Source of the DNA: Bacteroidota bacterium | GTDB taxonomy: Bacteria; Bacteroidota; Bacteroidia; Bacteroidales; NBLH01 | DNA: 64,000 nt | Assembly: GCA_025361565.1 (NCBI GenBank) | Contig: JANYKN010000042.1 | Coordinates: 62,001 to 126,000, forward strand | Direction of reading: 5' to 3' | Shown: in pieces, positions 1-64,000 of the stretch | Layout: each line of letters starts with the position of its first letter | Position numbering within the stretch: position 1 is the stretch's first letter | Notes under the pieces: generated by a model | What the model saw: only the letters and a program-made list of their open reading frames with translations | Told to the model about the DNA's origin: nothing | Database searches by the model: none | Position numbers and translations under genes: made by a program

Positions 1-248
1 TCGGGAGTAACAAAATGCCAAGTAGGGCGCATTAAATGGGTGCGGATAATTTCGCCATTGTTATAAGCGGTTTCAATTTTTTTATCCGTTGCATTATTAA
101 TTCTATGCCCGATAGCCCATTTGGCCATGGCATAATCCTGTGCTTGCATGGCTCCCATCCAACCCACAATTTCTTTTGCTGTTTCAAATCCTGTTTCAGT
201 AATTTTTTGGTTGATCAAACGTATGTTTGAGATTTCCGATGAGGTCAT
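1..248 (-). CDS. Winged-helix DNA-binding protein, AlkZ/YcaQ-like (partial, N-terminus only)
   Basis: The reading frame starts at an ATG at 248 and runs off the left edge, giving 82 residues. I translated it by hand from the minus strand. It contains the pieces MQAQDYAMAKWAIG and IIRTHLMRPTWHFV, which are hallmark N-terminal motifs of the HTH_42 family (PF06224). Members include AlkZ and YcaQ DNA glycosylases that unhook interstrand crosslinks, and many uncharacterised paralogues. The catalytic part lies outside the window, so glycosylase activity is family knowledge only. The plus-strand frame at 36-230 is a shadow of this gene. Confidence 0.8.
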   Translation of the reverse strand, partial: MTSSEISNIRLINQKITETGFETAKEIVGWMGAMQAQDYAMAKWAIGHRINNATDKKIETAYNNGEIIRTHLMRPTWHFVTP

Positions 249-338
249 TGTGATTTGTTTTCGGGATAATTAATGATTGGATGTTGTAAGTGAAAAACAG
301 GTATGTTAAATTGGAACTTCCAATAATGATAAATCCAA

Positions 339-731
339 TTAATCCTGTTTAAAATAAGCCTGCATGGGTGTAAAATAGAAATCAACCCAGCCTTGTTTGT
401 AATCGGGTTGCCCTTTTGGAATATTGATGTGTGTCAATGTCAATTCACAACCCTCTTTAACTTCATTAAGATGGATTGTTATTTCGGAATCTTCATCCGT
501 TTCAGAAAATTCAGTGGTTCTCCAATGTTGGACTATTTCGGTGTTTGGGATTAATTTTACATTTCTACCTCTAATATAACCATCATGGGCGGTAAATGCA
601 CCTCCTTCGTAAGTACTGCAATCAGCCTCAATTCCTGTCATTTCGGAATGTTTGTCGCTATCGAGCCATGCAAAATAAATGATTGATGGTTTTACAGGGA
701 ATATTGCTTTTATTTGAAATGAATCTTTCAT
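339..731 (-). CDS. SRPBCC/AHSA1-family protein
   Basis: This 130-residue cytoplasmic protein fits a single START/SRPBCC fold of the AHA1 C-terminal-like type. Visible marks are the N-terminal strand DSFQIKAIFPVKPSIIYFAW, the TGIEADCSTYEGGAFTAHDG stretch and the C-terminal helix GWVDFYFTPMQAYF. Family members bind hydrophobic ligands or act as stress proteins. The ligand here cannot be read from sequence. It stands alone on the minus strand, downstream of the partial winged-helix gene's start. There is no signal peptide. Confidence 0.75.
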   Translation of the reverse strand: MKDSFQIKAIFPVKPSIIYFAWLDSDKHSEMTGIEADCSTYEGGAFTAHDGYIRGRNVKLIPNTEIVQHWRTTEFSETDEDSEITIHLNEVKEGCELTLTHINIPKGQPDYKQGWVDFYFTPMQAYFKQD

Positions 732-810
732 GAATGTGTACTTTCTTTTATGCTTGATTTACCATTTTATTGAAATAAAAAATCAATATTAAATGCCGTT
801 GTGCTGAGAA

Positions 811-900
811 GCGAATCCCTTCAAGCGGTTGAAAACCCTTGAAGAGGTTGAGCGTTTCAACTGCTTCGAGGGTCTCCGACCGCTCGAAGGGTAAATGAAA
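811..900. repeat. Interspersed palindromic repeat (CTTCAAG/CTTGAAG family), copy 1
   Basis: The stretch holds GAATCCCTTCAAG (813-825) followed by CGGTTGAAAACCC (826-838), then CTTGAAGAGGTTGAGC and further CTTCGAGG/GACCGCTCGAAGGG palindromic pieces. Near-identical sequence recurs at 63761-63838, there interrupted by 23 nt, and a fragment recurs near 56697-56720. The repeated words are self-complementary, as in REP-type elements. A 62-residue minus-strand frame crosses it but shows no protein-like features. Confidence 0.7.
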
Positions 901-1011
901 CCGAATTACTTTTATCCAAAAACGACATGAAATCAATATTTACACCGTGAAAGTAGTAAATATTGATTTCATTTAAAACTAAGTATTTATAAAATCTGCT
1001 TTGGATTTTTG

Positions 1012-1776
1012 TTATTTAGTTGGCAATCCAGAATTAATTGTGCCAACCGTTTGTACTTCTTCTCCAGTGCCACGGGTAATCCTCGATTTGGCCAGGGTTG
1101 CTGTTTCGGAAATGATGTTGTTGATTGTATTTAATATTTCTTTATAATCGCCATTGACATTTGCATATTTTGAATCTGAATTAATACGTTCCAACAAATC
1201 GTAAAGGTTATTTACCAAATCGGGCCTTATTTTACCTATGGCTACGAAATCTTCTTTGCCAGTATCGTTTGCTTTGGATTGAAATGCATCTTCAAAATCT
1301 ATTTGTGCAGCTTTTAGTTCCAGATACCAATCAATTAATCCAAGACTTGTCAATGCTTCCTGGGCATCTTTGCGATCGAGTTCGGTAAAGAGATGGTTTA
1401 ATTCTGCCGATTCGTCCTGGTAATTGTCGGCGTATAAATCCCAACCGTTTCGAATAAATATTTCCAACAAAAGTTTGGCGTGCAGGCGGCTTGCGTCATT
1501 CAATCTGCGGCTGTTTGCCAATACTGCATCGCGGAGGGCACGGAAAGCATCATCGCGGATTTTGTCTTTGGCCTTTAATATTTCGGCATGTACGGTTTTG
1601 AGACTGCGGTTTATAATGGGTACAAACTTTTCGTAGCCTTGCTTTACCAATGCCAGGATGGTAGCCACAATGCCAGTATTTATTTTTACCGAAGCCTCAA
1701 TGGCAATCAAAATGCGCGAACAAAGGGTTATTAGTTCGTTGTGCGTTAACTTGGATAATGAGATTTTCTTAACCAT
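1012..1776 (-). CDS. DUF6261-like helical protein
   Basis: The 254-residue protein is almost wholly alpha-helical by composition, with no signal peptide or membrane segment. It begins MVKKISLSKLTHNELITLCS and contains a conserved-looking core around residues 70-115 (DDAFRALRDAVLANSRR, LEIFIRNGWDLYAD). The layout matches the Bacteroidota-specific family I recall as DUF6261, of unknown function. That family name is from memory. Its neighbours give no functional clue, and I assign none. Confidence 0.6.
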   Translation of the reverse strand: MVKKISLSKLTHNELITLCSRILIAIEASVKINTGIVATILALVKQGYEKFVPIINRSLKTVHAEILKAKDKIRDDAFRALRDAVLANSRRLNDASRLHAKLLLEIFIRNGWDLYADNYQDESAELNHLFTELDRKDAQEALTSLGLIDWYLELKAAQIDFEDAFQSKANDTGKEDFVAIGKIRPDLVNNLYDLLERINSDSKYANVNGDYKEILNTINNIISETATLAKSRITRGTGEEVQTVGTINSGLPTK

Positions 1777-1980
1777 AATTTTAATTTTAGTTTAATTGTT
1801 TAATTATGGTTTAATAACGTGAGGAAATATGGAATTGTTGCAAATAGTTGAGAATGTTTGCAATTATTTAGAAATTAATTTGAATTTGAAATAGTTGTTT
1901 TTAGCATTTTAATTATCAAAGTAACTACTATAAAACAAACTTTCTTTAACTATTGTTTGAGCCTTGATATTCAAACTTAA

Positions 1981-2376
1981 CTACAATATATCAACAATTA
2001 TTACTAATTTTTTGTTAGTAGATAAAATTGAATCAGTAACTAATTTTATCAAATTATGTGAAACAACATAATTATTGATCTCATTTGACTCAGTCAATAA
2101 AAATACTTTTTCCCTTGATTTGTACTGTTGAGATATTTCTTCAAATTGTGATAATGGATAAATTTTATTTTTAACAATAAAAACAGAATTTGTTAGCTGC
2201 TCAGGTACGACTATTTTAACATCTCTTTGTTTGTAGATAGTTTTTAATGAATCTGAAATCTTCTCTTCGCTAAAAAAGAAACTGTTTTTAAAATAAATAG
2301 TATCTTTTATTATATTTTGAGAATAAATGCAATTTATATGTAAAACAAAATATGCAATAATGAAACACTTGCTCAT
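1981..2376 (-). CDS. Hypothetical secreted protein
   Basis: The 131-residue product starts with a signal-peptide-like stretch (MSKCFIIAYFVLHINCIYSQ) ending in the S-Q typical of Bacteroidota cleavage sites. The mature part is beta/alpha mixed, with no motif I recognise. The DUF3298-like secreted protein lies upstream on the same strand, so both could be exported products of one accessory region. Local AT content is high. Confidence 0.55.
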   Translation of the reverse strand: MSKCFIIAYFVLHINCIYSQNIIKDTIYFKNSFFFSEEKISDSLKTIYKQRDVKIVVPEQLTNSVFIVKNKIYPLSQFEEISQQYKSREKVFLLTESNEINNYVVSHNLIKLVTDSILSTNKKLVIIVDIL

Positions 2377-2452
2377 ATATTACTTTTTTATTAAAATAAT
2401 TTTTTTGGTATTCCTTAATCGAATTTAAATTAAATCATAAATTTGAAATACA

Positions 2453-2539
2453 TTATGAATACCTGGATTTAATTATTTTGCGAATCCTTTCTTCATCTGG
2501 AGAGTAAATTGTTGGCAAATTATTATGCATTGTTTTCAT
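2453..2539 (-). CDS. Possible 28-residue ORF coupled to the DUF3298-like gene
   Basis: An ATG at 2539 overlaps the TGA stop (2536-2538) of the upstream gene in an ATGA arrangement, a classic translational-coupling junction. The frame encodes 28 mostly polar residues (…YSPDEERIRKIIKSRYS) before a TAA. It may be a true coupled small protein, or the remains of a C-terminal extension lost through a frameshift. There is no homology evidence for either. Confidence 0.25.
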   Translation of the reverse strand: MKTMHNNLPTIYSPDEERIRKIIKSRYS

Positions 2540-3501
2540 TTAATCAACTCTTTTAGTTCCTTGAAATCAATAAAATAGTTGAAAATTCCGCAAGCGTAAC
2601 AATCAATAATATATCGGTTAAAGACAAAACCAATTCCCTTATTTGTCATATAGAAATTGTTTAGATTAGCTGCAAAATCATCAAGTTTATGCTTTTTATT
2701 GTCTTGCTCGAATAGTATTTCTGCGATCTTTTTCTCTGACCCTTCAATAAATATATCATTAAAATTTATCTGCTTATTTCTTTTAATATCAAAAACATAG
2801 TAATTTTCAAATTCATATCCATGCACTCCACCTGAATACTCATCTCCGAAATATTTATAGCTTATTATTGAATCGGAAATAAATTGAATATATCCACTAT
2901 TATAAATTTCAAAATGTTGAGGATATTCTTCAAAGAAATCGGAAAAATATTCTTCATACTTTTTAATTGTGTAATTATTAAAACATTCCCAAATATTTCC
3001 ATAGTATTTCTTATCAATATTTAGGATTATAGGGATTATCAAATTCATCAAACCATAATCATCAGGATACATAATTGCAACTTCTATCGGATAAGTTAGT
3101 TTTTTTACTCCTTTAAATGTGTGAGTTAAATCTACTTCGTTGTTAAAAATTTCCCAATTACATTTATGGAGCTGGGGCTTCAAAGCTATTTTTAATTGCT
3201 TAGTGTCCGATTTCCAATATCCTATATTACCTTCAAGAATAATAGAAGCAGAGGTTTCTTCCTCTGTGTTAATTTCATTCCTTTCTTCAAGAATTATTTT
3301 CCCATTTTCCTTTTTTCCTGAAATTTGAATTGGTTTTCCATACATCGTATAGTAATAATATCCATATACATCTATACCATTATAGTTTAAAATCATTTTT
3401 ATCGGATATTTGTCAATAGTTCCTTCGAATAATTGAAGATTTTGCGAAAAAATTCCAAAATAATTAATTGATAAAATAAACAGACTAATTAAGTGTTTCA
3501 T
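2536..3501 (-). CDS. Secreted DUF3298-domain protein
   Basis: The 321-residue protein has an N-terminal signal peptide (MKHLISLFILSINYFGIFSQ). Its C-terminal half carries the DUF3298 (RsiV-like) signature: YSGGVHGYEFENYYVFD, then a lysine-rich turn and INFNDIFI. In this family a sugar-binding or lysozyme-binding-like fold follows a DUF4163-type region. In most Bacteroidota the role is unknown. The N-terminal half (residues 20-150) looks like a beta-sandwich of short strands. Its stop codon overlaps a tiny ORF. Confidence 0.65.
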   Translation of the reverse strand: MKHLISLFILSINYFGIFSQNLQLFEGTIDKYPIKMILNYNGIDVYGYYYYTMYGKPIQISGKKENGKIILEERNEINTEEETSASIILEGNIGYWKSDTKQLKIALKPQLHKCNWEIFNNEVDLTHTFKGVKKLTYPIEVAIMYPDDYGLMNLIIPIILNIDKKYYGNIWECFNNYTIKKYEEYFSDFFEEYPQHFEIYNSGYIQFISDSIISYKYFGDEYSGGVHGYEFENYYVFDIKRNKQINFNDIFIEGSEKKIAEILFEQDNKKHKLDDFAANLNNFYMTNKGIGFVFNRYIIDCYACGIFNYFIDFKELKELIK

Positions 3502-4156
3502 AATTTAAATCACTCCTTGAACCAGATTATCGTTTAATATTGACTAACTTCAAATTCATTTAGTGTTAATGCATTCAATTTTATTTATCAAGGTGTTTAC
3601 TTATATACAATCCTTTTATCTTGAAAACAACCCACAAACAAAAAATAGACCACAAAAGTGGTCAAACCATGAATAACCATGGGTGCTAACCCATGGCAAT
3701 AAGGTTGTGATTAAATAGAATCCTGAAGGGATTCAACATTAACTGATTGTTCAACACCTTCAGTGTTGTTTTACGTCTCTTATAATTCCACGGGTTTGCA
3801 CCCATGGTTATTCAAAGTTGAAGCCCTTTGGGCTTCTTTATATAACATGGGTAATTAAGTAAACACATTAATTTATTTATTTCTAGTTTTATCCAAATTC
3901 AAACATTTCCTACTTTGTTACTTAAGAATTTAACGCAACTTTCGTTTACTGATTGATTCAAGGGCAAATGGTTGGCTAAATAATGATGTGCGCATTTCTT
4001 TTTATTGGCCATTAAGTGATAATCAATGTTTCATAGAATATATTGAGTCATTTTGAATTTTTAACTTCTAATTTTGTTTTTCTTAACCTACTTCCTTCGT
4101 TGCTCAATTTGAAATAATCAATTTCTGATAATTTGGGGTTTACAAATCTGTTTTGA
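3502..4156. other. 655-base gene-free stretch
   Basis: It holds the palindromic repeat at 3671-3850 and the 17-bp word GACTAACTTCAAATTCA at 3542-3558, which recurs at 5543-5559. The remaining 300 bases have only very short frames, for example 37 codons starting at 4012 on the minus strand, with no protein-like signal. A word near 3926 (GAATTTAACGCAACTTTCG) resembles one near 5637, hinting at a degraded segmental duplication. Confidence 0.5.
3671..3850. repeat. REP-like element with 26-bp inverted arms
   Basis: The arms 3671-3696 and 3788-3813 are inverted copies matching at 24 of 26 positions, built around CCATGGGTGC. Between and after them lie three smaller palindromes: GAATCCTGAAGGGATTC, AACACCTTCAGTGTT and GAAGCCCTTTGGGCTTC. 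Similar GAAAGG/CCTTTC palindromes recur at 8705-8850. The pattern fits Bacteroidota intergenic REP/bulged-hairpin families thought to be mobilised by Y1 (TnpA-REP) transposases. No such transposase is in the window. Confidence 0.7.
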
Positions 4157-5011
4157 TTATTCTTTCAACTTTGAAATTGTAAAGTTTATTGGTAATTGGT
4201 ATGACATTTTTATAGTTTCACCATTAATTAAATAATTAGGTTCCCAATTAGGCATTAATTTGACGATTCTAATAGCTTCTGAATCAAGATCTGAATTTAT
4301 ACTTCTAAGAACTTTTATATTTAACAATTTACCATTTGTATCAACTTCAAATCCAATAATTACTTTACCCTCAATCCCTTCTTCTTTTGCCTTTTGCGGG
4401 TATTCGATATTATTTATAATGAATTTTTGCATTTCATCATCACCACCAGGAAAGCATGCTGATTTTTTTTTCAAATCAACAAATGAAATTGGTGTACCAT
4501 TTTTCAAGCCACCAATAAATCCAATCCCCCTTTTATAATAGTAAGTATACACAAGATTATTTTTGTTTTGAACCTTAGTTTCGATTGTTAGTAAATTTGA
4601 ATATGAACAATATGGGGACTTATAGATTCCAATAGTATCTATTATTTTGAATTTCACCGTAGAATCTATATTATACCAAGTAAAATTTAATTCAAGTTTT
4701 GACGGTAATTTCAGAAATTCCTTGTTTGTTTCTTTATGATATTCAAATATTCCAGATGCGTCTTTTCTTAAATATAATTCAGTTTTACTTCCTTTACTAT
4801 ATTCTTGAATTACTTTAAAATACATTTTATTATTGATTGATACATTATCAATAATTTTTTCGGTATAATAGAACCCATCAAAATAATACTTTTTTACTGT
4901 ATTTAGTTTGAGTGGGAGATAAGATTCTGTTGGATTTCCTTGACAATAATCTTGTGAAAATAAATTTAGAGAGAAAAGGAAAATTAAAGTTGCAATTAAT
5001 ACTGATTTCAT
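4157..5011 (-). CDS. Secreted protein with a C-terminal TonB domain
   Basis: The product has 284 residues. Residues 1-19 form a signal peptide (MKSVLIATLIFLFSLNLFSQ). Residues about 20-185 are a beta-rich module with no assigned family. Residues about 195-280 are a TonB C-terminal domain, with YPQKAKEEGIEGKVIIGFEV, a D-T-N-G-K turn, and EAIRIVKLMPNWEP. Classical TonB has an uncleaved N-terminal membrane anchor and a Pro-rich spacer, and both are absent here. The protein therefore looks like a free periplasmic TonB-CTD protein, not an energy transducer driven by ExbBD. Confidence 0.7.
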   Translation of the reverse strand: MKSVLIATLIFLFSLNLFSQDYCQGNPTESYLPLKLNTVKKYYFDGFYYTEKIIDNVSINNKMYFKVIQEYSKGSKTELYLRKDASGIFEYHKETNKEFLKLPSKLELNFTWYNIDSTVKFKIIDTIGIYKSPYCSYSNLLTIETKVQNKNNLVYTYYYKRGIGFIGGLKNGTPISFVDLKKKSACFPGGDDEMQKFIINNIEYPQKAKEEGIEGKVIIGFEVDTNGKLLNIKVLRSINSDLDSEAIRIVKLMPNWEPNYLINGETIKMSYQLPINFTISKLKE

Positions 5012-5051
5012 TTTGTTTAAAGTATAAAAATAAATATGAAATATTTTGATT

Positions 5052-5423
5052 TCAATTTCTTATTAATCTTTGAAAATTTGACTTTGTTTTGGTTAAATCA
5101 TAAAGAATAAATGAGTAACCCAATGTTCCAAATAAAAAAAATAAAGTTGCCGCAATTGCACCGTCATCATCTGATGGACTAAAATAGACCAACTTTATCA
5201 TTAAAACCAGACAACATAAACTATAAATTCCTACGAAAGAAAGCCTTGACTTGTAACCTTTAAGCTTTCCTTTTATTACTAATTTATCGTCTATTAAATT
5301 ATAGGTACAGTCGATAATTTCATCTGAAGATCCAAAGAAAGTCTTGTTTTCTTTTAATTCGAATTTTCCATAACTAATTCTTCCTCTATATTTTTTTTTT
5401 AGAATCTGGAAATAGCTTTCCAT
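5052..5423 (-). pseudogene. Small two-TM membrane protein, downstream part of a gene split at an A10 tract
   Basis: This frame encodes 123 residues with two likely membrane helices (about 60-80 and 88-107) separated by an acidic PSDDDG turn. Its nominal ATG at 5423 lies inside the sequence of an overlapping upstream frame (5386-5523). The two frames join smoothly if the run of ten A (5391-5400) is read as nine, giving one protein of about 155 residues. I therefore read it as the C-terminal part of a gene broken by a homopolymer indel, or one read by slippage. The family is unknown. Confidence 0.5.
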
Positions 5424-5523
5424 TTAGTTCAAATTGAGTATTCGTCAATTGCTTAAGTTTATCAATGAATTCATCTTCAGTCATTGATATTTTAAGGTAA
5501 AATTTATCATTAAAACCTAACAT
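5386..5523 (-). pseudogene. Upstream part of the split small membrane-protein gene
   Basis: An ATG at 5523 opens a 45-residue frame (MLGFNDKFYLKISMTEDEFI…) that ends at TAG 5386-5388, just after the A10 tract. Its sequence is protein-like (ISMTEDEFIDKLKQLTN), and the frame just downstream continues without a convincing ribosome site of its own. Dropping one A joins them as …FPDSKKKYRGRISYG…. The alternatives are a sequencing error, a real pseudogene, or transcriptional slippage producing the full product. Confidence 0.45.
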
Positions 5524-5860
5524 ATATTTCAATTAGAATATGGACTAACTTCAAATTCAAGGAGCATTATTGATTTCAAATTTAATAATTTGCGATTTAA
5601 ACAAAATTTGCTCGATTTATTAGAGAACTATTTAATGAATTTAATGTAACTTTTCGATTTGGTAGATGAAAACTAACAAATTCGTAATCGCAACTCCGAC
5701 AAAAAAACTTCCTATATTCCCTTTTTATTAGCAATCAAATTCCTATCAATTGAAGATTTTTCAATTTTTAAAAGTACAATTCAATAACATTATTACCAAA
5801 GATTTTGGGTTTTATTGCCTAGGCGTTTTGTTTAATAGTGAAAATTGGTTGAATTATCGC

Positions 5861-5962
5861 TGTTTTGTAATCTTTTTGGAAAAAAATACAAGTTGTTTTG
5901 TTTGTTTTGAAATCTTTTAACCAAAATCCGCAGAATTTTCGCTGTTTTAAAATCTTTTGACC
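5861..5962. repeat. Three imperfect direct repeats, period about 40-42 bp
   Basis: The words TGTTTTGTAATCTTTTTGG (5861), TGTTTTGAAATCTTTTAACC (5903) and TGTTTTAAAATCTTTTGACC (5943) recur at near-constant spacing. Two copies are preceded by TCGC. It appears to be a decayed minisatellite with no coding potential. Confidence 0.5.
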
Positions 5963-6061
5963 GAAAAACATTTTTATTTTTCCCTTATTGAAAGGCCTGA
6001 AGTGGAAAATTGGTTGTAAAATGGGTAATTGACAATTGAAATGTTGGTTGGATTTTTGAGG

Positions 6062-6086
6062 CCTTAAGGTTTTTAAAACCTTAAGG
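6062..6086. terminator. Perfect 12-bp inverted repeat, possible transcript end
   Basis: CCTTAAGGTTTT and its exact complement are separated by a single T. It lies about 20 bases past the stop of the gene ending at 6108. No clear U-tract follows on the minus strand, so it may be a REP-type hairpin and not a Rho-independent terminator. Confidence 0.4.
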
Positions 6087-6107
6087 TCTGAAGAGTAACG
6101 TATTTTG

Positions 6108-7070
6108 TCATTCTTTCTCCGCCCTGTATTTTTCTACCTGCAAAATATTGTTCTGTATGTCTTTCATAATCCATCGGGCCCACCAACTGGCATAAAAATT
6201 AAAGGTGGTCGTTAATTTAAAATGACTGTATAAGTGAAGCCTATAAGTAGTTTCGTTTAGCTTTTCCAATTCATAGGTCCCGGTCAACACATCAAAATAT
6301 TCGCCTCCAATAACCACATGTTCGTCCATGGTGGCCGAAGGTATTTCGTGAGCGTATGCTTTAATCGTAAATACCATTTTCTTTTTGTCGATATATTCCA
6401 GTACGGTTTCGTGAAAAACAAGCCCATTTGTAAAAATGGCTTCGCGGCTGGCACCAACGCCTTCAAAATTGAGTTCTGCTTTTACAGGCCTGGGAAATCC
6501 AAGCGTTCTGGTCAACCAGCCTTTATCCTGTTCCACTTTGATTTCTTTTACACGGGTTACGTTTTCCCATATTTTGTCGGCAGGGGATTTAATGTCAATA
6601 AATGTATAAGCTTCGTAAGTTCCGGGAATGGCTCCAATCCAATTTTCGATAGGCGAAATAAACAAAGGGAGCAGCACAAGCACCGAAATATATACTTTGC
6701 TTTCGCTTTTTTTGAGCTTAAAGTAGCCGCCAATCAATCCACCGATGGAAGCTGCAATTAAAAAGAAGGGCAAAATCATCATCCAGCAAGCCCATCCTTC
6801 AATGGCCAATGCAAGGGTGATAAAAAAGAATAAAAAAATGGGTATCCAGGGCATTAGTATTTGGTAAGCGCGTTTTCTGGCTTTGTCTATGTTCGAAAAA
6901 TAGATGGTCAATATACCTACGGTTGTTGGCAAACATACCAAAAATGTGAGCGACATCACCGAAAATAAATCTTTCCAGGTGGCCACGCCAAAAAATAGCC
7001 TTAGAAATATAGCATATCCCGTTGGAATGGCTATTATTTTAACCAATGTGATTAGTTTATTTTTGTCCAT
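6108..7070 (-). CDS. Integral membrane protein with a C-terminal SRPBCC domain
   Basis: The product has 320 residues. Residues 1-150 hold four to five hydrophobic helices, with two basic cytoplasmic loops (KARKRAYQ, KLKKSESK). Residues about 165-315 form a polyketide-cyclase/START-like domain (AYTFIDIKSPADKIWENVTR … ELNFEGVGASREAIF … ETTYRLHLYSHFKL). Such domains bind lipids or polyketides, so a membrane lipid-binding role is plausible but inferred. It follows the NTF2-like gene by 14 bases on the same strand, and the two are very likely one operon. Confidence 0.75.
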   Translation of the reverse strand: MDKNKLITLVKIIAIPTGYAIFLRLFFGVATWKDLFSVMSLTFLVCLPTTVGILTIYFSNIDKARKRAYQILMPWIPIFLFFFITLALAIEGWACWMMILPFFLIAASIGGLIGGYFKLKKSESKVYISVLVLLPLFISPIENWIGAIPGTYEAYTFIDIKSPADKIWENVTRVKEIKVEQDKGWLTRTLGFPRPVKAELNFEGVGASREAIFTNGLVFHETVLEYIDKKKMVFTIKAYAHEIPSATMDEHVVIGGEYFDVLTGTYELEKLNETTYRLHLYSHFKLTTTFNFYASWWARWIMKDIQNNILQVEKYRAEKE

Positions 7071-7084
7071 ATAGCAAAGTAAAT

Positions 7085-7549
7085 TTACTGCTTAATGTAT
7101 GATTTCAATAAATAATTGGTTTGCTTTTGGATTTTAGATTTCATAAATGTGGTCCAACCCAATAAAAAACCTTTCCAACCCATGGCTTGCCTTGACCATT
7201 TCCATAAGTCGAATTGATCGGTATGCCTGATAATTTTGCCATTTTCAAATTCAAATGATGCAGCAATTTTATTGATTACTTTTCTTCCCGTTTGACTAAA
7301 AACATATTCCGCTGTCCAGTTTGCTGATCCTGAAGTCTCATTGGCGATTACATTGTCAAAAGTGATTTTTATGCTTCCTTTGTTTCGGCCAATAAGCATG
7401 CGCCACATATTTTTTGCATCGTCACCTGTCAGTTTTCCAAAAGCAGGATCATTGAATACGATGTTTTGGTCGTAGCAATTGATCATTCCTTCGGCATCAC
7501 TGCGGGCAAATGATTCGTAAAAATTTTGGATAAGTTCCGTATTGCTCAT
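7085..7549 (-). CDS. NTF2-like (SnoaL-type) protein
   Basis: The 154-residue protein opens with the standard NTF2/SnoaL pattern ELIQNFYESFARSDAEGMI followed by YDQNIVFNDPAF, and has the strand-rich middle and FDLWKW end of the fold. These small cone-shaped proteins act as isomerases, cyclases or ligand carriers, so a specific reaction cannot be given. It is the first gene of a likely two-gene operon with the SRPBCC membrane protein. Two hydrophobic-ligand folds together suggest handling of one small lipophilic compound. Confidence 0.75.
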   Translation of the reverse strand: MSNTELIQNFYESFARSDAEGMINCYDQNIVFNDPAFGKLTGDDAKNMWRMLIGRNKGSIKITFDNVIANETSGSANWTAEYVFSQTGRKVINKIAASFEFENGKIIRHTDQFDLWKWSRQAMGWKGFLLGWTTFMKSKIQKQTNYLLKSYIKQ

Positions 7550-7731
7550 TTTGATAATTTCTGTTTAGTATTTGGTTTGATGCTAAATGTAATATAATAA
7601 TGGTTAAAGGACTTTTTGTTTATTTGGGTTTATGGTTCACAATCTGATATCTCCAATATAATCAGGCTGATTTGTAGCGGTAAAATCAATGATAGCGGTT
7701 TAAAGTAATTTAAAATGAGATTATTGAAATG

Positions 7732-8541
7732 TTATTGGAATGAACGGTTTTCTTTTGTTTTAATCCTTTCCAAAGCAAGCAAACTCATTTTACTGACCAA
7801 TTCATGATTGTCGTTGGTAGACATTTTAAGGCTTTCGGGAATACTTTTGCAAATCTGACCAAGGCTTCGCGCCGCCTCACATCTAATTGCAGGTTGTTTG
7901 TGATTATTTAAATATTGATTAAGAATAGTTTCGGTTTTGGCTAATGGAAAACTTTGAAGTGACCTGATGATTTTCCAAACTATTAAATCATCGGTTTTAT
8001 AGATATTGAGTAAGTTGATTAATGGCCTAAATGCTGACTTGTTTTCACCATTAAACGAGATAAAACCAATGGCATCAATAGCTTCAGAAAGAGCTTCTTT
8101 TTCCATATTAAGGATTGATTCCAGGATTGGATCCAGGGCGGCTTCACCAATTTTAATAATAGTCCTTGCAGCAATATCTCTGGGTAGGGGATAATTCCAT
8201 TTCTCAAAAGGCTTTTCGGGAAGCGTTTTGTGTTGGTTATTTCCGATTTTTCCGAATAACAAAATCAATTCATTTGCAGCAGGCTTTCCAATTTTGCCCA
8301 AAGCTTCCGAAATAGCAATTTTGGTATACAGAGCTTTTTCTTTTTTCAATGCTTCGACCAATGGAATTATAGCCGAATCAAGTTTTCTGTTTCCCAGGAT
8401 ATTGGCCGCAGCTGTTCTTTTTGTTGATTCTTTTGATTTCAGTAATTCAATGATTTCATTTTCGGATAAAGTTTCAATGGAAGATATTTCCTTGCCGGAA
8501 ACAAATCCACGCTTCTTCCATGATGGTTTTACTTTATCCAT
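7732..8541 (-). CDS. HEAT-repeat protein
   Basis: The 269-residue soluble protein is made mostly of PBS-lyase/HEAT-type helical repeats. Units can be seen at about 25-60 (ESTKRTAAANILGNRKLD), 62-95 (YTKIAISEALGKIGKPAANE), 110-150 (ARTIIKIGEAALDPILESI) and 200-240 (AIRCEAARSLGQICKSI). Such scaffolds mediate protein contacts. There is no signal peptide, and the partner is unknown. Confidence 0.75.
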   Translation of the reverse strand: MDKVKPSWKKRGFVSGKEISSIETLSENEIIELLKSKESTKRTAAANILGNRKLDSAIIPLVEALKKEKALYTKIAISEALGKIGKPAANELILLFGKIGNNQHKTLPEKPFEKWNYPLPRDIAARTIIKIGEAALDPILESILNMEKEALSEAIDAIGFISFNGENKSAFRPLINLLNIYKTDDLIVWKIIRSLQSFPLAKTETILNQYLNNHKQPAIRCEAARSLGQICKSIPESLKMSTNDNHELVSKMSLLALERIKTKENRSFQ

Positions 8542-8704
8542 TAATTGCCTACTTTTTCAGTTTAATTTGTTTGTTTCAATTCAATATAGTTTAATTTGGG
8601 TCTGCTGAGTTTTTAATATCTCCATGATATTAATTGTGATACAAATATTATTTGATGTCTAAGTGCATAGGAAAGCAGATAAAAATTCGAAATCGTGTGT
8701 TTCT

Positions 8705-8850
8705 AATCCTGAAAGGATTAAACTGTATAGTCCTGAAAGGGTTGAACCATTGTCTGTTCAACCCTTTCAGGGTTGTTGCATTCTATCATTCTTTCCACCG
8801 GTTTCACCGGCGGTTATTCATAGTTAAAGTCTTTCAGACTTTTTCAGCAG
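8705..8850. repeat. REP-like element with a perfect 16-bp inverted repeat
   Basis: CCTGAAAGGGTTGAAC at 8732-8747 is exactly complementary to 8756-8771 across an 8-nt loop. Further palindromes flank it: AATCCTGAAAGGATT, an ACCGGTTTCACCGG-type motif, and AGTCTTTCAGACT. The composition and order resemble the element at 3671-3850, so both probably belong to one family. Confidence 0.65.
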
Positions 8851-8979
8851 CCCCTATGTAGAAATAACGATTCGACAAGCGTTCGACTGAGCTCTCGCCG
8901 AAGTCTCAACATCCAGTAGCCAAGGGCTGTACACTGAGCCTGCCGAAGTGTTTTTCTAAACCAAAAGACAATAATTACT

Positions 8980-9028
8980 AATTTCCAATTTCTAGTTTCC
9001 AATTTCCAATTTCCAATTTCTAATTTCC
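8980..9028. repeat. Heptamer tandem array (AATTTCC-type), seven units
   Basis: Seven consecutive 7-bp units read AATTTCC, AATTTCT, AGTTTCC, AATTTCC, AATTTCC, AATTTCT and AATTTCC. The array ends three bases before the stop of the giant minus-strand gene. It is a simple-sequence repeat, possibly length-variable. Confidence 0.75.
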
Positions 9029-9031
9029 AAA

Positions 9032-12000
9032 CTACAAATACTTAACCAGTGCCCCCCATCTGTTATCTACTTTAAAGTTGTGTTTTAAATAATAATTTCC
9101 CAACAGAAAATGTGCCTTAATAACTTTAACGCCATTACTAGCCATTCTGGTGAAAAAATCTTCGACCATGGCGGAGCCGATTCCTCGTCCCTGCAAGGAT
9201 GAAATGATGGCACTACCATCCAGCAATACAACATTGTCCTCAAGAATTTTATAACAAAGGCCGCCAATAACCATGTCGTTTTCATCGGTTACTACAAAGT
9301 GCTGGTCCATTTTAGATATGGTTTTTGGGTAATTTACTTTATAGAATAGTTGGTATAATTGCCCTACTTCACTTGGTTCCAATGGTTCCCTAAAGTTGAA
9401 AACCACGCCATTTTTATCTTTTAATTGCGATCTGATAATTACCTGTTCTTTGGTATATGCTTTAATTTTTAAAATATCCAGCTTTTGTTCCTGCAGGATT
9501 TTAGGAAAAACCATTTTACTAAATATTGATTTATCATCCTGTGCTGTCATTAGGCTTTGCAAATCGGACAATTCAATAAATTGCATAGGCAGAATTTTTG
9601 GGTGATGGCGCATTTTATTGATCAAATCTTCAAATACCGCTTTGATGTTTTCATCCGCATTTTTAAAATAAGTCTGTCTAAACAAATAATATCTTACCAC
9701 TTGTGGATACTGTTGCAGCTTGTACAACTCATATAATTCAAAAATGGTTTGTTCTTTGGCACCTGCACTTGCCAAAGGGGTTTTTAATTCCCATCCGGTA
9801 TACCTGTCAATTGCACTATATAGCGACAATGGTAAGTAAAACTCAGAAGTCGATTTCATATATTCATTTAAATCATCGAGCAAATTTTTATCATCATCGT
9901 GGATAATCGGAGTATTCTCTAAATCGGTTTTTAGTTTTTCGAAAAAATTCAATGCATTCTCGTTGTCAAAAGCTTCAAAACAGGCATCAAATATCCAATT
10001 GATGTGTAAATGTTTTTTAGTCCACGGATAGTTGGCAATTGTTTTGTTGTAGAATTCGTGAACCATTGGGTTAACTAACGAAAGCGTGTTTTCGTAATAG
10101 GTCATTCCACTTAATGTAATAATACTGGCAGTTTCCCTGAAATCCATCACAGGTACCACTATATTGTTGGGAGATATGGAGCCAGGAACAATTCGCTGGT
10201 TGCTATTTTGCCAGGCCATAAAGAATATTGAAAACGCCTTGATAAATAATTTCCGCCACGAATTGGGTGCAATATTACCAGAAGTAAAATTATCAATCTC
10301 GGAATATTCACGTATTTTATCCCAAACAGTTAGTTCGCCAAGGAACTTTGTAGTTCTTATTCCAAATGTCAATCTTGAACAGCCTAGCGTAGGCAATGTT
10401 TTTGGCCCAAATGGATGGCCAGAAATGGATGAAAGCCAATAAAGCCCCTCATAGTTTGGCTTAGGTTTAACATCTTTATTAACTACCATATGCAATTCAA
10501 AATGCTTGCCTTGTATGGTGTTGATGCTTAATCTATAATGTCGGTTGTTGTAGAATGACATTAGCCGGCTAATCCACATTCCATTTTTTGGTACATGGAA
10601 TAAATTGAAATCCAATTCTTCAAAAGCTAGTATTACTGATTGATCAAGGAATAAAGCTTCGCTGAACAATTGTTTTATTTTATCAATTTCTGATTGAGTA
10701 ATCCCCGTTTCATATACAATCCGATAATCAAAATCTTCGGGTGTATATTTAGGCGTTTTAGCTTTTAACCGCTCATCGAAAATCCGGTAAAGATCAAAAA
10801 AGTAAAATTCAGCCAGTTGCGATAATTCAGGTTCTTCTTTGTGCAAAATCCAACTCGCCATTTCGGAACGAATTGAAATATAATACGAAAGATTGTTGCT
10901 TGCAAAGTTGAACAACAACTTAAGGATATTTTTAAATTGCTCCTTGATATTCTCAGAGGCTGGCCATGTTAGGTTTGTACGATAATAATGCATTCGTTTT
11001 CTTAGAGAAATCAAATGCTGTTTTCCAAAATTGCTTTGAGCAAATTTATTGATTGAATCTTCGGTCAAAAATGAAAGACCGCTATGAATAAATGCAGGAA
11101 ATGTTTTTGTAAAATCAGGATCGTGGTCTTCGAGCAAAAGTGTGCGATAAGCCAAAACCCGAACTTCTTCAGATTCATGGCATGAAAGTGCTTCAATTCT
11201 CCTACGTACAACGTTGGCAAGCCTTTCATCAAATGCGCCAAATATTTGCCCCAATTGTTTTGTCGATTGCATTGAAGTTTCTTGTTCGCAAAACAAAGCC
11301 CTCGAAATCAAATTGTTTATAAATTGGAGTTTTTGATCACCAAAGTCCTTTATCGAAGTAATTTCGTTGGGCAAGTATTTTTTATCAAGCTCCTTAAGCC
11401 GCATCACATGCGATGACATACTTTTGAGTGGCAAATCCCAACCATCCTTAACTGGAGCAAATTCTATAAATGCAGGATTTCCAATCCAAAGTTTAGGTTG
11501 CCTTGCAACTCGTCCCAGATCAATAGTGTTAATTGACGAACTGTATATCAAATCTCCGATTAAAAACTGGTGATCGTCAATTTTGCGGATAATCAGTTCA
11601 ATTTTTGTTTGACGGTTCAAAATACCTTTATTGGTAATCAGAATATCGTTTTCCAGAATACCTAAATCCCTGTAAAACCATCGTGGAATTACAAGTGTAA
11701 TATCTTTTAATTGAAGCTTGATGTGGTTCGATTGATATGAATTTTCAATTAATTCCTTGAAATTCCTCTCGATGGCTTTTCTGTTAAACGATCCTTTTGG
11801 TGTTATTTCTCCTTTTTCTGCCGAAAATTCACGATCAACAACTGAGAAGTTAATTACTCTTTCGTAAGTTGCCACATCTTTGTTGGCCGACATCACAATC
11901 TGGTGGAAATATTCGTTTAAATTGCCGTCAGCAATTGCTTTTTGAAGCAATGGATCATTATAATCCGGTACAATTAACAAAACATTGTATGGCCGTGCAT

Positions 12001-13618
12001 CCCCAACCAAAAACGTCTGCTTGATGCCGGGAACATCAGTGAATTTTTTTTCTACAGTTCTGGGAGCAACTGTTTGTCCTTTGTTGTTTTTATAAATGTC
12101 TTTTACCCGGTCAATTATTTCGTAAAAACCATCATCTGTTAATTTGAATATATCGCCTGTTTCAAGCCAATAATCCGTGTCGTTAAATTGAGGATATGGA
12201 ATACAATCACCTGGGCCTTTATCTTCTAGGTATGGGGCAACATAATGTCCGGAAAGTTTAAGTTCACCGGTTTTTAAAAGTTTTGAATATATGCCTGGCA
12301 AAAGCACACCGGTTGAATTTTTACGATATTGTCCGGGAGGAGTCATGGTTATTCCTCCGGTTCCTTCAGTCATTCCAAAGCCACTGCATAATAAAATGTT
12401 GTTTTTTTGAAAAAAGTTAAAAATTTTAGGATCCAGATAACCTGCTGCCGATAATCCCCAAGACAATCGACTTCCAACAACTGATCTTATAATATCTTCT
12501 TTGAATTTAGCAGTTTCACCTTTCGAAATACTTTCCTGGATATTATCATACATCTGCATCCACCTGATGGGAACACTTATAAACCCACTCGGATTTACTT
12601 TAGGAAGCAAAGTTAATAAAGTATCGGCAGATGTGTTGCCTGTAAAAGTATAAGTTCCTCTCCAGTATATCATTCCAAGCAATTCCAAAAATCTTCCAAA
12701 GGTGTGAAATAGTGGAAGGAAACACAGCAATACTTCTTTTCTTCCTACCTTGGGTAACGCAGCATGTCTGGCAAATCTTTTAGTAACCAAATTATATATC
12801 GAAAAAGAAACACCTTTTGGAATTCCCGTACTTCCCGAAGTAAACATGGTAGTTGCCACTTCGTTGATAGGTTTTATTCTTCGTTTATCCAGAATTTTTT
12901 GTACTTCATTTAAATCAAGGATAGTTGTGGCATTTCCAATAAAGTAAACATTTTCGTTTTCAATTTCAATATCCGGGTTTAAAGTAAAAATAATGAAATG
13001 GTGTTGTGTCTTTTTTCTTATTTGTTCAAGCGTATCAAGTTTTTCCGCGGTATCGCAAACGGCAATATTTATTTTTAACGAATCAAAAAGAGGAACAACA
13101 GTGTCTACTTTAAAATGAGTACTTATGGGCGTATCAAAAATATCGTAAAATAGGCAGGCTAAATCAGCTACCGCCGATTCCATGCAGTTGTCAGAAAAGA
13201 TTGCTACACGAGGATCGATTGGTACTTTACTGTAAAATACAGCAGCCATTTGCCTTAAATAAATATTGATTTGTTTATAGGTCCAAAAGCTTGGCTGATC
13301 TTTTGACATATCCTGAAAAAGAATATGTTGAGGAATATCTTTCACTCTTTGATCGAACATGTCGCGTAAAGAATATTCAGTATGTTGAATAATTTTGAAC
13401 ACTAAGTTTGCCCACTCTGTTTGGCTTTCTGAATCATTGAGTGCCTCAAGAAAATCAGGATGGGCTGATTTGTTAAGAAAATCAACCCAAACGGCTTTGT
13501 TTATTTCGTTTATTTGGCCAGCTTCGATTATTTTCTTAATCTCGTTTAATACAAATTGTGAATCACCAATTGCAACTTTGTTTTCAATAAATGATTCTAA
13601 AAATGTTGTTTTTTTCAT
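9032..13618 (-). CDS. Giant fusion: AMP-forming acyl-CoA synthetase, unassigned middle, GNAT acetyltransferase
   Basis: The 1528-residue protein has no signal peptide. Residues about 85-625 are a complete ANL adenylating enzyme: P-loop TSGSTGIPKG (260-269), GFGMTEGTGG (413-422), ETGD (486-489), RVKDIYKNNKGQ (504 on) and the C-terminal lysine motif ITPKGSFNRK (605-614). Residues about 640-1400 match nothing I know. They include a HEAT-like patch and PGSISPNNIVV, which faintly recalls a kinase catalytic loop. Residues about 1418-1528 are a GNAT domain with the acetyl-CoA motif QGRGIGSAM (from 1476). A self-contained acyl activation and transfer enzyme is inference. It is divergently transcribed from the UbiD-family gene. 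Confidence 0.8.
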   Translation of the reverse strand: MKKTTFLESFIENKVAIGDSQFVLNEIKKIIEAGQINEINKAVWVDFLNKSAHPDFLEALNDSESQTEWANLVFKIIQHTEYSLRDMFDQRVKDIPQHILFQDMSKDQPSFWTYKQINIYLRQMAAVFYSKVPIDPRVAIFSDNCMESAVADLACLFYDIFDTPISTHFKVDTVVPLFDSLKINIAVCDTAEKLDTLEQIRKKTQHHFIIFTLNPDIEIENENVYFIGNATTILDLNEVQKILDKRRIKPINEVATTMFTSGSTGIPKGVSFSIYNLVTKRFARHAALPKVGRKEVLLCFLPLFHTFGRFLELLGMIYWRGTYTFTGNTSADTLLTLLPKVNPSGFISVPIRWMQMYDNIQESISKGETAKFKEDIIRSVVGSRLSWGLSAAGYLDPKIFNFFQKNNILLCSGFGMTEGTGGITMTPPGQYRKNSTGVLLPGIYSKLLKTGELKLSGHYVAPYLEDKGPGDCIPYPQFNDTDYWLETGDIFKLTDDGFYEIIDRVKDIYKNNKGQTVAPRTVEKKFTDVPGIKQTFLVGDARPYNVLLIVPDYNDPLLQKAIADGNLNEYFHQIVMSANKDVATYERVINFSVVDREFSAEKGEITPKGSFNRKAIERNFKELIENSYQSNHIKLQLKDITLVIPRWFYRDLGILENDILITNKGILNRQTKIELIIRKIDDHQFLIGDLIYSSSINTIDLGRVARQPKLWIGNPAFIEFAPVKDGWDLPLKSMSSHVMRLKELDKKYLPNEITSIKDFGDQKLQFINNLISRALFCEQETSMQSTKQLGQIFGAFDERLANVVRRRIEALSCHESEEVRVLAYRTLLLEDHDPDFTKTFPAFIHSGLSFLTEDSINKFAQSNFGKQHLISLRKRMHYYRTNLTWPASENIKEQFKNILKLLFNFASNNLSYYISIRSEMASWILHKEEPELSQLAEFYFFDLYRIFDERLKAKTPKYTPEDFDYRIVYETGITQSEIDKIKQLFSEALFLDQSVILAFEELDFNLFHVPKNGMWISRLMSFYNNRHYRLSINTIQGKHFELHMVVNKDVKPKPNYEGLYWLSSISGHPFGPKTLPTLGCSRLTFGIRTTKFLGELTVWDKIREYSEIDNFTSGNIAPNSWRKLFIKAFSIFFMAWQNSNQRIVPGSISPNNIVVPVMDFRETASIITLSGMTYYENTLSLVNPMVHEFYNKTIANYPWTKKHLHINWIFDACFEAFDNENALNFFEKLKTDLENTPIIHDDDKNLLDDLNEYMKSTSEFYLPLSLYSAIDRYTGWELKTPLASAGAKEQTIFELYELYKLQQYPQVVRYYLFRQTYFKNADENIKAVFEDLINKMRHHPKILPMQFIELSDLQSLMTAQDDKSIFSKMVFPKILQEQKLDILKIKAYTKEQVIIRSQLKDKNGVVFNFREPLEPSEVGQLYQLFYKVNYPKTISKMDQHFVVTDENDMVIGGLCYKILEDNVVLLDGSAIISSLQGRGIGSAMVEDFFTRMASNGVKVIKAHFLLGNYYLKHNFKVDNRWGALVKYL

Positions 13619-13832
13619 TTTGAACTTCTTAATTTTAAAACTGTGAAGTTTTGTTCAAACTATAATAATCAATTACATTAATTCGAAATTGTAATAAATC
13701 AAATATAAAATAAATTTTCTTTACTTTGTTGAACAAATCAAGTCTATAAATGTATCACTAAATACGGATTTGATTAATTAGAAATTTTAGAATTGGAAGA
13801 AGTCAATAGAAATCAACAAAATATATATCAAT

Positions 13833-15749
13833 ATGGCATTTAAAGATTTAAGTAAATTTGTTGAAAAATTAGAAAGTTTAGGTGAATTGGTGAGAATAAA
13901 GGAATTTGTAAATCCTGTTCTCGAAATCTCCGAAATAACTGATAGGGTATCTAAAATGCCAGGTGGTGGAAAAGCTTTGTTGTTTGAAAATAACGGTACC
14001 GGTTTCCCCTTGCTGATCAATGCATTTGGTTCCGAAAAAAGAATTAATGTTGCCTTGGGTGTTGATAATTTAGATGATATTGGTAAAGAAATGGAAATTT
14101 TATTTAAAAACCTGACAGGCCCCAAAACCAACCTGTTTGATAAGTTCAAAATGATTCCCGAATTAGGGAAAATTGCAGATTTTATGCCAAAACTAGTCAG
14201 TGGCAGGGGAGCATCGCAAGAAGTTGTGCATTCAAATCCGGATTTAAATATTTTCCCTGTTTTGAAATGCTGGCCGGCTGATGGTGGGCGCTTTATCACT
14301 TTTCCGCTGGTCATAACCAAAGATCCTACAAATGGAATCCGTAATGTAGGAATGTACAGAATGCAGGTTTTCGAAAAAGATTTAACCGGTATGCATTGGC
14401 ATAAACATAAAGTGGGAGCAAGGCATTTTAACGAATATAAACAGCTTGGAAAAAAAATGCCAATTGCAGTTGTTCTGGGCGGAGATCCAATTTTAACTTA
14501 TTCGGCAACTGCTCCTTTGCCCGACAATATTGATGAATTTATGTTGGCTGGTTTTTTACGAAAACAAAATGTAAAACTGGTAAAAGCCATCAGTCAGGAT
14601 ATTGAAGTGCCTGCCGATGCCGATATCATTATTGAAGGATATGTTGATCCCACAGAAGATTTTATTTTAGAAGGCCCTTTTGGAGATCATACCGGATTTT
14701 ATTCACTGGCCGATTATTATCCAAAATTTCATGTAACCTGCATTACACATAAAAAAAATGCAATTTATCCTACTACTATTGTCGGAATTCCACCTCAAGA
14801 AGATGCGTGGCTTGGCAAAGCAACTGAACGGATTTTTTTGGCACCAATCCGTTTAAGCATGCTGCCCGAATTAGTTGACATGGATTTACCTGTTTATGGA
14901 GTTGCACACAATTTAACGCTTGTAAGTATTAAAAAGGATTTTGCTGGTCATGCTCTAAAAGTAATGAGTGCACTTTGGGGTGCTGGCCAAATGATGTTTA
15001 ACAAGGCTCTGGTTGTAGTCGATAGCAGTGTTGATGTACATGATTATATGCAAGTAGCCAACGCTTTTCTCGAAAATGTTAATCCGGCAAGTGATATACA
15101 TTTTAGCATGGGGCCTTTGGATATTCTTGATCATTCGTCATCGAAATATGCATTTGGAAGTAAACTTTGCATTGATGCTACCCCAAAGTTTAAAGAGGAA
15201 TTAACAACTAATCACACTTCAAATGATTCCGAATTACTAAAATTAGATGTGGATGCTATAAAATTAAAATTCAAGTTTATTGAAAGCATTCAAATTGCCT
15301 TTTCAAATCATAAATCCGGCATATTGTTTATTTCAGTTAAACAAGAAGGTAAGATATCAATGAAAGAAATGGTAGCGGAGTTATATCAACTAAATATGAT
15401 TGCAGGTGTTAAACTTTTGGTTTGTTTTGATTCGGAAGTAATTCTTACTGATATTCCATCATCAGTCTGGATATTGACCAATAATATTGATCCCAAAAGG
15501 GATTGTTCGTTTTATGATGGAAATGGGCAATCTTCATGCATGATGGTAGATGCAACAAAAAAAATAGCTGAATCTGATAAATTTGAGCGTGATTGGCCAA
15601 ACATTATAGTTTCGGACGAAAACACAATAAAAAAAATAGATTTACTTTGGCCGAAACTCAATTTAGGTAATTTTGTTAAATCGCCTTCTATCTATTATAA
15701 GCCTTTGGTTCCTATCGAAGGAGCTGTATTAAAAGAAAGGAAAAAGTAA
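13833..15749 (+). CDS. ubiD: UbiD-family prenylated-FMN decarboxylase, long form
   Basis: The product has 638 residues. Residues 1-460 are a full UbiD decarboxylase: EISEITDRVSKMPGGGKALL, GMYRMQV (Arg176), and the signature LEGPFGDHTGFYS around 279-291, which contributes acidic active-site residues. UbiD enzymes use prenylated FMN from UbiX to decarboxylate aromatic or unsaturated acids. In Bacteroidota the usual substrate is a menaquinone precursor. Residues 460-638 are an extra C-terminal region beyond the roughly 490-residue E. coli enzyme, as in the longer menaquinone-type members. No ubiX or mqn gene is nearby, so the substrate is inferred. Confidence 0.85.
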   Translation: MAFKDLSKFVEKLESLGELVRIKEFVNPVLEISEITDRVSKMPGGGKALLFENNGTGFPLLINAFGSEKRINVALGVDNLDDIGKEMEILFKNLTGPKTNLFDKFKMIPELGKIADFMPKLVSGRGASQEVVHSNPDLNIFPVLKCWPADGGRFITFPLVITKDPTNGIRNVGMYRMQVFEKDLTGMHWHKHKVGARHFNEYKQLGKKMPIAVVLGGDPILTYSATAPLPDNIDEFMLAGFLRKQNVKLVKAISQDIEVPADADIIIEGYVDPTEDFILEGPFGDHTGFYSLADYYPKFHVTCITHKKNAIYPTTIVGIPPQEDAWLGKATERIFLAPIRLSMLPELVDMDLPVYGVAHNLTLVSIKKDFAGHALKVMSALWGAGQMMFNKALVVVDSSVDVHDYMQVANAFLENVNPASDIHFSMGPLDILDHSSSKYAFGSKLCIDATPKFKEELTTNHTSNDSELLKLDVDAIKLKFKFIESIQIAFSNHKSGILFISVKQEGKISMKEMVAELYQLNMIAGVKLLVCFDSEVILTDIPSSVWILTNNIDPKRDCSFYDGNGQSSCMMVDATKKIAESDKFERDWPNIIVSDENTIKKIDLLWPKLNLGNFVKSPSIYYKPLVPIEGAVLKERKK

Positions 15750-15852
15750 TTAGAAATTAATTGGAAAGAACAATCGACCGGGGATGGATAAATTAAGACA
15801 TTCCCAATAAAACAAATATTATTTAATAGAGTTTATATTAGATAAAATTCAT

Positions 15853-15860
15853 TAATTTTG
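15853..15860 (+). promoter_or_regulatory. Candidate -7 box (TAATTTTG)
   Basis: This is an exact match to the Bacteroidota -7 consensus TAnnTTTG, 16 bases before the ATG at 15877. No good -33 TTTG lies at the right distance, so it is only moderately supported. Confidence 0.35.
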
Positions 15861-15876
15861 ATTAAAACTAATTCAA

Positions 15877-16554
15877 ATGATTCGCTACTTGATTGCATTC
15901 ATTCTTTTGCTCCCTGTTTTAGTTCAGGCACAAACAGACACCATCAAAGCCAAAAAAATCCAGTTTGATCAGGATTTCAAGTTCAAAGATGGAATATTTT
16001 TAAGTTTTGAAGATGTAAGACGAAATAATCCTATCCCCAAAGCACGTATAATTACAGACTTGAACTATAATGATTATGCATTTTTTGAAAAAGTTCTGGA
16101 AAATGGAGTTGTCCAGGTTCTTGATGAAATGGGGCAGCAACATGAGATGAACTCGAAGGAAATATGGGGTTTTAGTCAAAACGGCACGTTATTTATAAAA
16201 TGGAACGAAGAATTTAATCGTATTCCGATTTTTGGCAAGCTATGTCATTTTATCGCTGATAAAACCTTCATCGAAAATCGAAATGATCCCTATTACAATA
16301 GTTACAATTATTATAATCCTTACGGCAGTCCTTATTCACAGACAGTACAGACAGAACTCAGACAATATATATTAGATATGGAAACAGGGCAGGTAATGGA
16401 TTTTGATAGGGAAAATGTTGAAATTGTATTGGCTCGTGATAAAGAATTATATACAGAATATGTTAATTTGAAAAATAAGAAAAAAGAACAACTTAAATTT
16501 CTTTACCTTAGAAAATACAATGAGCGAAATCCATTTTATTTCATTACTGATTAA
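15877..16554 (+). CDS. Hypothetical secreted protein
   Basis: The 225-residue product has a signal peptide (MIRYLIAFILLLPVLVQAQ). The mature part is beta-rich, with a Tyr/Asn-rich loop around residues 140-155 (DPYYNSYNYYNPYGSPYS) and a basic, helical C-terminus (LKNKKKEQLKFLYLRKY). No family is recognised. The signal peptide places it in the periplasm or outer membrane. The next secreted protein follows after 87 bases. Confidence 0.6.
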   Translation: MIRYLIAFILLLPVLVQAQTDTIKAKKIQFDQDFKFKDGIFLSFEDVRRNNPIPKARIITDLNYNDYAFFEKVLENGVVQVLDEMGQQHEMNSKEIWGFSQNGTLFIKWNEEFNRIPIFGKLCHFIADKTFIENRNDPYYNSYNYYNPYGSPYSQTVQTELRQYILDMETGQVMDFDRENVEIVLARDKELYTEYVNLKNKKKEQLKFLYLRKYNERNPFYFITD

Positions 16555-16641
16555 TCTGCGTAGAAAAAAAGGTGCTCTTTACTCCAATCTCCAGAGCTTT
16601 CGCCTTAATTAGTTTATAATTTTTAGTAACGATAAAAAAAT

Positions 16642-17487
16642 ATGCATATGAGAAAATTTTTTGTTTTTATTTTAATATCAGTTTGGGCGTTCCCACTTTT
16701 AAGTCAGGATGCTGTTGCAGGAAAGGAAGACATTGAAAAGTTTTTTAAATCTAAAACGTATGTCGTTTTTGATGATAACTTATTTGGCAGTTATAACAAA
16801 GCAATTAAAAAAGCAATGGAAGATTATTGGACAATAACTCCCTTTGAATTTATTGATGCAACCAAATACAGCCAATTAAAAGGCAGTTATCGGAATTCAT
16901 TTATAATTAGAACCAAAGTGAATTTTGAAAAAGATAAATCAAAGACAAGTTATACTTTTTTGAGTATCATACTTGGAAGTAATAAATCCAGTCAAATGTC
17001 CAATATGCCTGATTTATGCTCTTTCCCTTTGTCATACTATAATGTGGATTACGATAAATATGAATATAAGATGGGAGCCATAGTAAAGTTTATGCAGAAC
17101 CATATTCTATTGACCCGCGAAAATCCGAAATTGGATTTGAAATATTACAATAGCAATAAGAGCGAATTAAAAGGGAAAACTCTTTATGTTTTACAAGATG
17201 AATTAGATACTGATGTGAATACGCTTGAAAAAATAAAACAGTTTTATAGTGGAAAAGTTGTTATTTCAACTGATGATGAAATCGAAAAAGTGATACACGA
17301 AAAAGATCCAAATGCTGTTTTTTTGCATAAAGTTGGCCCTTCGGAAGATGATGAGAAAATGCGGATTTATAAGCTTATTATGGGAGCTTCGGATGGTAAA
17401 TTGTATTATTTCGATTTTCATAAATATAAAAAAGGAAAAGCAGAAGATGCTTTCCTTTCAAGTGATTTTAAAAAATTATCGGATTAA
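16642..17487 (+). CDS. Hypothetical secreted protein
   Basis: The 281-residue product has an N-terminal signal peptide (RKFFVFILISVWAFPLLSQ). Translation may start at either Met1 or Met3 (16648). The mature region alternates alpha and beta (FFKSKTYVVFDDNLFGSY…, GKTLYVLQDELDTDV…, GKVVISTDDEIEKVIHEKD). That pattern suggests two similar alpha/beta halves, but I recognise no family. A strong terminator follows directly. Confidence 0.6.
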   Translation: MHMRKFFVFILISVWAFPLLSQDAVAGKEDIEKFFKSKTYVVFDDNLFGSYNKAIKKAMEDYWTITPFEFIDATKYSQLKGSYRNSFIIRTKVNFEKDKSKTSYTFLSIILGSNKSSQMSNMPDLCSFPLSYYNVDYDKYEYKMGAIVKFMQNHILLTRENPKLDLKYYNSNKSELKGKTLYVLQDELDTDVNTLEKIKQFYSGKVVISTDDEIEKVIHEKDPNAVFLHKVGPSEDDEKMRIYKLIMGASDGKLYYFDFHKYKKGKAEDAFLSSDFKKLSD

Positions 17488-17490
17488 AAA

Positions 17491-17516
17491 AAGGCGGGAA
17501 CTATCCCGCCTTTTTT
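17491..17516 (+). terminator. Rho-independent terminator (probably bidirectional)
   Basis: The stem GGCGGGA/TCCCGCC with loop ACTA is followed by six T, and an A-run precedes it. The symmetry lets it serve both the plus-strand gene ending at 17487 and the convergent peptidase gene ending at 17657. Confidence 0.9.
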
Positions 17517-17656
17517 AATTTGACAATTACCTTTTTCGACTTTGTTTTTTTTACTATGTGTTTATGTGGTAATTTTTTTAACTTTTCAGTACAGGTGCAA
17601 CATATTAAAATTAATTACTTTTAACTTAAAAAAGTAGAAATAATTATTAATCATAA

Positions 17657-20482
17657 TTAATTGGATATTTCATATCCCAACGTTTTCCCTTTTTTAATAG
17701 CCGGAATGCCTTTGATCATCCAAGTTGGGGAAGATTCATCTTTTAAGTAAGAATTAAAGAATTGCATCATTCTTATACTTAAATCTTTACAGTCTGGACT
17801 TTTGTCTCTCAGATTATGTGGTTCTCCGTTGTAATTGATTAGCCATGCTGGTTTATTTAGTCTCCGTAATGCTAAAAATAACTGAATTCCTTGGTCCCAC
17901 GGCACGGCGCCATCGCCATCATTGTGGACTATCATTAATGGGGTTTCAATTTTGTCGGCATAAAATATGGGCGAATTATGAATGTATAAATCAGGTTTTT
18001 CCCATAATGAGGCTCCAATGCGGCTTTGATCTGATTCGTACATGGATTGGCGGCTGATACCCAATTGCCAGTATATGCTGCCATAGGCACTGGTCATGTT
18101 TGAAACAGGTGCTTCTGCGCAAGCAGCCTTAAATAAGTCAGTTTGTGTAATGATAAATGCTACCTGATATGCTCCCCAGCTTTGGCCTTGGATTCCAATT
18201 CTTTTTTCATCAACAAATCCTTTGTCAATGATCGATTTTGTACCACTTACTACATAATTAACAGCGCTTTCGCCCGGATTTCCCACTTTGTACCTGATAT
18301 TTGGCACAAAAACAAGATAGCCATTGCTTGTATATTCCAATGTATTAATTGGGGAGCGGCTTGGCCTTGGATAATAGTGTGTATGCAACCGGTCTGATGA
18401 AAGTTCATAAAAACGAACCAACATGGGATATTTTTTTGAAGGATCAAAGTCTTCAGGTTTATAAAGCAAGCCTTCTTCTTCTTTACCGTCAAAAGTAGTC
18501 CATTTAACCAGTTCTGCTGTTTCCCAAATATAATCTGTCTGTTGTGGGTTTGCAAATGAGATTTTTGTAGGATCAGCAAATAAATTTTCTGAATACCATA
18601 AATCAGGGAATTCTGTCACGGAGCTTTTTTGCCAAATCATTGCTGCCGATCCTTTTGCTTTGATTGGCGTTGAATAATCAAAATCTTCCATCACCAATTT
18701 AATTGGATCTGATGCCTTATTGATTGAAACTGTGTAGAATCCACCTTGTTTATTTGTTTTGTTGAATGCACTGACCAATAGGGTTTCTTTGGAATTAATA
18801 TAGGTGACATTTTCATCCAGTTGGTTATACCTGAATTCAATTTTATTTTTTCGTCCAAAACCGTTTGTAAGGCAAATTGGTTTTTCTATACCATTTGGAT
18901 CAATTCTCCAAATATCATATCTGTCGTAAATCAGGAAATATTTATCATTTTCGGTCCATCCAGCGAACAAATACGAAGGTGGTACTGATGGACGATCATA
19001 TTCTTCATCATAAAAATTGACAGGAATCTTTTTAGTTAGTGCAGTTTTTACCTTGGTATTTGTACTTAGAGTATACCAACAACTATCTTCATTACCAAAC
19101 CAGAATATATAATTTCCAAATGGCGACAAATCAACATAAGAAGATGCTTTTTCAAGCACAATTTTTTTATTACCTGTTTTAACATCAATCAGATAATAAT
19201 CTTTATTTGAAGGAAATTGCCATGAACTTTCTAACTTAAATGGCTCATCTGCAACGCCAAGCGACATGCTTGCATTGCCGAATAGAAGCGTTTTGACTTC
19301 AGGCACTGCTTCATTTGCCAGCCTGGCTACCTGCTTTTCTTTAATGTGAAAAACAGTAAGATAATTTCTCTTTTCTTCTTTTTTTAAATCGATCAATTGT
19401 TGCGATTGCAATAACGGATCTGTCCACGACCAAACGTCGACTTTAACTTTTTCTTCATCCAGAAGCGTGTCTTTTTGCTCGGTTTCAATTTTCATAGCAG
19501 TTCCAAAATATAATTTGGTATCATCTCTCGAAAACCAGGTCGTTCCATTTTCGCTCACATACCAATCTTTTGGCATGTCTAACGAATTTTTGTCAAGCAC
19601 AACTTCGGTGGAACCAATCATTCCTTTCGACCAGATATGTAAATTATATGTTTTTGTTTTGGAAGTATCTGCCGAAAAAATAAAACTTCCCTGAAGCCCT
19701 CCATTATCAACTACTATGTTTTTAGCTAGCCCATCTTTATCAAAAACTTTAATAATATCTTCATTTTCTGTATCAAAAAAACTGACTTTTGAGGTGATTG
19801 CACTATCGCCTTTAACCTGTATAAAACCCAGGAGTTTTCCATTCTTTGAAAAATTAAACTCGCTAACATCTTTAAACCTGTATTCAGCATTGCTTATTGG
19901 GTTTAAAATCACTAAATCAAATACATCAGGGGCGTCTTTATTCTTTTTTGTGTTTTTCTTTGAAAGCTTTTCATTATTTTCTTTTTTAGAATTGTCGGGG
20001 TCGTCAGCATTTTTTTCATATAGATAAGCAAGCCAATCCGATTTTTCCTCAGGCACTTTAAATGAATTTATATTTTCAGCTTCTATGGTTTTATCATCCT
20101 TAAAAACCCAAATAACCAAACTGTCTTTAGGAAAGTTTTCTTTTTTAGCTTTTATAAACTTTAATTTTCTAATGCTATCTGCCTGTGGCACAATTTTAAA
20201 AGCAATGAATTTTGATCCGGGAGAAAAAACTGCTTTAGTTCCTCTTGGAAATACTTTTTTTTCTATTTTATCAGGGTTCATTACAATTAGCTCTCCATCG
20301 CCTTTGTATGGAGTTAATTCATATGAAACCCATTTTCCGTCGTTTGAAATAGCTTGTCTTTCAATTACTTTCCATCCATCATATACTGTGAAGTCAACCG
20401 GTTTTTTAGTTTTTTTTTCTTGCGCTTGGATCGAAGTTGAAACCAATATTGCTAAAACAAGTATAAAATATTCCTTTTTCAT
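17657..20482 (-). CDS. Secreted S9-family (prolyl oligopeptidase-like) peptidase
   Basis: I chose the ATG at 20482 because it opens a clear signal peptide (MKKEYFILVLAILVSTSIQA). The longer frame from 20521 adds 13 residues without that start. The mature protein has 941 residues in all, with a beta-propeller-like N-terminal region (about 30-690) and a C-terminal alpha/beta-hydrolase. The catalytic triad is visible as Ser768 in GIQGQSWGAYQ, Asp857 in NDGDGAVPWDQ and His889 in GEPHNLRD. S9 enzymes cleave short peptides, here in the periplasm. The usual GxSxGG motif is GQSWGA. Confidence 0.9.
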   Translation of the reverse strand: MKKEYFILVLAILVSTSIQAQEKKTKKPVDFTVYDGWKVIERQAISNDGKWVSYELTPYKGDGELIVMNPDKIEKKVFPRGTKAVFSPGSKFIAFKIVPQADSIRKLKFIKAKKENFPKDSLVIWVFKDDKTIEAENINSFKVPEEKSDWLAYLYEKNADDPDNSKKENNEKLSKKNTKKNKDAPDVFDLVILNPISNAEYRFKDVSEFNFSKNGKLLGFIQVKGDSAITSKVSFFDTENEDIIKVFDKDGLAKNIVVDNGGLQGSFIFSADTSKTKTYNLHIWSKGMIGSTEVVLDKNSLDMPKDWYVSENGTTWFSRDDTKLYFGTAMKIETEQKDTLLDEEKVKVDVWSWTDPLLQSQQLIDLKKEEKRNYLTVFHIKEKQVARLANEAVPEVKTLLFGNASMSLGVADEPFKLESSWQFPSNKDYYLIDVKTGNKKIVLEKASSYVDLSPFGNYIFWFGNEDSCWYTLSTNTKVKTALTKKIPVNFYDEEYDRPSVPPSYLFAGWTENDKYFLIYDRYDIWRIDPNGIEKPICLTNGFGRKNKIEFRYNQLDENVTYINSKETLLVSAFNKTNKQGGFYTVSINKASDPIKLVMEDFDYSTPIKAKGSAAMIWQKSSVTEFPDLWYSENLFADPTKISFANPQQTDYIWETAELVKWTTFDGKEEEGLLYKPEDFDPSKKYPMLVRFYELSSDRLHTHYYPRPSRSPINTLEYTSNGYLVFVPNIRYKVGNPGESAVNYVVSGTKSIIDKGFVDEKRIGIQGQSWGAYQVAFIITQTDLFKAACAEAPVSNMTSAYGSIYWQLGISRQSMYESDQSRIGASLWEKPDLYIHNSPIFYADKIETPLMIVHNDGDGAVPWDQGIQLFLALRRLNKPAWLINYNGEPHNLRDKSPDCKDLSIRMMQFFNSYLKDESSPTWMIKGIPAIKKGKTLGYEISN

Positions 20483-21085
20483 TGTGCTATTATTTGTCAA
20501 TAATATTAAAATCTCATGCATGATAAATGGATTCTTTAAATCTATTGATTTGTGATTGATATTCTAAATTTTTAGAGCAAATCAACAAATCTACATTTGT
20601 AAAAATCTCATTTAAATTATCTTAAATCGAAAATTAGGCCAAAGTTTATTGGATTTTTATAAAAAGGAGAATTGCTTTAACATAAAATAAGTTAAAAATC
20701 ATAAAATCAACATAATAGCTGGAATAATATTTTTTAAATAAAATAAATTAAACTTTACAGATTGTTGCGTTAACTAACACTTTCAAATTGCGGAATAGGA
20801 TTTTATTGGAGTTAACGTTGTAAATAAATAGCTTGAGATTGACTTATCATTATTTAAATCTGCAATTGATTACTGAGTTAATTGATTTTATTTGGTTCAA
20901 TTTTGATTATTTGAATTTGGATTTGTTGCCATTTCTAGACTAATTTATTTGTTGTTCCAGGAGCGCACTCATACATAAAATACGAAGCTTTTTTAATTCA
21001 GTATCGATTTTTTTATGTATTTTTGATGTATATATAGTTTACTTTACATATTTTTGACGTTTAAAGGAAACTTCAACTGTTAATT
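20483..21085. other. Divergent intergenic region of about 600 bases
   Basis: It lies between the divergent S9 peptidase and SPOR-protein genes and is very AT-rich, with no credible small gene. A TATTTTTG box is present at 21049-21056. A TTTG at 21022-21025 sits 23 nt upstream of it, slightly longer than the usual 19-21. The words TATTTTTGATGT and TATTTTTGACGT form a short direct repeat just before the plus-strand gene. Confidence 0.5.
21049..21056 (+). promoter_or_regulatory. Candidate -7 box (TATTTTTG)
   Basis: It matches TAnnTTTG exactly, 29 bases ahead of the ATG at 21086. The spacing to the nearest TTTG is 23 nt. Confidence 0.4.
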
Positions 21086-23533
21086 ATGAATAAATTGAAA
21101 TTTATAAGCGTGGGTATTTTATTACTGTTTTTAGTAAGCAATGGCGTGTTTTCATATGCTAACCCAAAGATAGGATTGAAAAATCAGCCCTTTTTTCAAA
21201 TTTTTGATTTGAGTAAAAAGAACTACTTCGAACAAATTTTCACTAAAGATGAAAGAAAAGAATTAAAAAAAGCGGAAAAATATCTTGCTTCAGCTAATAA
21301 ATATATGAGCAATTATCAATCCGACCAAAAGGAAATTGAAAAATTATACACTATTGCCGAAGCAACAAGCAGTGCAAAAAGCAGGGAGAAATCCCTTAAA
21401 AAAGCAAGGAAACTTGAAGCTGGTGCATTAAAAGATGGATTCAGTGCATTGGACTATTTTAAAAAAGCAAATGACATCAAAATAAAAATTTATACCAATG
21501 CAATAAGTCGTATTAGGCTAAACGATGATTCAAAAAATGCAAAATCTGGCAGAGAATTGGAATTGCAGGCAAAAAGTCTTTTCGAGTCGGCAAAAAGTAA
21601 AGAGCGGACCGCTCCCCAGAATGATGATCAACTTAAATTCAATGCACTTAAGGATGCAAATGATCTTAATTTGAAAGCACTCGATTTGCAAGAAAAAGCA
21701 TTTGGACTTTACAAAAACGATCCAGCGGTTCAGGTTGCAGTTACAGAAGATAAAGTAATTGATAATATTAAACCGGATGACAAAAAGATAGTAAAAAAAG
21801 ATTCCGTTCTTTTTCCTGTATATGTTGAACAATATAATCCTTTAAAAGATGAAAATCTTTATCAGTCAAAAGCTAACATGATTTTACCGAGACTGAACCT
21901 CTCAAACGAAGAGATTAATTCTTTTTCTGAATCGAATAGGAAAAATCAAAATGCAAATGATTTGTTAAGACAGGTTGATGAAGCATACATTGTTGTTGAT
22001 TCATTAAATTATGTGGCTGACAGAACCGATGATGATCAGTTAAGGGATAAGATAAGAAATCAGGCAATTGAAAAAGAAAATACTGCTTTTTATAATTTAA
22101 CAACAGCTACCAATATTTATCTCGATGTAAACGATATAAGGTACAATATTTACAAAAGACATTTTCCAACAATTGAAGAAAAGAAACGTACTGCTGAAAC
22201 TGATAAAGCTAAGAGATATGAAACTGAATCAGTAGATTATTATTCAAAAGCAAAAAGTGAAATAGCTGCAGCAAATAAATTGATGTATAAGTCAGATCAA
22301 TATCTTAAACTGATGGGAGCGAATGATTTACTTTTGTATTCATTGCAGCTGCAAGAAAGTGCGTATGGTATTTATTTTAATATGCCGGGATTAATTTCAA
22401 CCGAAATTGATACGGCATTTGTTGAAGCAAATAAAATAACCAATGTTACAAAATCGACCAAAGAAGAAAATATCTCAAATAAATTAAGCTGGGATGTTTT
22501 GGCTACCTATATTTATTCCAGAGAAAAACCAAAACCTGTGACATATAGCAGAAAGAAAGGTGTAGTTTTTCTTGTTCAACTGGGTATTTATAAAGGATTA
22601 TTGGCACCTGAAAAATTTGGAAATATTCAACCAATTATTTTCGATAAATTTGTTAAAAATCCTTATCGAAGGTATATGGTTGGCGAATACAGATCATCTG
22701 ATGCAGCAGAACTTGCACTTTCAAAGGTTAAAGCTCTGGGCTATACCGATTCGTATATTATTTCTTTCATTGATGGTGAGCGTAAATCCTATTCTTTTGG
22801 AACAGCTAAAATAAATAATGATGATCACAATGCCTTTCTTAAAAGAATGGAAATTGCAAAAATAAATGGCGATACAATAATCAATAAAACTTCAAATGGA
22901 ACAAATGATGTTCCCAAAACTGGATATATATCTGAAAATAAGGTCCAGAATATCAGCGGTCTTGTTTATTTGGTACAGTTGGGTATGTATTTAAAACCGG
23001 TAACCTACAAAGAATTGGCAAATCTTAGCCCTGTTTTCACTGAAAAAATTCCAAATAAAGGAACAAGGTATATGATGGGAACTTATAATAGCATCGATCA
23101 AGCGCGTAAAGCAAGTCAGGACGCTACAAATAAAGGAATTAAAGATGCTTATGTGGTTGCATACAACAACGGGGAACATATCTCTCTCGAAAAAGCAATG
23201 AAACTCGAAAAACAGCAAAAAGGGAATATTGATGATAATCCTATAATTTTGTCGAGCAATATTTTATTTATGATTCAGGTTGGGGCATATCGCGAAACAC
23301 TTGATAACACTGAGGAAAATCAACTTAAAAAAACATTTTCTTCCGGTGAAATTGATAAACACGTTTATGAAGGGATGAACATTTATACAATTGGAAGTTT
23401 CAAAACTTATAAAGATGCTGATTTTTTAAAGAAAAAATTATTGGATGAGGGGCACAAAGATGTATTTGTTATAGCTTTTGATGGGACAAAAAAAATACCA
23501 ATTGGAGAGGCAATTAAAAAAATGAAGAATTAA
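21086..23533 (+). CDS. Secreted protein with three SPOR-like repeats
   Basis: The 815-residue product has a signal peptide (about 1-25). Residues 50-460 are Lys/Ala/Glu-rich helical segments resembling TPR or coiled-coil repeats. Three C-terminal SPOR-like modules sit at about 494-565, 626-695 and 726-800. Each opens with a V-Q-L/V-G-x-Y core (FLVQLGIYKG, YLVQLGMYLK, FMIQVGAYRE) and ends with a DxYI/VxxF strand. SPOR domains bind denuded peptidoglycan glycans at division sites, so a periplasmic, septum-linked role is likely. clpS begins 11 bases after the stop, suggesting co-transcription. Confidence 0.75.
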   Translation: MNKLKFISVGILLLFLVSNGVFSYANPKIGLKNQPFFQIFDLSKKNYFEQIFTKDERKELKKAEKYLASANKYMSNYQSDQKEIEKLYTIAEATSSAKSREKSLKKARKLEAGALKDGFSALDYFKKANDIKIKIYTNAISRIRLNDDSKNAKSGRELELQAKSLFESAKSKERTAPQNDDQLKFNALKDANDLNLKALDLQEKAFGLYKNDPAVQVAVTEDKVIDNIKPDDKKIVKKDSVLFPVYVEQYNPLKDENLYQSKANMILPRLNLSNEEINSFSESNRKNQNANDLLRQVDEAYIVVDSLNYVADRTDDDQLRDKIRNQAIEKENTAFYNLTTATNIYLDVNDIRYNIYKRHFPTIEEKKRTAETDKAKRYETESVDYYSKAKSEIAAANKLMYKSDQYLKLMGANDLLLYSLQLQESAYGIYFNMPGLISTEIDTAFVEANKITNVTKSTKEENISNKLSWDVLATYIYSREKPKPVTYSRKKGVVFLVQLGIYKGLLAPEKFGNIQPIIFDKFVKNPYRRYMVGEYRSSDAAELALSKVKALGYTDSYIISFIDGERKSYSFGTAKINNDDHNAFLKRMEIAKINGDTIINKTSNGTNDVPKTGYISENKVQNISGLVYLVQLGMYLKPVTYKELANLSPVFTEKIPNKGTRYMMGTYNSIDQARKASQDATNKGIKDAYVVAYNNGEHISLEKAMKLEKQQKGNIDDNPIILSSNILFMIQVGAYRETLDNTEENQLKKTFSSGEIDKHVYEGMNIYTIGSFKTYKDADFLKKKLLDEGHKDVFVIAFDGTKKIPIGEAIKKMKN

Positions 23534-23544
23534 TAGAATTAGAA

Positions 23545-23823
23545 ATGGGAAATAGCAAGGAAAAACAAAAAATTGATGATTTTTTTGAACTAAAAAAAAG
23601 TGATAAAAAAGCATTAATTCTTTATAATGATGATTATCATTATTTTGATTTTGTGATCAATGCCTTGGTTAAAGTTTGTGATCACACAGAAATTCAGGCA
23701 GAGCAATGTGCAACCATTGTTCATTATAAAGGAAAATGTGATGTAAAACAAGGCCAGTACAAACAATTAAAGCCAATGCACGAAGCTCTTATTGAACATG
23801 GATTAAATGCGGCTATTGAGTAG
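23545..23823 (+). CDS. clpS: ClpS-like adaptor for Clp protease
   Basis: The 92-residue protein fits ClpS. A flexible, charged N-terminal tail (1-20) leads into the core LILYNDDYHYFDFVINAL, with the substrate-pocket residues N28, D29 and D30, and H60 in TIVHYKGKC. ClpS hands N-degron substrates, those with an N-terminal Leu, Phe, Tyr or Trp, to ClpA/ClpC-ClpP. Clp subunits are not nearby. It is 11 bases downstream of the SPOR gene and upstream of the flotillin-like gene. Confidence 0.85.
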   Translation: MGNSKEKQKIDDFFELKKSDKKALILYNDDYHYFDFVINALVKVCDHTEIQAEQCATIVHYKGKCDVKQGQYKQLKPMHEALIEHGLNAAIE

Positions 23824-24012
23824 ACCAATTTTAAACTTTTCAAAAGAATTGTTCCAAGTTTCTGTAATTTAGGAAATTATGATTGGTATAGTACTCATTA
23901 TTCAAAGATTAGCTAATAATCAAATGAAATGGTTGAGAAATTATTAAAAAGTTGTAATTCGAAAATGCGTTGAATCCAATAGAATTTCTATATTGATTAT
24001 AAAATATAAAAT

Positions 24013-26379
24013 ATGTCTTTTACTTTAATAGTAGTTTTGCTTTTATTTGTGGTGTTGCCACTTATTTTGTTTGCCTACCTGATGAATATTTCAGGAGGTA
24101 CATGGCGATTGGTAAAAGCTGCTGAATTGAATATGTCCTTCGTGGGATTTATTTATCAATATGCAGAGATGTATGTCAGGAAAGTTCCTGCAGAACTTGT
24201 GTTTAAACTTCTAATAAGTGCTAAAAAAAGTGGTGCATTACTTTCATTAAGCTTGCTAAAAGATTTTTATAAATTAGTTGATCGCACTGTTGGTTTTATG
24301 ATTGGTGAGTTTAATAAAAATCTACTCGAAGGTGAATTGGAATTGAAAAGGATAGGAAGTTACTATTTGTTGAGTGGGAGTATAGACGATTTATTAGTGT
24401 TAATTAATGATTCGGTAAATGCTTTGGACGAACTTAAGGTTAAAGGAGTGATGAAAAAGGTTTCTGAAACACAGAAAAGAGAAACTGTAAACAAGCTCAT
24501 CAAATCATATAGTTTAAATCTTTCTAAATCACTTATAAAGCAGGTTGAAGTTAAAAAAGAGCCAGAAATAAAAAAGAAAGAAACTGAAATCAAAAAAGGC
24601 AAAGAGCATCCTCCTGTTCAGCCAAATATATTTAAAGATCCAGTTGTAAGATACTATGCAAACGAACTAAAAACCGCTTTTAAAGCAGAGCGTATTTATC
24701 TTTCCCATGGCGAAAATCTTAGTATTTTAAAGCGTCAGATTTTCGAAAATGCAGGTAACTCATTGATTAAAGCACAGCAATCGGGTTTAAGCATTTCTTT
24801 AAGTGAATTGGAGGATTATTTTGGAATGAACGGTGATATTGAAAATACTGTTGATTTATTATTGAAGGCCAGACATTTGGGTTTTGAAATTGGCCTGCAG
24901 GATCTTGGAAAGTTTATTGTTACAGGTGGCGACATTGAAAACACCCTTCTTAACTTGATTAATGCAAAAAGCGCCGGATTAAAAATAGAATTGGATGAGC
25001 TTGAAAAATACCATTTATTAGGCGGAAATATCGAAACTGTTGTAAAAGCATTGATACGGGCAGATCAGGATGGGTTAACTATTTCTATTGTTCAGCTCAG
25101 TGAATATTTGTCAAAAGGTGGTGATGTTGACGAAGTAGTCAATGCATTGATAAAGCTTCATCAGGAAAAAATTGACATTCCTTTGAGTCAGTTGAGTGAG
25201 TTTAAAGCATCGGGAGGTAACGTAAAACAAGTTGTGCTTAGTTTGATAAAGGCATACCAATCAGGGATTACCATTCCAATGTCAAAAGTGAAAGCATTTC
25301 AGGCGCAAGGTGGCGATGTTGATAAGTTGATTAATGTGATGATTCTTGCAGGAAGAGCAGAACTTGATATCAGTTTTGATGATTGTGAGAAACTTGCAAG
25401 GATTGGTGTAGATATTAATATTTTATTTGAGGCTTTGAAAATTCTAAAACGAGCAAAACTGCCTGTTGATAAGGAAAAACTTATGGATCTTCAAATAGCT
25501 GGAGGCAATATGCTTGCTTATGTTCAAACCCTTGAAATTTCAAAGCGCATAAATTTAACCATTAATCCAGATGAACTCGAAGCCGATTTAATTGAAGGCC
25601 GAAGGGTGATGGATGTAATTCTTGCAATAATACATGCTCGAAAAGAAGGTCTTGATTTGGATTATAATAAAGCTATAAGGCTAGATAGATCGGGACATGA
25701 TGTAGCCGAAGTAGTTAAATGGGCAGTAGATCCTCAGGTGATAAAAATAGAACCCATACCGATTATTACCAAAGATGCAATTGATATGAAATTATGTCTT
25801 AATGTAATGGTTCGAGGAAAAATTGGTCATTTCTTAAAAGGTTCCAGAGAAAAGGTTCTCACCGAAAGGGTTAACGATGCTGTAATAAAGGAAGTGGAGA
25901 GATTTGAATCTTATAAAGCGGTTCTTGAATCACTAAACGAAATATCCGACAGACTATTTAAAAGACTCACTTGTAAAATGATAAGTGTGGAGTTCCCAGA
26001 ACTTGAAGAATATGAAATTGAGCATAGCAATAAAAAAGAAGATAAATTAAATAATGGGAGTGCATTTGAAATTTTAGATATCAATATACCAAATATCGAA
26101 ATGGGTAAAGATGCATTGGCGGGCATCAGAATGGAAATGGCTGATTTGGATAAAATTCTTGCCAAAACTGAGTCTGAAAGGCGCAGATCTACAGCCTTTG
26201 CACTTGAGCACGAAGCCAAAGCCAAACTTATTGAAGCAGAAGCTGAGCTTCAACTAGGAATGGCTCATGCATTTAAAGAAGGATTAATGGATACTAAGGA
26301 ATACCACAAAAAGAAAATATTTGAGGACAACGAACTTTTGTCTTATGTCGAAAAACATGAGTCAGGTGAAGAGCATTAA
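24013..26379 (+). CDS. Flotillin-like (FloA/YqfA-related) protein with ten 32-residue repeats
   Basis: The 788-residue product has a membrane segment at 5-25. Residues 40-90 match the FloA N-terminal module (VGFIYQYAEMYVRKVP…). A long insertion (95-245) includes a Lys/Glu-rich linker at 180-200. Ten units of exactly 32 residues run from 261 to 580, each like IxLxxLExYxxxGGNIExVV. They end in the FloA-type EVVKWAVDPQVI. The rest (580-788) is the FloA PHB-like and coiled-coil end (AFEILDINIPNIEMGKD, ESERRRSTAFALEHEAKAK). FloA proteins are about 330 residues, carry about two such units and scaffold functional membrane microdomains. The expansion is far from typical. Confidence 0.85.
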   Translation: MSFTLIVVLLLFVVLPLILFAYLMNISGGTWRLVKAAELNMSFVGFIYQYAEMYVRKVPAELVFKLLISAKKSGALLSLSLLKDFYKLVDRTVGFMIGEFNKNLLEGELELKRIGSYYLLSGSIDDLLVLINDSVNALDELKVKGVMKKVSETQKRETVNKLIKSYSLNLSKSLIKQVEVKKEPEIKKKETEIKKGKEHPPVQPNIFKDPVVRYYANELKTAFKAERIYLSHGENLSILKRQIFENAGNSLIKAQQSGLSISLSELEDYFGMNGDIENTVDLLLKARHLGFEIGLQDLGKFIVTGGDIENTLLNLINAKSAGLKIELDELEKYHLLGGNIETVVKALIRADQDGLTISIVQLSEYLSKGGDVDEVVNALIKLHQEKIDIPLSQLSEFKASGGNVKQVVLSLIKAYQSGITIPMSKVKAFQAQGGDVDKLINVMILAGRAELDISFDDCEKLARIGVDINILFEALKILKRAKLPVDKEKLMDLQIAGGNMLAYVQTLEISKRINLTINPDELEADLIEGRRVMDVILAIIHARKEGLDLDYNKAIRLDRSGHDVAEVVKWAVDPQVIKIEPIPIITKDAIDMKLCLNVMVRGKIGHFLKGSREKVLTERVNDAVIKEVERFESYKAVLESLNEISDRLFKRLTCKMISVEFPELEEYEIEHSNKKEDKLNNGSAFEILDINIPNIEMGKDALAGIRMEMADLDKILAKTESERRRSTAFALEHEAKAKLIEAEAELQLGMAHAFKEGLMDTKEYHKKKIFEDNELLSYVEKHESGEEH
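24793..25752 (+). repeat. Coding repeat: ten 96-bp units in the flotillin-like gene
   Basis: Unit starts fall at residues 261, 293, 325, 357, 389, 421, 453, 485, 517 and 549, with no insertion or deletion between them. The DNA of the units has diverged, so this is an old protein repeat and not a fresh tandem duplication. A half unit (residues about 246-260) precedes the first. Confidence 0.85.
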
Positions 26380-26399
26380 TTAGTTCATTATTATTTAAT

Positions 26400-26432
26400 A
26401 ACCTCAAAGTTTCATATAACTTTGAGGTTTTT
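26400..26432 (+). terminator. Rho-independent terminator of the flotillin-like gene
   Basis: The 12-bp stem AACCTCAAAGTT/AACTTTGAGGTT encloses the loop TCATAT and is followed by TTT, 20 bases past the stop codon. The rest of the gene-free stretch to 26771 is AT-rich. It holds only a weak -7-like TTACTTTG at 26735, upstream of the ABC genes. Confidence 0.85.
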
Positions 26433-26771
26433 CATTTTAATATGCTTTTATTAAACACCCAGCATTATATTGTAGCTTAAAGAATCATTCATCTATAAAA
26501 ACTATTATGGATTTTTAAAAGTTACTACAGCTTGAACTGAAAGTCAGGTAATTGGTAGTAACATACTTGTAGAAATCTTAATAATTTAAATTGTAAAAAG
26601 CATTAGGTTTTGATTAATATAGAAGTATCCATGAAATATTTATTCTAAACAATGATCGATATTATAAGTCCTAATTTTACAGTTCATTTTAGATGTTTTA
26701 TTTATATTTTTAATAAATAGAGCATTTTTTAGTTTTACTTTGTAACTAATTTTGAAATTTTTCCATATCTA

Positions 26772-28520
26772 ATGAACAAAAGAACACCAAAAGTAGTATC
26801 AGAAAAGCCCTCAAAAGCAAACATATTTAGTCTGCTTTCACCCTATCGCGGAATGATATCATTACTTGTTTTGTTTGCACTTTTGGGCAATGCAACCAAT
26901 CTGGTAATTCCTAAAATTATATCACATGGAATAGATTCCTATGGGTTAGGCAATTTTCAATATAAATTGTTGATAACTGAATTTTTAATTGCAACATTGG
27001 CAATTTTCATATTTACCTATATTCAGAGTATTTTTCAAACTGTTGCTTCAGAACGTGTTGCAAAAAGCCTTCGAAGTCAGGTCTCTGAGAAAATTTCCAA
27101 GCAAGGTTTTACATTTATTTTAAAGACTAATCCTTCAAAATTATTGACAAATCTTACTTCTGATATGGATTCAGTTAAGATGTTTGTTTCCATGGCAGTG
27201 GTAAATATTGTTTCGTCCATATTTATGATTTTTGCCATTTTTACATTACTTCTTATTCTTAACTGGGAGCTTGCTTTAACGGTAATCGCAATTGTGCCGA
27301 TAATCTTGGGTACTTTTTATATTGTTCTGCGCAAAGCAAAGGTTTTGTTTAAAAAAAGCCGTGAAGTAATTGACCGACTCAATAAAGTAATTAACGAAAG
27401 TATTTTAGGTTCTGCAATTATTCGTGTACTCAATTCACAGCAGCCCGAATACGATAAATTTATATCAGCCAATGTTGAAGCCCGTGATTTAGGACTTTCG
27501 ATACTGCGTTTATTTACTATTTTAATTCCTGTCATCATGTTTGTGGCCAACCTTGCCGTTGTTTCAATTTTGGCATTGGGTGGGCATTTTGTCGTTATTA
27601 GTAAAATGACTTTGGGAGATTTTGCTGCTTTTAACAGTTATCTTTCCATGCTAATATTTCCAATTCTCATGATTGGTTTCATGAGCAATATTATTGCCCA
27701 GGCAACTGCTTCATACAATAGGATTTATGATGTTCTTAAATCACCCGATTCTGTTGAGAAAGGTACATTAATCCAAAAACTGGAAGGGAAAATTGAACTA
27801 AAGAATGTTTCTTTATTATACGACAATAAACCGGTATTAAGGGATATTTCATTTACAATTGAAAAGAAAAGCCGTACAGCAATACTAGGACCAACGGCTG
27901 CCGGTAAAAGTCAGCTCTTAAATCTGTTAACCAATTTAATTAATACAAATACTGGAACTATTGAATTTGATGGAAATGCCATCAACGAATATGATAAAGA
28001 ATCTTTCCATAGTCAAATTGGATTGGTTTTTCAGGATAGCGTGATTTTTAATATGAGCCTGCGTGAGAATATTGCATTTAGCGATAAAGTTACGGACGAA
28101 TCGCTTAAAAAAGCAATAGAAACTGCTGAACTTGATGATTTTATAGAATCTTTACCGCAAAAACTGGATACAATTGTTTCTGAGCGTGGCACAAGTTTGT
28201 CTGGCGGCCAAAAACAACGTATTATGCTTGCCAGAGCACTGGCAACTAATCCACAAGTGCTTTTACTTGATGATTTTACAGCACGCGTTGATAGAAAAAC
28301 GGAGAAAAAAATCCTGGCCAATATCGAAAATAACTTTCCTGACTTAACACTTATCTCGGTTACCCAAAAGGTTTCGTCGGTTAAAGATTTTGATCTGATT
28401 ATTTTATTGATGGAAGGCGAAATGATAGCCAAAGGAAAACACAATGAGTTGATGGACGTGTGTCCTGAATACGTCCAGATTTATAATTCACAAAGAAGTA
28501 CACAGCACTATGAACTATAA
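26772..28520 (+). CDS. ABC exporter half-transporter, subunit with degenerate ATP site
   Basis: The product has 582 residues. The membrane domain with six helices spans about 25-310, and the ATPase domain about 335-575. Visible motifs are Walker A GPTAAGKS (373-380), Q-loop Q421 and an intact signature LSGGQ (476-480). Walker B VLLLDD has Asp501 where the catalytic Glu belongs, and the switch His is replaced by Gln532 (SVTQKVSS). This is the pattern of the non-catalytic half of heterodimeric exporters such as TM287/288. Its stop overlaps the partner's start by 11 bases, which indicates a coupled pair. The substrate (drug, lipid or peptide) is unknown. Confidence 0.9.
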   Translation: MNKRTPKVVSEKPSKANIFSLLSPYRGMISLLVLFALLGNATNLVIPKIISHGIDSYGLGNFQYKLLITEFLIATLAIFIFTYIQSIFQTVASERVAKSLRSQVSEKISKQGFTFILKTNPSKLLTNLTSDMDSVKMFVSMAVVNIVSSIFMIFAIFTLLLILNWELALTVIAIVPIILGTFYIVLRKAKVLFKKSREVIDRLNKVINESILGSAIIRVLNSQQPEYDKFISANVEARDLGLSILRLFTILIPVIMFVANLAVVSILALGGHFVVISKMTLGDFAAFNSYLSMLIFPILMIGFMSNIIAQATASYNRIYDVLKSPDSVEKGTLIQKLEGKIELKNVSLLYDNKPVLRDISFTIEKKSRTAILGPTAAGKSQLLNLLTNLINTNTGTIEFDGNAINEYDKESFHSQIGLVFQDSVIFNMSLRENIAFSDKVTDESLKKAIETAELDDFIESLPQKLDTIVSERGTSLSGGQKQRIMLARALATNPQVLLLDDFTARVDRKTEKKILANIENNFPDLTLISVTQKVSSVKDFDLIILLMEGEMIAKGKHNELMDVCPEYVQIYNSQRSTQHYEL

Positions 28521-30273
28521 TTTAAATCAGGCCAATGAGCAAGTACAGAAGAAGAAATCAACTTTTTCTGTGTTGATGAAATTATTTGCCTTCATTAGCG
28601 ATGAGCGCAAAAACCTTATACTTGCTTATGTTGCCATATTAATAAATGCAGGGCTAAGCTTGCTTGGGCCTTTTATGGTTGGATACACAATTGACCATTA
28701 TGTAAGCAATAAAGATTACCATGGAATCCTTTTGTTTTCTGGAATTCTTATTCTTTTATACATAACTGCCTTTTTTTCTAACCTTATTCAAATGAGGTTG
28801 ATGGGCAGTATTGGTCAACGAATGTTATACAGATTGCGTAATGCACTTTTTACTAAATTGCAGGATTTACCAGTCGATTTTTTCAATCAAAACAAAGCAG
28901 GCGATTTGATTTCGAGAATCAATAACGATACCGATAAGGTAAATCAGTTCTTTTCGCAGTCGTTAATGCAATTTCTTGGCAGTATTTTTACTATGTTTGG
29001 TTCAGCAATCTTCCTTTTAAGTATTGATCTTCCGCTCGGATCAGCAGCCTTGGTTCCTGCATTGCTGGTTTTAATATTTACACGGATTTTATCGCCCTGG
29101 ATAAAGCGTTTAAATACAGCCAATTTAAAAAGCACAGGTAGTCTTAGCTCCGAAATACAGGAAAGCCTTAATAATTTTAAAGTAATTATTGCTTTTAACA
29201 GACGTGATTATTTCCGTAAACGTTTCGAAGAAGTCAACAACGATAACTATAAAACAGCATTGAAAGCAGGAATTGCAAATAATATTTTTCAGGCAGTATA
29301 TGGTCTGGCAGCTAATGTTGCGCAGCTCATAGTTCTGGCACTTGGTATTTACCTAATTTCCATGGGTCATTTCAGCCTGGGATTGCTGATAAGTTTTATT
29401 GCTTATGTTACAAATTTTTACAATCCACTTAGGCAACTTGCTTCACTTTGGGCAAGTTTTCAGGTAGCTTTGGCCGCATGGGACAGGATATCCCAGATCT
29501 TAAATATGGAAAGCAACTTGTTGATTCAAAACGATGCGTATAAGGACATAACAGCGTCATTTGTTTCTCTGCGTGATGTTTCATTTACATATCCTAATGG
29601 TAAAGAGGTACTTTATGACGTAAATATTGAGCTTGAAAAAGGGAAAACTTATGCCTTTGTAGGACCAACAGGTGGCGGAAAAACAACAACAGCCTCACTT
29701 CTTGCCAGATTATATGATTCAACCAAAGGAAGCATTTTACTGGATGGCAAAGACATCCGTTCCTATTCCGCCGAAGAGCGTTCTCAAAAGATAGGATTTA
29801 TCCTGCAGGAACCTTTCCTTTTTACTGGAACAGTTCGTGACAATATTATTTATGGAAATACCGAATATAAAAAATTGAGCAATGGTCACCTGGATAATGC
29901 TATTCATGAATCAGGACTTGAAACTTTATTAGAAAGATTTGATCATGGTCTTGATACCAAATTACAAACCAGTAGCGATGAGATAAGCCTCGGACAGAAA
30001 CAACTTATCGCATTTATGAGGGCAGTACTCCGAAAACCTGAATTGTTGATACTTGATGAAGCTACAGCCAATATTGACACTGTAACGGAACACCTTCTTG
30101 ATAATATTCTTAAAAAACTTCCAACATCAACAACCCGCGTAATTATTGCACACAGGCTCAATACAATCGAAACTGCAGATGAGATTTTCTTTGTAAACTC
30201 AGGTCAGGTAACACCTGCAGGTTCGTTGGAGCACGCTGTAAATATGCTTTTGCATGGAAAAAGAGAAAGCTGA
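28510..30273 (+). CDS. ABC exporter half-transporter, catalytic subunit
   Basis: The 587-residue product has six membrane helices (about 30-320) and an ATPase domain. Walker A is GPTGGGKT (385-392), Walker B LLILDE has the catalytic Glu517, and the switch His548 sits in IIAHRLN. Its signature is ISLGQ (492-496), not LSGGQ. The weak signature pairs with the partner's degenerate Walker B, and the partner's intact LSGGQ completes this subunit's site. The pair therefore has exactly one competent ATP site. It starts inside the end of the upstream gene (ATG at 28510). Confidence 0.9.
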   Translation: MNYNLNQANEQVQKKKSTFSVLMKLFAFISDERKNLILAYVAILINAGLSLLGPFMVGYTIDHYVSNKDYHGILLFSGILILLYITAFFSNLIQMRLMGSIGQRMLYRLRNALFTKLQDLPVDFFNQNKAGDLISRINNDTDKVNQFFSQSLMQFLGSIFTMFGSAIFLLSIDLPLGSAALVPALLVLIFTRILSPWIKRLNTANLKSTGSLSSEIQESLNNFKVIIAFNRRDYFRKRFEEVNNDNYKTALKAGIANNIFQAVYGLAANVAQLIVLALGIYLISMGHFSLGLLISFIAYVTNFYNPLRQLASLWASFQVALAAWDRISQILNMESNLLIQNDAYKDITASFVSLRDVSFTYPNGKEVLYDVNIELEKGKTYAFVGPTGGGKTTTASLLARLYDSTKGSILLDGKDIRSYSAEERSQKIGFILQEPFLFTGTVRDNIIYGNTEYKKLSNGHLDNAIHESGLETLLERFDHGLDTKLQTSSDEISLGQKQLIAFMRAVLRKPELLILDEATANIDTVTEHLLDNILKKLPTSTTRVIIAHRLNTIETADEIFFVNSGQVTPAGSLEHAVNMLLHGKRES

Positions 30274-30535
30274 AATTTTTTAGTTTTGCTGTAGGTTAAA
30301 TGCAAATAAGCTGCATTATAATATTTTATTTCTAAATTATGCATTTTGTAATGTATTGATATTAAGGCAATACGAAATAGATTGTAAAGATTTGAAACTA
30401 TATAAATATTATTGTTGTTTGTTGTAAAAATGAATAAAACGATATTTATAATTTGGAAATTATTAAATATCTTTGATATAAAGAGTTAGAAAAATTAATA
30501 GGTGTGTATTTTTAATTGATTTTAAATAGTATAAG

Positions 30536-30877
30536 ATGCAATTGGACAAGAATCATTTGAATAAAAAAGAAAATACAAAGAAAAACATTGCAAATTGGAG
30601 AATTTTTGAATTTTTAAAGGAATCAAACGGTCAATTTTCAAGTTCTCGCTTATTCTCTTTAATGATTATAACTTCTGCAATAATTGAGTGGCAATATGCA
30701 GTTTGGATTAGGCCAGGAGTTTGGCATCCCGATTATGCTACGGTTGGATTAATTGCAGTGGTTCTTGGCGCTAAAGTTCTGCAAAAAGGAGTCGAAACTA
30801 AAACCGGGAATGAAATAGTTTCTAAGATTCAAAAGACAATTGATCTTGGTGAAAAAAAGGTTAATAATAAAGCTTAA
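30536..30877 (+). CDS. Small holin-like membrane protein, paralogue 1 of 3
   Basis: The 113-residue product has a polar Lys-rich N-terminus, then the shared core WRIFEFLKESNGQFSSSRLF, a hydrophobic helix (SLMIITSAIIEWQYAVW), GVWHPDYAT, and a second helix (VGLIAVVLGAKVLQKG). The order NGxFSSxRL – helix – helix – KVxQKxxE recalls small two-helix membrane proteins found in phage lysis or packaging regions. That resemblance is from memory and weak. The tail is Lys-rich. Function is unassigned. Confidence 0.7.
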   Translation: MQLDKNHLNKKENTKKNIANWRIFEFLKESNGQFSSSRLFSLMIITSAIIEWQYAVWIRPGVWHPDYATVGLIAVVLGAKVLQKGVETKTGNEIVSKIQKTIDLGEKKVNNKA

Positions 30878-31011
30878 GCCATTAAAATGCTAGAATAAAA
30901 GAATCATTTATGCTTAAATTTTGTAAAATAAGAATTTAAATGTTTATCATGATCGAAAATAATTCCCTAACTTAATTAGTATTAAAAAAGCCAATAAAAA
31001 ATTGCCTAATT

Positions 31012-31269
31012 ATGAAAAAAATACAAGATTGGAGAATATGTGAATTTATTAAAGATGGGAATGGTCAGTTTTCCAGTACACGTCTATTTGCTTTTTCTAT
31101 TATTGGATCGGCACTTTATGATTGGCAAACTGCAGTTTGGCAAGGAACTGGAATCTGGCATCCTAATGCTACTACTTTTGGATTAATTGCAGGAGTGCTT
31201 GGAATGAAAGTCATTAAAAAAAGTGCTGAAAATAAAGCAAGGAATAAACAAATTACTAAAGATAGCTAG
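31012..31269 (+). CDS. Small holin-like membrane protein, paralogue 2 of 3
   Basis: The 85-residue product is the shortest copy. It aligns without gaps to the other two over about 65 residues (WRICEFIKDGNGQFSSTRLF … GIWHPNATTFGLIAGVLGMK) and lacks their long tails. It is the most diverged, for example YDWQTAVW where the others have IEWQYA. It sits 134 bases downstream of copy 1. A hairpin with a T-run follows. Confidence 0.65.
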   Translation: MKKIQDWRICEFIKDGNGQFSSTRLFAFSIIGSALYDWQTAVWQGTGIWHPNATTFGLIAGVLGMKVIKKSAENKARNKQITKDS

Positions 31270-31316
31270 TATTAATGAAGTAAAATAGAGTGTAATTAAT
31301 CTTAGGAATTACATTT

Positions 31317-31363
31317 AAATGAGAATAAATATGAATGAAGTTAAAGATTTATTCTCATTTTTT
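31317..31363 (+). terminator. Likely terminator between holin-like copies 2 and 3
   Basis: AAATGAGAATAAAT (31317-31330) is exactly complementary to ATTTATTCTCATTT (31347-31360), with a 16-nt loop and TTT following. It suggests copy 3 has its own promoter. Confidence 0.7.
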
Positions 31364-31464
31364 GCAAAATCTGCAAATCAAGATGGATAAAGTTATTGAA
31401 ATCGCAAATAAATTAATACCAAAAATTATTATAAAAGAATCAATTAAACATAAACTATTTCATT

Positions 31465-31797
31465 ATGAAAAACTTTGCAAATTGGAGAATTTTTGAATTT
31501 CTAAAAGAGTCAAACGGCAGTTTTTCCAGTACTCGCTTATTTGCCTTAGCTATTGTAATATCAGCAATAATTGAATGGCAATATGCTATTTGGCATGGAC
31601 CTGGAATATGGCACCCAGATTATGCCACAGTTGCATTAATTGCAGCAGTGCTTGGGGTTAAAGTTTTACAAAAAGGAGTAGAAGAGAAAAGTATAGTGAA
31701 ATTAGATACTGACGTCCAGCAAGGGGCAGAAAGTCAGCCGATTGATACTTTGAGTGAAAACGAAATTGCTGAAAAAGACATTAATAAAGCCGGTTAA
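31465..31797 (+). CDS. Small holin-like membrane protein, paralogue 3 of 3
   Basis: The 110-residue product has the same core as copy 1 (WRIFEFLKESNGSFSSTRLF, IEWQYAIWHGPGIWHPDYAT, LIAAVLGVKVLQKGVEEK). It then has an acidic, Gln-rich tail (DTDVQQGAESQPIDTLSEN) unlike the Lys-rich tail of copy 1. The different tails suggest different cytoplasmic or periplasmic partners. Confidence 0.7.
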   Translation: MKNFANWRIFEFLKESNGSFSSTRLFALAIVISAIIEWQYAIWHGPGIWHPDYATVALIAAVLGVKVLQKGVEEKSIVKLDTDVQQGAESQPIDTLSENEIAEKDINKAG

Positions 31798-32244
31798 GTT
31801 AAGGATTTTTCAAAATGAACTTCAATTAGATTTTTAATATTTTATTTATTCGAGTTTTTATAGTGTACTGATTAGATGGTGAAATTTGATATTGGGTTCT
31901 TTTTAAGTCAAAATTAATCTATATATGCACTTTTTATTTTATGTTTCCCCTTCTTAGTTAGGGGATTTTTATTATATCAATCATTCAAAAAACTAATGAG
32001 GAGGGAGAGCTTTTTCATGGCCAAAAGAAAATTAAAGACTTCTGTTGTTTAATATAAATAAGTATTCCATGCTGCAATTTAAAACCACAAAAAAATAAAT
32101 TGACAAATATACCTATCGCTTCATATAATTGTTTTATTTAAAGATCATCAATTATCTTTAATGAATTTAATAATGAGGATTATTTAGTTTTAATAATTAT
32201 CAAAATCCTTTACTTTTACTTCCTCAATATAGAAAAATAGAAGT
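31798..32244. other. 447-base gene-free stretch
   Basis: It is AT-rich with no credible gene. A small hairpin (TCCCCT/AGGGGA with ATTTTT at 31946-31970) may end the preceding transcript. Confidence 0.5.
31946..31970 (+). terminator. Weak Rho-independent terminator
   Basis: The 6-bp stem TCCCCT/AGGGGA with an 8-nt loop is followed by TTTTT. It lies 150 bases past the third holin-like gene. Confidence 0.55.
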
Positions 32245-32994
32245 ATGGAAAAAGTGAGTGTGGGAATTGAAAACTATAAAGTGCGCTCCTATCAAATGGA
32301 TATGAAAGGCCGCTTAACATTAACTGGAATTGCTGGATATCTTCAGGAATCGGCTGGTAATCATGCGCACGATATGGGATTTGGATTTGTGCAAATGTCT
32401 AAATCAGGATTGATTTGGGTATTGACTCGCTTGAAAATTCTTGTTCATCAATATCCACATTGGACCGATGAAATAAAAGCTGAGACCTGGGTTGTAAACT
32501 GCGAAAAGTTTTTTTCACGCCGCGATTTTGAATTCAAAACAAGCTCAGGAGAGGTTTTGATTTCTGCAATCTCAGGATGGATGCTGGTAGATATCAAAGC
32601 TAAAAGGCCTCAACTTGTTGATTCATTTTCAATGAATATTGATTTTTTTCCGGAGCGGCTTGCAATTAATGAAGATATTAATAAAATCCAGGAGCTTAAA
32701 AATCCTGATTCAGAACAATTATATAAAGTGATTTATAGCGATTTGGATGTTGTTAATCATGTTAATAATACACAATATTTGAGGATAATACTCGATACTC
32801 AACCATTTGAACTAAGAAGTAATTATCACATAAAATCTTTTGAGATCAATTATATAGCAGAAGCATTAATGAATGATGAATTGAAAGTTTTAACCCAGAA
32901 GTTGGATTCTGAATTTCAATTTATACATGAAATAAGGAGAATTTCCGATCAGAAAATTATTTGTAGGGCTATTATTCAATGGGAAAAAGATTAA
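32245..32994 (+). CDS. Acyl-ACP thioesterase (FatA/B-type)
   Basis: The 249-residue product shows the double-hotdog fold of acyl-ACP thioesterases (PF01643). The first hotdog includes GIAGYLQESAGNHAHDMGFG and LIWVLTRLKI. The second includes DLDVVNHVNNTQYLR, where the conserved Asn/His of the active site sit. These enzymes release free fatty acids from ACP in the cytoplasm. It is followed 10 bases later by the C69 dipeptidase gene, so the two probably share an mRNA though their functions differ. Confidence 0.9.
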   Translation: MEKVSVGIENYKVRSYQMDMKGRLTLTGIAGYLQESAGNHAHDMGFGFVQMSKSGLIWVLTRLKILVHQYPHWTDEIKAETWVVNCEKFFSRRDFEFKTSSGEVLISAISGWMLVDIKAKRPQLVDSFSMNIDFFPERLAINEDINKIQELKNPDSEQLYKVIYSDLDVVNHVNNTQYLRIILDTQPFELRSNYHIKSFEINYIAEALMNDELKVLTQKLDSEFQFIHEIRRISDQKIICRAIIQWEKD

Positions 32995-33004
32995 GAGAAC
33001 AGTT

Positions 33005-34603
33005 ATGATAAAGAAAAAATTTGGCTTGATGATAATTGCATTTGTAATTTGCAATTTTAATACGATTATTGCTCAGATTGACAGCAGTGATTGGATAAAT
33101 AATTATCCCGATGCGTGCACTGTTGTAACTGTAGGTAAAAAAGCCAGTTTCGATGGCTCAGTAATGAATTCGCATACAGACGATAGCCATCGAACACGAT
33201 CTGAAATATTAATTGAGCCTTCCAAAAAGCACAGCAAAGGAGATAAAGTAGATATGTTTAAAAGGGTTTCAACCGACGAATATGCTATGCCCTCTTATAA
33301 AGATATTAAAATAGGTGAAATACCTAATATTGATGAAACTAATGGTTTTATAAATAGTGCTTATCCTTCAATGAATACAAGGCAACTGGCTATTGGCGAA
33401 TCAACTTTTGGCGGTAGAAAAGAACTTCAATCAGATAGTGGACTGATTGATTGCCAGCGTTTGGCTATGTTGATACTTCAGAGATGCAGCACCGCCCGCC
33501 AAGCAATAAAAATGGCCGGAGAATTAACAAAAAAATATGGTTGGAACGATGGTGGAGAATGCTTGTCGATTTCTGATCCCAAAGAAGTTTGGCATTTCGA
33601 AATTGTTGGTCCCGGAAAAGGAAAATTAGGTTCTGTTTGGGTAGCACAGCGGGTTCCTGATGATCAGATTTCGGTAAATGCCAATGCAAGTAGAATAGCA
33701 GAAATTGATTTGTCCAAACCGGACTATTTCATAACCTCCGAAAATATATATGAAGTAGCACTGGAAAATAGTTGGTGGGATGGAAACAAATCCACTTTTA
33801 AATTTTGTTATGCTTATGCTCCAGAAACCAGAAATTCATTGGCATCTCGTCGTAGAGAATGGCGTGTATTGAGCTTGGCTGCTCCTTCACTCAACCTCGA
33901 TCCCAACGATAAAGATTATCCTTTTTCAGTAAAGCCGGATTCGTTGATTACCCTTCAAAAGATGGTAAATATTTTTAAAGATTATTATGAAGGAACTCCA
34001 TTTGATATGGTTAAAAATATAACAGTTTTCGATAAAGATGGCAAAAAAATAATTTCTCCCATGGCAAATCCTTTTATGCCTTACGATATGTATCCATTAT
34101 TCAATATCAATGGTGGATGGAACGAGTTGGGCGAAAGGACTATTGCTCGTTGGTATACCATGTATGGCACAATACTTCAGTCGCGTGACTGGTTACCTGA
34201 TGAAATTGGAGGGGTACTTTGGCTGGCAATGGATAATATTGCAACTTCAATATATATTCCTGTTTATTGCAATGTTACCGATTTACCTGAACCATATAAA
34301 ACCCCCGGACGTGTCAATGGGTATACCATGAAGTCTGCCTGGTGGGCATTTAATCGACTTGGAACGCTTACAGCACAGCGTTGGGGTGATATGCGACACG
34401 ATGTTGATAAAGTCTGGCTTCCAATGCAAAAGGATTTATTCAACAATCAATTAAAAATCGAACAGCAAGCTGTAGAAATTAAAACAGGTACAAAAAGGAT
34501 TGAGTTTCTTACCAATTATACCATACAGTGGGGGAATAAAGTTGTTCAACAAGCATGGGATCTGGGTGATTTTTTATGGACAAAATACGATGAAAAATTC
34601 TAA
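33005..34603 (+). CDS. Peptidase C69 family dipeptidase
   Basis: The 532-residue product has a signal peptide (1-23, ending IIAQ). The C69 (PepD-like) domain starts near Cys38 in PDACTVVTVGKKAS, the nucleophile of this N-terminal-nucleophile family. Further signatures are SHTDDSHR, NEWND-like GWNDGGECLSISDPKEVW and HFEIVGPGKGKLGSVW. The enzyme hydrolyses dipeptides, here most likely in the periplasm. A short propeptide before Cys38 would need removal, as is usual in the family. Confidence 0.9.
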   Translation: MIKKKFGLMIIAFVICNFNTIIAQIDSSDWINNYPDACTVVTVGKKASFDGSVMNSHTDDSHRTRSEILIEPSKKHSKGDKVDMFKRVSTDEYAMPSYKDIKIGEIPNIDETNGFINSAYPSMNTRQLAIGESTFGGRKELQSDSGLIDCQRLAMLILQRCSTARQAIKMAGELTKKYGWNDGGECLSISDPKEVWHFEIVGPGKGKLGSVWVAQRVPDDQISVNANASRIAEIDLSKPDYFITSENIYEVALENSWWDGNKSTFKFCYAYAPETRNSLASRRREWRVLSLAAPSLNLDPNDKDYPFSVKPDSLITLQKMVNIFKDYYEGTPFDMVKNITVFDKDGKKIISPMANPFMPYDMYPLFNINGGWNELGERTIARWYTMYGTILQSRDWLPDEIGGVLWLAMDNIATSIYIPVYCNVTDLPEPYKTPGRVNGYTMKSAWWAFNRLGTLTAQRWGDMRHDVDKVWLPMQKDLFNNQLKIEQQAVEIKTGTKRIEFLTNYTIQWGNKVVQQAWDLGDFLWTKYDEKF

Positions 34604-34712
34604 GTAAAAACATTCTTTGAAATACTTTATTAGTCTTTAATAATCAGTTAGTTGTATTTATTTTATAATTTTTCAGTTTTATTTCAAACTTTTCATCTTA
34701 CTCATTTTTAAA

Positions 34713-35474
34713 TTGAAAGTAACATTCTTAGGCACCGGCACATCACAAGGAGTACCCGTTATTTTGTGTACTTGTCATGTATGTAAATCTTTTGATTTGC
34801 GCGATAAGAGGCTCAGGGCCAGTGTAATGATTGAGGTCGATGATCAGACTTTAATTATTGATACAGGGCCTGATTTCAGGCAGCAAATGCTACAATCTAA
34901 AGCAAAAAATGTCGATGCGATTTTATTTACTCACGAGCATAAAGATCATATTGCCGGACTTGATGATATAAGGGCATTTAATTATGTTCAAAAAAGACCT
35001 ATGGATGTATATGCCGAAAAAAGAGTGCAGGAAGCTTTGAAAAGAGAGTATGCATATGTTTTTGCAGAGTTCAAATATCCCGGTATTCCTGAAATGAACA
35101 TGCATTTAATTGAAAATACCAGTTTTAAAATTAATAGCATAGAAGTAATTCCAATCCGGGTAATGCATTACATGTTGCCCATTTTTGGTTTCCGTATCCA
35201 TGATTTTACATATATTACAGACGCTAATTTTATTTCTGATGTTGAGCTTGAAAAAGTTAAAGGCTCAAAAGTGGTTGTAATCAATGCATTGCATAAAAAA
35301 AAACACATTTCGCATTATAATTTAGAAAGTGCACTTCAGGTTTTGGACAAAATAAAACCTGAAAGGGCTTATTTAACACACATAAGCCATACTATGGGAC
35401 TTCATAGCGAAGAAGAAAAGCAATTGCCTGATTTTGTAAAATTTGCATATGACGGTTTAGATATTGAACTTTAA
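34713..35474 (+). CDS. PhnP-like MBL-fold metallo-hydrolase
   Basis: The 253-residue cytoplasmic enzyme begins at a TTG codon. No in-frame ATG lies between it and any upstream stop I can see, and the first residues MKVTFLGTGTSQGVP are the usual family start. Metal ligands are visible as H74, H76, D78 and H79 in THEHKDH, with later ligands in YITDANF and LTHISHT. C19, C21 and C24 (LCTCHVC) match the structural zinc Cys cluster of PhnP. PhnP is a phosphodiesterase. The substrate here is unproven, as no phn genes are nearby. Confidence 0.85.
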   Translation: MKVTFLGTGTSQGVPVILCTCHVCKSFDLRDKRLRASVMIEVDDQTLIIDTGPDFRQQMLQSKAKNVDAILFTHEHKDHIAGLDDIRAFNYVQKRPMDVYAEKRVQEALKREYAYVFAEFKYPGIPEMNMHLIENTSFKINSIEVIPIRVMHYMLPIFGFRIHDFTYITDANFISDVELEKVKGSKVVVINALHKKKHISHYNLESALQVLDKIKPERAYLTHISHTMGLHSEEEKQLPDFVKFAYDGLDIEL

Positions 35475-35488
35475 TTTTTTACAAAAAA

Positions 35489-35516
35489 AAAGAGCATGGA
35501 ATTTTCCATACTCTTT
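35489..35516. terminator. Bidirectional terminator between convergent genes
   Basis: AAAGAGCATGGAA pairs with TTCCATACTCTTT around a TT loop with one internal mismatch, flanked by A-rich and T-rich runs. It lies between the hydrolase stop (35474) and the convergent lipoprotein stop (35536). Confidence 0.8.
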
Positions 35517-35535
35517 ATCATTTTTCAGCTATTTA

Positions 35536-36381
35536 TTAAGGAGTTTCAACAACTTTTTTTCTTAATATTGAAACTTCTTTTTTAATCTTATTAAAACTTT
35601 CTTTAGTCATTTGCGTCTTGTTTTCCACAGTTTTCAATTCGTCAAAAGCAAGCTTTATGGTATTTAAATTCTTTAAAACATCACTTACGTTTTGATTTTC
35701 TTTGTAGTTTTCCATTAAAGGGATAAGTTTCGAAAGAGTTTCTTTTTGGTCAGCAATTCCTTGCATGATTTCGGTATTTTTATCAATCATGCCTGCAAGT
35801 TCAGTCGAAAGATAAAGTCCTTCAATCCATCCACCTGCAATAACCATAACAGCAACAGTTCCTTTGCCATTATTGTTCAAATATTCGAATGTGCTGGTAA
35901 AAGAACCGGTTAGGATTTTATAAATAGAATCTTTGTTCTCGATATTAGCCTCAATTTTTGCTGACAAACTATCATTTCCAGGAGTTTGAACATCAAGGCC
36001 ATCTCTTAATTTTTTTGTACAAACAAAAAAGTTCATCGTTTCTTGAGACATTCCATAAGTTGCGGAGTAACTTAAGTCAGCACCATAAATACCTAAATTT
36101 AAAGCTTTTGCCGACTCAGTAAAATATTTATCTACATTTTCTGGTCTGTTTGCGATACCTATTATATAACTTGCCCCAGCTTTATTCAACATAGTTGTAA
36201 TTTCAAGTGGAGTGGGCATAGGATATACCAGCTTTTCGGCTTTATCTGTTAAAGAAAGCGTTGAATCACTAGTGTTTTCGTCTGTCTGACCAGAATTAGA
36301 ACATCCAATAGCTAAAAAACCAAAGGCAGCAATAATAATCGCTAATTTTGCAATTGACAGGTTTCTAAGTTTATTCATCAT
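35536..36381 (-). CDS. Hypothetical lipoprotein
   Basis: The 281-residue product carries a lipoprotein signal with lipobox LAIGC (Cys27), followed by a Ser/Thr/Asp-rich linker. The mature part is helical, with an odd conserved-looking centre (GASYIIGIANRPENVDKYF, YGADLSYSATYGMSQE). It resembles uncharacterised Bacteroidota lipoproteins, but I cannot name a family. It is transcribed alone. Confidence 0.65.
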   Translation of the reverse strand: MMNKLRNLSIAKLAIIIAAFGFLAIGCSNSGQTDENTSDSTLSLTDKAEKLVYPMPTPLEITTMLNKAGASYIIGIANRPENVDKYFTESAKALNLGIYGADLSYSATYGMSQETMNFFVCTKKLRDGLDVQTPGNDSLSAKIEANIENKDSIYKILTGSFTSTFEYLNNNGKGTVAVMVIAGGWIEGLYLSTELAGMIDKNTEIMQGIADQKETLSKLIPLMENYKENQNVSDVLKNLNTIKLAFDELKTVENKTQMTKESFNKIKKEVSILRKKVVETP

Positions 36382-36410
36382 TTTTGATTTTTAATTTTAA
36401 ATAGAGTCTA

Positions 36411-36418
36411 CAAATATA
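36411..36418 (-). promoter_or_regulatory. Candidate -7 box (TATATTTG) for the lipoprotein gene
   Basis: On the minus strand it matches TAnnTTTG exactly, about 30 bases before the ATG at 36381. No clear -33 TTTG is seen. Confidence 0.4.
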
Positions 36419-36724
36419 TAATTTGCCTTAGAATAAAAAAAATATCTGATTTTATAATATTTGGATTTTATTATTCGAATAGTTATAGTGAAGAAAATCA
36501 ATCTTATACCAATTAATACAATTTACTTGTTTTTTGAACTTTTAAAAGTTGAGGAATTGTTTTACCTTTAATGCAATATCGATTGTGCTATGACTAAATA
36601 ATTTTAGAAATTCTTTATTATGAGCGATTCCCTTCATTTTCTTTGATGTGTTTTGTGAATTGTCTAATATTTTGATAATTTTAATAGAAGTATCCTTTTT
36701 ATTATAAAAACTAATTGATTTACA

Positions 36725-37312
36725 ATGAATAAAGAAGAATTTTTCCCGCTTTATCATCAGCCTGGAGCTACTAGTATACTTAATCAAGAGTTAATGCATC
36801 AAATGTCCAAAACCAGCGAGCCAATTACTGATAACCAACTGGAACAGATGTTAAATGAGCATCAAATGTTTATTGAAAGTGGTGGAAGAGGTGGAAAATG
36901 GCAAACATTTGAAGTGGCAGGATTAACACTTGCAGTTTATACAGGTGCTACAGCAGCGAAGGGTGAACAAGCTTCATTTGCAAATAGTAACCTTTCCTTG
37001 CTTCAATTTAGTGGACTCAGTTTGGAATGTTGCGATTTTGTAAATGTGTTGTATGAAAATGGATCTTTTCGAAATTCAAATCTTAATAACAGTATTTTTA
37101 TTGATTCTGTTTTGCTACATATCGATTTTTCAGGAGCAGATTTAACAGGCTGTGATTTTTCCAGAGCGTTAATGATGAATTGTCAGTTCGATAATTCAAA
37201 TTTGAGTAGCTGTGATTTTGAAAACTGCAATTTATCAAATTCAATATTTACAGGCGCCAAAACAATTGGCTCCAGATTTCCGGGAGCAATTCTCGAAAAT
37301 GTTATATTTTGA
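36725..37312 (+). CDS. Pentapeptide-repeat protein
   Basis: The 195-residue product is soluble. Residues about 80-195 are pentapeptide repeats of the A(D/N)Lxx type (ASFANSNL, LTGCDFSRAL, NLSSCDFENCNL, AKTIGSRFPGAIL), which would fold as a right-handed quadrilateral beta helix. The repeats are Cys-rich. The N-terminal 75 residues (ITDNQLEQMLNEHQMFIESG) are a helical cap found in some Bacteroidota members. Known members mimic DNA or bind gyrase, but no role can be assigned here. Confidence 0.8.
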   Translation: MNKEEFFPLYHQPGATSILNQELMHQMSKTSEPITDNQLEQMLNEHQMFIESGGRGGKWQTFEVAGLTLAVYTGATAAKGEQASFANSNLSLLQFSGLSLECCDFVNVLYENGSFRNSNLNNSIFIDSVLLHIDFSGADLTGCDFSRALMMNCQFDNSNLSSCDFENCNLSNSIFTGAKTIGSRFPGAILENVIF

Positions 37313-37899
37313 AATTTCTCATCCTGGTTTTTAAGTTTCTTTCAAAATTAAATTCTAAATAGCATTTTTTTAAATCGCTGATTGAATGAAATTTATAGTC
37401 AATTAAAATTATTCAATTTTATGACTTTTTATTCCTGCATTATCATAAGAAATTGATCGATTTCTTTTGGTTTGAGGAATAAATTTTAAGATATGTTTGA
37501 GTTGTGAAACTTAATATATTTCGAAGGGATTATTATAATACATCTGTTGATTTATTTTGAGTTTATTAGTTAAAAACCTTTCTGAATATTTCTTAAAAAA
37601 GATCCATTATGGTCTTATTACAATATACCCGAAGTTGAGATGTGGGAATTTGCTTGCAATTGTTTCTTGGAATAATTTTAACAGTCAATAATTTGGCAAT
37701 ATTTAAATGGAATAATTAATTATAATTCAAGCAAAATAACCGAAAAATGAATTAAGGAAATGTCAAAAATATTTGGATTGAAAAATTGGAACGCTTATTG
37801 TTTATATACCACATATAACATGTTATTAAACATTTGTAGTGGAAAATTTTATGTATTCAAGTATTAAATACTATATTTGCCAAGCAAATTAAAAATATT
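37313..37899. other. 587-base gene-free stretch
   Basis: It is AT-rich, with many stops in all frames and no repeat found. It ends in a TATATTTG -7-like box at 37872-37879, upstream of the small membrane protein gene. Confidence 0.5.
37872..37879 (+). promoter_or_regulatory. Candidate -7 box (TATATTTG) for the PstS/Ton region
   Basis: It is an exact TAnnTTTG match, 20 bases before the ATG at 37900. A TTTG occurs at 37833 but at the wrong spacing (35 nt). Confidence 0.4.
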
Positions 37900-38145
37900 A
37901 TGGCAAAATACGATCGAAGCGGAATTTCGAATTTTATGCACTGGTTTGGGCTTGTTATGGTTGCTACCTATTTTGGGTTGGGCATATATATTCTTTATAC
38001 CAGCAATTTAAACTATATTGATAAAAACAATAGGATAATTTTCAGTCTTTTCTTTTTTGCATACGGGTCTTTTCGGGGTGTAAGATGGTTTTTGAAAAAT
38101 AAATCCAGAAAATATTATGAGGAAACAGATATAAATGATTTTTGA
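37900..38145 (+). CDS. Small two-TM membrane protein
   Basis: The 81-residue product has two hydrophobic helices (about 12-32 and 45-62) joined by a short polar turn, with a basic end (RWFLKNKSRKYYEE). No family is recognised. It directly precedes the PstS-like gene (stop 38145, next frame opening at 38149) and is probably first in that transcript. Confidence 0.6.
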   Translation: MAKYDRSGISNFMHWFGLVMVATYFGLGIYILYTSNLNYIDKNNRIIFSLFFFAYGSFRGVRWFLKNKSRKYYEETDINDF

Positions 38146-38193
38146 TTTATGGAAATTCATCCAAAATCAACTCATATAGTAAAACATAATACA

Positions 38194-39126
38194 ATGAAAA
38201 TAAATCTGATTTTCTTACTGACATGCATCATATTAATTTCGTGTAATCAATCACCAAATTATACTTATGATGAAACTCCCACAAGAGGGGATATTAAAAT
38301 AGGTGTTGATGAATCTTTCCGTCTTCTTTTAGACACTGAGATATTTACTTTTTCTGCCATTTATAAATATGCTAAAATTACACCACTTTATAAAAACGAA
38401 TATGAGGTGGTGAACGATTTTATGAACGACAGTGTAAAAACAATCGTGACTGCAACAAAATTGACTGAAAACCAGATGGAATATCTTAAGAGCAAATCTC
38501 TGCTCCCTAAAACATATACAATAGCTATTGATGCAGTTGCTTTTATCATCAATCGTAATAATCCGGATTCATTGATCCAGATTAATAAATTGAAACAAAT
38601 TTTTTCTGGCAGTATTACCAAATGGGACGAAATTGACAGTAAAAACAAATCTGGGAAAATTGAAGTAGTTTTTGATAACAATAAATCTGCTAATACACGT
38701 TATTTTTTAGAAAGGTTGAATTTGAAAAAATTTCCAGAAAATTGTTATTCTGCTACTACAAATGACTCAGTAATTTCTTATGTTGAAAAAAATAAAAGCG
38801 CAATTGGTATTATCAGTGTAAATTGGATTAGTGAAAATTCTGACTCCATTTCAAATAATTTTCTCAAAAGAATAAAAGTGGTAGGGATGACTTCAGAGTT
38901 GGATCCGGAAGGGATGTCATATTACAGGCCATATCCAGCTTATATTGCCGATAAATCATATCCTTTTATCAGAGAAGTTTATATGATAACCAGAGAAACA
39001 TTTAGAGGGCTTGGTTCAGGCTTTATTTGGTTTGTTTCAGGTGAAAAAGGGCAAAGAATTGTTTTAAAAGCTGGTCTTGTTCCTTCTACAATGCCGGTTA
39101 GGCTCGTTGAAATGAAAAATAAATAA
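38194..39126 (+). CDS. PstS-like phosphate-binding lipoprotein
   Basis: I start at 38194, where a lipoprotein signal opens (MKINLIFLLTCIILISC, Cys17). The frame from 38149 adds 15 residues before it. The rest is a type-II periplasmic binding protein of the PstS/SphX family: IKIGVDESFR, IDAVAFIINRNNPDS, LKQIFSGSITKWDEI, NKSAIGIISVNWI, FIWFVSGEKGQRI. No PstA, B or C genes are nearby. It leads instead into the TPR and Ton genes, an order recurrent in Bacteroidota, so it may serve the Ton system and not phosphate uptake. Confidence 0.8.
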   Translation: MKINLIFLLTCIILISCNQSPNYTYDETPTRGDIKIGVDESFRLLLDTEIFTFSAIYKYAKITPLYKNEYEVVNDFMNDSVKTIVTATKLTENQMEYLKSKSLLPKTYTIAIDAVAFIINRNNPDSLIQINKLKQIFSGSITKWDEIDSKNKSGKIEVVFDNNKSANTRYFLERLNLKKFPENCYSATTNDSVISYVEKNKSAIGIISVNWISENSDSISNNFLKRIKVVGMTSELDPEGMSYYRPYPAYIADKSYPFIREVYMITRETFRGLGSGFIWFVSGEKGQRIVLKAGLVPSTMPVRLVEMKNK

Positions 39127-39161
39127 ATATTTTATTAATTAACTATAAATTTCAGAAACAC

Positions 39162-40862
39162 ATGAAAAAGATAAAAATAATTTCCTTTTTCCTGATATCA
39201 TTTCTTTATTCGGGACTTATTTTTGCTCAATCTCCAACAATTGACGACGCAAAGAAATTGACAGTTAGGGAGCAATACGTGCAAGCCGAGGATATGTTCA
39301 AAAATTTAATTAAAGACAATCCTCAAATGGGTGATTTGTATTATTATTATGGGGAAAATGAGATGAAAGCTTTTTTTTCAGATACAATAACTCTTACTCA
39401 ACGTGAAACTTCCTTGAAATGCAGAAGACTTTTTGAAAAGGGCCTGGAAATGGATCCTTCAAACCCAATAAATTATATAGGCTTGGCACGTATTGATTAT
39501 TTTTCTGGTAAAAAAACGGAAAGCAGTGAAAATGTCAACAAGGTCAATACTATGATTCCTCCAATGACTGTAAAAATCAAAAAAATTCCAGATCCTGTTA
39601 GATATGCACAACTTCTTGCAGAGATGGCTAAGATTTATATTTTGCAAGATAATACAGACACTGCTGCAGCTATGCCGCTTTTACGAAGGGCTATTCAAGC
39701 GGATCCTAAAAATGCAAGTTTGTTTATCACAATTGGCGATGCATTTTTATATTTGAAAGATGTAAATAATGCAATACAGAATTACAATATTGCACAATCC
39801 CTTAATCCAAATTCATCTTTGGCTAAACTAAGAATTGGTTATTTGTATATAAGGGCTAAGAATTTGAACACTGCAATCCAGTCACTTGAAGAGGCCTTGA
39901 AAATTGATCCCAATTTTGCTCCAGCATATAAAGAGCTTGGTTTTGTTTATTCTCTTGCAGGAAAACCTGAAAAATCAAAACCAAATTATTTGAAGTATCT
40001 TGAATTATCAGGGAATAATATTCCAGCAAAGATTAGTTATGTAATTGCTTTATTCAAATCTGCTGACTATAAGGAATGTATTTCGCAAATCAATCAAATT
40101 TTTGCTGTTGATTCTTCCATCAATTCTATGAACCGTGTTATTGCCTATTCGTATTGCGAAGTAAAGGAATATGTTAAAGCGCAATATTATTTGGAAAAGT
40201 TTCTTAAGATAATTGGTAACGATCCAGATAAAATTATAACTAAAGACTATACTTATTATGGAAAAATTTTGGGAGAACGCGGAAAAGCTGATTTGGCTGA
40301 AGAAAAATTACGCACAGCATTAGGAATTGATCCTACAATGAATTATCTCTATACAGACATAGCTACTTATCAGAGCAAGGCCAAGAATTATAAAAAAGCA
40401 ATTGCTGCATTAAACGAAAAAATAGCGGCTAAATCTGCGAAGATAGGTGATTATTGTTATTTAGGTAAGGCATATTATCAGGATTCATCATATACTGAAG
40501 CAGATCAAACGTTCGAAACTCTTCTAAATATGAAAGATCCAAATCTGAAATCATACGAGATGCTTGCCATTTCCTATCAATGTTATGCAAGAACATATAT
40601 TGATACAACAATGACTGGATTTGCATTGGTTGCATTTGAAAAATTAATTGAAAAAGCATTGGTGGATTCCACTAAAAATTCAAAGTATCTGATTGATGGT
40701 TATTCATATTTAGGTTCATATTACTTATTTAGTAAAACAGGGAAGGATTATCCTAAATCTAAATTTTATTTTCGCAAGGTTTTAGCCATAGATCCTAATA
40801 ATAAACAAGCTCAGGCTGCATTGAAAACGCAAGAACTTCAAAAAGCAAAATTGCCTGATTGA
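39162..40862 (+). CDS. Secreted TPR protein
   Basis: The 566-residue product has a signal peptide (1-22, ending IFAQ). Ten or so tetratricopeptide repeats follow, for example KLTVREQYVQAEDMFKNLI, GDAFLYLKDVNNAIQNYN, LGFVYSLAGKPEKSKPNYL and YLGSYYLFSKTGKDYPKSKF. TPR arrays are protein-docking scaffolds. The protein would sit in the periplasm between the PstS-like lipoprotein and the ExbBD/TonB machine encoded next, which suggests a structural link to Ton function. Confidence 0.8.
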   Translation: MKKIKIISFFLISFLYSGLIFAQSPTIDDAKKLTVREQYVQAEDMFKNLIKDNPQMGDLYYYYGENEMKAFFSDTITLTQRETSLKCRRLFEKGLEMDPSNPINYIGLARIDYFSGKKTESSENVNKVNTMIPPMTVKIKKIPDPVRYAQLLAEMAKIYILQDNTDTAAAMPLLRRAIQADPKNASLFITIGDAFLYLKDVNNAIQNYNIAQSLNPNSSLAKLRIGYLYIRAKNLNTAIQSLEEALKIDPNFAPAYKELGFVYSLAGKPEKSKPNYLKYLELSGNNIPAKISYVIALFKSADYKECISQINQIFAVDSSINSMNRVIAYSYCEVKEYVKAQYYLEKFLKIIGNDPDKIITKDYTYYGKILGERGKADLAEEKLRTALGIDPTMNYLYTDIATYQSKAKNYKKAIAALNEKIAAKSAKIGDYCYLGKAYYQDSSYTEADQTFETLLNMKDPNLKSYEMLAISYQCYARTYIDTTMTGFALVAFEKLIEKALVDSTKNSKYLIDGYSYLGSYYLFSKTGKDYPKSKFYFRKVLAIDPNNKQAQAALKTQELQKAKLPD

Positions 40863-41049
40863 TGATAATCATTATTTAAATTAATGATTAAAAAAATGAT
40901 GGAATGGTTGATATTTTTGATAAGTGGATAATTTTCTGATAAAAATCATATATGAAATTATTTTTTTCCGGATAAAATGATCTATCATTGTTTTTTGAAA
41001 TTTAAGTGCAAATAAATTGATTAAGAAAGGTTTATTTGTTAAAAAAAAT

Positions 41050-41057
41050 TACTTTTG
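41050..41057 (+). promoter_or_regulatory. Candidate -7 box (TACTTTTG) for the exb/tonB operon
   Basis: It is an exact TAnnTTTG match 46 bases before the exbB ATG. The -33 element is not obvious. Confidence 0.45.
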
Positions 41058-41103
41058 TAAAGAATTATTAAAAAAGATGTTAAACAGTAAAATTTAAGTA
41101 AAG

Positions 41104-41919
41104 ATGAGTTCACAAGCTAAAAAAGGTTCAGGTGGTTTTGGAGCAATATTTAATTTTGCCGCTATTTTGTTGGCAATTGTCGCTTCATGGTTTATTTATG
41201 ATAAAGTTATGGGTAACCCTGCAAATTTCGTTGGAGGCAATCGTTTAGGCGAAGTATTACCAGGTAGTTATTTAGGTATTATTTTTAAAGGAGGGATGAT
41301 TGTTCCTTTATTGATCAGTTGTATTTTGGTTCTTTTAACTTTTTCAATCGAAAGAGCAATTACTTTAAGTAAAGCTTCGGGAAAAGGCCGTTTAAATGTG
41401 TTTGTTAAAAATGTACAGAATTCTATTGCAGCTGACCAAATCGAAGAAAGCCAGGAAGCATGTGATATTCAGAGGGGTTCATTAGCAAACGTAGTTAAAG
41501 CTGGTTTAAAACGCTATAGAGAATTACAAGGTGATCAACATCTGGAAAATGACCAGAAAGTAGTTGCTCTTCAAAAAGAAATAGAAGAAGCTACAGCTCT
41601 TGAATTGCCTATGCTTTCTAAAAACTTGGTTATCATTTCAACTATTGCTTCAATTTCAGTGTTAATCGGTCTTATCGGTACTGTTTTAGGTATGATCCGT
41701 GCATTTGCTGCTTTGGCACAAGCTGGTGCTCCTGATGCTCTTGCTCTTGCAACTGGTATTTCTGAAGCTCTTATCAATACAGCTTTTGGTATCACTGGTT
41801 CAACCATTGCAATTGTTGTATATAACTATTTTTCAACAAGAATTGACGGCTTAACTTTTAAAATTGACGAAGCCGGTTTCAGTATGGTACAATCTTTCTC
41901 TGCTTCGTTGAAAAAATAA
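41104..41919 (+). CDS. exbB: ExbB/TolQ/MotA-family proton channel subunit
   Basis: The product has 271 residues with an extra N-terminal hydrophobic helix (about 17-35), then three ExbB helices. The last two form the family signature (VIISTIASISVLIGLIGTVL … LINTAFGITGSTIAIVVYNY). ExbB pentamers with ExbD use the proton gradient to drive TonB. It is the only ExbB in the window, yet three ExbD and three TonB genes follow. Confidence 0.9.
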   Translation: MSSQAKKGSGGFGAIFNFAAILLAIVASWFIYDKVMGNPANFVGGNRLGEVLPGSYLGIIFKGGMIVPLLISCILVLLTFSIERAITLSKASGKGRLNVFVKNVQNSIAADQIEESQEACDIQRGSLANVVKAGLKRYRELQGDQHLENDQKVVALQKEIEEATALELPMLSKNLVIISTIASISVLIGLIGTVLGMIRAFAALAQAGAPDALALATGISEALINTAFGITGSTIAIVVYNYFSTRIDGLTFKIDEAGFSMVQSFSASLKK

Positions 41920-41952
41920 ATCTAAGTTTTAACATTAATAAAAATAAAGGGT

Positions 41953-42603
41953 ATGCCTAAATTAAAAATGCATCACGCTTCTCCGCGCATAGACATGACG
42001 CCTATGGTGGACTTATTTACCCTTCTTTTGACCTTTTTTATGTTAACAACTTCTTTTAAACCAACTGAAGCAGTAATTGTTGATACACCTAATTCAATTT
42101 CCGAAAAAACAGCTCCGGACAAAAACATAATGATGATCTATATCTCTAAAGACAATAAAATTTATTTTAATGTTGATAACGGTTTAGATTCAACAACACA
42201 TGTCCGCGTTAAAGTTTTGGAAGAAATGGGTAAACAGTATGGTGTAACATTTACTGCAAAAGAAAAGGCAGAATTCGAAAAACTTGGCTCATTTGGTGTG
42301 CCGATGAAGGATATGAAGAGTTGGATTGATGCAAAGGACGGCGTGGAAAGAGAAAAGTATAATACAGGAATTCCATGCGACACTGCAAACAATTATAAAG
42401 ACAACCAGCTTAACAAATGGGTACTTTATTCCCGTTTTCATAATCAGGGGATTGAAGCTGCCGTAAAAGGTGACGGGGATGCCAAATACGAAACTGCCAA
42501 AATAGTTTTCGATATTTTACTCGAAAACAAACTCAGTAGGTTCAACTTAACCACTAATATGGAAAAAGTTGAAATTAAGTTAGGTGATTATAAAGGAAAA
42601 TAA
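41953..42603 (+). CDS. exbD: ExbD-family protein 1 (divergent)
   Basis: The product has 216 residues, with a cytoplasmic N-tail, one membrane helix (PMVDLFTLLLTFFMLTTSF, with the proton-relay Asp20) and a periplasmic domain. It is the divergent member of the three: its helix is followed by KPTEAVIVDTPNSIS, not KPKIMEIVLP. It also has a longer central insertion (KEKAEFEKLGSFGVPMKD). It lies 33 bases after exbB. Confidence 0.9.
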   Translation: MPKLKMHHASPRIDMTPMVDLFTLLLTFFMLTTSFKPTEAVIVDTPNSISEKTAPDKNIMMIYISKDNKIYFNVDNGLDSTTHVRVKVLEEMGKQYGVTFTAKEKAEFEKLGSFGVPMKDMKSWIDAKDGVEREKYNTGIPCDTANNYKDNQLNKWVLYSRFHNQGIEAAVKGDGDAKYETAKIVFDILLENKLSRFNLTTNMEKVEIKLGDYKGK

Positions 42604-42618
42604 AAGAAGATATTTATT

Positions 42619-43272
42619 ATGGCAGAAATTATTGCAAACGAAGGCGGTGGAAAGAAAGGACACGGTAAAAAACGTGCAAAGAAGCATTCTACGCATATCG
42701 ATATGACGCCCATGGTAGACTTGATGAGTTTGTTGATAACATTCTTTATGTTAACAACTGCATTCAGCAAGCCTAAAATCATGGAGATTGTTCTTCCTGA
42801 CAATTCGGAAGTTGATACATCAAAAGGACCGGAAATTGAAGCCAAAAGGACTTTAAATCTAATTCTTTCAGGTGATGACAAGGTTTATTATTATGTTGGA
42901 AAACCTCCACAGAATGATAAGGATGTTGAAGCAACCAGAGTTAATCTGATGAAAACAGATTATAGTAAAGATGGAATCCGGAAAATTGTTTTGAAAATGA
43001 ACATGCTTCTTTATGAAAAAGTGGACTCAGCAACTCAGGAAGTAATCACAGGCAAAACAAAGATTTCGCAAGATTCCTTACTTTCTTTGGTGAAAATTTA
43101 CAAAAAGAAAGATAAAAGAGGTCCTATTGTGATGATAAAATCCGATAAGAAAGCAAAATATAGAAACATTGTGGATGTCATCGACGAAATGGCAATATGC
43201 AATGTTGCTCGTTACGCAATCGTGGATATCAATGAATTTGAGTTGAAATTGCTTGAAACTGCGCCCAAATAA
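42619..43272 (+). CDS. exbD: ExbD-family protein 2
   Basis: The product has 217 residues with a Lys-rich N-tail and a helix starting IDMTPMVDLMSLLITFF, including the conserved Asp. It is almost the same as ExbD 3 (45571-46212) through the helix and the first periplasmic strand, and again at the end (MAICNVARYAIVDINEFE). It is 15 bases downstream of exbD 1 and 19 upstream of tonB 1. Confidence 0.9.
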   Translation: MAEIIANEGGGKKGHGKKRAKKHSTHIDMTPMVDLMSLLITFFMLTTAFSKPKIMEIVLPDNSEVDTSKGPEIEAKRTLNLILSGDDKVYYYVGKPPQNDKDVEATRVNLMKTDYSKDGIRKIVLKMNMLLYEKVDSATQEVITGKTKISQDSLLSLVKIYKKKDKRGPIVMIKSDKKAKYRNIVDVIDEMAICNVARYAIVDINEFELKLLETAPK

Positions 43273-43291
43273 TATATTTAAATATAAGGTT

Positions 43292-44068
43292 ATGAAAACT
43301 AAAGTAGAAAGTTTCGACGACATTGTGTTCGAAAACCGTAACCAGGAATACGGGGCTTATGAATTACGCAAACAATACCCAAAAAGAGGAAGTATTGCGC
43401 TAATTATTTCATTGCTAATTCTGACATTTGCTGTTGGGGGACCGCTTATTGCTAGTATCATGAAGCAAAGGGCTTATAATAGGTATCTGGAAAAAACTGC
43501 AGCAGCAGAAATGGCAAATCTCAAAGAGGTTAAAAGAGATGAGGTTGCACCTCCACCTCCGCCTCCACCACCTCCAGCTGTGAAAGAAATAAAGTTCGTA
43601 GCACCTAAAATTGTAGATTCATTATCAACTGAAGAGGTTGAGCTTGCAACTACAGACGATTTGTCTGAAAGTGCGAATTCTGGCCCTGTAGATACAACAA
43701 CACAAGCTGTTGAAGTAATCGTTGAAGAAACAGCACCTGTTGTAGAACAAATATTTGAAAGTTTTGCAATTCAAGAAAAACCTTCATTTCCAGGAGGTGA
43801 CGCAGAACTTATTAAATATGTTGCAGAACATACTAAATATCCGGTAATTGCATTGGAAAATGGTATTGAAGGTACAGTGTATATTCGATTTGTAGTCACA
43901 AAAAATGGTGATGTTGGTGAAGCGAAGGTACTACGTGCTGTTGACCCTTTGTTAGAAGAGGAAGCTTTGCGGGTTGTAAAAGGAATGCCCAAATGGACAC
44001 CAGGAAAGAATAATGGAAATCCTGTAAATGTTTGGTTTATAATTCCAGTTAAATTTGTATTGCAATAG
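43292..44068 (+). CDS. tonB: TonB energy transducer 1
   Basis: Translation starts at 43292 (MKTKVESFDDIVFENRNQ), after an AAGG ribosome site. The frame from 43253 overlaps exbD 2 and lacks this start. The 258-residue protein has a cytoplasmic tail, one membrane helix (about 35-55), a Pro-rich spacer (PPPPPPPPP near 85) and a TonB C-terminal domain (YPVIALENGIEGTVYIRFVV … ALRVVKGMPKWTPG). It transmits ExbBD motion to outer-membrane receptors. Confidence 0.9.
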   Translation: MKTKVESFDDIVFENRNQEYGAYELRKQYPKRGSIALIISLLILTFAVGGPLIASIMKQRAYNRYLEKTAAAEMANLKEVKRDEVAPPPPPPPPPAVKEIKFVAPKIVDSLSTEEVELATTDDLSESANSGPVDTTTQAVEVIVEETAPVVEQIFESFAIQEKPSFPGGDAELIKYVAEHTKYPVIALENGIEGTVYIRFVVTKNGDVGEAKVLRAVDPLLEEEALRVVKGMPKWTPGKNNGNPVNVWFIIPVKFVLQ

Positions 44069-44083
44069 CAATTTAATATATTT

Positions 44084-44121
44084 AAAAAGAGGCTACTTCG
44101 AAAGAGGTAGCCTCTTTTTTT
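44084..44121 (+). terminator. Rho-independent terminator after tonB 1
   Basis: AAAAAGAGGCTAC pairs with GTAGCCTCTTTTT over a 10-nt loop, followed by T. It separates the exbB-tonB1 unit from the duplicated block. Confidence 0.9.
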
Positions 44122-44705
44122 ATGTGAAAGAAACAAGCTGTATCATGAAGCTAATAATTATTGTTAAATAATTAAAAAATTGCATTATAATGCCAAAAAA
44201 ATATTTAGGGAGACTGTTCTGGTATAGCAGTCTCTTCTTTTTTAAATAAATAGAGTTGCCTTTATATAATGTTTTGCATTGTAATATATCCAATTTAGTT
44301 TATGATAGTAAACTGACTGCTAATATCTGTATTTACTCATTTTTACTTTGAAATGAGTTCCTTTTCATGATTTTCAAAACGCCACATTTTTTTCTGAATA
44401 TAAAAACTTTATCAATTGATTTCTATGAAATTTGCAATAGGAATTAAGCTTTGATATGTTAAAAAATTTTACATCAAAATCTTCCTGTGAATTTTAATGC
44501 AAAGATATACAGCGATTTGCTGAAATTATTTTTTATATTATTAAAATAGATAAGATCAAAAGAATAGACTTTATGGAATTTATTAAAATCCGCATCATAC
44601 AATTAGTAAGTGCTTAAAATTGAATATCTCATTTTAAAGGTTCTTACGGAATTGATAGAATTTAGCTTGAATTTGTGCCCCAATTATAAACTAAAACTTA
44701 AAATC
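44122..44705. other. Gene-free stretch between the two Ton blocks
   Basis: Stops occur in all frames. It contains a second terminator-like hairpin (GAGACTG/CAGTCTC, 44208-44244, followed by T-rich sequence), which looks like the decayed end of another duplicated unit. No promoter box of good quality was found before tonB 2. Confidence 0.5.
44208..44244 (+). terminator. Second terminator-like hairpin
   Basis: The stem GAGACTG (44210-44216)/CAGTCTC (44228-44234) with an 11-nt loop is followed by TTCTTTTTT. Confidence 0.6.
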
Positions 44706-45482
44706 ATGAAAACGAAAGTAGAAAGTTTCGACGACATTGTATTCGAAAATCGCAACCAGGAATACGGTGCTTATGAATTGCGTAAAAAATATTCAAAAAG
44801 GGGTACTATTGCGCTAGCTATTTCATTGTTTCTTTTATTTTTTGCAGTTGGTGGTCCACTGATTGCCAGTATGATGAAAAATCATGTATATAGAAATTAT
44901 ATTGAAAACAACACAATAGCTACAATAGAAAAAGTCAAAACTGAAATTGATAAGATAGCACCTCCGCCTCCGCCTCCTACACCTGTAGATGTAAAACAGA
45001 TAGCATTTGTTGCCCCTATAATTGTGGATACATTAACCAATGAAGAAATACAACTGGCAACAGCAGGTGACTTATGGCAAACCGGAAATTCTAAATTAGA
45101 TGATACAACTTCAATACCGGTTGGCGACAAAATTTTAATAGTTGATGATCCTGAAATAGAAAAAATAGTAGAGGTATTTGAACTTAATGAAAAACCTGTT
45201 TTTCCTGATGGAGATGCAGGGTTAATAAAATACATAGCAGAACATACTAAATACCCTGTTCCTGCATTAGAAGGTGGTATTGAGGGTACGGTTTATATCC
45301 GATTTGTAGTAACAAAAACCGGTAATATTGGGGATGCTAAAATTATGCGTGGAGCAGATCCATTGCTTGATGATGAAGCTTTAAGAGTTGTAAAAACTTT
45401 GCCAAAATGGATTCCCGGAAAAATTAATGGAACTCCAGTAAATGTTTGGTTTATAATCCCAGTAAAATTTAAGTTGCAATAA
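44706..45482 (+). CDS. tonB: TonB energy transducer 2
   Basis: Translation starts at 44706 (MKTKVESFDDIVFENRNQ), the same start as TonB 1. The upstream in-frame extension from 44610 has no such conservation. The 258-residue protein has the same tail, helix, Pro-rich spacer (APPPPPPTP) and C-terminal domain. The spacer region has diverged, and PVFPDG replaces SFPGG ahead of the domain. The next gene is ExbD 3, after a hairpin. Confidence 0.9.
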   Translation: MKTKVESFDDIVFENRNQEYGAYELRKKYSKRGTIALAISLFLLFFAVGGPLIASMMKNHVYRNYIENNTIATIEKVKTEIDKIAPPPPPPTPVDVKQIAFVAPIIVDTLTNEEIQLATAGDLWQTGNSKLDDTTSIPVGDKILIVDDPEIEKIVEVFELNEKPVFPDGDAGLIKYIAEHTKYPVPALEGGIEGTVYIRFVVTKTGNIGDAKIMRGADPLLDDEALRVVKTLPKWIPGKINGTPVNVWFIIPVKFKLQ

Positions 45483-45502
45483 TAAAGATATGAAATATAG
45501 AG

Positions 45503-45535
45503 GAGGCTGCTTAAGTAATGAGCAGTCTCATTTTA
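45503..45535 (+). terminator. Hairpin between tonB 2 and exbD 3 (possible attenuator)
   Basis: GAGGCTGCT (45503-45511) pairs with AGCAGTCTC (45521-45529) with one G-T pair, followed by ATTTTAT. It sits inside a tight three-gene block, so it may lower but not abolish expression of exbD 3 and tonB 3. Confidence 0.6.
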
Positions 45536-45570
45536 TAGGGGTTATTGAAAATAATTTAAAAATATTTATT

Positions 45571-46212
45571 ATGGCAGAAATTACAGAAAATGAAAATGCG
45601 GGAAAGAAAGTGTTCCGGAAGCAACGGGCAAAGAGACACACCACTCGTATAGATATGACACCCATGGTGGATTTGATGAGTTTGTTGATTACATTTTTTA
45701 TGTTAACAACTGCATTCAGCAAGCCTAAAATCATGGAAATTGTACTTCCAAATGATGATGGACCAACGGGAGAAGTGGCTGCTCCCAGAACTTTAAACCT
45801 ATTACTTTCAGGAGACGATAAGGTTTATTATTATGTTGGAAAACCACCGATGAACGATAAAGATGTCGCAGAATCTGTTGGGAGGATTCAGAAAATAAAT
45901 TATGGAAAAGATGGTATACGGAGGACTGTTTTGAAAATGAATATGAGTTTGTTTGAAAAAGTGGATTCTATTTCGCAGAAAATTATATCGGGAGAAAATA
46001 GGATTTCGCAGGACTCATTGCTTGCTTTAATGAAAATCTATAAGAGGAAGGATAAAAGAGGCCCAATTGTAATGATTAAAGCTGACAAGAAAGCGAAGTA
46101 CCGAAATATAGTTGACGCAATTGACGAAATGGCAATATGCAGCGTTGCGCGATATGCCATGGTCGATATGAATGAATATGAACAGAAAATGCTTGCTAAT
46201 GCGCCTCAATAA
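45571..46212 (+). CDS. exbD: ExbD-family protein 3 (duplicate of ExbD 2)
   Basis: The ATG at 45571 (MAEITENENAGKKVF) matches the start of ExbD 2. The frame from 45490 runs through the hairpin and is unlikely to be translated. The 213-residue protein shares the helix IDMTPMVDLMSLLITFF, the strand KPKIMEIVLP and the KRKDKRGPIVMIKADKKAKY segment with ExbD 2. It is shorter after the helix, lacking a few residues of the SEVDTSKGPE loop. Confidence 0.9.
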   Translation: MAEITENENAGKKVFRKQRAKRHTTRIDMTPMVDLMSLLITFFMLTTAFSKPKIMEIVLPNDDGPTGEVAAPRTLNLLLSGDDKVYYYVGKPPMNDKDVAESVGRIQKINYGKDGIRRTVLKMNMSLFEKVDSISQKIISGENRISQDSLLALMKIYKRKDKRGPIVMIKADKKAKYRNIVDAIDEMAICSVARYAMVDMNEYEQKMLANAPQ

Positions 46213-46231
46213 TAATTAAAAACTATAAATT

Positions 46232-47008
46232 ATGAAAAGTAAAGTTGAGAGTTTTGATGATATTGTTTTTGAAAATCGAAACAAAGATTATGGTGCTTTT
46301 GAATTACGCAAAAAATACTCAAAAAGGGGTGCAATAGCTTTGTCCGTTTCAATATTTTTATTGTTCAGTGCTGTTGGAGTGCCCTTGATAGCTAGCATTA
46401 TGAATAAGGTCGATTATTCGAAATATGTTTCGGTTGAAGGACCAAATGTTTTGTCACCTGTTGATGTAGAGAAGGTTGTTGTTCCTCCGCCTCCTCCTCC
46501 ACCTCCTGCTTCAGTAAAAGAAATCAAATTTTTTGCTCCAGCAATTGTTGATACTTTATCGAATGAAGAAATAGAGTTCGCCACTGCAGACGATTTTTCT
46601 GGCCTCGCAAATATTGGAAAGGTAGATACTACATCTCAACAATATGAGGTAAAAGTGGATGTAAATAAAGATGAACTTGACGATACACCTATTGAAATCA
46701 TTAATGTTAAAGAGAAACCCTCATTCCCTGGAGGTGAAGCTGCGCTTCTGAAATATATTGCGGAACATACCAATTACCCTGCATCTGCTTTGGAGAAAGA
46801 TATTGAAGGTAAAGTTTATATCCGGTTTGTAGTTACCAAAACAGGAAATATTGGCGAAACTAAAGTGTTACGCTCGGCTGATCCATTACTCGAAGAAGAA
46901 GCTTTGAAGGTAGTGAAGTCAATGCCTAAATGGACACCAGGGAAAAATAACGGAAATCCTGTCAATGTGTGGTTTATTATTCCAGTAAAATTTGTATTAC
47001 AAAAATAG
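46232..47008 (+). CDS. tonB: TonB energy transducer 3
   Basis: The 258-residue protein starts MKSKVESFDDIVFENRNK. The helix, the Pro-rich spacer (VVPPPPPPPPAS) and the C-terminal domain (YPASALEKDIEGKVYIRFVV) are intact. It lies 19 bases after exbD 3, exactly as tonB 1 lies after exbD 2, which supports duplication of an exbD-tonB module. Confidence 0.9.
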   Translation: MKSKVESFDDIVFENRNKDYGAFELRKKYSKRGAIALSVSIFLLFSAVGVPLIASIMNKVDYSKYVSVEGPNVLSPVDVEKVVVPPPPPPPPASVKEIKFFAPAIVDTLSNEEIEFATADDFSGLANIGKVDTTSQQYEVKVDVNKDELDDTPIEIINVKEKPSFPGGEAALLKYIAEHTNYPASALEKDIEGKVYIRFVVTKTGNIGETKVLRSADPLLEEEALKVVKSMPKWTPGKNNGNPVNVWFIIPVKFVLQK

Positions 47009-47024
47009 TGAGATGATTTCATGC

Positions 47025-47053
47025 AGGCTGTTTCGAAAGAAATGGCCTTTTTT
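47025..47053 (+). terminator. Terminator after tonB 3
   Basis: GGCTGTTTC pairs with GAAATGGCC (two G-T pairs) around a GAAA tetraloop, followed by six T. It closes the Ton block just before the convergent gene ending at 47067. Confidence 0.8.
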
Positions 47054-47066
47054 ATTCTGGTTTTTA

Positions 47067-47960
47067 TCAGAATGAAATATCGGGTAGTGGTTTTTCGAAA
47101 ATATTAAGGAATTTTTTAAGTTCATCTACTTTGCTAAATTGCTCTTGGCGCTCATAGGCAAAAATGAGGTTAAGGATTAATCGCTGAATAATAGTTGAAT
47201 TGTTACATGGAAAATAGAATGAATCCAAAGGTTTAATTTTTTGCTGTTTTAAAAAGTAATCAATCTCTCTTTTTGTTAATATTGCTCCATTATTGTAAGG
47301 ATTGATATAAAAAGAAACAATTTTGTCCTCCAGTTCTGTTTCTAATTTAGGTGGATACAACTCTTCCACATAAGCCAAAATAAAATTTTTTGGCAAGTTT
47401 ACTCCATAAACAGGAATTCCAAGTTTAACGGCTATTGTTAAATATAGAATAGCAAGTGAAACGGGATTTCCTTTTTTTGTCTCAAGAACCAGGTTTATGT
47501 ACGAATTTTTAGGAGAATAAAAATCCAAATTGTTTCTGGCAAATTTATGAATATTGAAAATGATGTGATTCAAAACCCTTATTTGCTCAAGAGGAGTAAG
47601 GTTTTCGTTCATTTGTAACCATGCATCCCGTTTGATTTTTTCTGTTTTTTGAAGAATTTGATCATAATCTAGATCCGGGAAATTATATTTGGCAATTAAG
47701 AAAGCACCTTCAAGTAAACTTGTATTGTCCGATTTTACCCAGTTTTCAAATAAATTAAATGTTTGATTGAATTGGACATCTGCAATTATAATTGATGATC
47801 GCTCAAGAAATAAGTTGTTATGGCTCATTTCCCAAGCGTTTTTGAGTTGAGGCAATATTTCAATACCTAAATTAGCCAGACGGTTTTTAACTGCTTCATA
47901 AACAGTCCAGTCCGGATCTTCAAGTAATGTTATTAAAGCTTTAATTTCAGAGTCTTTCAT
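47067..47960 (-). CDS. SirB1/transglutaminase-like protein
   Basis: Start is set at the ATG at 47960; a TTG three bases upstream is less likely. The 297-residue protein has a HEAT-like N-terminal part (1-90) and a SirB1-type domain (about 130-285) with KKGNPVSLAILYLTIAVKLG and PVYGVNLPKNFILAYVEE. The family usually has a His in the PxHF position, and here it is Asn. The Cys of true transglutaminases is also absent. Enzymatic activity is therefore doubtful. Confidence 0.75.
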   Translation of the reverse strand: MKDSEIKALITLLEDPDWTVYEAVKNRLANLGIEILPQLKNAWEMSHNNLFLERSSIIIADVQFNQTFNLFENWVKSDNTSLLEGAFLIAKYNFPDLDYDQILQKTEKIKRDAWLQMNENLTPLEQIRVLNHIIFNIHKFARNNLDFYSPKNSYINLVLETKKGNPVSLAILYLTIAVKLGIPVYGVNLPKNFILAYVEELYPPKLETELEDKIVSFYINPYNNGAILTKREIDYFLKQQKIKPLDSFYFPCNNSTIIQRLILNLIFAYERQEQFSKVDELKKFLNIFEKPLPDISF

Positions 47961-47974
47961 CAAGTTTATTTGAT

Positions 47975-48862
47975 TTAAAGATCAGAAAGCCTGTTGAGTA
48001 CTTTTACAACCAATTCTTCAACTGCTTTTTTATAATTGTCGCTATACTCTTTTCGTAGACGGTTTGCAATGATACTACAAATTGTGAGTGCATCATGTCC
48101 AAGGAGTTTGGCTAAACCATAAATGGCGGAGCTTTCCATCTCAAAATTGTTGATTCTTTTTTGCGAAAATTTAAAAGTTGAAATTTTTTCGTTCAATTTG
48201 TTGTCAACAAGCGGCAATCTTAAAATACGGCCCTGTGGCCCGTAAAAACCAGGTGCCGAAATGGTTAGGCCTTTAATCATGTCATGGCCTATGGTTTCGA
48301 CAAGTTTATGTGAAGCTTCAACAAAATAGGGTATTGCCAGCTTTGGTTTCCATTCTGTATGTTCCAGAAATGCTTTTTCCATATCAAGGTTTGATATTTT
48401 ATCCCTATTTTGATAGAAATTGAGCAAACCATCGAAGCCGATTGCAACTTCAGATACAACTGGGGTGTCAACCGGAATATCTTCCTGTATAGCTCCGGAA
48501 GTTCCAATTCTGATCAAGTTCAATTTTTTATGATCCTTTTTAATCGTACGACTTTGTAAATCAATATTGCAAATTGCATCTAACTCGTTTACAACAATAT
48601 CGATATTGTCTGTGCCAATTCCTGTTGAAACAACACTGATTCGTTTACCATTAAATATTCCTGTATGTGTTTTAAATTCTCTGTTTTGAACTTTAAATTC
48701 AATTTTATCAAAATAATTCGAGATCATTTCCACTCTATCCTGATCTCCTACAAGTAATACTGTATCAGCAATTTGTTCAGGCTTTAGGTGTAAGTGAAAA
48801 ATACTTCCGTCTTTATTTAAAATTAATTCTGATTCTCCGATTCTTTCTTTCATGAAATCCAT
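47975..48862 (-). CDS. Nucleoside phosphorylase (uridine phosphorylase-like)
   Basis: The 295-residue product belongs to the PNP/UDP family: VLLVGDQDRVEMISNYFD, STGIGTDNIDIVVNELDA, IRIGTSGAIQEDIPV and the substrate loop FEMESSAIYGLAKLLGHDAL. It splits nucleosides with phosphate in the cytoplasm. The FEMESSAI segment is typical of uridine phosphorylase. It lies 14 bases upstream of the SirB1-like gene in the same direction. A second ATG at 48853 is an alternative start. Confidence 0.85.
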   Translation of the reverse strand: MDFMKERIGESELILNKDGSIFHLHLKPEQIADTVLLVGDQDRVEMISNYFDKIEFKVQNREFKTHTGIFNGKRISVVSTGIGTDNIDIVVNELDAICNIDLQSRTIKKDHKKLNLIRIGTSGAIQEDIPVDTPVVSEVAIGFDGLLNFYQNRDKISNLDMEKAFLEHTEWKPKLAIPYFVEASHKLVETIGHDMIKGLTISAPGFYGPQGRILRLPLVDNKLNEKISTFKFSQKRINNFEMESSAIYGLAKLLGHDALTICSIIANRLRKEYSDNYKKAVEELVVKVLNRLSDL

Positions 48863-48956
48863 CCCAACTTATTAATTATGAAAAATAATGATTAAACTAT
48901 TATTGCCTGAAACTTTATAGTAACAAACATTCTGATTATAAAGATAGTAGAAATTT

Positions 48957-51167
48957 TCATTTTTTATTCTTTTTCATTTTTTCTTTATTGATTATTTCGC
49001 CATTTTCTGAATAAAATAACCATTTTCCTTTTTTCTCGTTGTTTTTGTATTGCCCTTTTATTTTAATCCGCCCCGATGGATAGTAAAATTCAGCATCTCC
49101 ATCAAGTTTGCCATCTTCGTAATTCAGCGTTGCCTTTTGTGCTCCATTTTGATAAAACTCCTGATAAACTCCCTGAATTACATCGTCTTTGTAAATTACT
49201 TCAGCTTGTTTTGTTTCGTTATTATCGTTATAGAAAAAGAATGCTATGCCGTCTACTTTGCCATCATTATAAGTTACAGAGTTTTTTAATTTTCCATTCT
49301 CGTAATATGAGCGCCACAGCCCATTAGGTGCTTCATTGCTAATTTTACCTTCATATCTGATTGTTGAATTGTCCGAATAATACGCTTTGTACGCTCTGTC
49401 GGGTTTTGGAACAGAGTCTGGAATTACAATCTTAAATCTTAAAGAGTCAAATTCGTCTCTCATCAAATCATCCGAAGCAGTTTTTTCAAATTTTTCCAAG
49501 GCATCCTGAAATCCTGCATCAACATTGTGATCAGAAACCAGATAAGTCTTAAACATATCGTCGGATGATACAAGCTGAAATCCGAACCTGTTAAAACTTA
49601 AAATAATATCCTTGTTTTCCTGAACTGATTTTTTTGTTTTGTCGGTTGAAAAAGTATAAAGTGTTGGATACATCTTTGGCATTTGTACAAAGAGTGTAAC
49701 ATTTGCCTTCTCTTCAAACCTTTCCTTAAATTCCATAAATTCTTTTTGATGTGAAAGTGTATGGCCGGTAAGGTAATCGTCAATTATTTGTTTAAGAGCG
49801 ACTTCCGAATTGCTGAAAACAACAAAATCTTCAATAAAAGTAAAGTACGGTTTTTCAAGTTTTTGAAATAGCTTGCCAAAGAATAATTTGAAAATCCCTT
49901 TTCTTTCCAAAACATGAATTTCAAAATTTTTGTAATTATTTACTTCAAATTTAAGTGGGCTTCTTCTTCTGATTTGTTTGGTGATGCGATCAAGACCAGC
50001 TTTTGCATCTGTAATATTATTTGCATGGATAGAAACCACAACATCTTCCATTCGCGAGCTGCTATCTGGCCTTAGTTTTACCAAAGCTATTTCTTCGCCA
50101 ATCCAATCAAAAAAATCTTTTTGCACATCAATTCCCAAAAGTTTTTCAACCATTTTTACATTTCCTGCATAATCTTCCATATTTTCTGCATTCCCTGATG
50201 CGTATTGCTCTGTAAGGCTTTGAAAAAAAGCATTGTAGCTTTTAAATCCGATTGAAAGGTAGATTGCAGCTTGATCCGAAATTATTTCGTGGGCTAATAT
50301 TCTACCTGGTTTTACATCGCAAAGTGCGGTAAAATAGGAAGGCATTGAATCAAGGGCAGAAAAACCAGAAAAACTCAATCTGTTGTCTTCTAAATTAACA
50401 TCAAATGCAGAGTAGGACAGAGCCTTTGCCATTGAATTGGTGTAATCGTCCATTTCGTGAGAATAGACATTGACAAATGCAGGCAGCTTTTTGTAATTGA
50501 AATAGAACTTAAATAATTTTTTGGAGCTTAATTCGTCAGATATGGATTGATATTGCTCGTTTTTCTCCCAAAATTTAACCTCTCGTTGGTCAATAGTCCG
50601 TTCCATTAAATCTCCTGTAAAAGTCACCAATAATAGATTGTCTAAAACGCTGAAATAGATAATGTTATTGGGATCTTTTTTATTGATAAATTCAATAATT
50701 TCTTGTTCGTGGAATTTTCTTTTCTTGATTTCATAACCATCTACAAAACCTAATATTTTATCAAAAGTTGAAGAAAGTGTTTTGACACTTTGTAGGTCAA
50801 CTACAAATAAAAAATCATAATCAACGGCTGAAATCATATGGGCAGAAATGAGCATGGATCTGTCACGAAGAAGCAAGTCAGCCGCCGCATTGTCCTTTAA
50901 AAATTCGTTTAGCAGACCCACATATTCATTTAGATCTTTAAAATATGCATTGTTCATTAAATTTTTCCATATATTGCTTTCACTTATTGCTTTCCATCCG
51001 TCAGTTAAGTTAGATGTTTCGATGATGAAAATAGCATCAGCAGGTACAACACCAAAGTTTGTTCTGGTGTTGTGTTTTGCAATAAAATTATCATAAACAT
51101 AATATCCACCACCTGCAACTACCACCAGTAAAATGAGGATAAATATCCATTTGAAGAATTTTTTCAT
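48957..51167 (-). CDS. Membrane-anchored DUF3352 protein with MORN-type repeats
   Basis: The 736-residue product has an N-terminal membrane anchor (about 5-27). Residues 35-560 match the DUF3352 family (VVPADAIFIIETSNLTDGW…), which is periplasmic and of unknown role. Residues about 615-730 hold five YwqK/MORN-type repeats, each like GLWRSYYENGKLKNSVTY, NGAQKATLNYEDGKLDG and GKWLFYSENGE. It is transcribed alone, just upstream of the nucleoside phosphorylase gene on the same strand. Confidence 0.75.
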   Translation of the reverse strand: MKKFFKWIFILILLVVVAGGGYYVYDNFIAKHNTRTNFGVVPADAIFIIETSNLTDGWKAISESNIWKNLMNNAYFKDLNEYVGLLNEFLKDNAAADLLLRDRSMLISAHMISAVDYDFLFVVDLQSVKTLSSTFDKILGFVDGYEIKKRKFHEQEIIEFINKKDPNNIIYFSVLDNLLLVTFTGDLMERTIDQREVKFWEKNEQYQSISDELSSKKLFKFYFNYKKLPAFVNVYSHEMDDYTNSMAKALSYSAFDVNLEDNRLSFSGFSALDSMPSYFTALCDVKPGRILAHEIISDQAAIYLSIGFKSYNAFFQSLTEQYASGNAENMEDYAGNVKMVEKLLGIDVQKDFFDWIGEEIALVKLRPDSSSRMEDVVVSIHANNITDAKAGLDRITKQIRRRSPLKFEVNNYKNFEIHVLERKGIFKLFFGKLFQKLEKPYFTFIEDFVVFSNSEVALKQIIDDYLTGHTLSHQKEFMEFKERFEEKANVTLFVQMPKMYPTLYTFSTDKTKKSVQENKDIILSFNRFGFQLVSSDDMFKTYLVSDHNVDAGFQDALEKFEKTASDDLMRDEFDSLRFKIVIPDSVPKPDRAYKAYYSDNSTIRYEGKISNEAPNGLWRSYYENGKLKNSVTYNDGKVDGIAFFFYNDNNETKQAEVIYKDDVIQGVYQEFYQNGAQKATLNYEDGKLDGDAEFYYPSGRIKIKGQYKNNEKKGKWLFYSENGEIINKEKMKKNKK

Positions 51168-51555
51168 GACTTTAAATTAAGTATAGTTTGTGATTTATTT
51201 TTAATTCAATAATTCCCAATTTGGATAATTAGTTTATACGAAATTGGATAGCTTAAAATAACAACGCAATTTAGTAATAAGAATAATAATATAGATCATT
51301 CTTTGAATTTTGAATGATGAAGCTTATAAAAATAGTGGATTTTAAGATTTTAAAGAAACAATCTTTGTGGATTTATTCTTAAATGTTTATGTTTTCGAAT
51401 AGAGTGTCAGTGCAGCTTTAAGAATGAATAAGTTTCAGACTTAAGTTCATTTTATTTTAAAACATGAGATTAATCATAAAGCTTTAAAGTAGAGATACCT
51501 GCATTAATCTTTATTTTTGTGCCCAAATAAACAGGATTAATAAATTCATCAGATT
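51168..51555. other. Divergent intergenic region before hutH
   Basis: The 388 bases are AT-rich with no gene. The only recognisable element is the TATTTTTG box at 51512-51519. Confidence 0.5.
51512..51519 (+). promoter_or_regulatory. Candidate -7 box (TATTTTTG) for hutH
   Basis: It matches TAnnTTTG exactly, 36 bases before the ATG. No matching -33 was found. Confidence 0.4.
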
Positions 51556-53055
51556 ATGTCATACAAACATCAAATTACAGCTGAAACGTTAAGTTTTGAG
51601 ACGATAATTAAAATTATAAATGAACGTGCTGAAGTCCTCCTTTCAGAAGATGCAAAACGGCGAATTCAAAAATGCAGGGTTTATCTGGACGAAAAAATGG
51701 AGAAAGTAAATGAACCAATATACGGTATAACAACTGGTTTTGGGGCATTGCACGAATATAATATATCAAAAAATGAATTGGCCAGCCTTCAGAAAAACCT
51801 GGTAATGTCGCATGCTTGTGGAACAGGCGACGAGCTTGAACCTCAAATAATTAAAATGATGCTTTTTCTGAAAGCACAGGCATTGTCATACGGTCATTCG
51901 GGAATCCAATTACAAACTGTGGAGCGTATCCTTGATTTTTACAACAATGATATACTTCCCATTGTTTATCAACAGGGATCTCTTGGTGCTTCAGGAGATT
52001 TGTCGCCTTTGGCGCATCTTTTTTTACCCATGTTGGGTTTAGGCGAAGTTCGATATAAAGGTGAAAAACAGCCTGCTGCAGATGTTCTTTTACAATTTGG
52101 ATGGCAGCCATTGGAGCTTCAATCAAAAGAAGGCTTGGCATTGTTAAATGGAACACAATTTATGAGTTCGCATGGAGTTATAGTATTGTTAAAAGCTTTT
52201 AGATTGTCGAAACTTGCTGATATTATCGCTGCAATATCACTTGATGCGTTTGATGGAAGAATTGATCCGTTTTTTGAGAGTATCCATAAAATCAGGCCAC
52301 ATGCAGGGCAAATTAAAACTGCCGAAAATTTTCGCAAAATGCTTGAAGGCAGTGAATTAATCAAAAGATACAAAAGACATGTTCAGGATCCATATTCTTT
52401 TAGATGTATTCCACAAGTGCACGGTGCAAGCAAAGACACCATAAATTATGTGTCTTCCATTATTCTGACCGAAATAAATTCTGTTACTGATAACCCTACC
52501 ATTTTTCCTGATGAAGATTTGATTGTTTCAGGTGGTAATTTTCATGGACAGCCATTGGCTTTAGCCTACGATTTTTTATGTATTGCACTTGCAGAACTAG
52601 GAAGTATTTCGGAACGTAGGGTTTATCGTCTAATTTCGGGATGGAGACAACTCCCTGAATTTTTGGTGGCTAACCCAGGACTGAATTCCGGTTTTATGAT
52701 TCCACAATACGCTGCTGCTTCTATTGTAAGCCAGAATAAGCAATTGTGCACCCCTTCATCAGTCGATTCGATACCTTCGTCCAATGAACAGGAAGATCAC
52801 GTAAGTATGGGCGGAAATGGGGCAACTAAGTTACTCAGGGTTGTTGATAATTTGGAAAGGATTTTAGCCATTGAGCTTTTAAATGCAGCACAGGCAATGG
52901 AATTTCGAAGACCATTGAAAACATCTCCTTTTTTGGAGGAGTTTATTTCCAAATTCAGAAAGAAAGTTTCATTCATGGAAAACGATCAAATTATGTATAC
53001 TGCTATTCACAGTGCCATTGATTTTTTGCAGAACATAGAGATTGAATTGGATTGA
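51556..53055 (+). CDS. hutH: Histidine ammonia-lyase
   Basis: The 499-residue product has the usual HutH length. The MIO-forming Ala145-Ser146-Gly147 triad lies in GSLGASGDLSPLAHL. A Ser-His pair (85-86, MSHACGTGD) fits histidine over tyrosine or phenylalanine lyases. Other family marks are YGITTGFG, VTDNPTIF, GNFHGQPLAL and the C-terminal SNEQEDHVSMG. It converts histidine to urocanate and ammonia, the first step of histidine degradation. No hutU, hutI or hutG gene is adjacent. Confidence 0.95.
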   Translation: MSYKHQITAETLSFETIIKIINERAEVLLSEDAKRRIQKCRVYLDEKMEKVNEPIYGITTGFGALHEYNISKNELASLQKNLVMSHACGTGDELEPQIIKMMLFLKAQALSYGHSGIQLQTVERILDFYNNDILPIVYQQGSLGASGDLSPLAHLFLPMLGLGEVRYKGEKQPAADVLLQFGWQPLELQSKEGLALLNGTQFMSSHGVIVLLKAFRLSKLADIIAAISLDAFDGRIDPFFESIHKIRPHAGQIKTAENFRKMLEGSELIKRYKRHVQDPYSFRCIPQVHGASKDTINYVSSIILTEINSVTDNPTIFPDEDLIVSGGNFHGQPLALAYDFLCIALAELGSISERRVYRLISGWRQLPEFLVANPGLNSGFMIPQYAAASIVSQNKQLCTPSSVDSIPSSNEQEDHVSMGGNGATKLLRVVDNLERILAIELLNAAQAMEFRRPLKTSPFLEEFISKFRKKVSFMENDQIMYTAIHSAIDFLQNIEIELD

Positions 53056-53067
53056 TGAGTTAAAATA

Positions 53068-53097
53068 AAAAACCCATTCGATGGTGAATGGGTTTTT
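53068..53097. terminator. Bidirectional terminator after hutH
   Basis: AAAAACCCATTC pairs with GAATGGGTTTTT across a 6-nt loop. It serves hutH and the convergent gene ending at 53121. Confidence 0.9.
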
Positions 53098-53120
53098 AAA
53101 ATGTTCAATACTCAGTCTTA

Positions 53121-53651
53121 TTAGTTATTGCCTAATAATTGTTTGGCTGTCACTAAGGCAGTTTTTTGATTCTCGACTAAAATTTTCAACCTGTCATTGG
53201 CCTGATCAAGGGCTTTAACTGATTTGTCAGTATTTTTTACAGCTTTAGGTGATTTTGTTACAGGCTTAATATTTTTTGCATCTTTAACCATCGCTTCAGA
53301 TTTGCCTTTTAATGAAGCAACTTCAGTTTGTAATTTCGGCAAAGCCTCATTGATTTCATTAAGTGATTTAATATCTGTTTTTAACGAATTAAAATCAATA
53401 TTTTTTGGATCTTTTTTGTAAGCTATTAAATTGGTTTCAACTTTCTTAAGGTTTTCATCAAGCTTACCTACATTGAAATAAGTATCGAAGGCGCTGTTTT
53501 TGAAATTATCAAAACTTCCATCACCAATATCGCTTGGACGTTCAAGCGTTCCGTATTTGTCATCAGATTGTGCATTTGCTCCAAATGTCAGCATAAAAGA
53601 GATGCTTAATAATGCTAAAAAAAGGAATTTAAAGTTGTTTTTTGTTTTCAT
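53121..53651 (-). CDS. Secreted coiled-coil protein
   Basis: The 176-residue product has a signal peptide (KFLFLALLSISFMLTFGANA). The rest is Lys/Leu/Asn-rich, with long helical heptad-like stretches (about 60-115 and 140-170). It resembles small exported helical proteins of Bacteroidota but matches no named family. It is transcribed alone. Confidence 0.6.
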   Translation of the reverse strand: MKTKNNFKFLFLALLSISFMLTFGANAQSDDKYGTLERPSDIGDGSFDNFKNSAFDTYFNVGKLDENLKKVETNLIAYKKDPKNIDFNSLKTDIKSLNEINEALPKLQTEVASLKGKSEAMVKDAKNIKPVTKSPKAVKNTDKSVKALDQANDRLKILVENQKTALVTAKQLLGNN

Positions 53652-54005
53652 AAGGATTTGTTTTTAATTTTTAATAATTATGTGGAATTTATTACATTTC
53701 AATGGTTTAGAAACATATTGAGATTCCTAATCTAAAATGAAATTCATAACGAATGTACGCATTTTTTTTGAATTGCCTATAAAACTGTCAATTCGCGTAA
53801 TAGAATGAATAATTTAAAAATAATGGAAGAAAAACAGAAATTTAATGGTGTAATTTCTAAAATTTTGATTGATAGTTGAATAGATTTACATTTCTAGATA
53901 TTAAAAGGTATAAGTGACATTCCTAATTGTATTATTCATGTTGTTGTTTGTGCATTTAAATTAGATATGCTAATTTGGTTTCATCAAAACTAAAAAGCAT
54001 CTATT
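53652..54005. other. 354-base gene-free stretch
   Basis: It is a divergent AT-rich region between the coiled-coil protein gene and the OYE gene. No gene, repeat or convincing promoter box was found. Confidence 0.5.
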
Positions 54006-55016
54006 ATGTTATTCGACCCGATTGAAATTAAAAATCTTAAATTTAAGAACCGAATTGTAATGCCTCCTATGTGTCAGTATCAAGCCATTGATGGAGTTGC
54101 AAATAATTGGCATATGATGCATTATGCTGCAAGGGCGGTGGGCCAGGTTGGTACTATTATTTTCGAAGCTTCAGCTATTGAAACCAGAGGAAGGATATCG
54201 ATGAATGATTTGGGGATCTGGGATGATAAGCATATTAATCCGCTTGGCAGCATTGTAAAAGAATGTCAGAAATATGGCGCCAAAGTGGGTATTCAACTTG
54301 CGCATGCCGGACGAAAATCAAGGGTTTTGGATGAAACGATTGTTGCACCTACTGCCACAGCTTTTAATGATACATTTTCAATTCCTCATGAATTGACAAT
54401 ATCTGAAATTAAAGAAATAATTATAAAGTTTGGAAAAGCAGCAAAAAGAGCTGAATTGGCAGGTTTCGATTTTGTTGAAATCCATGGAGCACATGGTTAT
54501 TTGATAAATGAATTTTTATCGCCTGTTACCAATTTACGTGGCGATGAATATGGTAAAAACAAGGAATTGTTTTTGAAAGAAGTACTTGAAGAAGTTAAAT
54601 CGTGTTTTCAAAATGAAAAACCGGTTTTTTTACGTGTTTCAGGCGAAGAATATCATGAAAATGGCAATCATCCCGAATCGTTGAGCGCTATGTTAAGTAA
54701 ATTAAGTGAATATTTTGATGCATTGCATGTTAGTTCCGGTGGAATTTATGAAAAAGAAAAGTATAATATATTTCCTGCTTATCAATTGGAATACGCTGAA
54801 AAATTAAAACATATTTTACATAAACCAACTATTGCGGTGGGACGTTTAGAAAATCCGGAATTGGCAGAAAATGCTTTAATTGCTGGAAAAGCTGACATGA
54901 TTGCAATTGGAAAAGGAATGTTGAGCGATCCGCATTGGGCGCTTCATGCAGCACGAAAATTAGGAGTGGACATTGAGTGGCCAGAATCTTATTTAAGGGC
55001 TAAAGGATTGGTTTAA
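54006..55016 (+). CDS. Old Yellow Enzyme family oxidoreductase (YqjM/NamA-type)
   Basis: The 336-residue product is a TIM-barrel FMN enzyme. It shows the YqjM-class Cys23 in MPPMCQYQ, which tunes the flavin, and the pair H160/H163 with Tyr165 in EIHGAHGYLINEF, which bind the substrate oxygen and protonate it. YqjM-type enzymes reduce activated C=C bonds with NADPH. The short length and Cys place it in the thermophilic-like class. A terminator follows. Confidence 0.9.
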   Translation: MLFDPIEIKNLKFKNRIVMPPMCQYQAIDGVANNWHMMHYAARAVGQVGTIIFEASAIETRGRISMNDLGIWDDKHINPLGSIVKECQKYGAKVGIQLAHAGRKSRVLDETIVAPTATAFNDTFSIPHELTISEIKEIIIKFGKAAKRAELAGFDFVEIHGAHGYLINEFLSPVTNLRGDEYGKNKELFLKEVLEEVKSCFQNEKPVFLRVSGEEYHENGNHPESLSAMLSKLSEYFDALHVSSGGIYEKEKYNIFPAYQLEYAEKLKHILHKPTIAVGRLENPELAENALIAGKADMIAIGKGMLSDPHWALHAARKLGVDIEWPESYLRAKGLV

Positions 55017-55106
55017 TTAGATGAATTACTGAATAAGCAAATTTTTATATCTAGAATTCAACTTGAATTATTTTATCTCATCGAATCAATATTAGCGGAA
55101 TAAAAC

Positions 55107-55149
55107 AAGCGAATGCCATAATTATTTATTAAGGGCATTCGCTTATTTT
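55107..55149. terminator. Bidirectional terminator between OYE and beta-barrel genes
   Basis: AAGCGAATGCC pairs with GGCATTCGCTT over a 16-nt loop, followed by ATTTTG. Both convergent genes could use it. Confidence 0.8.
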
Positions 55150-55205
55150 GATCAAATAAGGTAAGTATTATTGCAATATTTTAATAAATGATTCTGATTT
55201 CTTAT

Positions 55206-55757
55206 TTAAAATCTATAACCCAATGATAACCTACCCATGACATTAATTGGGATTAAATCAGCGCTACTGTTAATATAACTGGGATCACTATAAGTGTAGC
55301 CACCTGAAAAATTTCTTCCAACTCCTAAGCCACAGTCTATTAAAATTCCTTTTTCAGCAACCCATTTATATCCAACGCCAAATCCAATTCCAAATGCTGT
55401 ATAAGTAGCATTGATTTCATTTGAATTATCAATGAAAGTTACATTTCTTTTCACATATCTTATGTACGGAAAAGCATAAAACCTATCACCACCTTTGTCA
55501 GGACTAAAATAAAACTTAAATAAACCATTCGTAACTAAACCGCTTGATTTAGTAGCATCCGAAAAAGTGTTGTCTTTTTTGAAGTAATAAGATGCTGTTG
55601 CTTCAATACCAATGTTTTCTTTAATTACATACTCTGCAGAAATAGGAATCATTCCGAATAACGCAAAAATGGGATCAATTTTTAGCTCAAATTGAGAAAA
55701 TATATTGGTAACAAACATTACAAATGTTGCTAACACTAAAATGATTCTCTTTTTCAT
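55206..55757 (-). CDS. Outer-membrane beta-barrel protein
   Basis: I start at 55757, where a signal peptide opens (MKKRIILVLATFVMFVTNIFSQ). The longer frame from 55799 runs through the promoter. The 183-residue protein alternates amphipathic strands (IGIEATASYYFKK, TYTAFGIGFGVGYKWVAEK, IPINVMGRLSLGYRF), and the last residue is aromatic, as in outer-membrane barrels. It is likely an 8-stranded porin-like protein. Function is unknown. Confidence 0.75.
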   Translation of the reverse strand: MKKRIILVLATFVMFVTNIFSQFELKIDPIFALFGMIPISAEYVIKENIGIEATASYYFKKDNTFSDATKSSGLVTNGLFKFYFSPDKGGDRFYAFPYIRYVKRNVTFIDNSNEINATYTAFGIGFGVGYKWVAEKGILIDCGLGVGRNFSGGYTYSDPSYINSSADLIPINVMGRLSLGYRF

Positions 55758-55787
55758 GATTTTAGTTTTAATTAAACATAGTTGTAT

Positions 55788-55819
55788 CAAATTTACCACA
55801 AAAAACAGGATTTAACAAA
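55788..55819 (-). promoter_or_regulatory. Full Bacteroidota promoter (TTTG – 20 nt – TAAATTTG)
   Basis: On the minus strand, -33 TTTG (55816-55819) and -7 TAAATTTG (55788-55795) are exactly 20 nt apart. This is the best promoter in the window. It predicts a leader of about 25 nt ahead of the ATG at 55757. Confidence 0.75.
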
Positions 55820-56010
55820 GTAATTGGCCAAAATTGATCGAGAAGGTTCCAAGAATTTAGGGATTTTTTATTTTGATAAGTTTTGAAAAATTCACAATCG
55901 AATGTTAGGAATATGGAATTTTGCGTTAAAGATGTATTATTTTTAGTTCACATTCTTAATTAAAGATTGAAAAACAACTATCAAAAAGTGAATTAATTAT
56001 TTTACTTCAT

Positions 56011-56018
56011 TACTTTTG
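56011..56018 (+). promoter_or_regulatory. Candidate -7 box (TACTTTTG)
   Basis: It is an exact TAnnTTTG match, 45 bases before the DUF4136 lipoprotein ATG. No -33 is seen. The rest of the 306-base divergent gap (55758-56063) holds nothing else besides the minus-strand promoter. Confidence 0.4.
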
Positions 56019-56063
56019 CCCTCAATAAATTGGTTTAATAAAATAATCTAAAAACAACTGATA

Positions 56064-56639
56064 ATGAAAAGACTTTTTATTCAGATCTTTACAAGTGTAT
56101 TAATTCTTTCTAGCGCTTGTAACCCATTGAAAATTAAACATCACCAAGATGAAACCGTTGATTTCTCTAAGTACAAAACCTTCAGTTTTTTTGGATGGAC
56201 AAAGGAAAGTGAAAATATCAACGAATTAGATAAAAAGCGCCTCGAAAAAGCATTTGAAGCAGAATTTAAGAAAAGGGGAATTGAGTTTGTTAAAGAAAAT
56301 GGCAATCTGGTAGTTTCTCTGTTTGTTCAAATTGATAACGAAACGCGAGCCACAACTTATGCAAATCATTACAATATGGCAGGTTATGGTTACTATGGTT
56401 ATTATTACAGCTACGATTGGTCTTATGGAGCAAGTACAAATATTAGTTCCTTTTATGATGAACGAGACTATCATGTAGGAACCCTGGTTGTAGATGTTTT
56501 GGATACACAGACCAAAAAATTGATTTGGCAGTCGGTTGGTTCAAGAACCATAAACGAAAATGCAAATATAAGGGAGAAAAACACACCAAAGCTCGCTGCT
56601 TCTATGATGCAATCATTTCCTGTTAAACCAGTTAAATAA
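56064..56639 (+). CDS. DUF4136 lipoprotein
   Basis: The 191-residue product has a lipobox (LSSAC, Cys19) and a DUF4136 domain: VDFSKYKTFSFFGWTKESEN, KAFEAEFKKRGIEFVKEN, then VVDVLDTQTKKLIWQSVGSR. A Tyr/Gly-rich loop sits near 100-120. DUF4136 lipoproteins are common in Bacteroidota and Proteobacteria. Their role is unknown. Residues after 160 form the typical C-terminal helix. Confidence 0.8.
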   Translation: MKRLFIQIFTSVLILSSACNPLKIKHHQDETVDFSKYKTFSFFGWTKESENINELDKKRLEKAFEAEFKKRGIEFVKENGNLVVSLFVQIDNETRATTYANHYNMAGYGYYGYYYSYDWSYGASTNISSFYDERDYHVGTLVVDVLDTQTKKLIWQSVGSRTINENANIREKNTPKLAASMMQSFPVKPVK

Positions 56640-56744
56640 TAGATTATATAGCCGTTTAATTAAAAAGAGGTTCAAATGCTCAGCCTTTTCAAAGGTTTTA
56701 AAACGCTTGAAGGGATTCTCTTTACTATATTAATAAGTAATAGA

Positions 56745-56919
56745 AAAGCGGCTGTCTAAAAAGTGTTTTCTGGAAGTTGAGCTGTTTGCTGAGCCTAGTC
56801 GAATCACTGTCGAAACGATTATTGATAATCAATAACTTATATACTTCGATAAACTCAGTACATCGCATTTCGACAAGCTCAATATCCATCACTTTTAGGA
56901 CTTTTTAGACAGCCTCTTT
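56745..56919. mobile_element. MITE-like element with 20-bp terminal inverted repeats
   Basis: Positions 56745-56764 and 56900-56919 are inverted copies with one mismatch, built on GGCTGTCTAAAAAGT. The 175-bp body has no gene but contains TTCGACAAGCTCA/CTGAGCCTAGTCGAA-type words related to the repeats near 8880 and 63778. The size and ends fit a non-autonomous transposable element. No target-site duplication is certain. It could also fold as a large terminator. Confidence 0.55.
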
Positions 56920-56930
56920 GTTAAGAAGTA

Positions 56931-59255
56931 TTATTTCAAAGCAGCTTGCAATAATTGTTGGCCAATTGGATTTTCGGGATATCTTTCAATTAGATGCTTT
57001 GCATAGACCGATGCCTTAGAATTTTGTTTCTCTTGTAAGTAGAAGGTGCAAATTCCATATAAAAAATCATAATTATCGGGTTCTATTTTTAATGCTTTAA
57101 GAAAATAGCTTTCTGCTTGACTGTAATTAGATTGTGAATTTTCAAGAAGTGCCAAATTGTATAGTATCCTTGTTTGATCCGGCATTAATTCAAGTGCTTT
57201 AATAAAATACTTACGGCTTTCCTCAATATCGCCTTTTTCAGCCAACAGTAGAGCAAGGGAATAATTAATATCCTTTATTTCTGGGTTTTCAATAAGAACT
57301 TCGCGAAGTAGTTTTTCTGCGTCATTATTTTTTCCTTGCTGATTGTACACCATAGACAGGTTTACTTTAGCCATATAAAAAAGATTATCAATTTTGAGAG
57401 CTTCCTTATATGCATTCGCGGCCAAATCAAGATTTCCTGCATTTGAATACATAACTCCCAAATTGTAATTTCCACCCGGAAAGTCTGAAGTGTAAAGATT
57501 GATTTTCTTATATTCTTCGAGTCCTGCATTTCTGGCTTTCTTTGCAGCTTCGCTTAATAAATTTTCAGGTATTTGCGATAGTTTTATTGCAGCCTCATTT
57601 CGTATACCTTTAACAGGATCATTCAACATTGGCATCATCAACTTTTCAAAAGATTTGGCATCAGTAGGATGATAACTCATTATAGCTGTATGCCGTATTA
57701 AAGAGGCCGGATCACTAAGTGCCTTTTCAATTGCTTTGCGGCTGATGCTATCGTTGTAATTTCCTAATAGTTGCACAGCTGTTGCTCTTACCATCAATGG
57801 AAATAGTTGATTACCAGCAAAAAGAATCAGATTTGTGATTGCTTTTGGATCTCTGTTGTTGGCCATAGCAAAAGTTTCTCCATAATGTGGACGTTTTTTT
57901 GTTCCGTACCATTTTTCGATAAATCCTTGCGACCAGCCAGCTGTTTTGTCCGTGTGGCAGTCGTTACAAGCATTTGGCGTGCCAATACTTATTGTCAAAT
58001 CAGGCCTAGGAATCCTGAAGCTGTGATCACGACGATAATCATTTCCCATGTAAAATTTGCCAACCATATGGCAATTTACACATTGTGCCCCAGTTCCTGT
58101 TTTGTATTCAGGTTTGCCTCTGTTTATCAGATGTTCAATTCCACTTTCGGGTTCCATTTTATGAAAATGATGGCTGGATGAATTGTAAATATCAGGACGG
58201 TGACACTTGAGGCACAATTGATTATTATCCTTAACAGTTTTTACAGAATGCACATCGTGACAATCGCTGCATTTGATTCCTTTTTCGAACATTTTACTTT
58301 GTGTAAATGAAGCATATTCATAATCTTCATCCATGATTTGTCCATCGGCATGATAAGTTGGCTGTATTATGAGGCTTGGAATCATATAATTGAGCAAATC
58401 TTCATTGTTATTCTCATAATCGCCGAGGATTGAACGACGTGAATGACAGCGTGCACAAACATTTAAAAGCTCATTGTTGTTTAAATTATTCGTTTTAACA
58501 ATAAGACCAGCGTTGATATTTAAAGATCTGGAACCTTCTGGCAAATTTGCCCATTCAAGATGTGCTGATGCCGGTCCATGGCAGGCTTCACAGCTTACAT
58601 CAATTTCAGACCAAGTGGTATGGAAAGTTTTTGTTTGTGGATCGTAGTTTTTTTTAAGGTTCGTTGAATGACAATCGGCACACATGCCGTTCCAATTTTG
58701 AGCCTGATTGGTCCAATATAACCAATTATCAGGTTTTATGTTTTGTCCATGATAAACAGTATCTCCAAGATTAAACCACTTTTTCTTTTCAGTATCCCAG
58801 GCAATGGGCAAACATTGTAGCCGCCCTCCTTCAAATGGCACAAGATATTGCTGCAATGGTGTGTATCCAAAAGTATAAGCAATTTGAAAATCAGCAAATT
58901 TCCCTCCCGGGCCTTGTGTGTTCACATAAAACTTTCCATTTTTTCGAAACATCCGGTGAGTCAATCCATTGTGCTTAAACTCAAAATTATTGAAATTGCC
59001 CCGAACTGTTTTATCCGTAGCAGAGTCCATTGCCATATCGTGATGCGATCCCGACCATAAATCAGTTTCTTTTTTGTGACATTCAACGCAAGTTTTCCTG
59101 CCAACAAATTGCGGCCCACTCTGAACTTGAGTATTCAGATTACCAAAAGCCTTTCGAGCCAAATAAGCAGGAAAGGCCAGCACAATTATAATAGTTGCTG
59201 CAAATCCTGTTCTTTTCCAATACTTCATTTTTTCGTTACCTAAATTAGATGGCAT
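56931..59255 (-). CDS. Octahaem cytochrome c with HEAT and TPR repeats
   Basis: The 774-residue product has a membrane anchor at about 16-33. Residues 50-430 carry eight CxxCH haem c sites (CVECH at 56, CADCH, CEACH, CARCH, CSDCH, CLKCH, CVNCH, CNDCH). HEAT-like repeats follow (about 470-560), then TPRs (about 600-770). Its start overlaps the Rieske gene end by 11 bases, making it part of the bc-type operon, where it probably replaces cytochrome c1 as the electron exit. The TPR part likely docks a partner. An alternative start is the Met at 59228. Confidence 0.9.
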   Translation of the reverse strand: MPSNLGNEKMKYWKRTGFAATIIIVLAFPAYLARKAFGNLNTQVQSGPQFVGRKTCVECHKKETDLWSGSHHDMAMDSATDKTVRGNFNNFEFKHNGLTHRMFRKNGKFYVNTQGPGGKFADFQIAYTFGYTPLQQYLVPFEGGRLQCLPIAWDTEKKKWFNLGDTVYHGQNIKPDNWLYWTNQAQNWNGMCADCHSTNLKKNYDPQTKTFHTTWSEIDVSCEACHGPASAHLEWANLPEGSRSLNINAGLIVKTNNLNNNELLNVCARCHSRRSILGDYENNNEDLLNYMIPSLIIQPTYHADGQIMDEDYEYASFTQSKMFEKGIKCSDCHDVHSVKTVKDNNQLCLKCHRPDIYNSSSHHFHKMEPESGIEHLINRGKPEYKTGTGAQCVNCHMVGKFYMGNDYRRDHSFRIPRPDLTISIGTPNACNDCHTDKTAGWSQGFIEKWYGTKKRPHYGETFAMANNRDPKAITNLILFAGNQLFPLMVRATAVQLLGNYNDSISRKAIEKALSDPASLIRHTAIMSYHPTDAKSFEKLMMPMLNDPVKGIRNEAAIKLSQIPENLLSEAAKKARNAGLEEYKKINLYTSDFPGGNYNLGVMYSNAGNLDLAANAYKEALKIDNLFYMAKVNLSMVYNQQGKNNDAEKLLREVLIENPEIKDINYSLALLLAEKGDIEESRKYFIKALELMPDQTRILYNLALLENSQSNYSQAESYFLKALKIEPDNYDFLYGICTFYLQEKQNSKASVYAKHLIERYPENPIGQQLLQAALK

Positions 59256-59778
59256 AGGTTAGTTGGTTTTTTTCGAATTGAGATCGTTTTGTTTTTTGAT
59301 TGATATCGATTTTGATTTTTCCTTCTTCAATTATAATTGGAAAAAAATCAAGTGGGCGAGGAGCAGGGGAATTGATTACTTCTCCAAATTTATTAAAAGC
59401 AGAGGAATGACATGGGCAAATAAACTGATTTTTTGATTCATTCCATAATACAGAACACCCCAAATGAGAACAGGTTAAAGACAAGGCTAGAAAACCACCG
59501 TCGGATTCTCGAACTAAAAAAAGTTTGTTTGCTCTATCAGTAGTTACTGAATTGATTGAAAAATCATCTACGTTGCCTACTTCTTTTATTGTAGACGATG
59601 CAGAGCGCTTGTTTTTACCAGTTATTGGGCTTAAAAGATTTATCGTAAAAACTGACAATTCAACAGCTCCAATTAGTCCAAGAATTTTCCAACTGTTTTT
59701 CAGGAAATCTCTTCGTCCAGACTTTTCGGATTTTATATCTATTGTTGGTTTTGATGGTTTCATAATTTGTTGATTCAT
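59245..59778 (-). CDS. Rieske iron-sulfur protein
   Basis: The 177-residue product has a twin-arginine signal/anchor (RRDFLKNSWKILG, about 22-50). The [2Fe-2S] motifs are CSHLGC and CPCHS, with both Cys-His pairs intact. The Pro loop (SPAPRPLDFF) follows. It accepts electrons from quinol at the Qo site and swings to the cytochrome partner. It lies between the cytochrome b genes and the octahaem cytochrome gene, in a compact operon. Confidence 0.95.
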   Translation of the reverse strand: MNQQIMKPSKPTIDIKSEKSGRRDFLKNSWKILGLIGAVELSVFTINLLSPITGKNKRSASSTIKEVGNVDDFSINSVTTDRANKLFLVRESDGGFLALSLTCSHLGCSVLWNESKNQFICPCHSSAFNKFGEVINSPAPRPLDFFPIIIEEGKIKIDINQKTKRSQFEKNQLTYAI

Positions 59779-59786
59779 ATCTTAAA

Positions 59787-60368
59787 TTAAATAATTTGCC
59801 ATGGCCACATTAGACCCATCCCTTGTCCCCTGAAAAAGATTCCAATGATTGAAAGTATGCTGTATGAAATTATAAGTGCAATTATAACAGATTGAATATA
59901 TTCGGATCTGTTTAATGTGAATTTCTTGACAAGGAATTTCAAAAACACTACAAAAGTGCCAACTAATATTGTAAATGGAATAAATCCTGTTGTAATCAAT
60001 GGTGAAATAGATGGCAAGACTTTTTCGGGGCTTGGTAATAACGAACTAATCAATATAAACAAAAGTGTAAATATTCCTCCAGCAATGGCAGCATAAATTC
60101 CAGCTTGTTTCCCTTTTTGGGAAAGAAACCAAATACCCTGGTTGTTGTCGTTTAGTTTTATATATGGCAACCAGAATAAAGCAACCAGAAGAGCAGTTGG
60201 AAATATCACAATTGCAAAAAACGGATGAAAATGTATCAACAATTCCTGCAAACCCATAAAATACCAGGGAGCTTTTGCAGGATTTGGGCTGAATGCAGGA
60301 TTAGCCCTTTCGCGCAGTGAAGCCTCAAAAACAACACTCAGTATCATCAAAAGGGCAACAAGTACCAA
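59787..60368 (-). CDS. Cytochrome b C-terminal part (subunit IV-like), probably split by a frameshift
   Basis: The 193-residue frame opens at a TTG inside the upstream gene. It encodes the Qo-loop region (RANPAFSPNPAKAPWYF) and four membrane helices. The PEWY motif is APWY, with no Glu. Its first residues (LVALLMILSVVFEASL) continue the membrane helix started in the upstream frame (REFVVAIG), so the two are best read as one cytochrome b broken by a +1 shift near 60355-60370. A natural b6/subunit-IV split falls elsewhere. Confidence 0.8.
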   Translation of the reverse strand: MVLVALLMILSVVFEASLRERANPAFSPNPAKAPWYFMGLQELLIHFHPFFAIVIFPTALLVALFWLPYIKLNDNNQGIWFLSQKGKQAGIYAAIAGGIFTLLFILISSLLPSPEKVLPSISPLITTGFIPFTILVGTFVVFLKFLVKKFTLNRSEYIQSVIIALIISYSILSIIGIFFRGQGMGLMWPWQII

Positions 60369-61092
60369 TGGCTACAACAAATTCACGAGCAATCAAATGT
60401 GGATGAACATCAACCATTGGACTGTCCTTTTTTTCTTCGGCGGCAATTACTCCGCCTGCCTTACGAACTTTCCAAAAGTGGAAAGCCATTAATATTATAA
60501 TTGCAGCTGGTATAATACCTGTGTGCAGATTATAAAAGTTAGACAGTGAGGCTCCACCAACTTCATTTCCACCCAAAAGAGCTCCCTTTATAAAACTTCC
60601 TAACAAGGGTATATAATCCAATAAACTAGTGCTAATTGTAACTGCCCAATACGAAAGTTGATCCCATGGTAAAAGATAGCCGGTAAAATTTGAAAGAACT
60701 ACAAGTATAAGTAATATAACACCAAAAATCCAGTTCATTTGTCTAGGCTTGCGATATGCGCTTGCAAATATAACCCTAAGCATGTGTAAAAAGCTAATCA
60801 ATAGTAGCAGAATAGCGCTCCAGTGGTGAATACTACGCAACAATTTGCCAAACAACAAACCGAACTGTAGATTTAAAATTGAATCATATGCTTTTTCGGG
60901 ACTTGGTTCATAATGAAATTTAAGCAATAAGCCTGTAAACACCAATATCACAAACAAAAGGGCCGACATGCCACCCAACCCAAAAGTTAAATTAAAGCGC
61001 AATGCATCTTGCCGTAACTTTCGGGGATGGAGATGAAGTATTAAATTGTAGAATGGCTTGGATTGTTTTTTTGTTTCTGTATCAACGGTCAT
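60325..61092 (-). CDS. Cytochrome b N-terminal part (b6-like)
   Basis: Translation starts at the ATG at 61092 (MTVDTETKKQ). The frame from 61104 uses a TTG. The 255-residue product has four membrane helices and both bis-His haem pairs. The first pair is 14 apart in IHHWSAILLLLISFLHML. The second pair is in NLHTGIIPAAIIILMAFHFW. It ends in a short Cys-rich tail (GTCCPFDDTECCF) that looks out-of-frame. It forms the quinol-oxidising core with the Rieske protein. Confidence 0.85.
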   Translation of the reverse strand: MTVDTETKKQSKPFYNLILHLHPRKLRQDALRFNLTFGLGGMSALLFVILVFTGLLLKFHYEPSPEKAYDSILNLQFGLLFGKLLRSIHHWSAILLLLISFLHMLRVIFASAYRKPRQMNWIFGVILLILVVLSNFTGYLLPWDQLSYWAVTISTSLLDYIPLLGSFIKGALLGGNEVGGASLSNFYNLHTGIIPAAIIILMAFHFWKVRKAGGVIAAEEKKDSPMVDVHPHLIAREFVVAIGTCCPFDDTECCF

Positions 61093-61104
61093 TGCAAATA
61101 ACAA

Positions 61105-61535
61105 GTTAAAGTAGGGTTAATAGTAACAAAAGTAACTTTTTTTGGGTAATCTTGAAAATTACATTATTTATTGGCTGTCGAATCTTTGACCGCAGTTGAA
61201 TCAGAGACCCCTTTTTTTAATAAAAACTGCTGTGTGTTTGCATTCTCTGGCATAGATTGATATATTCTAAATTACAACATTATCAAAATAAGGAATTAAT
61301 TCCATGATAAATTATTTACTTTGGCTAAGGCTTTATTGATTTAACTAGCACAGACCTTTTGTCTGGATTTATATAAAGCAATAATTTAATTAATTATGTA
61401 TAATTGCGAGAACATAAATATTGTATTTTTCCTATAATTCAAATCTCATTTATGAAAAGAAGCGCTTTAAATGGAATAAAATAAATAATATTGTAACAGA
61501 TACAGTAATATGTTAATTTTTAAAGCTACTAATAA
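61105..61535. other. Divergent gap between the bc operon and the kinase gene
   Basis: The 431 bases contain the promoter box above and a small hairpin (CAGAC/GTCTG at 61351-61365). No gene or repeat is seen. Confidence 0.5.
61127..61134 (-). promoter_or_regulatory. Candidate -7 box (TACTTTTG) for the bc operon
   Basis: It is an exact TAnnTTTG match on the minus strand, 35 bases upstream of the cytochrome b ATG. No clear -33 is present. Confidence 0.45.
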
Positions 61536-63389
61536 ATGATAAGCAAAAATCCTGAAATTACAGGGATGGTTTTTAATAAAATAACTTTAGCTTTTCCTGA
61601 AAAGAATGAAGTTGTGTTCCTGGAAAAGTATTTTTCCGACTCAATTGTACAGATTAGGTTTGGTGTTTTATCAGGGATTATCCTTTACGCTGCATTTGGG
61701 TTCCTGGATTTGCAAATTATACCAGAGTATGCCAAGCTTTTCCTTATTATTCGTTTTTATATCGTTATTCCTCTTGGATTAGCGGTTTTACTCCTCTCGT
61801 TCACCAAAATTTTCAGGAAGGTTTGGCAATTATTGTTGTTCATCTGCATTGTAGTTAGCGGAGTGGGCATAAATATTATGACCATGCTGGTACCCTATAA
61901 TTACTCATATTATGCAGGCATCATGCTGGTTTTTTCAGCAGGTTATTTTTTATTTAAAGTTCGTTTTTTTCACGCAACAATTGCATGTTGGACAGTTCTG
62001 CTCCTTTTTAACCTTGGAGCCGTGTTTTATGCCCATGACAGTAGTTTGATTCTCATCAGCTACAATTTCTTTTTTATAAGTGCTAATGTGATTGGAATGG
62101 TAGCTGCATACAATATTGAATACTTTGTGCGCCGCGACTATTACATGAACCGGGAACTCGATCATCAAAAGGCAGCAGTGGAAGACATTAATAAAAATCT
62201 CGAAAAAATTGTTGAAGAACGTACAATTGAACTGATAGAGGCTAAAGACGAAGCGGAGCAGCACGATAAGCTGAAATCGGCATTCCTGGCAAACATGAGT
62301 CACGAAATCCGCACACCGATGAATGGGATTTTAGGTTTTGCAGAGTTGTTGAAAAGACCCAATCTTTCGGGTGAAGAACATCAAAAGTACATTAATATCA
62401 TTGAGAAAAGTGGAGCACGGATGCTCAATATTATCAACGATATTGTTGATATTTCAAAAATAGAGTCTGGATTGATGGATGTTGATATTCAGGAATCGAA
62501 TATAAACGAACAGATCCAATACATTTATACTTTTTTTAAGCCAGAGGTTGAAGCGAAAGGAATGCAACTGCTCATCAAAAATTCCTTGCCATCAAATGAA
62601 GCATTCGTGAAAACAGATCGTGAAAAAATATATGCAATTTTGACCAACCTGGTTAAAAATGCAATTAAATATTCCGATGATGGATCAATCGAATTTGGAT
62701 ATACAATTATAGAAAAAGCGCAAGTCCTTTCTCTTCAATTTTTTGTAAAAGATACAGGGATTGGAATTCCAAAAGACCGACAGGATGCTATATTTGAACG
62801 TTTTATCCAAGCAGATATATACGATAAAAAAGCCTTGCAGGGTGCTGGTTTGGGTTTAGCAATAACCAAAGCTTATGTAGAAATGCTTGGCGGTAAAATT
62901 TGGGTAGAAAGCAAACAAGGAAAAGGGTCTGTATTCTATTTTACCATTCCTTATAGTAATGGAATTTATGTTAAAAACTTAATAAAAGATAATGATTCAC
63001 CTGATAATAGAGAAGTTTTAATTAAAAACCTTAAAATATTAGTAGCCGAAGACGATGAAAACTCTGCATTGTACATCAAAAAGGTGATTGAAAAGCTCAG
63101 CCGTCAGATTTTACATACCAGAACAGGGGTTGAAACAATAGAGGCTTGCAGGAATGAACCTGATATTGATTTGATTCTGATGGATATTCAAATGCCTGTT
63201 ATGAATGGATATGAAGCAACCCGACAAATCAGGCAATTCAATAAAGAGGTGATCATTATTGCCCAAACAGCTTATGCACTAACAGGCGAGAAAGAAAAAG
63301 CAATAGATGCGGGATGCGACGATTATATTTCAAAACCAATAAAACAGGACCTGTTGTTGGCTTTAATAGAAAAGTATTTTAGTAAATAA
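61536..63389 (+). CDS. Hybrid histidine kinase (membrane sensor, HisKA, HATPase, receiver)
   Basis: The 617-residue product has six or so membrane helices (about 40-195) with almost no periplasmic domain. A coiled coil (205-245) leads to the HisKA phospho-His256 in MSHEIRTPMNG. HATPase motifs are NLVKNAIKYS (N375), DTGIGIP (406-412) and GAGLGLAI. The receiver domain (500-617) has E505/D506/D507, phospho-Asp550 (LILMDIQMPVMNG) and Lys600. No HPt domain or output regulator is present, so a phosphotransfer partner must be elsewhere. The lack of an external sensor domain suggests it reads the membrane or an intramembrane signal. Confidence 0.95.
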   Translation: MISKNPEITGMVFNKITLAFPEKNEVVFLEKYFSDSIVQIRFGVLSGIILYAAFGFLDLQIIPEYAKLFLIIRFYIVIPLGLAVLLLSFTKIFRKVWQLLLFICIVVSGVGINIMTMLVPYNYSYYAGIMLVFSAGYFLFKVRFFHATIACWTVLLLFNLGAVFYAHDSSLILISYNFFFISANVIGMVAAYNIEYFVRRDYYMNRELDHQKAAVEDINKNLEKIVEERTIELIEAKDEAEQHDKLKSAFLANMSHEIRTPMNGILGFAELLKRPNLSGEEHQKYINIIEKSGARMLNIINDIVDISKIESGLMDVDIQESNINEQIQYIYTFFKPEVEAKGMQLLIKNSLPSNEAFVKTDREKIYAILTNLVKNAIKYSDDGSIEFGYTIIEKAQVLSLQFFVKDTGIGIPKDRQDAIFERFIQADIYDKKALQGAGLGLAITKAYVEMLGGKIWVESKQGKGSVFYFTIPYSNGIYVKNLIKDNDSPDNREVLIKNLKILVAEDDENSALYIKKVIEKLSRQILHTRTGVETIEACRNEPDIDLILMDIQMPVMNGYEATRQIRQFNKEVIIIAQTAYALTGEKEKAIDAGCDDYISKPIKQDLLLALIEKYFSK

Positions 63390-63483
63390 AAACTAAGTGC
63401 AACATACTAAAACCCCAACAGCCTCATTATGTGCTTAATCAAACAATAAATCTCTCATATCATTTAAATCATGCTTCTACTTA

Positions 63484-63746
63484 TTGTGTTGTATGTACAA
63501 TACAACAGATGAAAGATGAAACATGCTGTATTGGATGTACAATACAACAGATGAAAGATGCGACACGCTGTGTTGTATGTACGATATAACAGATGAAAGA
63601 TGCGACACACTGTGTTGTATGTACGATACAACAGATGAAAGATGCGATATGATGTGTTGTATGTACGATACAACAGATGAAAGATGAAACATGCTGTGTT
63701 TGATGTACGATACAACAGATGAAAGATGAAACACGCTGTGTTGTAT
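63484..63746. repeat. 42-bp minisatellite, six units plus a partial one
   Basis: Units start at 63495, 63537, 63579, 63621, 63663 and 63705, each opening GTACRATAYAACAGATGAAA and closing TGTGTT(G/T)(G/T)AT. The leading partial end (63484-63494) precedes them. Each unit junction forms a near-palindrome, TGTTGTATGTACGATACAAC. Units differ at a few positions, which could allow strain typing. Confidence 0.9.
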
Positions 63747-63760
63747 CTTTCATACAAAGT

Positions 63761-63838
63761 GAATCCCTTCAAGTGGTCACTGAGTCTGTCGAAGTGCGGT
63801 TGAAAACCCTTGAAGAGGTCGGGTGGTTTAACTGTTTA
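63761..63838. repeat. CTTCAAG repeat family, copy 2, with 23-nt insertion
   Basis: GAATCCCTTCAAG (63761-63773) and CGGTTGAAAACCC (63797 on) match copy 1 (813-838). Exactly 23 extra bases (63774-63796) lie between them, and these contain CACTGAGTCTGTCGAAGTG, a word shared with 8931-8950. Confidence 0.75.
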
Positions 63839-63956
63839 GATGGTTTTAGAATGTTAGTTGTGTGGTCTGCTAATTATGAAAGAAATTTGTCTAATATTTT
63901 TCCACATCGTTTAAGTTTGCTAAATAAAGTAATAATGCGAATTAAGGGTCGAATTG

Positions 63957-63976
63957 CCCTCGGCTTTAGCCGGGGG
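63957..63976. repeat. GC-rich REP-like hairpin at the window edge
   Basis: CCCTCGGC (63957-63964) pairs with GCCGGGGG-type sequence (63969-63976), with one T-G pair and a loop of four. The surroundings (AAGGGTC repeated at 63944 and 63983) suggest the edge of a larger repeat continuing outside the window. Confidence 0.55.
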
Positions 63977-64000
63977 AATATAAGGGTCTGTAGAAAAGGG

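Follow-up and report, generated by a model that had tools for sequence, protein, structure and literature searches.

Only part of what the helical half of FloA does has been described, namely lipid recognition in S. aureus, and to our knowledge no determinant of flotillin assembly size has been established. In the available text of PMC11222466, subdomain-1 of the PHB domain of S. aureus FloA is built of 'six parallel alpha-helices', subdomain helices 1 and 2 are needed for lipid recognition, the coiled coil is needed for higher oligomers, and NfeD stabilises the FloA oligomers. The same text describes PHB subdomain-1 as variable across the tree and reports no expansion of it. The available part of PMC2636767 places YqfA (SPFH5) in one operon with a ClpP-containing partner of the PH1511 type and describes duplication of SPFH genes in other subgroups. 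In flotillin, according to the available text of PMC11260169, an SPFH1 domain lies on the membrane.

The window considered here, a stretch of 64,000 nucleotides from a draft genome of the order Bacteroidales, encodes a 788-residue FloA-family protein with an expanded solenoid (24013–26379, forward strand), supported by the open reading frame, by PF12127 and by orthologues. This long form is called FloA-L (L, ten units), the ordinary form with three units S and the six-unit form FloA-M (M), the labels being assigned by best match to the L of the window, the M of its genome or the S of G001, together with place and length. All parts of FloA-L are given on the forward strand. The single N-terminal membrane segment of FloA has a putative counterpart in a predicted single helix (residues 3–36, 24019–24120), with which the hydrophobic sequence agrees. 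It is followed by a unit classed as 'a', membrane-proximal in ordinary FloA (residues 45–76, 24145–24240), by an insertion delimited on the structure model (residues 77–260, 24241–24792), and by ten contiguous 32-residue units, nine classed b and one c, that are predicted to form an alpha-solenoid (residues 261–580, 24793–25752). The SPFH (band 7) domain (residues 581–700, 25753–26112; the fold match covers 563–701) and a modelled coiled coil with an EA-rich stretch (residues 701–760, 26113–26292; helix 701–755, block pLDDT 55–71) complete the protein. A hairpin resembling an intrinsic terminator (26400–26429, forward strand; 12 pairs, then a T tail) lies 3' of the gene as a pattern match only, the window holding six such sites against a shuffled mean of 2.4. 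The promoter scan of the window gave 19 matches, fewer than the shuffled mean of 28.8, so that no promoter is claimed, and neither an Rfam family at gathering level nor a tRNA was found within the window. Two conserved neighbours precede the gene on the same strand, namely a ClpS adaptor gene (23545–23823; PF02617, 63 bits), which adjoins FloA genes in relatives, and a gene for an 815-residue SPOR-domain protein (21086–23533). The latter scored 31.6 bits against PF05036 as a whole protein (cut-off 21), with no single stretch above the cut-off alone, and is assigned also by the loci of relatives, whose FloA clusters hold orthologues of about 690–880 residues. Two neighbouring ABC exporter half-transporter genes (26772–30273) were observed after the terminator-like hairpin.

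The family identity of FloA-L is well supported, and the membership proposed in the initial annotation was borne out. The protein scored 225.7 bits against PF12127 (FloA; cut-off 34), and its modelled SPFH (PHB) domain was superimposed on that of stomatin (4fvj_B) with a VIA-align Z of 12.5 and an rmsd of 2.2 across 111 residues. Against the FloA equivalog NCBIfam NF010186 it scored 228.4 bits, below the cut-off of 393, compared with 515.6 bits for the ordinary FloA of G001. The Pfam search returned four rows, FloA and three below their own cut-offs. As judged by these profiles, FloA-L is inside the FloA family and outside FloA as narrowly defined. In place of the three-unit (six-helix) subdomain of FloA it has ten contiguous units and one separate unit.

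The initial annotation had described ten exact repeats at residues 261–580, with starts 32 apart and no indels. The ten units and their spacing were recovered by a unit profile and by autocorrelation; the exactness did not extend to the sequence. Unit starts were placed at residues 261, 293, 325, 357, 389, 421, 453, 485, 517 and 549, a constant step of 32, with scores of 25–45 bits for the array and 17 bits for the additional unit at residue 45, against a 99% level of −1.6 bits and a maximum of 3.7 bits in shuffled proteins. The profile was seeded from the ten units of FloA-L itself and refined on relatives, so its FloA-L scores are not independent, and independent views of the array come from the autocorrelation and the structure model. 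Over residues 230–600 and offsets of 10–79, the mean BLOSUM62 score peaked at +0.84 for offset 32 and +0.79 for offset 64, with −0.52 as the next best value; the highest value that 500 shuffles yielded at any offset was −0.33. The 32-residue periodicity is far outside chance. Among the 83 open reading frames of at least 80 residues in the window, only FloA-L held any unit above 4 bits. The units are 24% identical on average (range 6–47%), and their DNA 43%; such low values argue for an old array rather than a recent tandem duplication, in which the spacing was kept and the sequence was not.

Canonical FloA, credited in the initial annotation with about two units, turned out to have three in 15 of the 16 ordinary rows, the Opitutaceae row showing two. 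A classifier trained on the unit positions a, b and c of 15 ordinary FloA proteins assigned 45 of 45 units correctly in leave-one-out. Applied to the FloA-L of the window, it read one a, a gap of 184 residues, nine b and one c, the calls for array units 1, 2, 7 and 8 resting on negative scores and being only relative. The array was read as nine b and then c in all four full-length close long forms (window, G001, G002 and G022), the long form of G004, which ends at a contig edge, being left out of unit classing. Unit a ahead of the insert was called in the window protein and in G022 and was absent from the calls in G001 and G002. FloA-M was read as a, four b and c in 20 of 23 proteins. The pattern points to end units a and c that are fixed and a middle unit b that is multiplied, and on this classing FloA-L is judged to be a FloA paralogue of expanded form in which unit b has been multiplied between fixed end units.

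An AlphaFold2 model of FloA-L from a 12-row alignment had a mean pLDDT of 77.2 and a pTM of 0.45; at this pTM the relative placement of domains is unsure and is not to be taken from the model. A predicted membrane helix at residues 3–36 and two helices at 43–72 are followed by the insert, with a disordered stretch at 176–207 (pLDDT <50), and then by helices over residues 263–572 that recur regularly, some eight or nine residues long and the others mostly thirteen. The SPFH sheet-and-helix domain and the long helix at 701–755 come after the solenoid. Block pLDDT was 80–92 for residues 311–690 and 64–75 for residues 261–310, which correspond to the first unit and half of the second. The solenoid suggested in the initial annotation, for which it had called for a prediction of the full protein, agrees with this model, where the ten units are predicted to form a single continuous solenoid with two helices per unit, weaker in pLDDT at 261–310. 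That it is a rigid arm on a membrane-microdomain scaffold, as the annotation suggested, is plausible. The proposed FloA-type flanking modules likewise reappear, as a predicted membrane segment, the SPFH domain and the coiled coil; the additional insertion exists, its extent being about residues 77–260 rather than 95–245.

The best Foldseek match of FloA-L was HflK/C (E 3.5e-4). Compared with the flotillin and HflK/C structures 9bq2 and 7vhq, the model gave Z values of 9.2 and 11.7, respectively; the overall rmsd values of 11.9 and 17.5 reflect a different placement of the coiled coil. In the full-protein fold search the array part gave only weak matches, with Z up to 9.1 at an rmsd of 29, values that common helical arrangements also reach. 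A likeness of the array to DNA-binding repeat proteins and to a designed cage protein was set aside, its values (Z 8.6–9.1, rmsd 13–29) being common for helical repeats. Sequence searches of the PDB with the long form, the ordinary form and the M profile gave no match at E up to 1. Against viral structures, Foldseek placed SPFH proteins at the top, followed mostly by tail or tape-measure proteins and other weak rows.

The initial annotation knew of no description of such a form. None of a FloA with extra units, of a FloA trio or of a lipoprotein-like FloA was found among the open-access matches listed, most subscription papers being outside the scope of the search. FloA-L is also no lone oddity, the order containing orthologues with ten units as well as further relatives of expanded form. 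Orthologues in G001, G002 and G022 are 58, 49 and 43% identical to it, respectively, and ten contiguous units are present in all five close long forms (window, G001, G002, G004 and G022; 42–60% identity to the window protein), with one additional residue between two units in G002 and G004. The four genomes other than that of the window are Bacteroidales metagenome assemblies. Beyond this close group, 12 L rows show 2–10 detectable units, mostly with gaps, and 2–7 in nine of them.

In relatives as many as three FloA genes follow one another. Complete clusters in the order SPOR-ClpS-NfeD-FloA(3)-FloA(10)-FloA(6) were found in G001 and G002, and likewise, split over two contigs, in G004, the long gene of all three lying within NfeD-containing clusters. 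Of the 25 loci with an ordinary FloA that were examined, 19 have NfeD as a neighbour. The L gene adjoins M in 14 of 17 genomes that have it, a tally in which G004, with its cluster on two contigs, and G133, where the contig ends within M, are included; L and M are not adjacent in the window genome, G005 and G042. A SPOR gene stands directly ahead of M, with no L beside M, in G071, G160 and G253. ClpS, mostly behind the SPOR protein of about 690–880 residues, precedes FloA genes in many genomes (window 23545–23823; loci L039, L040, L041, L045, L049, L116–L118, L122 and L125), and among the same 25 ordinary loci, the flanks of which are short, it adjoins FloA in 10; a link between a FloA scaffold and proteolysis is possible from this neighbourhood. 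Two overlapping FloA-like frames lie upstream of the long and six-unit genes in G353 (L116:2641–4711) and represent either two genes or an additional FloA that a frameshift has divided. The position expected for the long FloA is occupied in G178 by a frame of 560 residues (L124:2939–4621) with no Pfam match, which may be a long form that has decayed or diverged strongly.

The six-unit FloA-M displayed six units in 21 of 23 proteins, one of the others having three and one seven. A cysteine at residue 19–27 behind a hydrophobic stretch was present in 20 of the 23 (absent in G109, G291 and G260). A loose lipobox pattern was matched by 15 of 23 and, by chance, also by the ordinary FloA row L018 and by the L rows of G291 and of G001, in the latter at residue 4 counted from an upstream start. 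In the FloA-M model (mean pLDDT 75.8) the signal-like start forms a helix that a disordered linker separates from another long helix; six units of two helices each come next, ahead of the SPFH domain and the coiled coil. A fold search with this model returned SPFH-fold matches. The lipoprotein-like start together with this model suggests a putative lipid anchor in the periplasm and a FloA body in the cytoplasm. Within the genus, M proteins are 62–78% identical, compared with 43–58% for L.

For the distribution, genomes were sampled at the level of the order, class and phylum of the window genome. The array region matched 23 of the 393 genomes sampled in the order (E 1e-12), a count that includes the window genome and M forms; expanded FloA forms are uncommon in the order. 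In the class sample FloA was found in 63 of 149 genomes, and only the window genome and G787, with a frame length of 824, showed clearly expanded forms. The FloA of G787 (L133:708–3107), from another order of the class, has seven units at an exact spacing of 32, of which units 3–6 are 50–59% alike, and a large coiled-coil-like insertion within the SPFH region; it is probably an independent expansion. In the same sample G465 gave an ordinary-scoring FloA match inside a 433-residue open frame. Five of the 296 genomes of the phylum sample, the window genome included, matched the array at E 1e-9, and the frames of the other four have ordinary lengths (334–355), as does the one match seen outside the phylum, in an Opitutaceae assembly (333). 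For the C-terminal part that all forms share, a tree was built by a quick method from 55 rows, with the G260 L row cut at a fixed length because of a poor unit call. A single branch set M apart (support 95) and another did so for S (support 98); for L the corresponding support was only 81, and several L rows have very long branches. A single origin of L is not claimed.

The window genome itself is a 199-contig draft, about 98% complete, with two FloA genes, the long one described here and a FloA-M with six units behind a lipoprotein-like signal on contig C145 (L050:8245–9639, reverse strand). The initial annotation had asked whether a standard FloA also exists in this genome, and none was found in a genome-wide search. 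The NfeD partner of the FloA operon gave no PF01957 match in the window genome at E 0.001, the control being positive in 11 of 14 known genomes, and with the NfeD of a relative as query a weak partial match appeared (E 0.0034). Ordinary FloA and NfeD were both found by the same searches in five of seven relatives; in G003 and G006 (82% and 90% complete) neither was found and no long form was matched. At about 98% completeness the absence of both genes is likely, and since the SPOR and ClpS genes still stand ahead of the long gene, NfeD and ordinary FloA have probably been lost from between ClpS and L. Eleven further band-7 matches were found elsewhere in the genome, and one band-7 protein (C186:80420–80935) has a stop codon inside the match.

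As to what the expanded array does, we infer the function of the arm and tentatively favour, with a confidence somewhat short of even, a membrane-anchored SPFH oligomer in which the solenoid is a partner-docking arm and which works with FloA-M. The N-terminal helix would anchor FloA-L in the membrane, the SPFH domain and the EA-rich coiled coil would build the oligomer, and the ten-unit solenoid between them would serve to hold a protein partner, with units 1–4 as the most likely site, while the six-unit and probably lipid-anchored FloA-M, its usual neighbour, would act together with it. A docking arm is favoured because, among the five close L orthologues, the coiled coil has the highest pairwise identity of the segments compared (0.66), units 1–4 and 10 (0.59–0.64) exceed units 5–9 (0.40–0.53), and ten units are kept in all five; the frequent adjacency of L and M (14 of 17) is counted on the same side, as are the family and fold matches and the roles described for the first two helices and the coiled coil in S. 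aureus FloA. The insert (residues 77–230) has a pairwise identity of 0.33. Against a docking arm stand the low pTM (0.45) and the block pLDDT of 64–75 over the first one and a half units, the missed equivalog cut-off, unit a going uncalled in G001 and G002, and, in the window genome, an L that is not beside M and a close NfeD homologue that was not found. The fast evolution of L and the varied unit number of distant L rows count against it as well, fitting weak constraint as well as they fit adaptation.

The kept unit numbers (three in 15 of 16 ordinary forms, six in 21 of 23 M and ten in all five close L), and a spacing of 32 residues that is held while the sequence drifts, would also be expected if the solenoid bound nothing specific and only set the distance of the SPFH ring from the membrane or its width, so that three, six or ten units gave different corral sizes. 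This is unlikely, though it deserves serious attention: a plain spacer would not need units 1–4 to be more conserved than units 5–9, an insert that is partly disordered ahead of the array would make a poor ruler, and distant L rows differ in unit number. These same distant rows, with the long L branches and the several genomes with no L beside M (G071, G160 and G253), could be read as signs of a duplicate drifting under weak constraint, with a unit number that has no function. That reading appears improbable in view of the open frame and ten units kept in five of five close forms at 42–60% identity, of the coiled coil at 0.66, and of the retention of L in the window genome even though ordinary FloA was not found there.

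It is slightly more improbable that the extra units enlarge a lipid-binding surface on the membrane, which would extend the lipid recognition by the first helices of S. aureus FloA. Subdomain-1 helices 1 and 2 are needed there for staphyloxanthin binding (available text of PMC11222466), but by our own equation they would correspond to the first unit, which in L stands apart at residues 45–76 before the insert, and simple charge counts show no basic surface, five array units having an acidic excess, two a basic excess and three being even. An assembly or gene-model artefact, which the 199-contig draft and the metagenome assemblies of the named relatives might suggest, is hardly credible, as several genomes in differently named assemblies share the architecture, there is no internal stop, and array DNA copies only 43% alike fit neither collapse nor stutter.

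The docking arm remains the preferred reading of FloA-L, and the wider interest of the locus lies in the series to which it belongs, in which adjacent genes of a single genome (G001 and G002) encode one scaffold at lengths of three, six and ten helical units. Arm length, which seems to be a variable part of the FloA design, becomes by this unit-count series a testable variable for ring size, membrane distance or partner choice. The window genome adds a flotillin pair, L and M, retained in a genome from which searches recovered no ordinary FloA and no close NfeD. More speculatively, and with considerable doubt, the Bacteroidales might possess a graded flotillin set, comprising three co-inherited FloA paralogues of the form a-b(n)-c with n = 1, 4 and 9, one of them lipid-tethered to the periplasmic leaflet, which would co-assemble into a stepped or nested scaffold with a geometry set by the number of middle units.

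Compared with the known systems, FloA-L shares with FloA/YqfA (PF12127; SPFH5 in the available text of PMC2636767) the order of membrane helix (in FloA-L a predicted one), units a, b and c, SPFH domain and EA-rich coiled coil, whereas it has nine b units instead of one, an insert of 184 residues after a, a length of 788 instead of about 330 residues and a score below the NCBI equivalog cut-off. The subdomain-1 of S. aureus FloA, taken from the available text of PMC11222466 as two helices in each of three units, would fit the a-b-c core by position; in the contiguous array of FloA-L there would be twenty helices. The mammalian flotillin and HflK/C complexes (9bq2 and 7vhq) share the SPFH fold with FloA-L as modelled, but the SPFH1 domain of flotillin occupies the place of the helical units of FloA. 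FloA-M of the same genomes, with a, four b and c, then SPFH and coiled coil, follows the plan of FloA-L, from which it differs in its lipoprotein-like start, a coiled coil that is shorter in the alignment and its place on a separate side of the tree.
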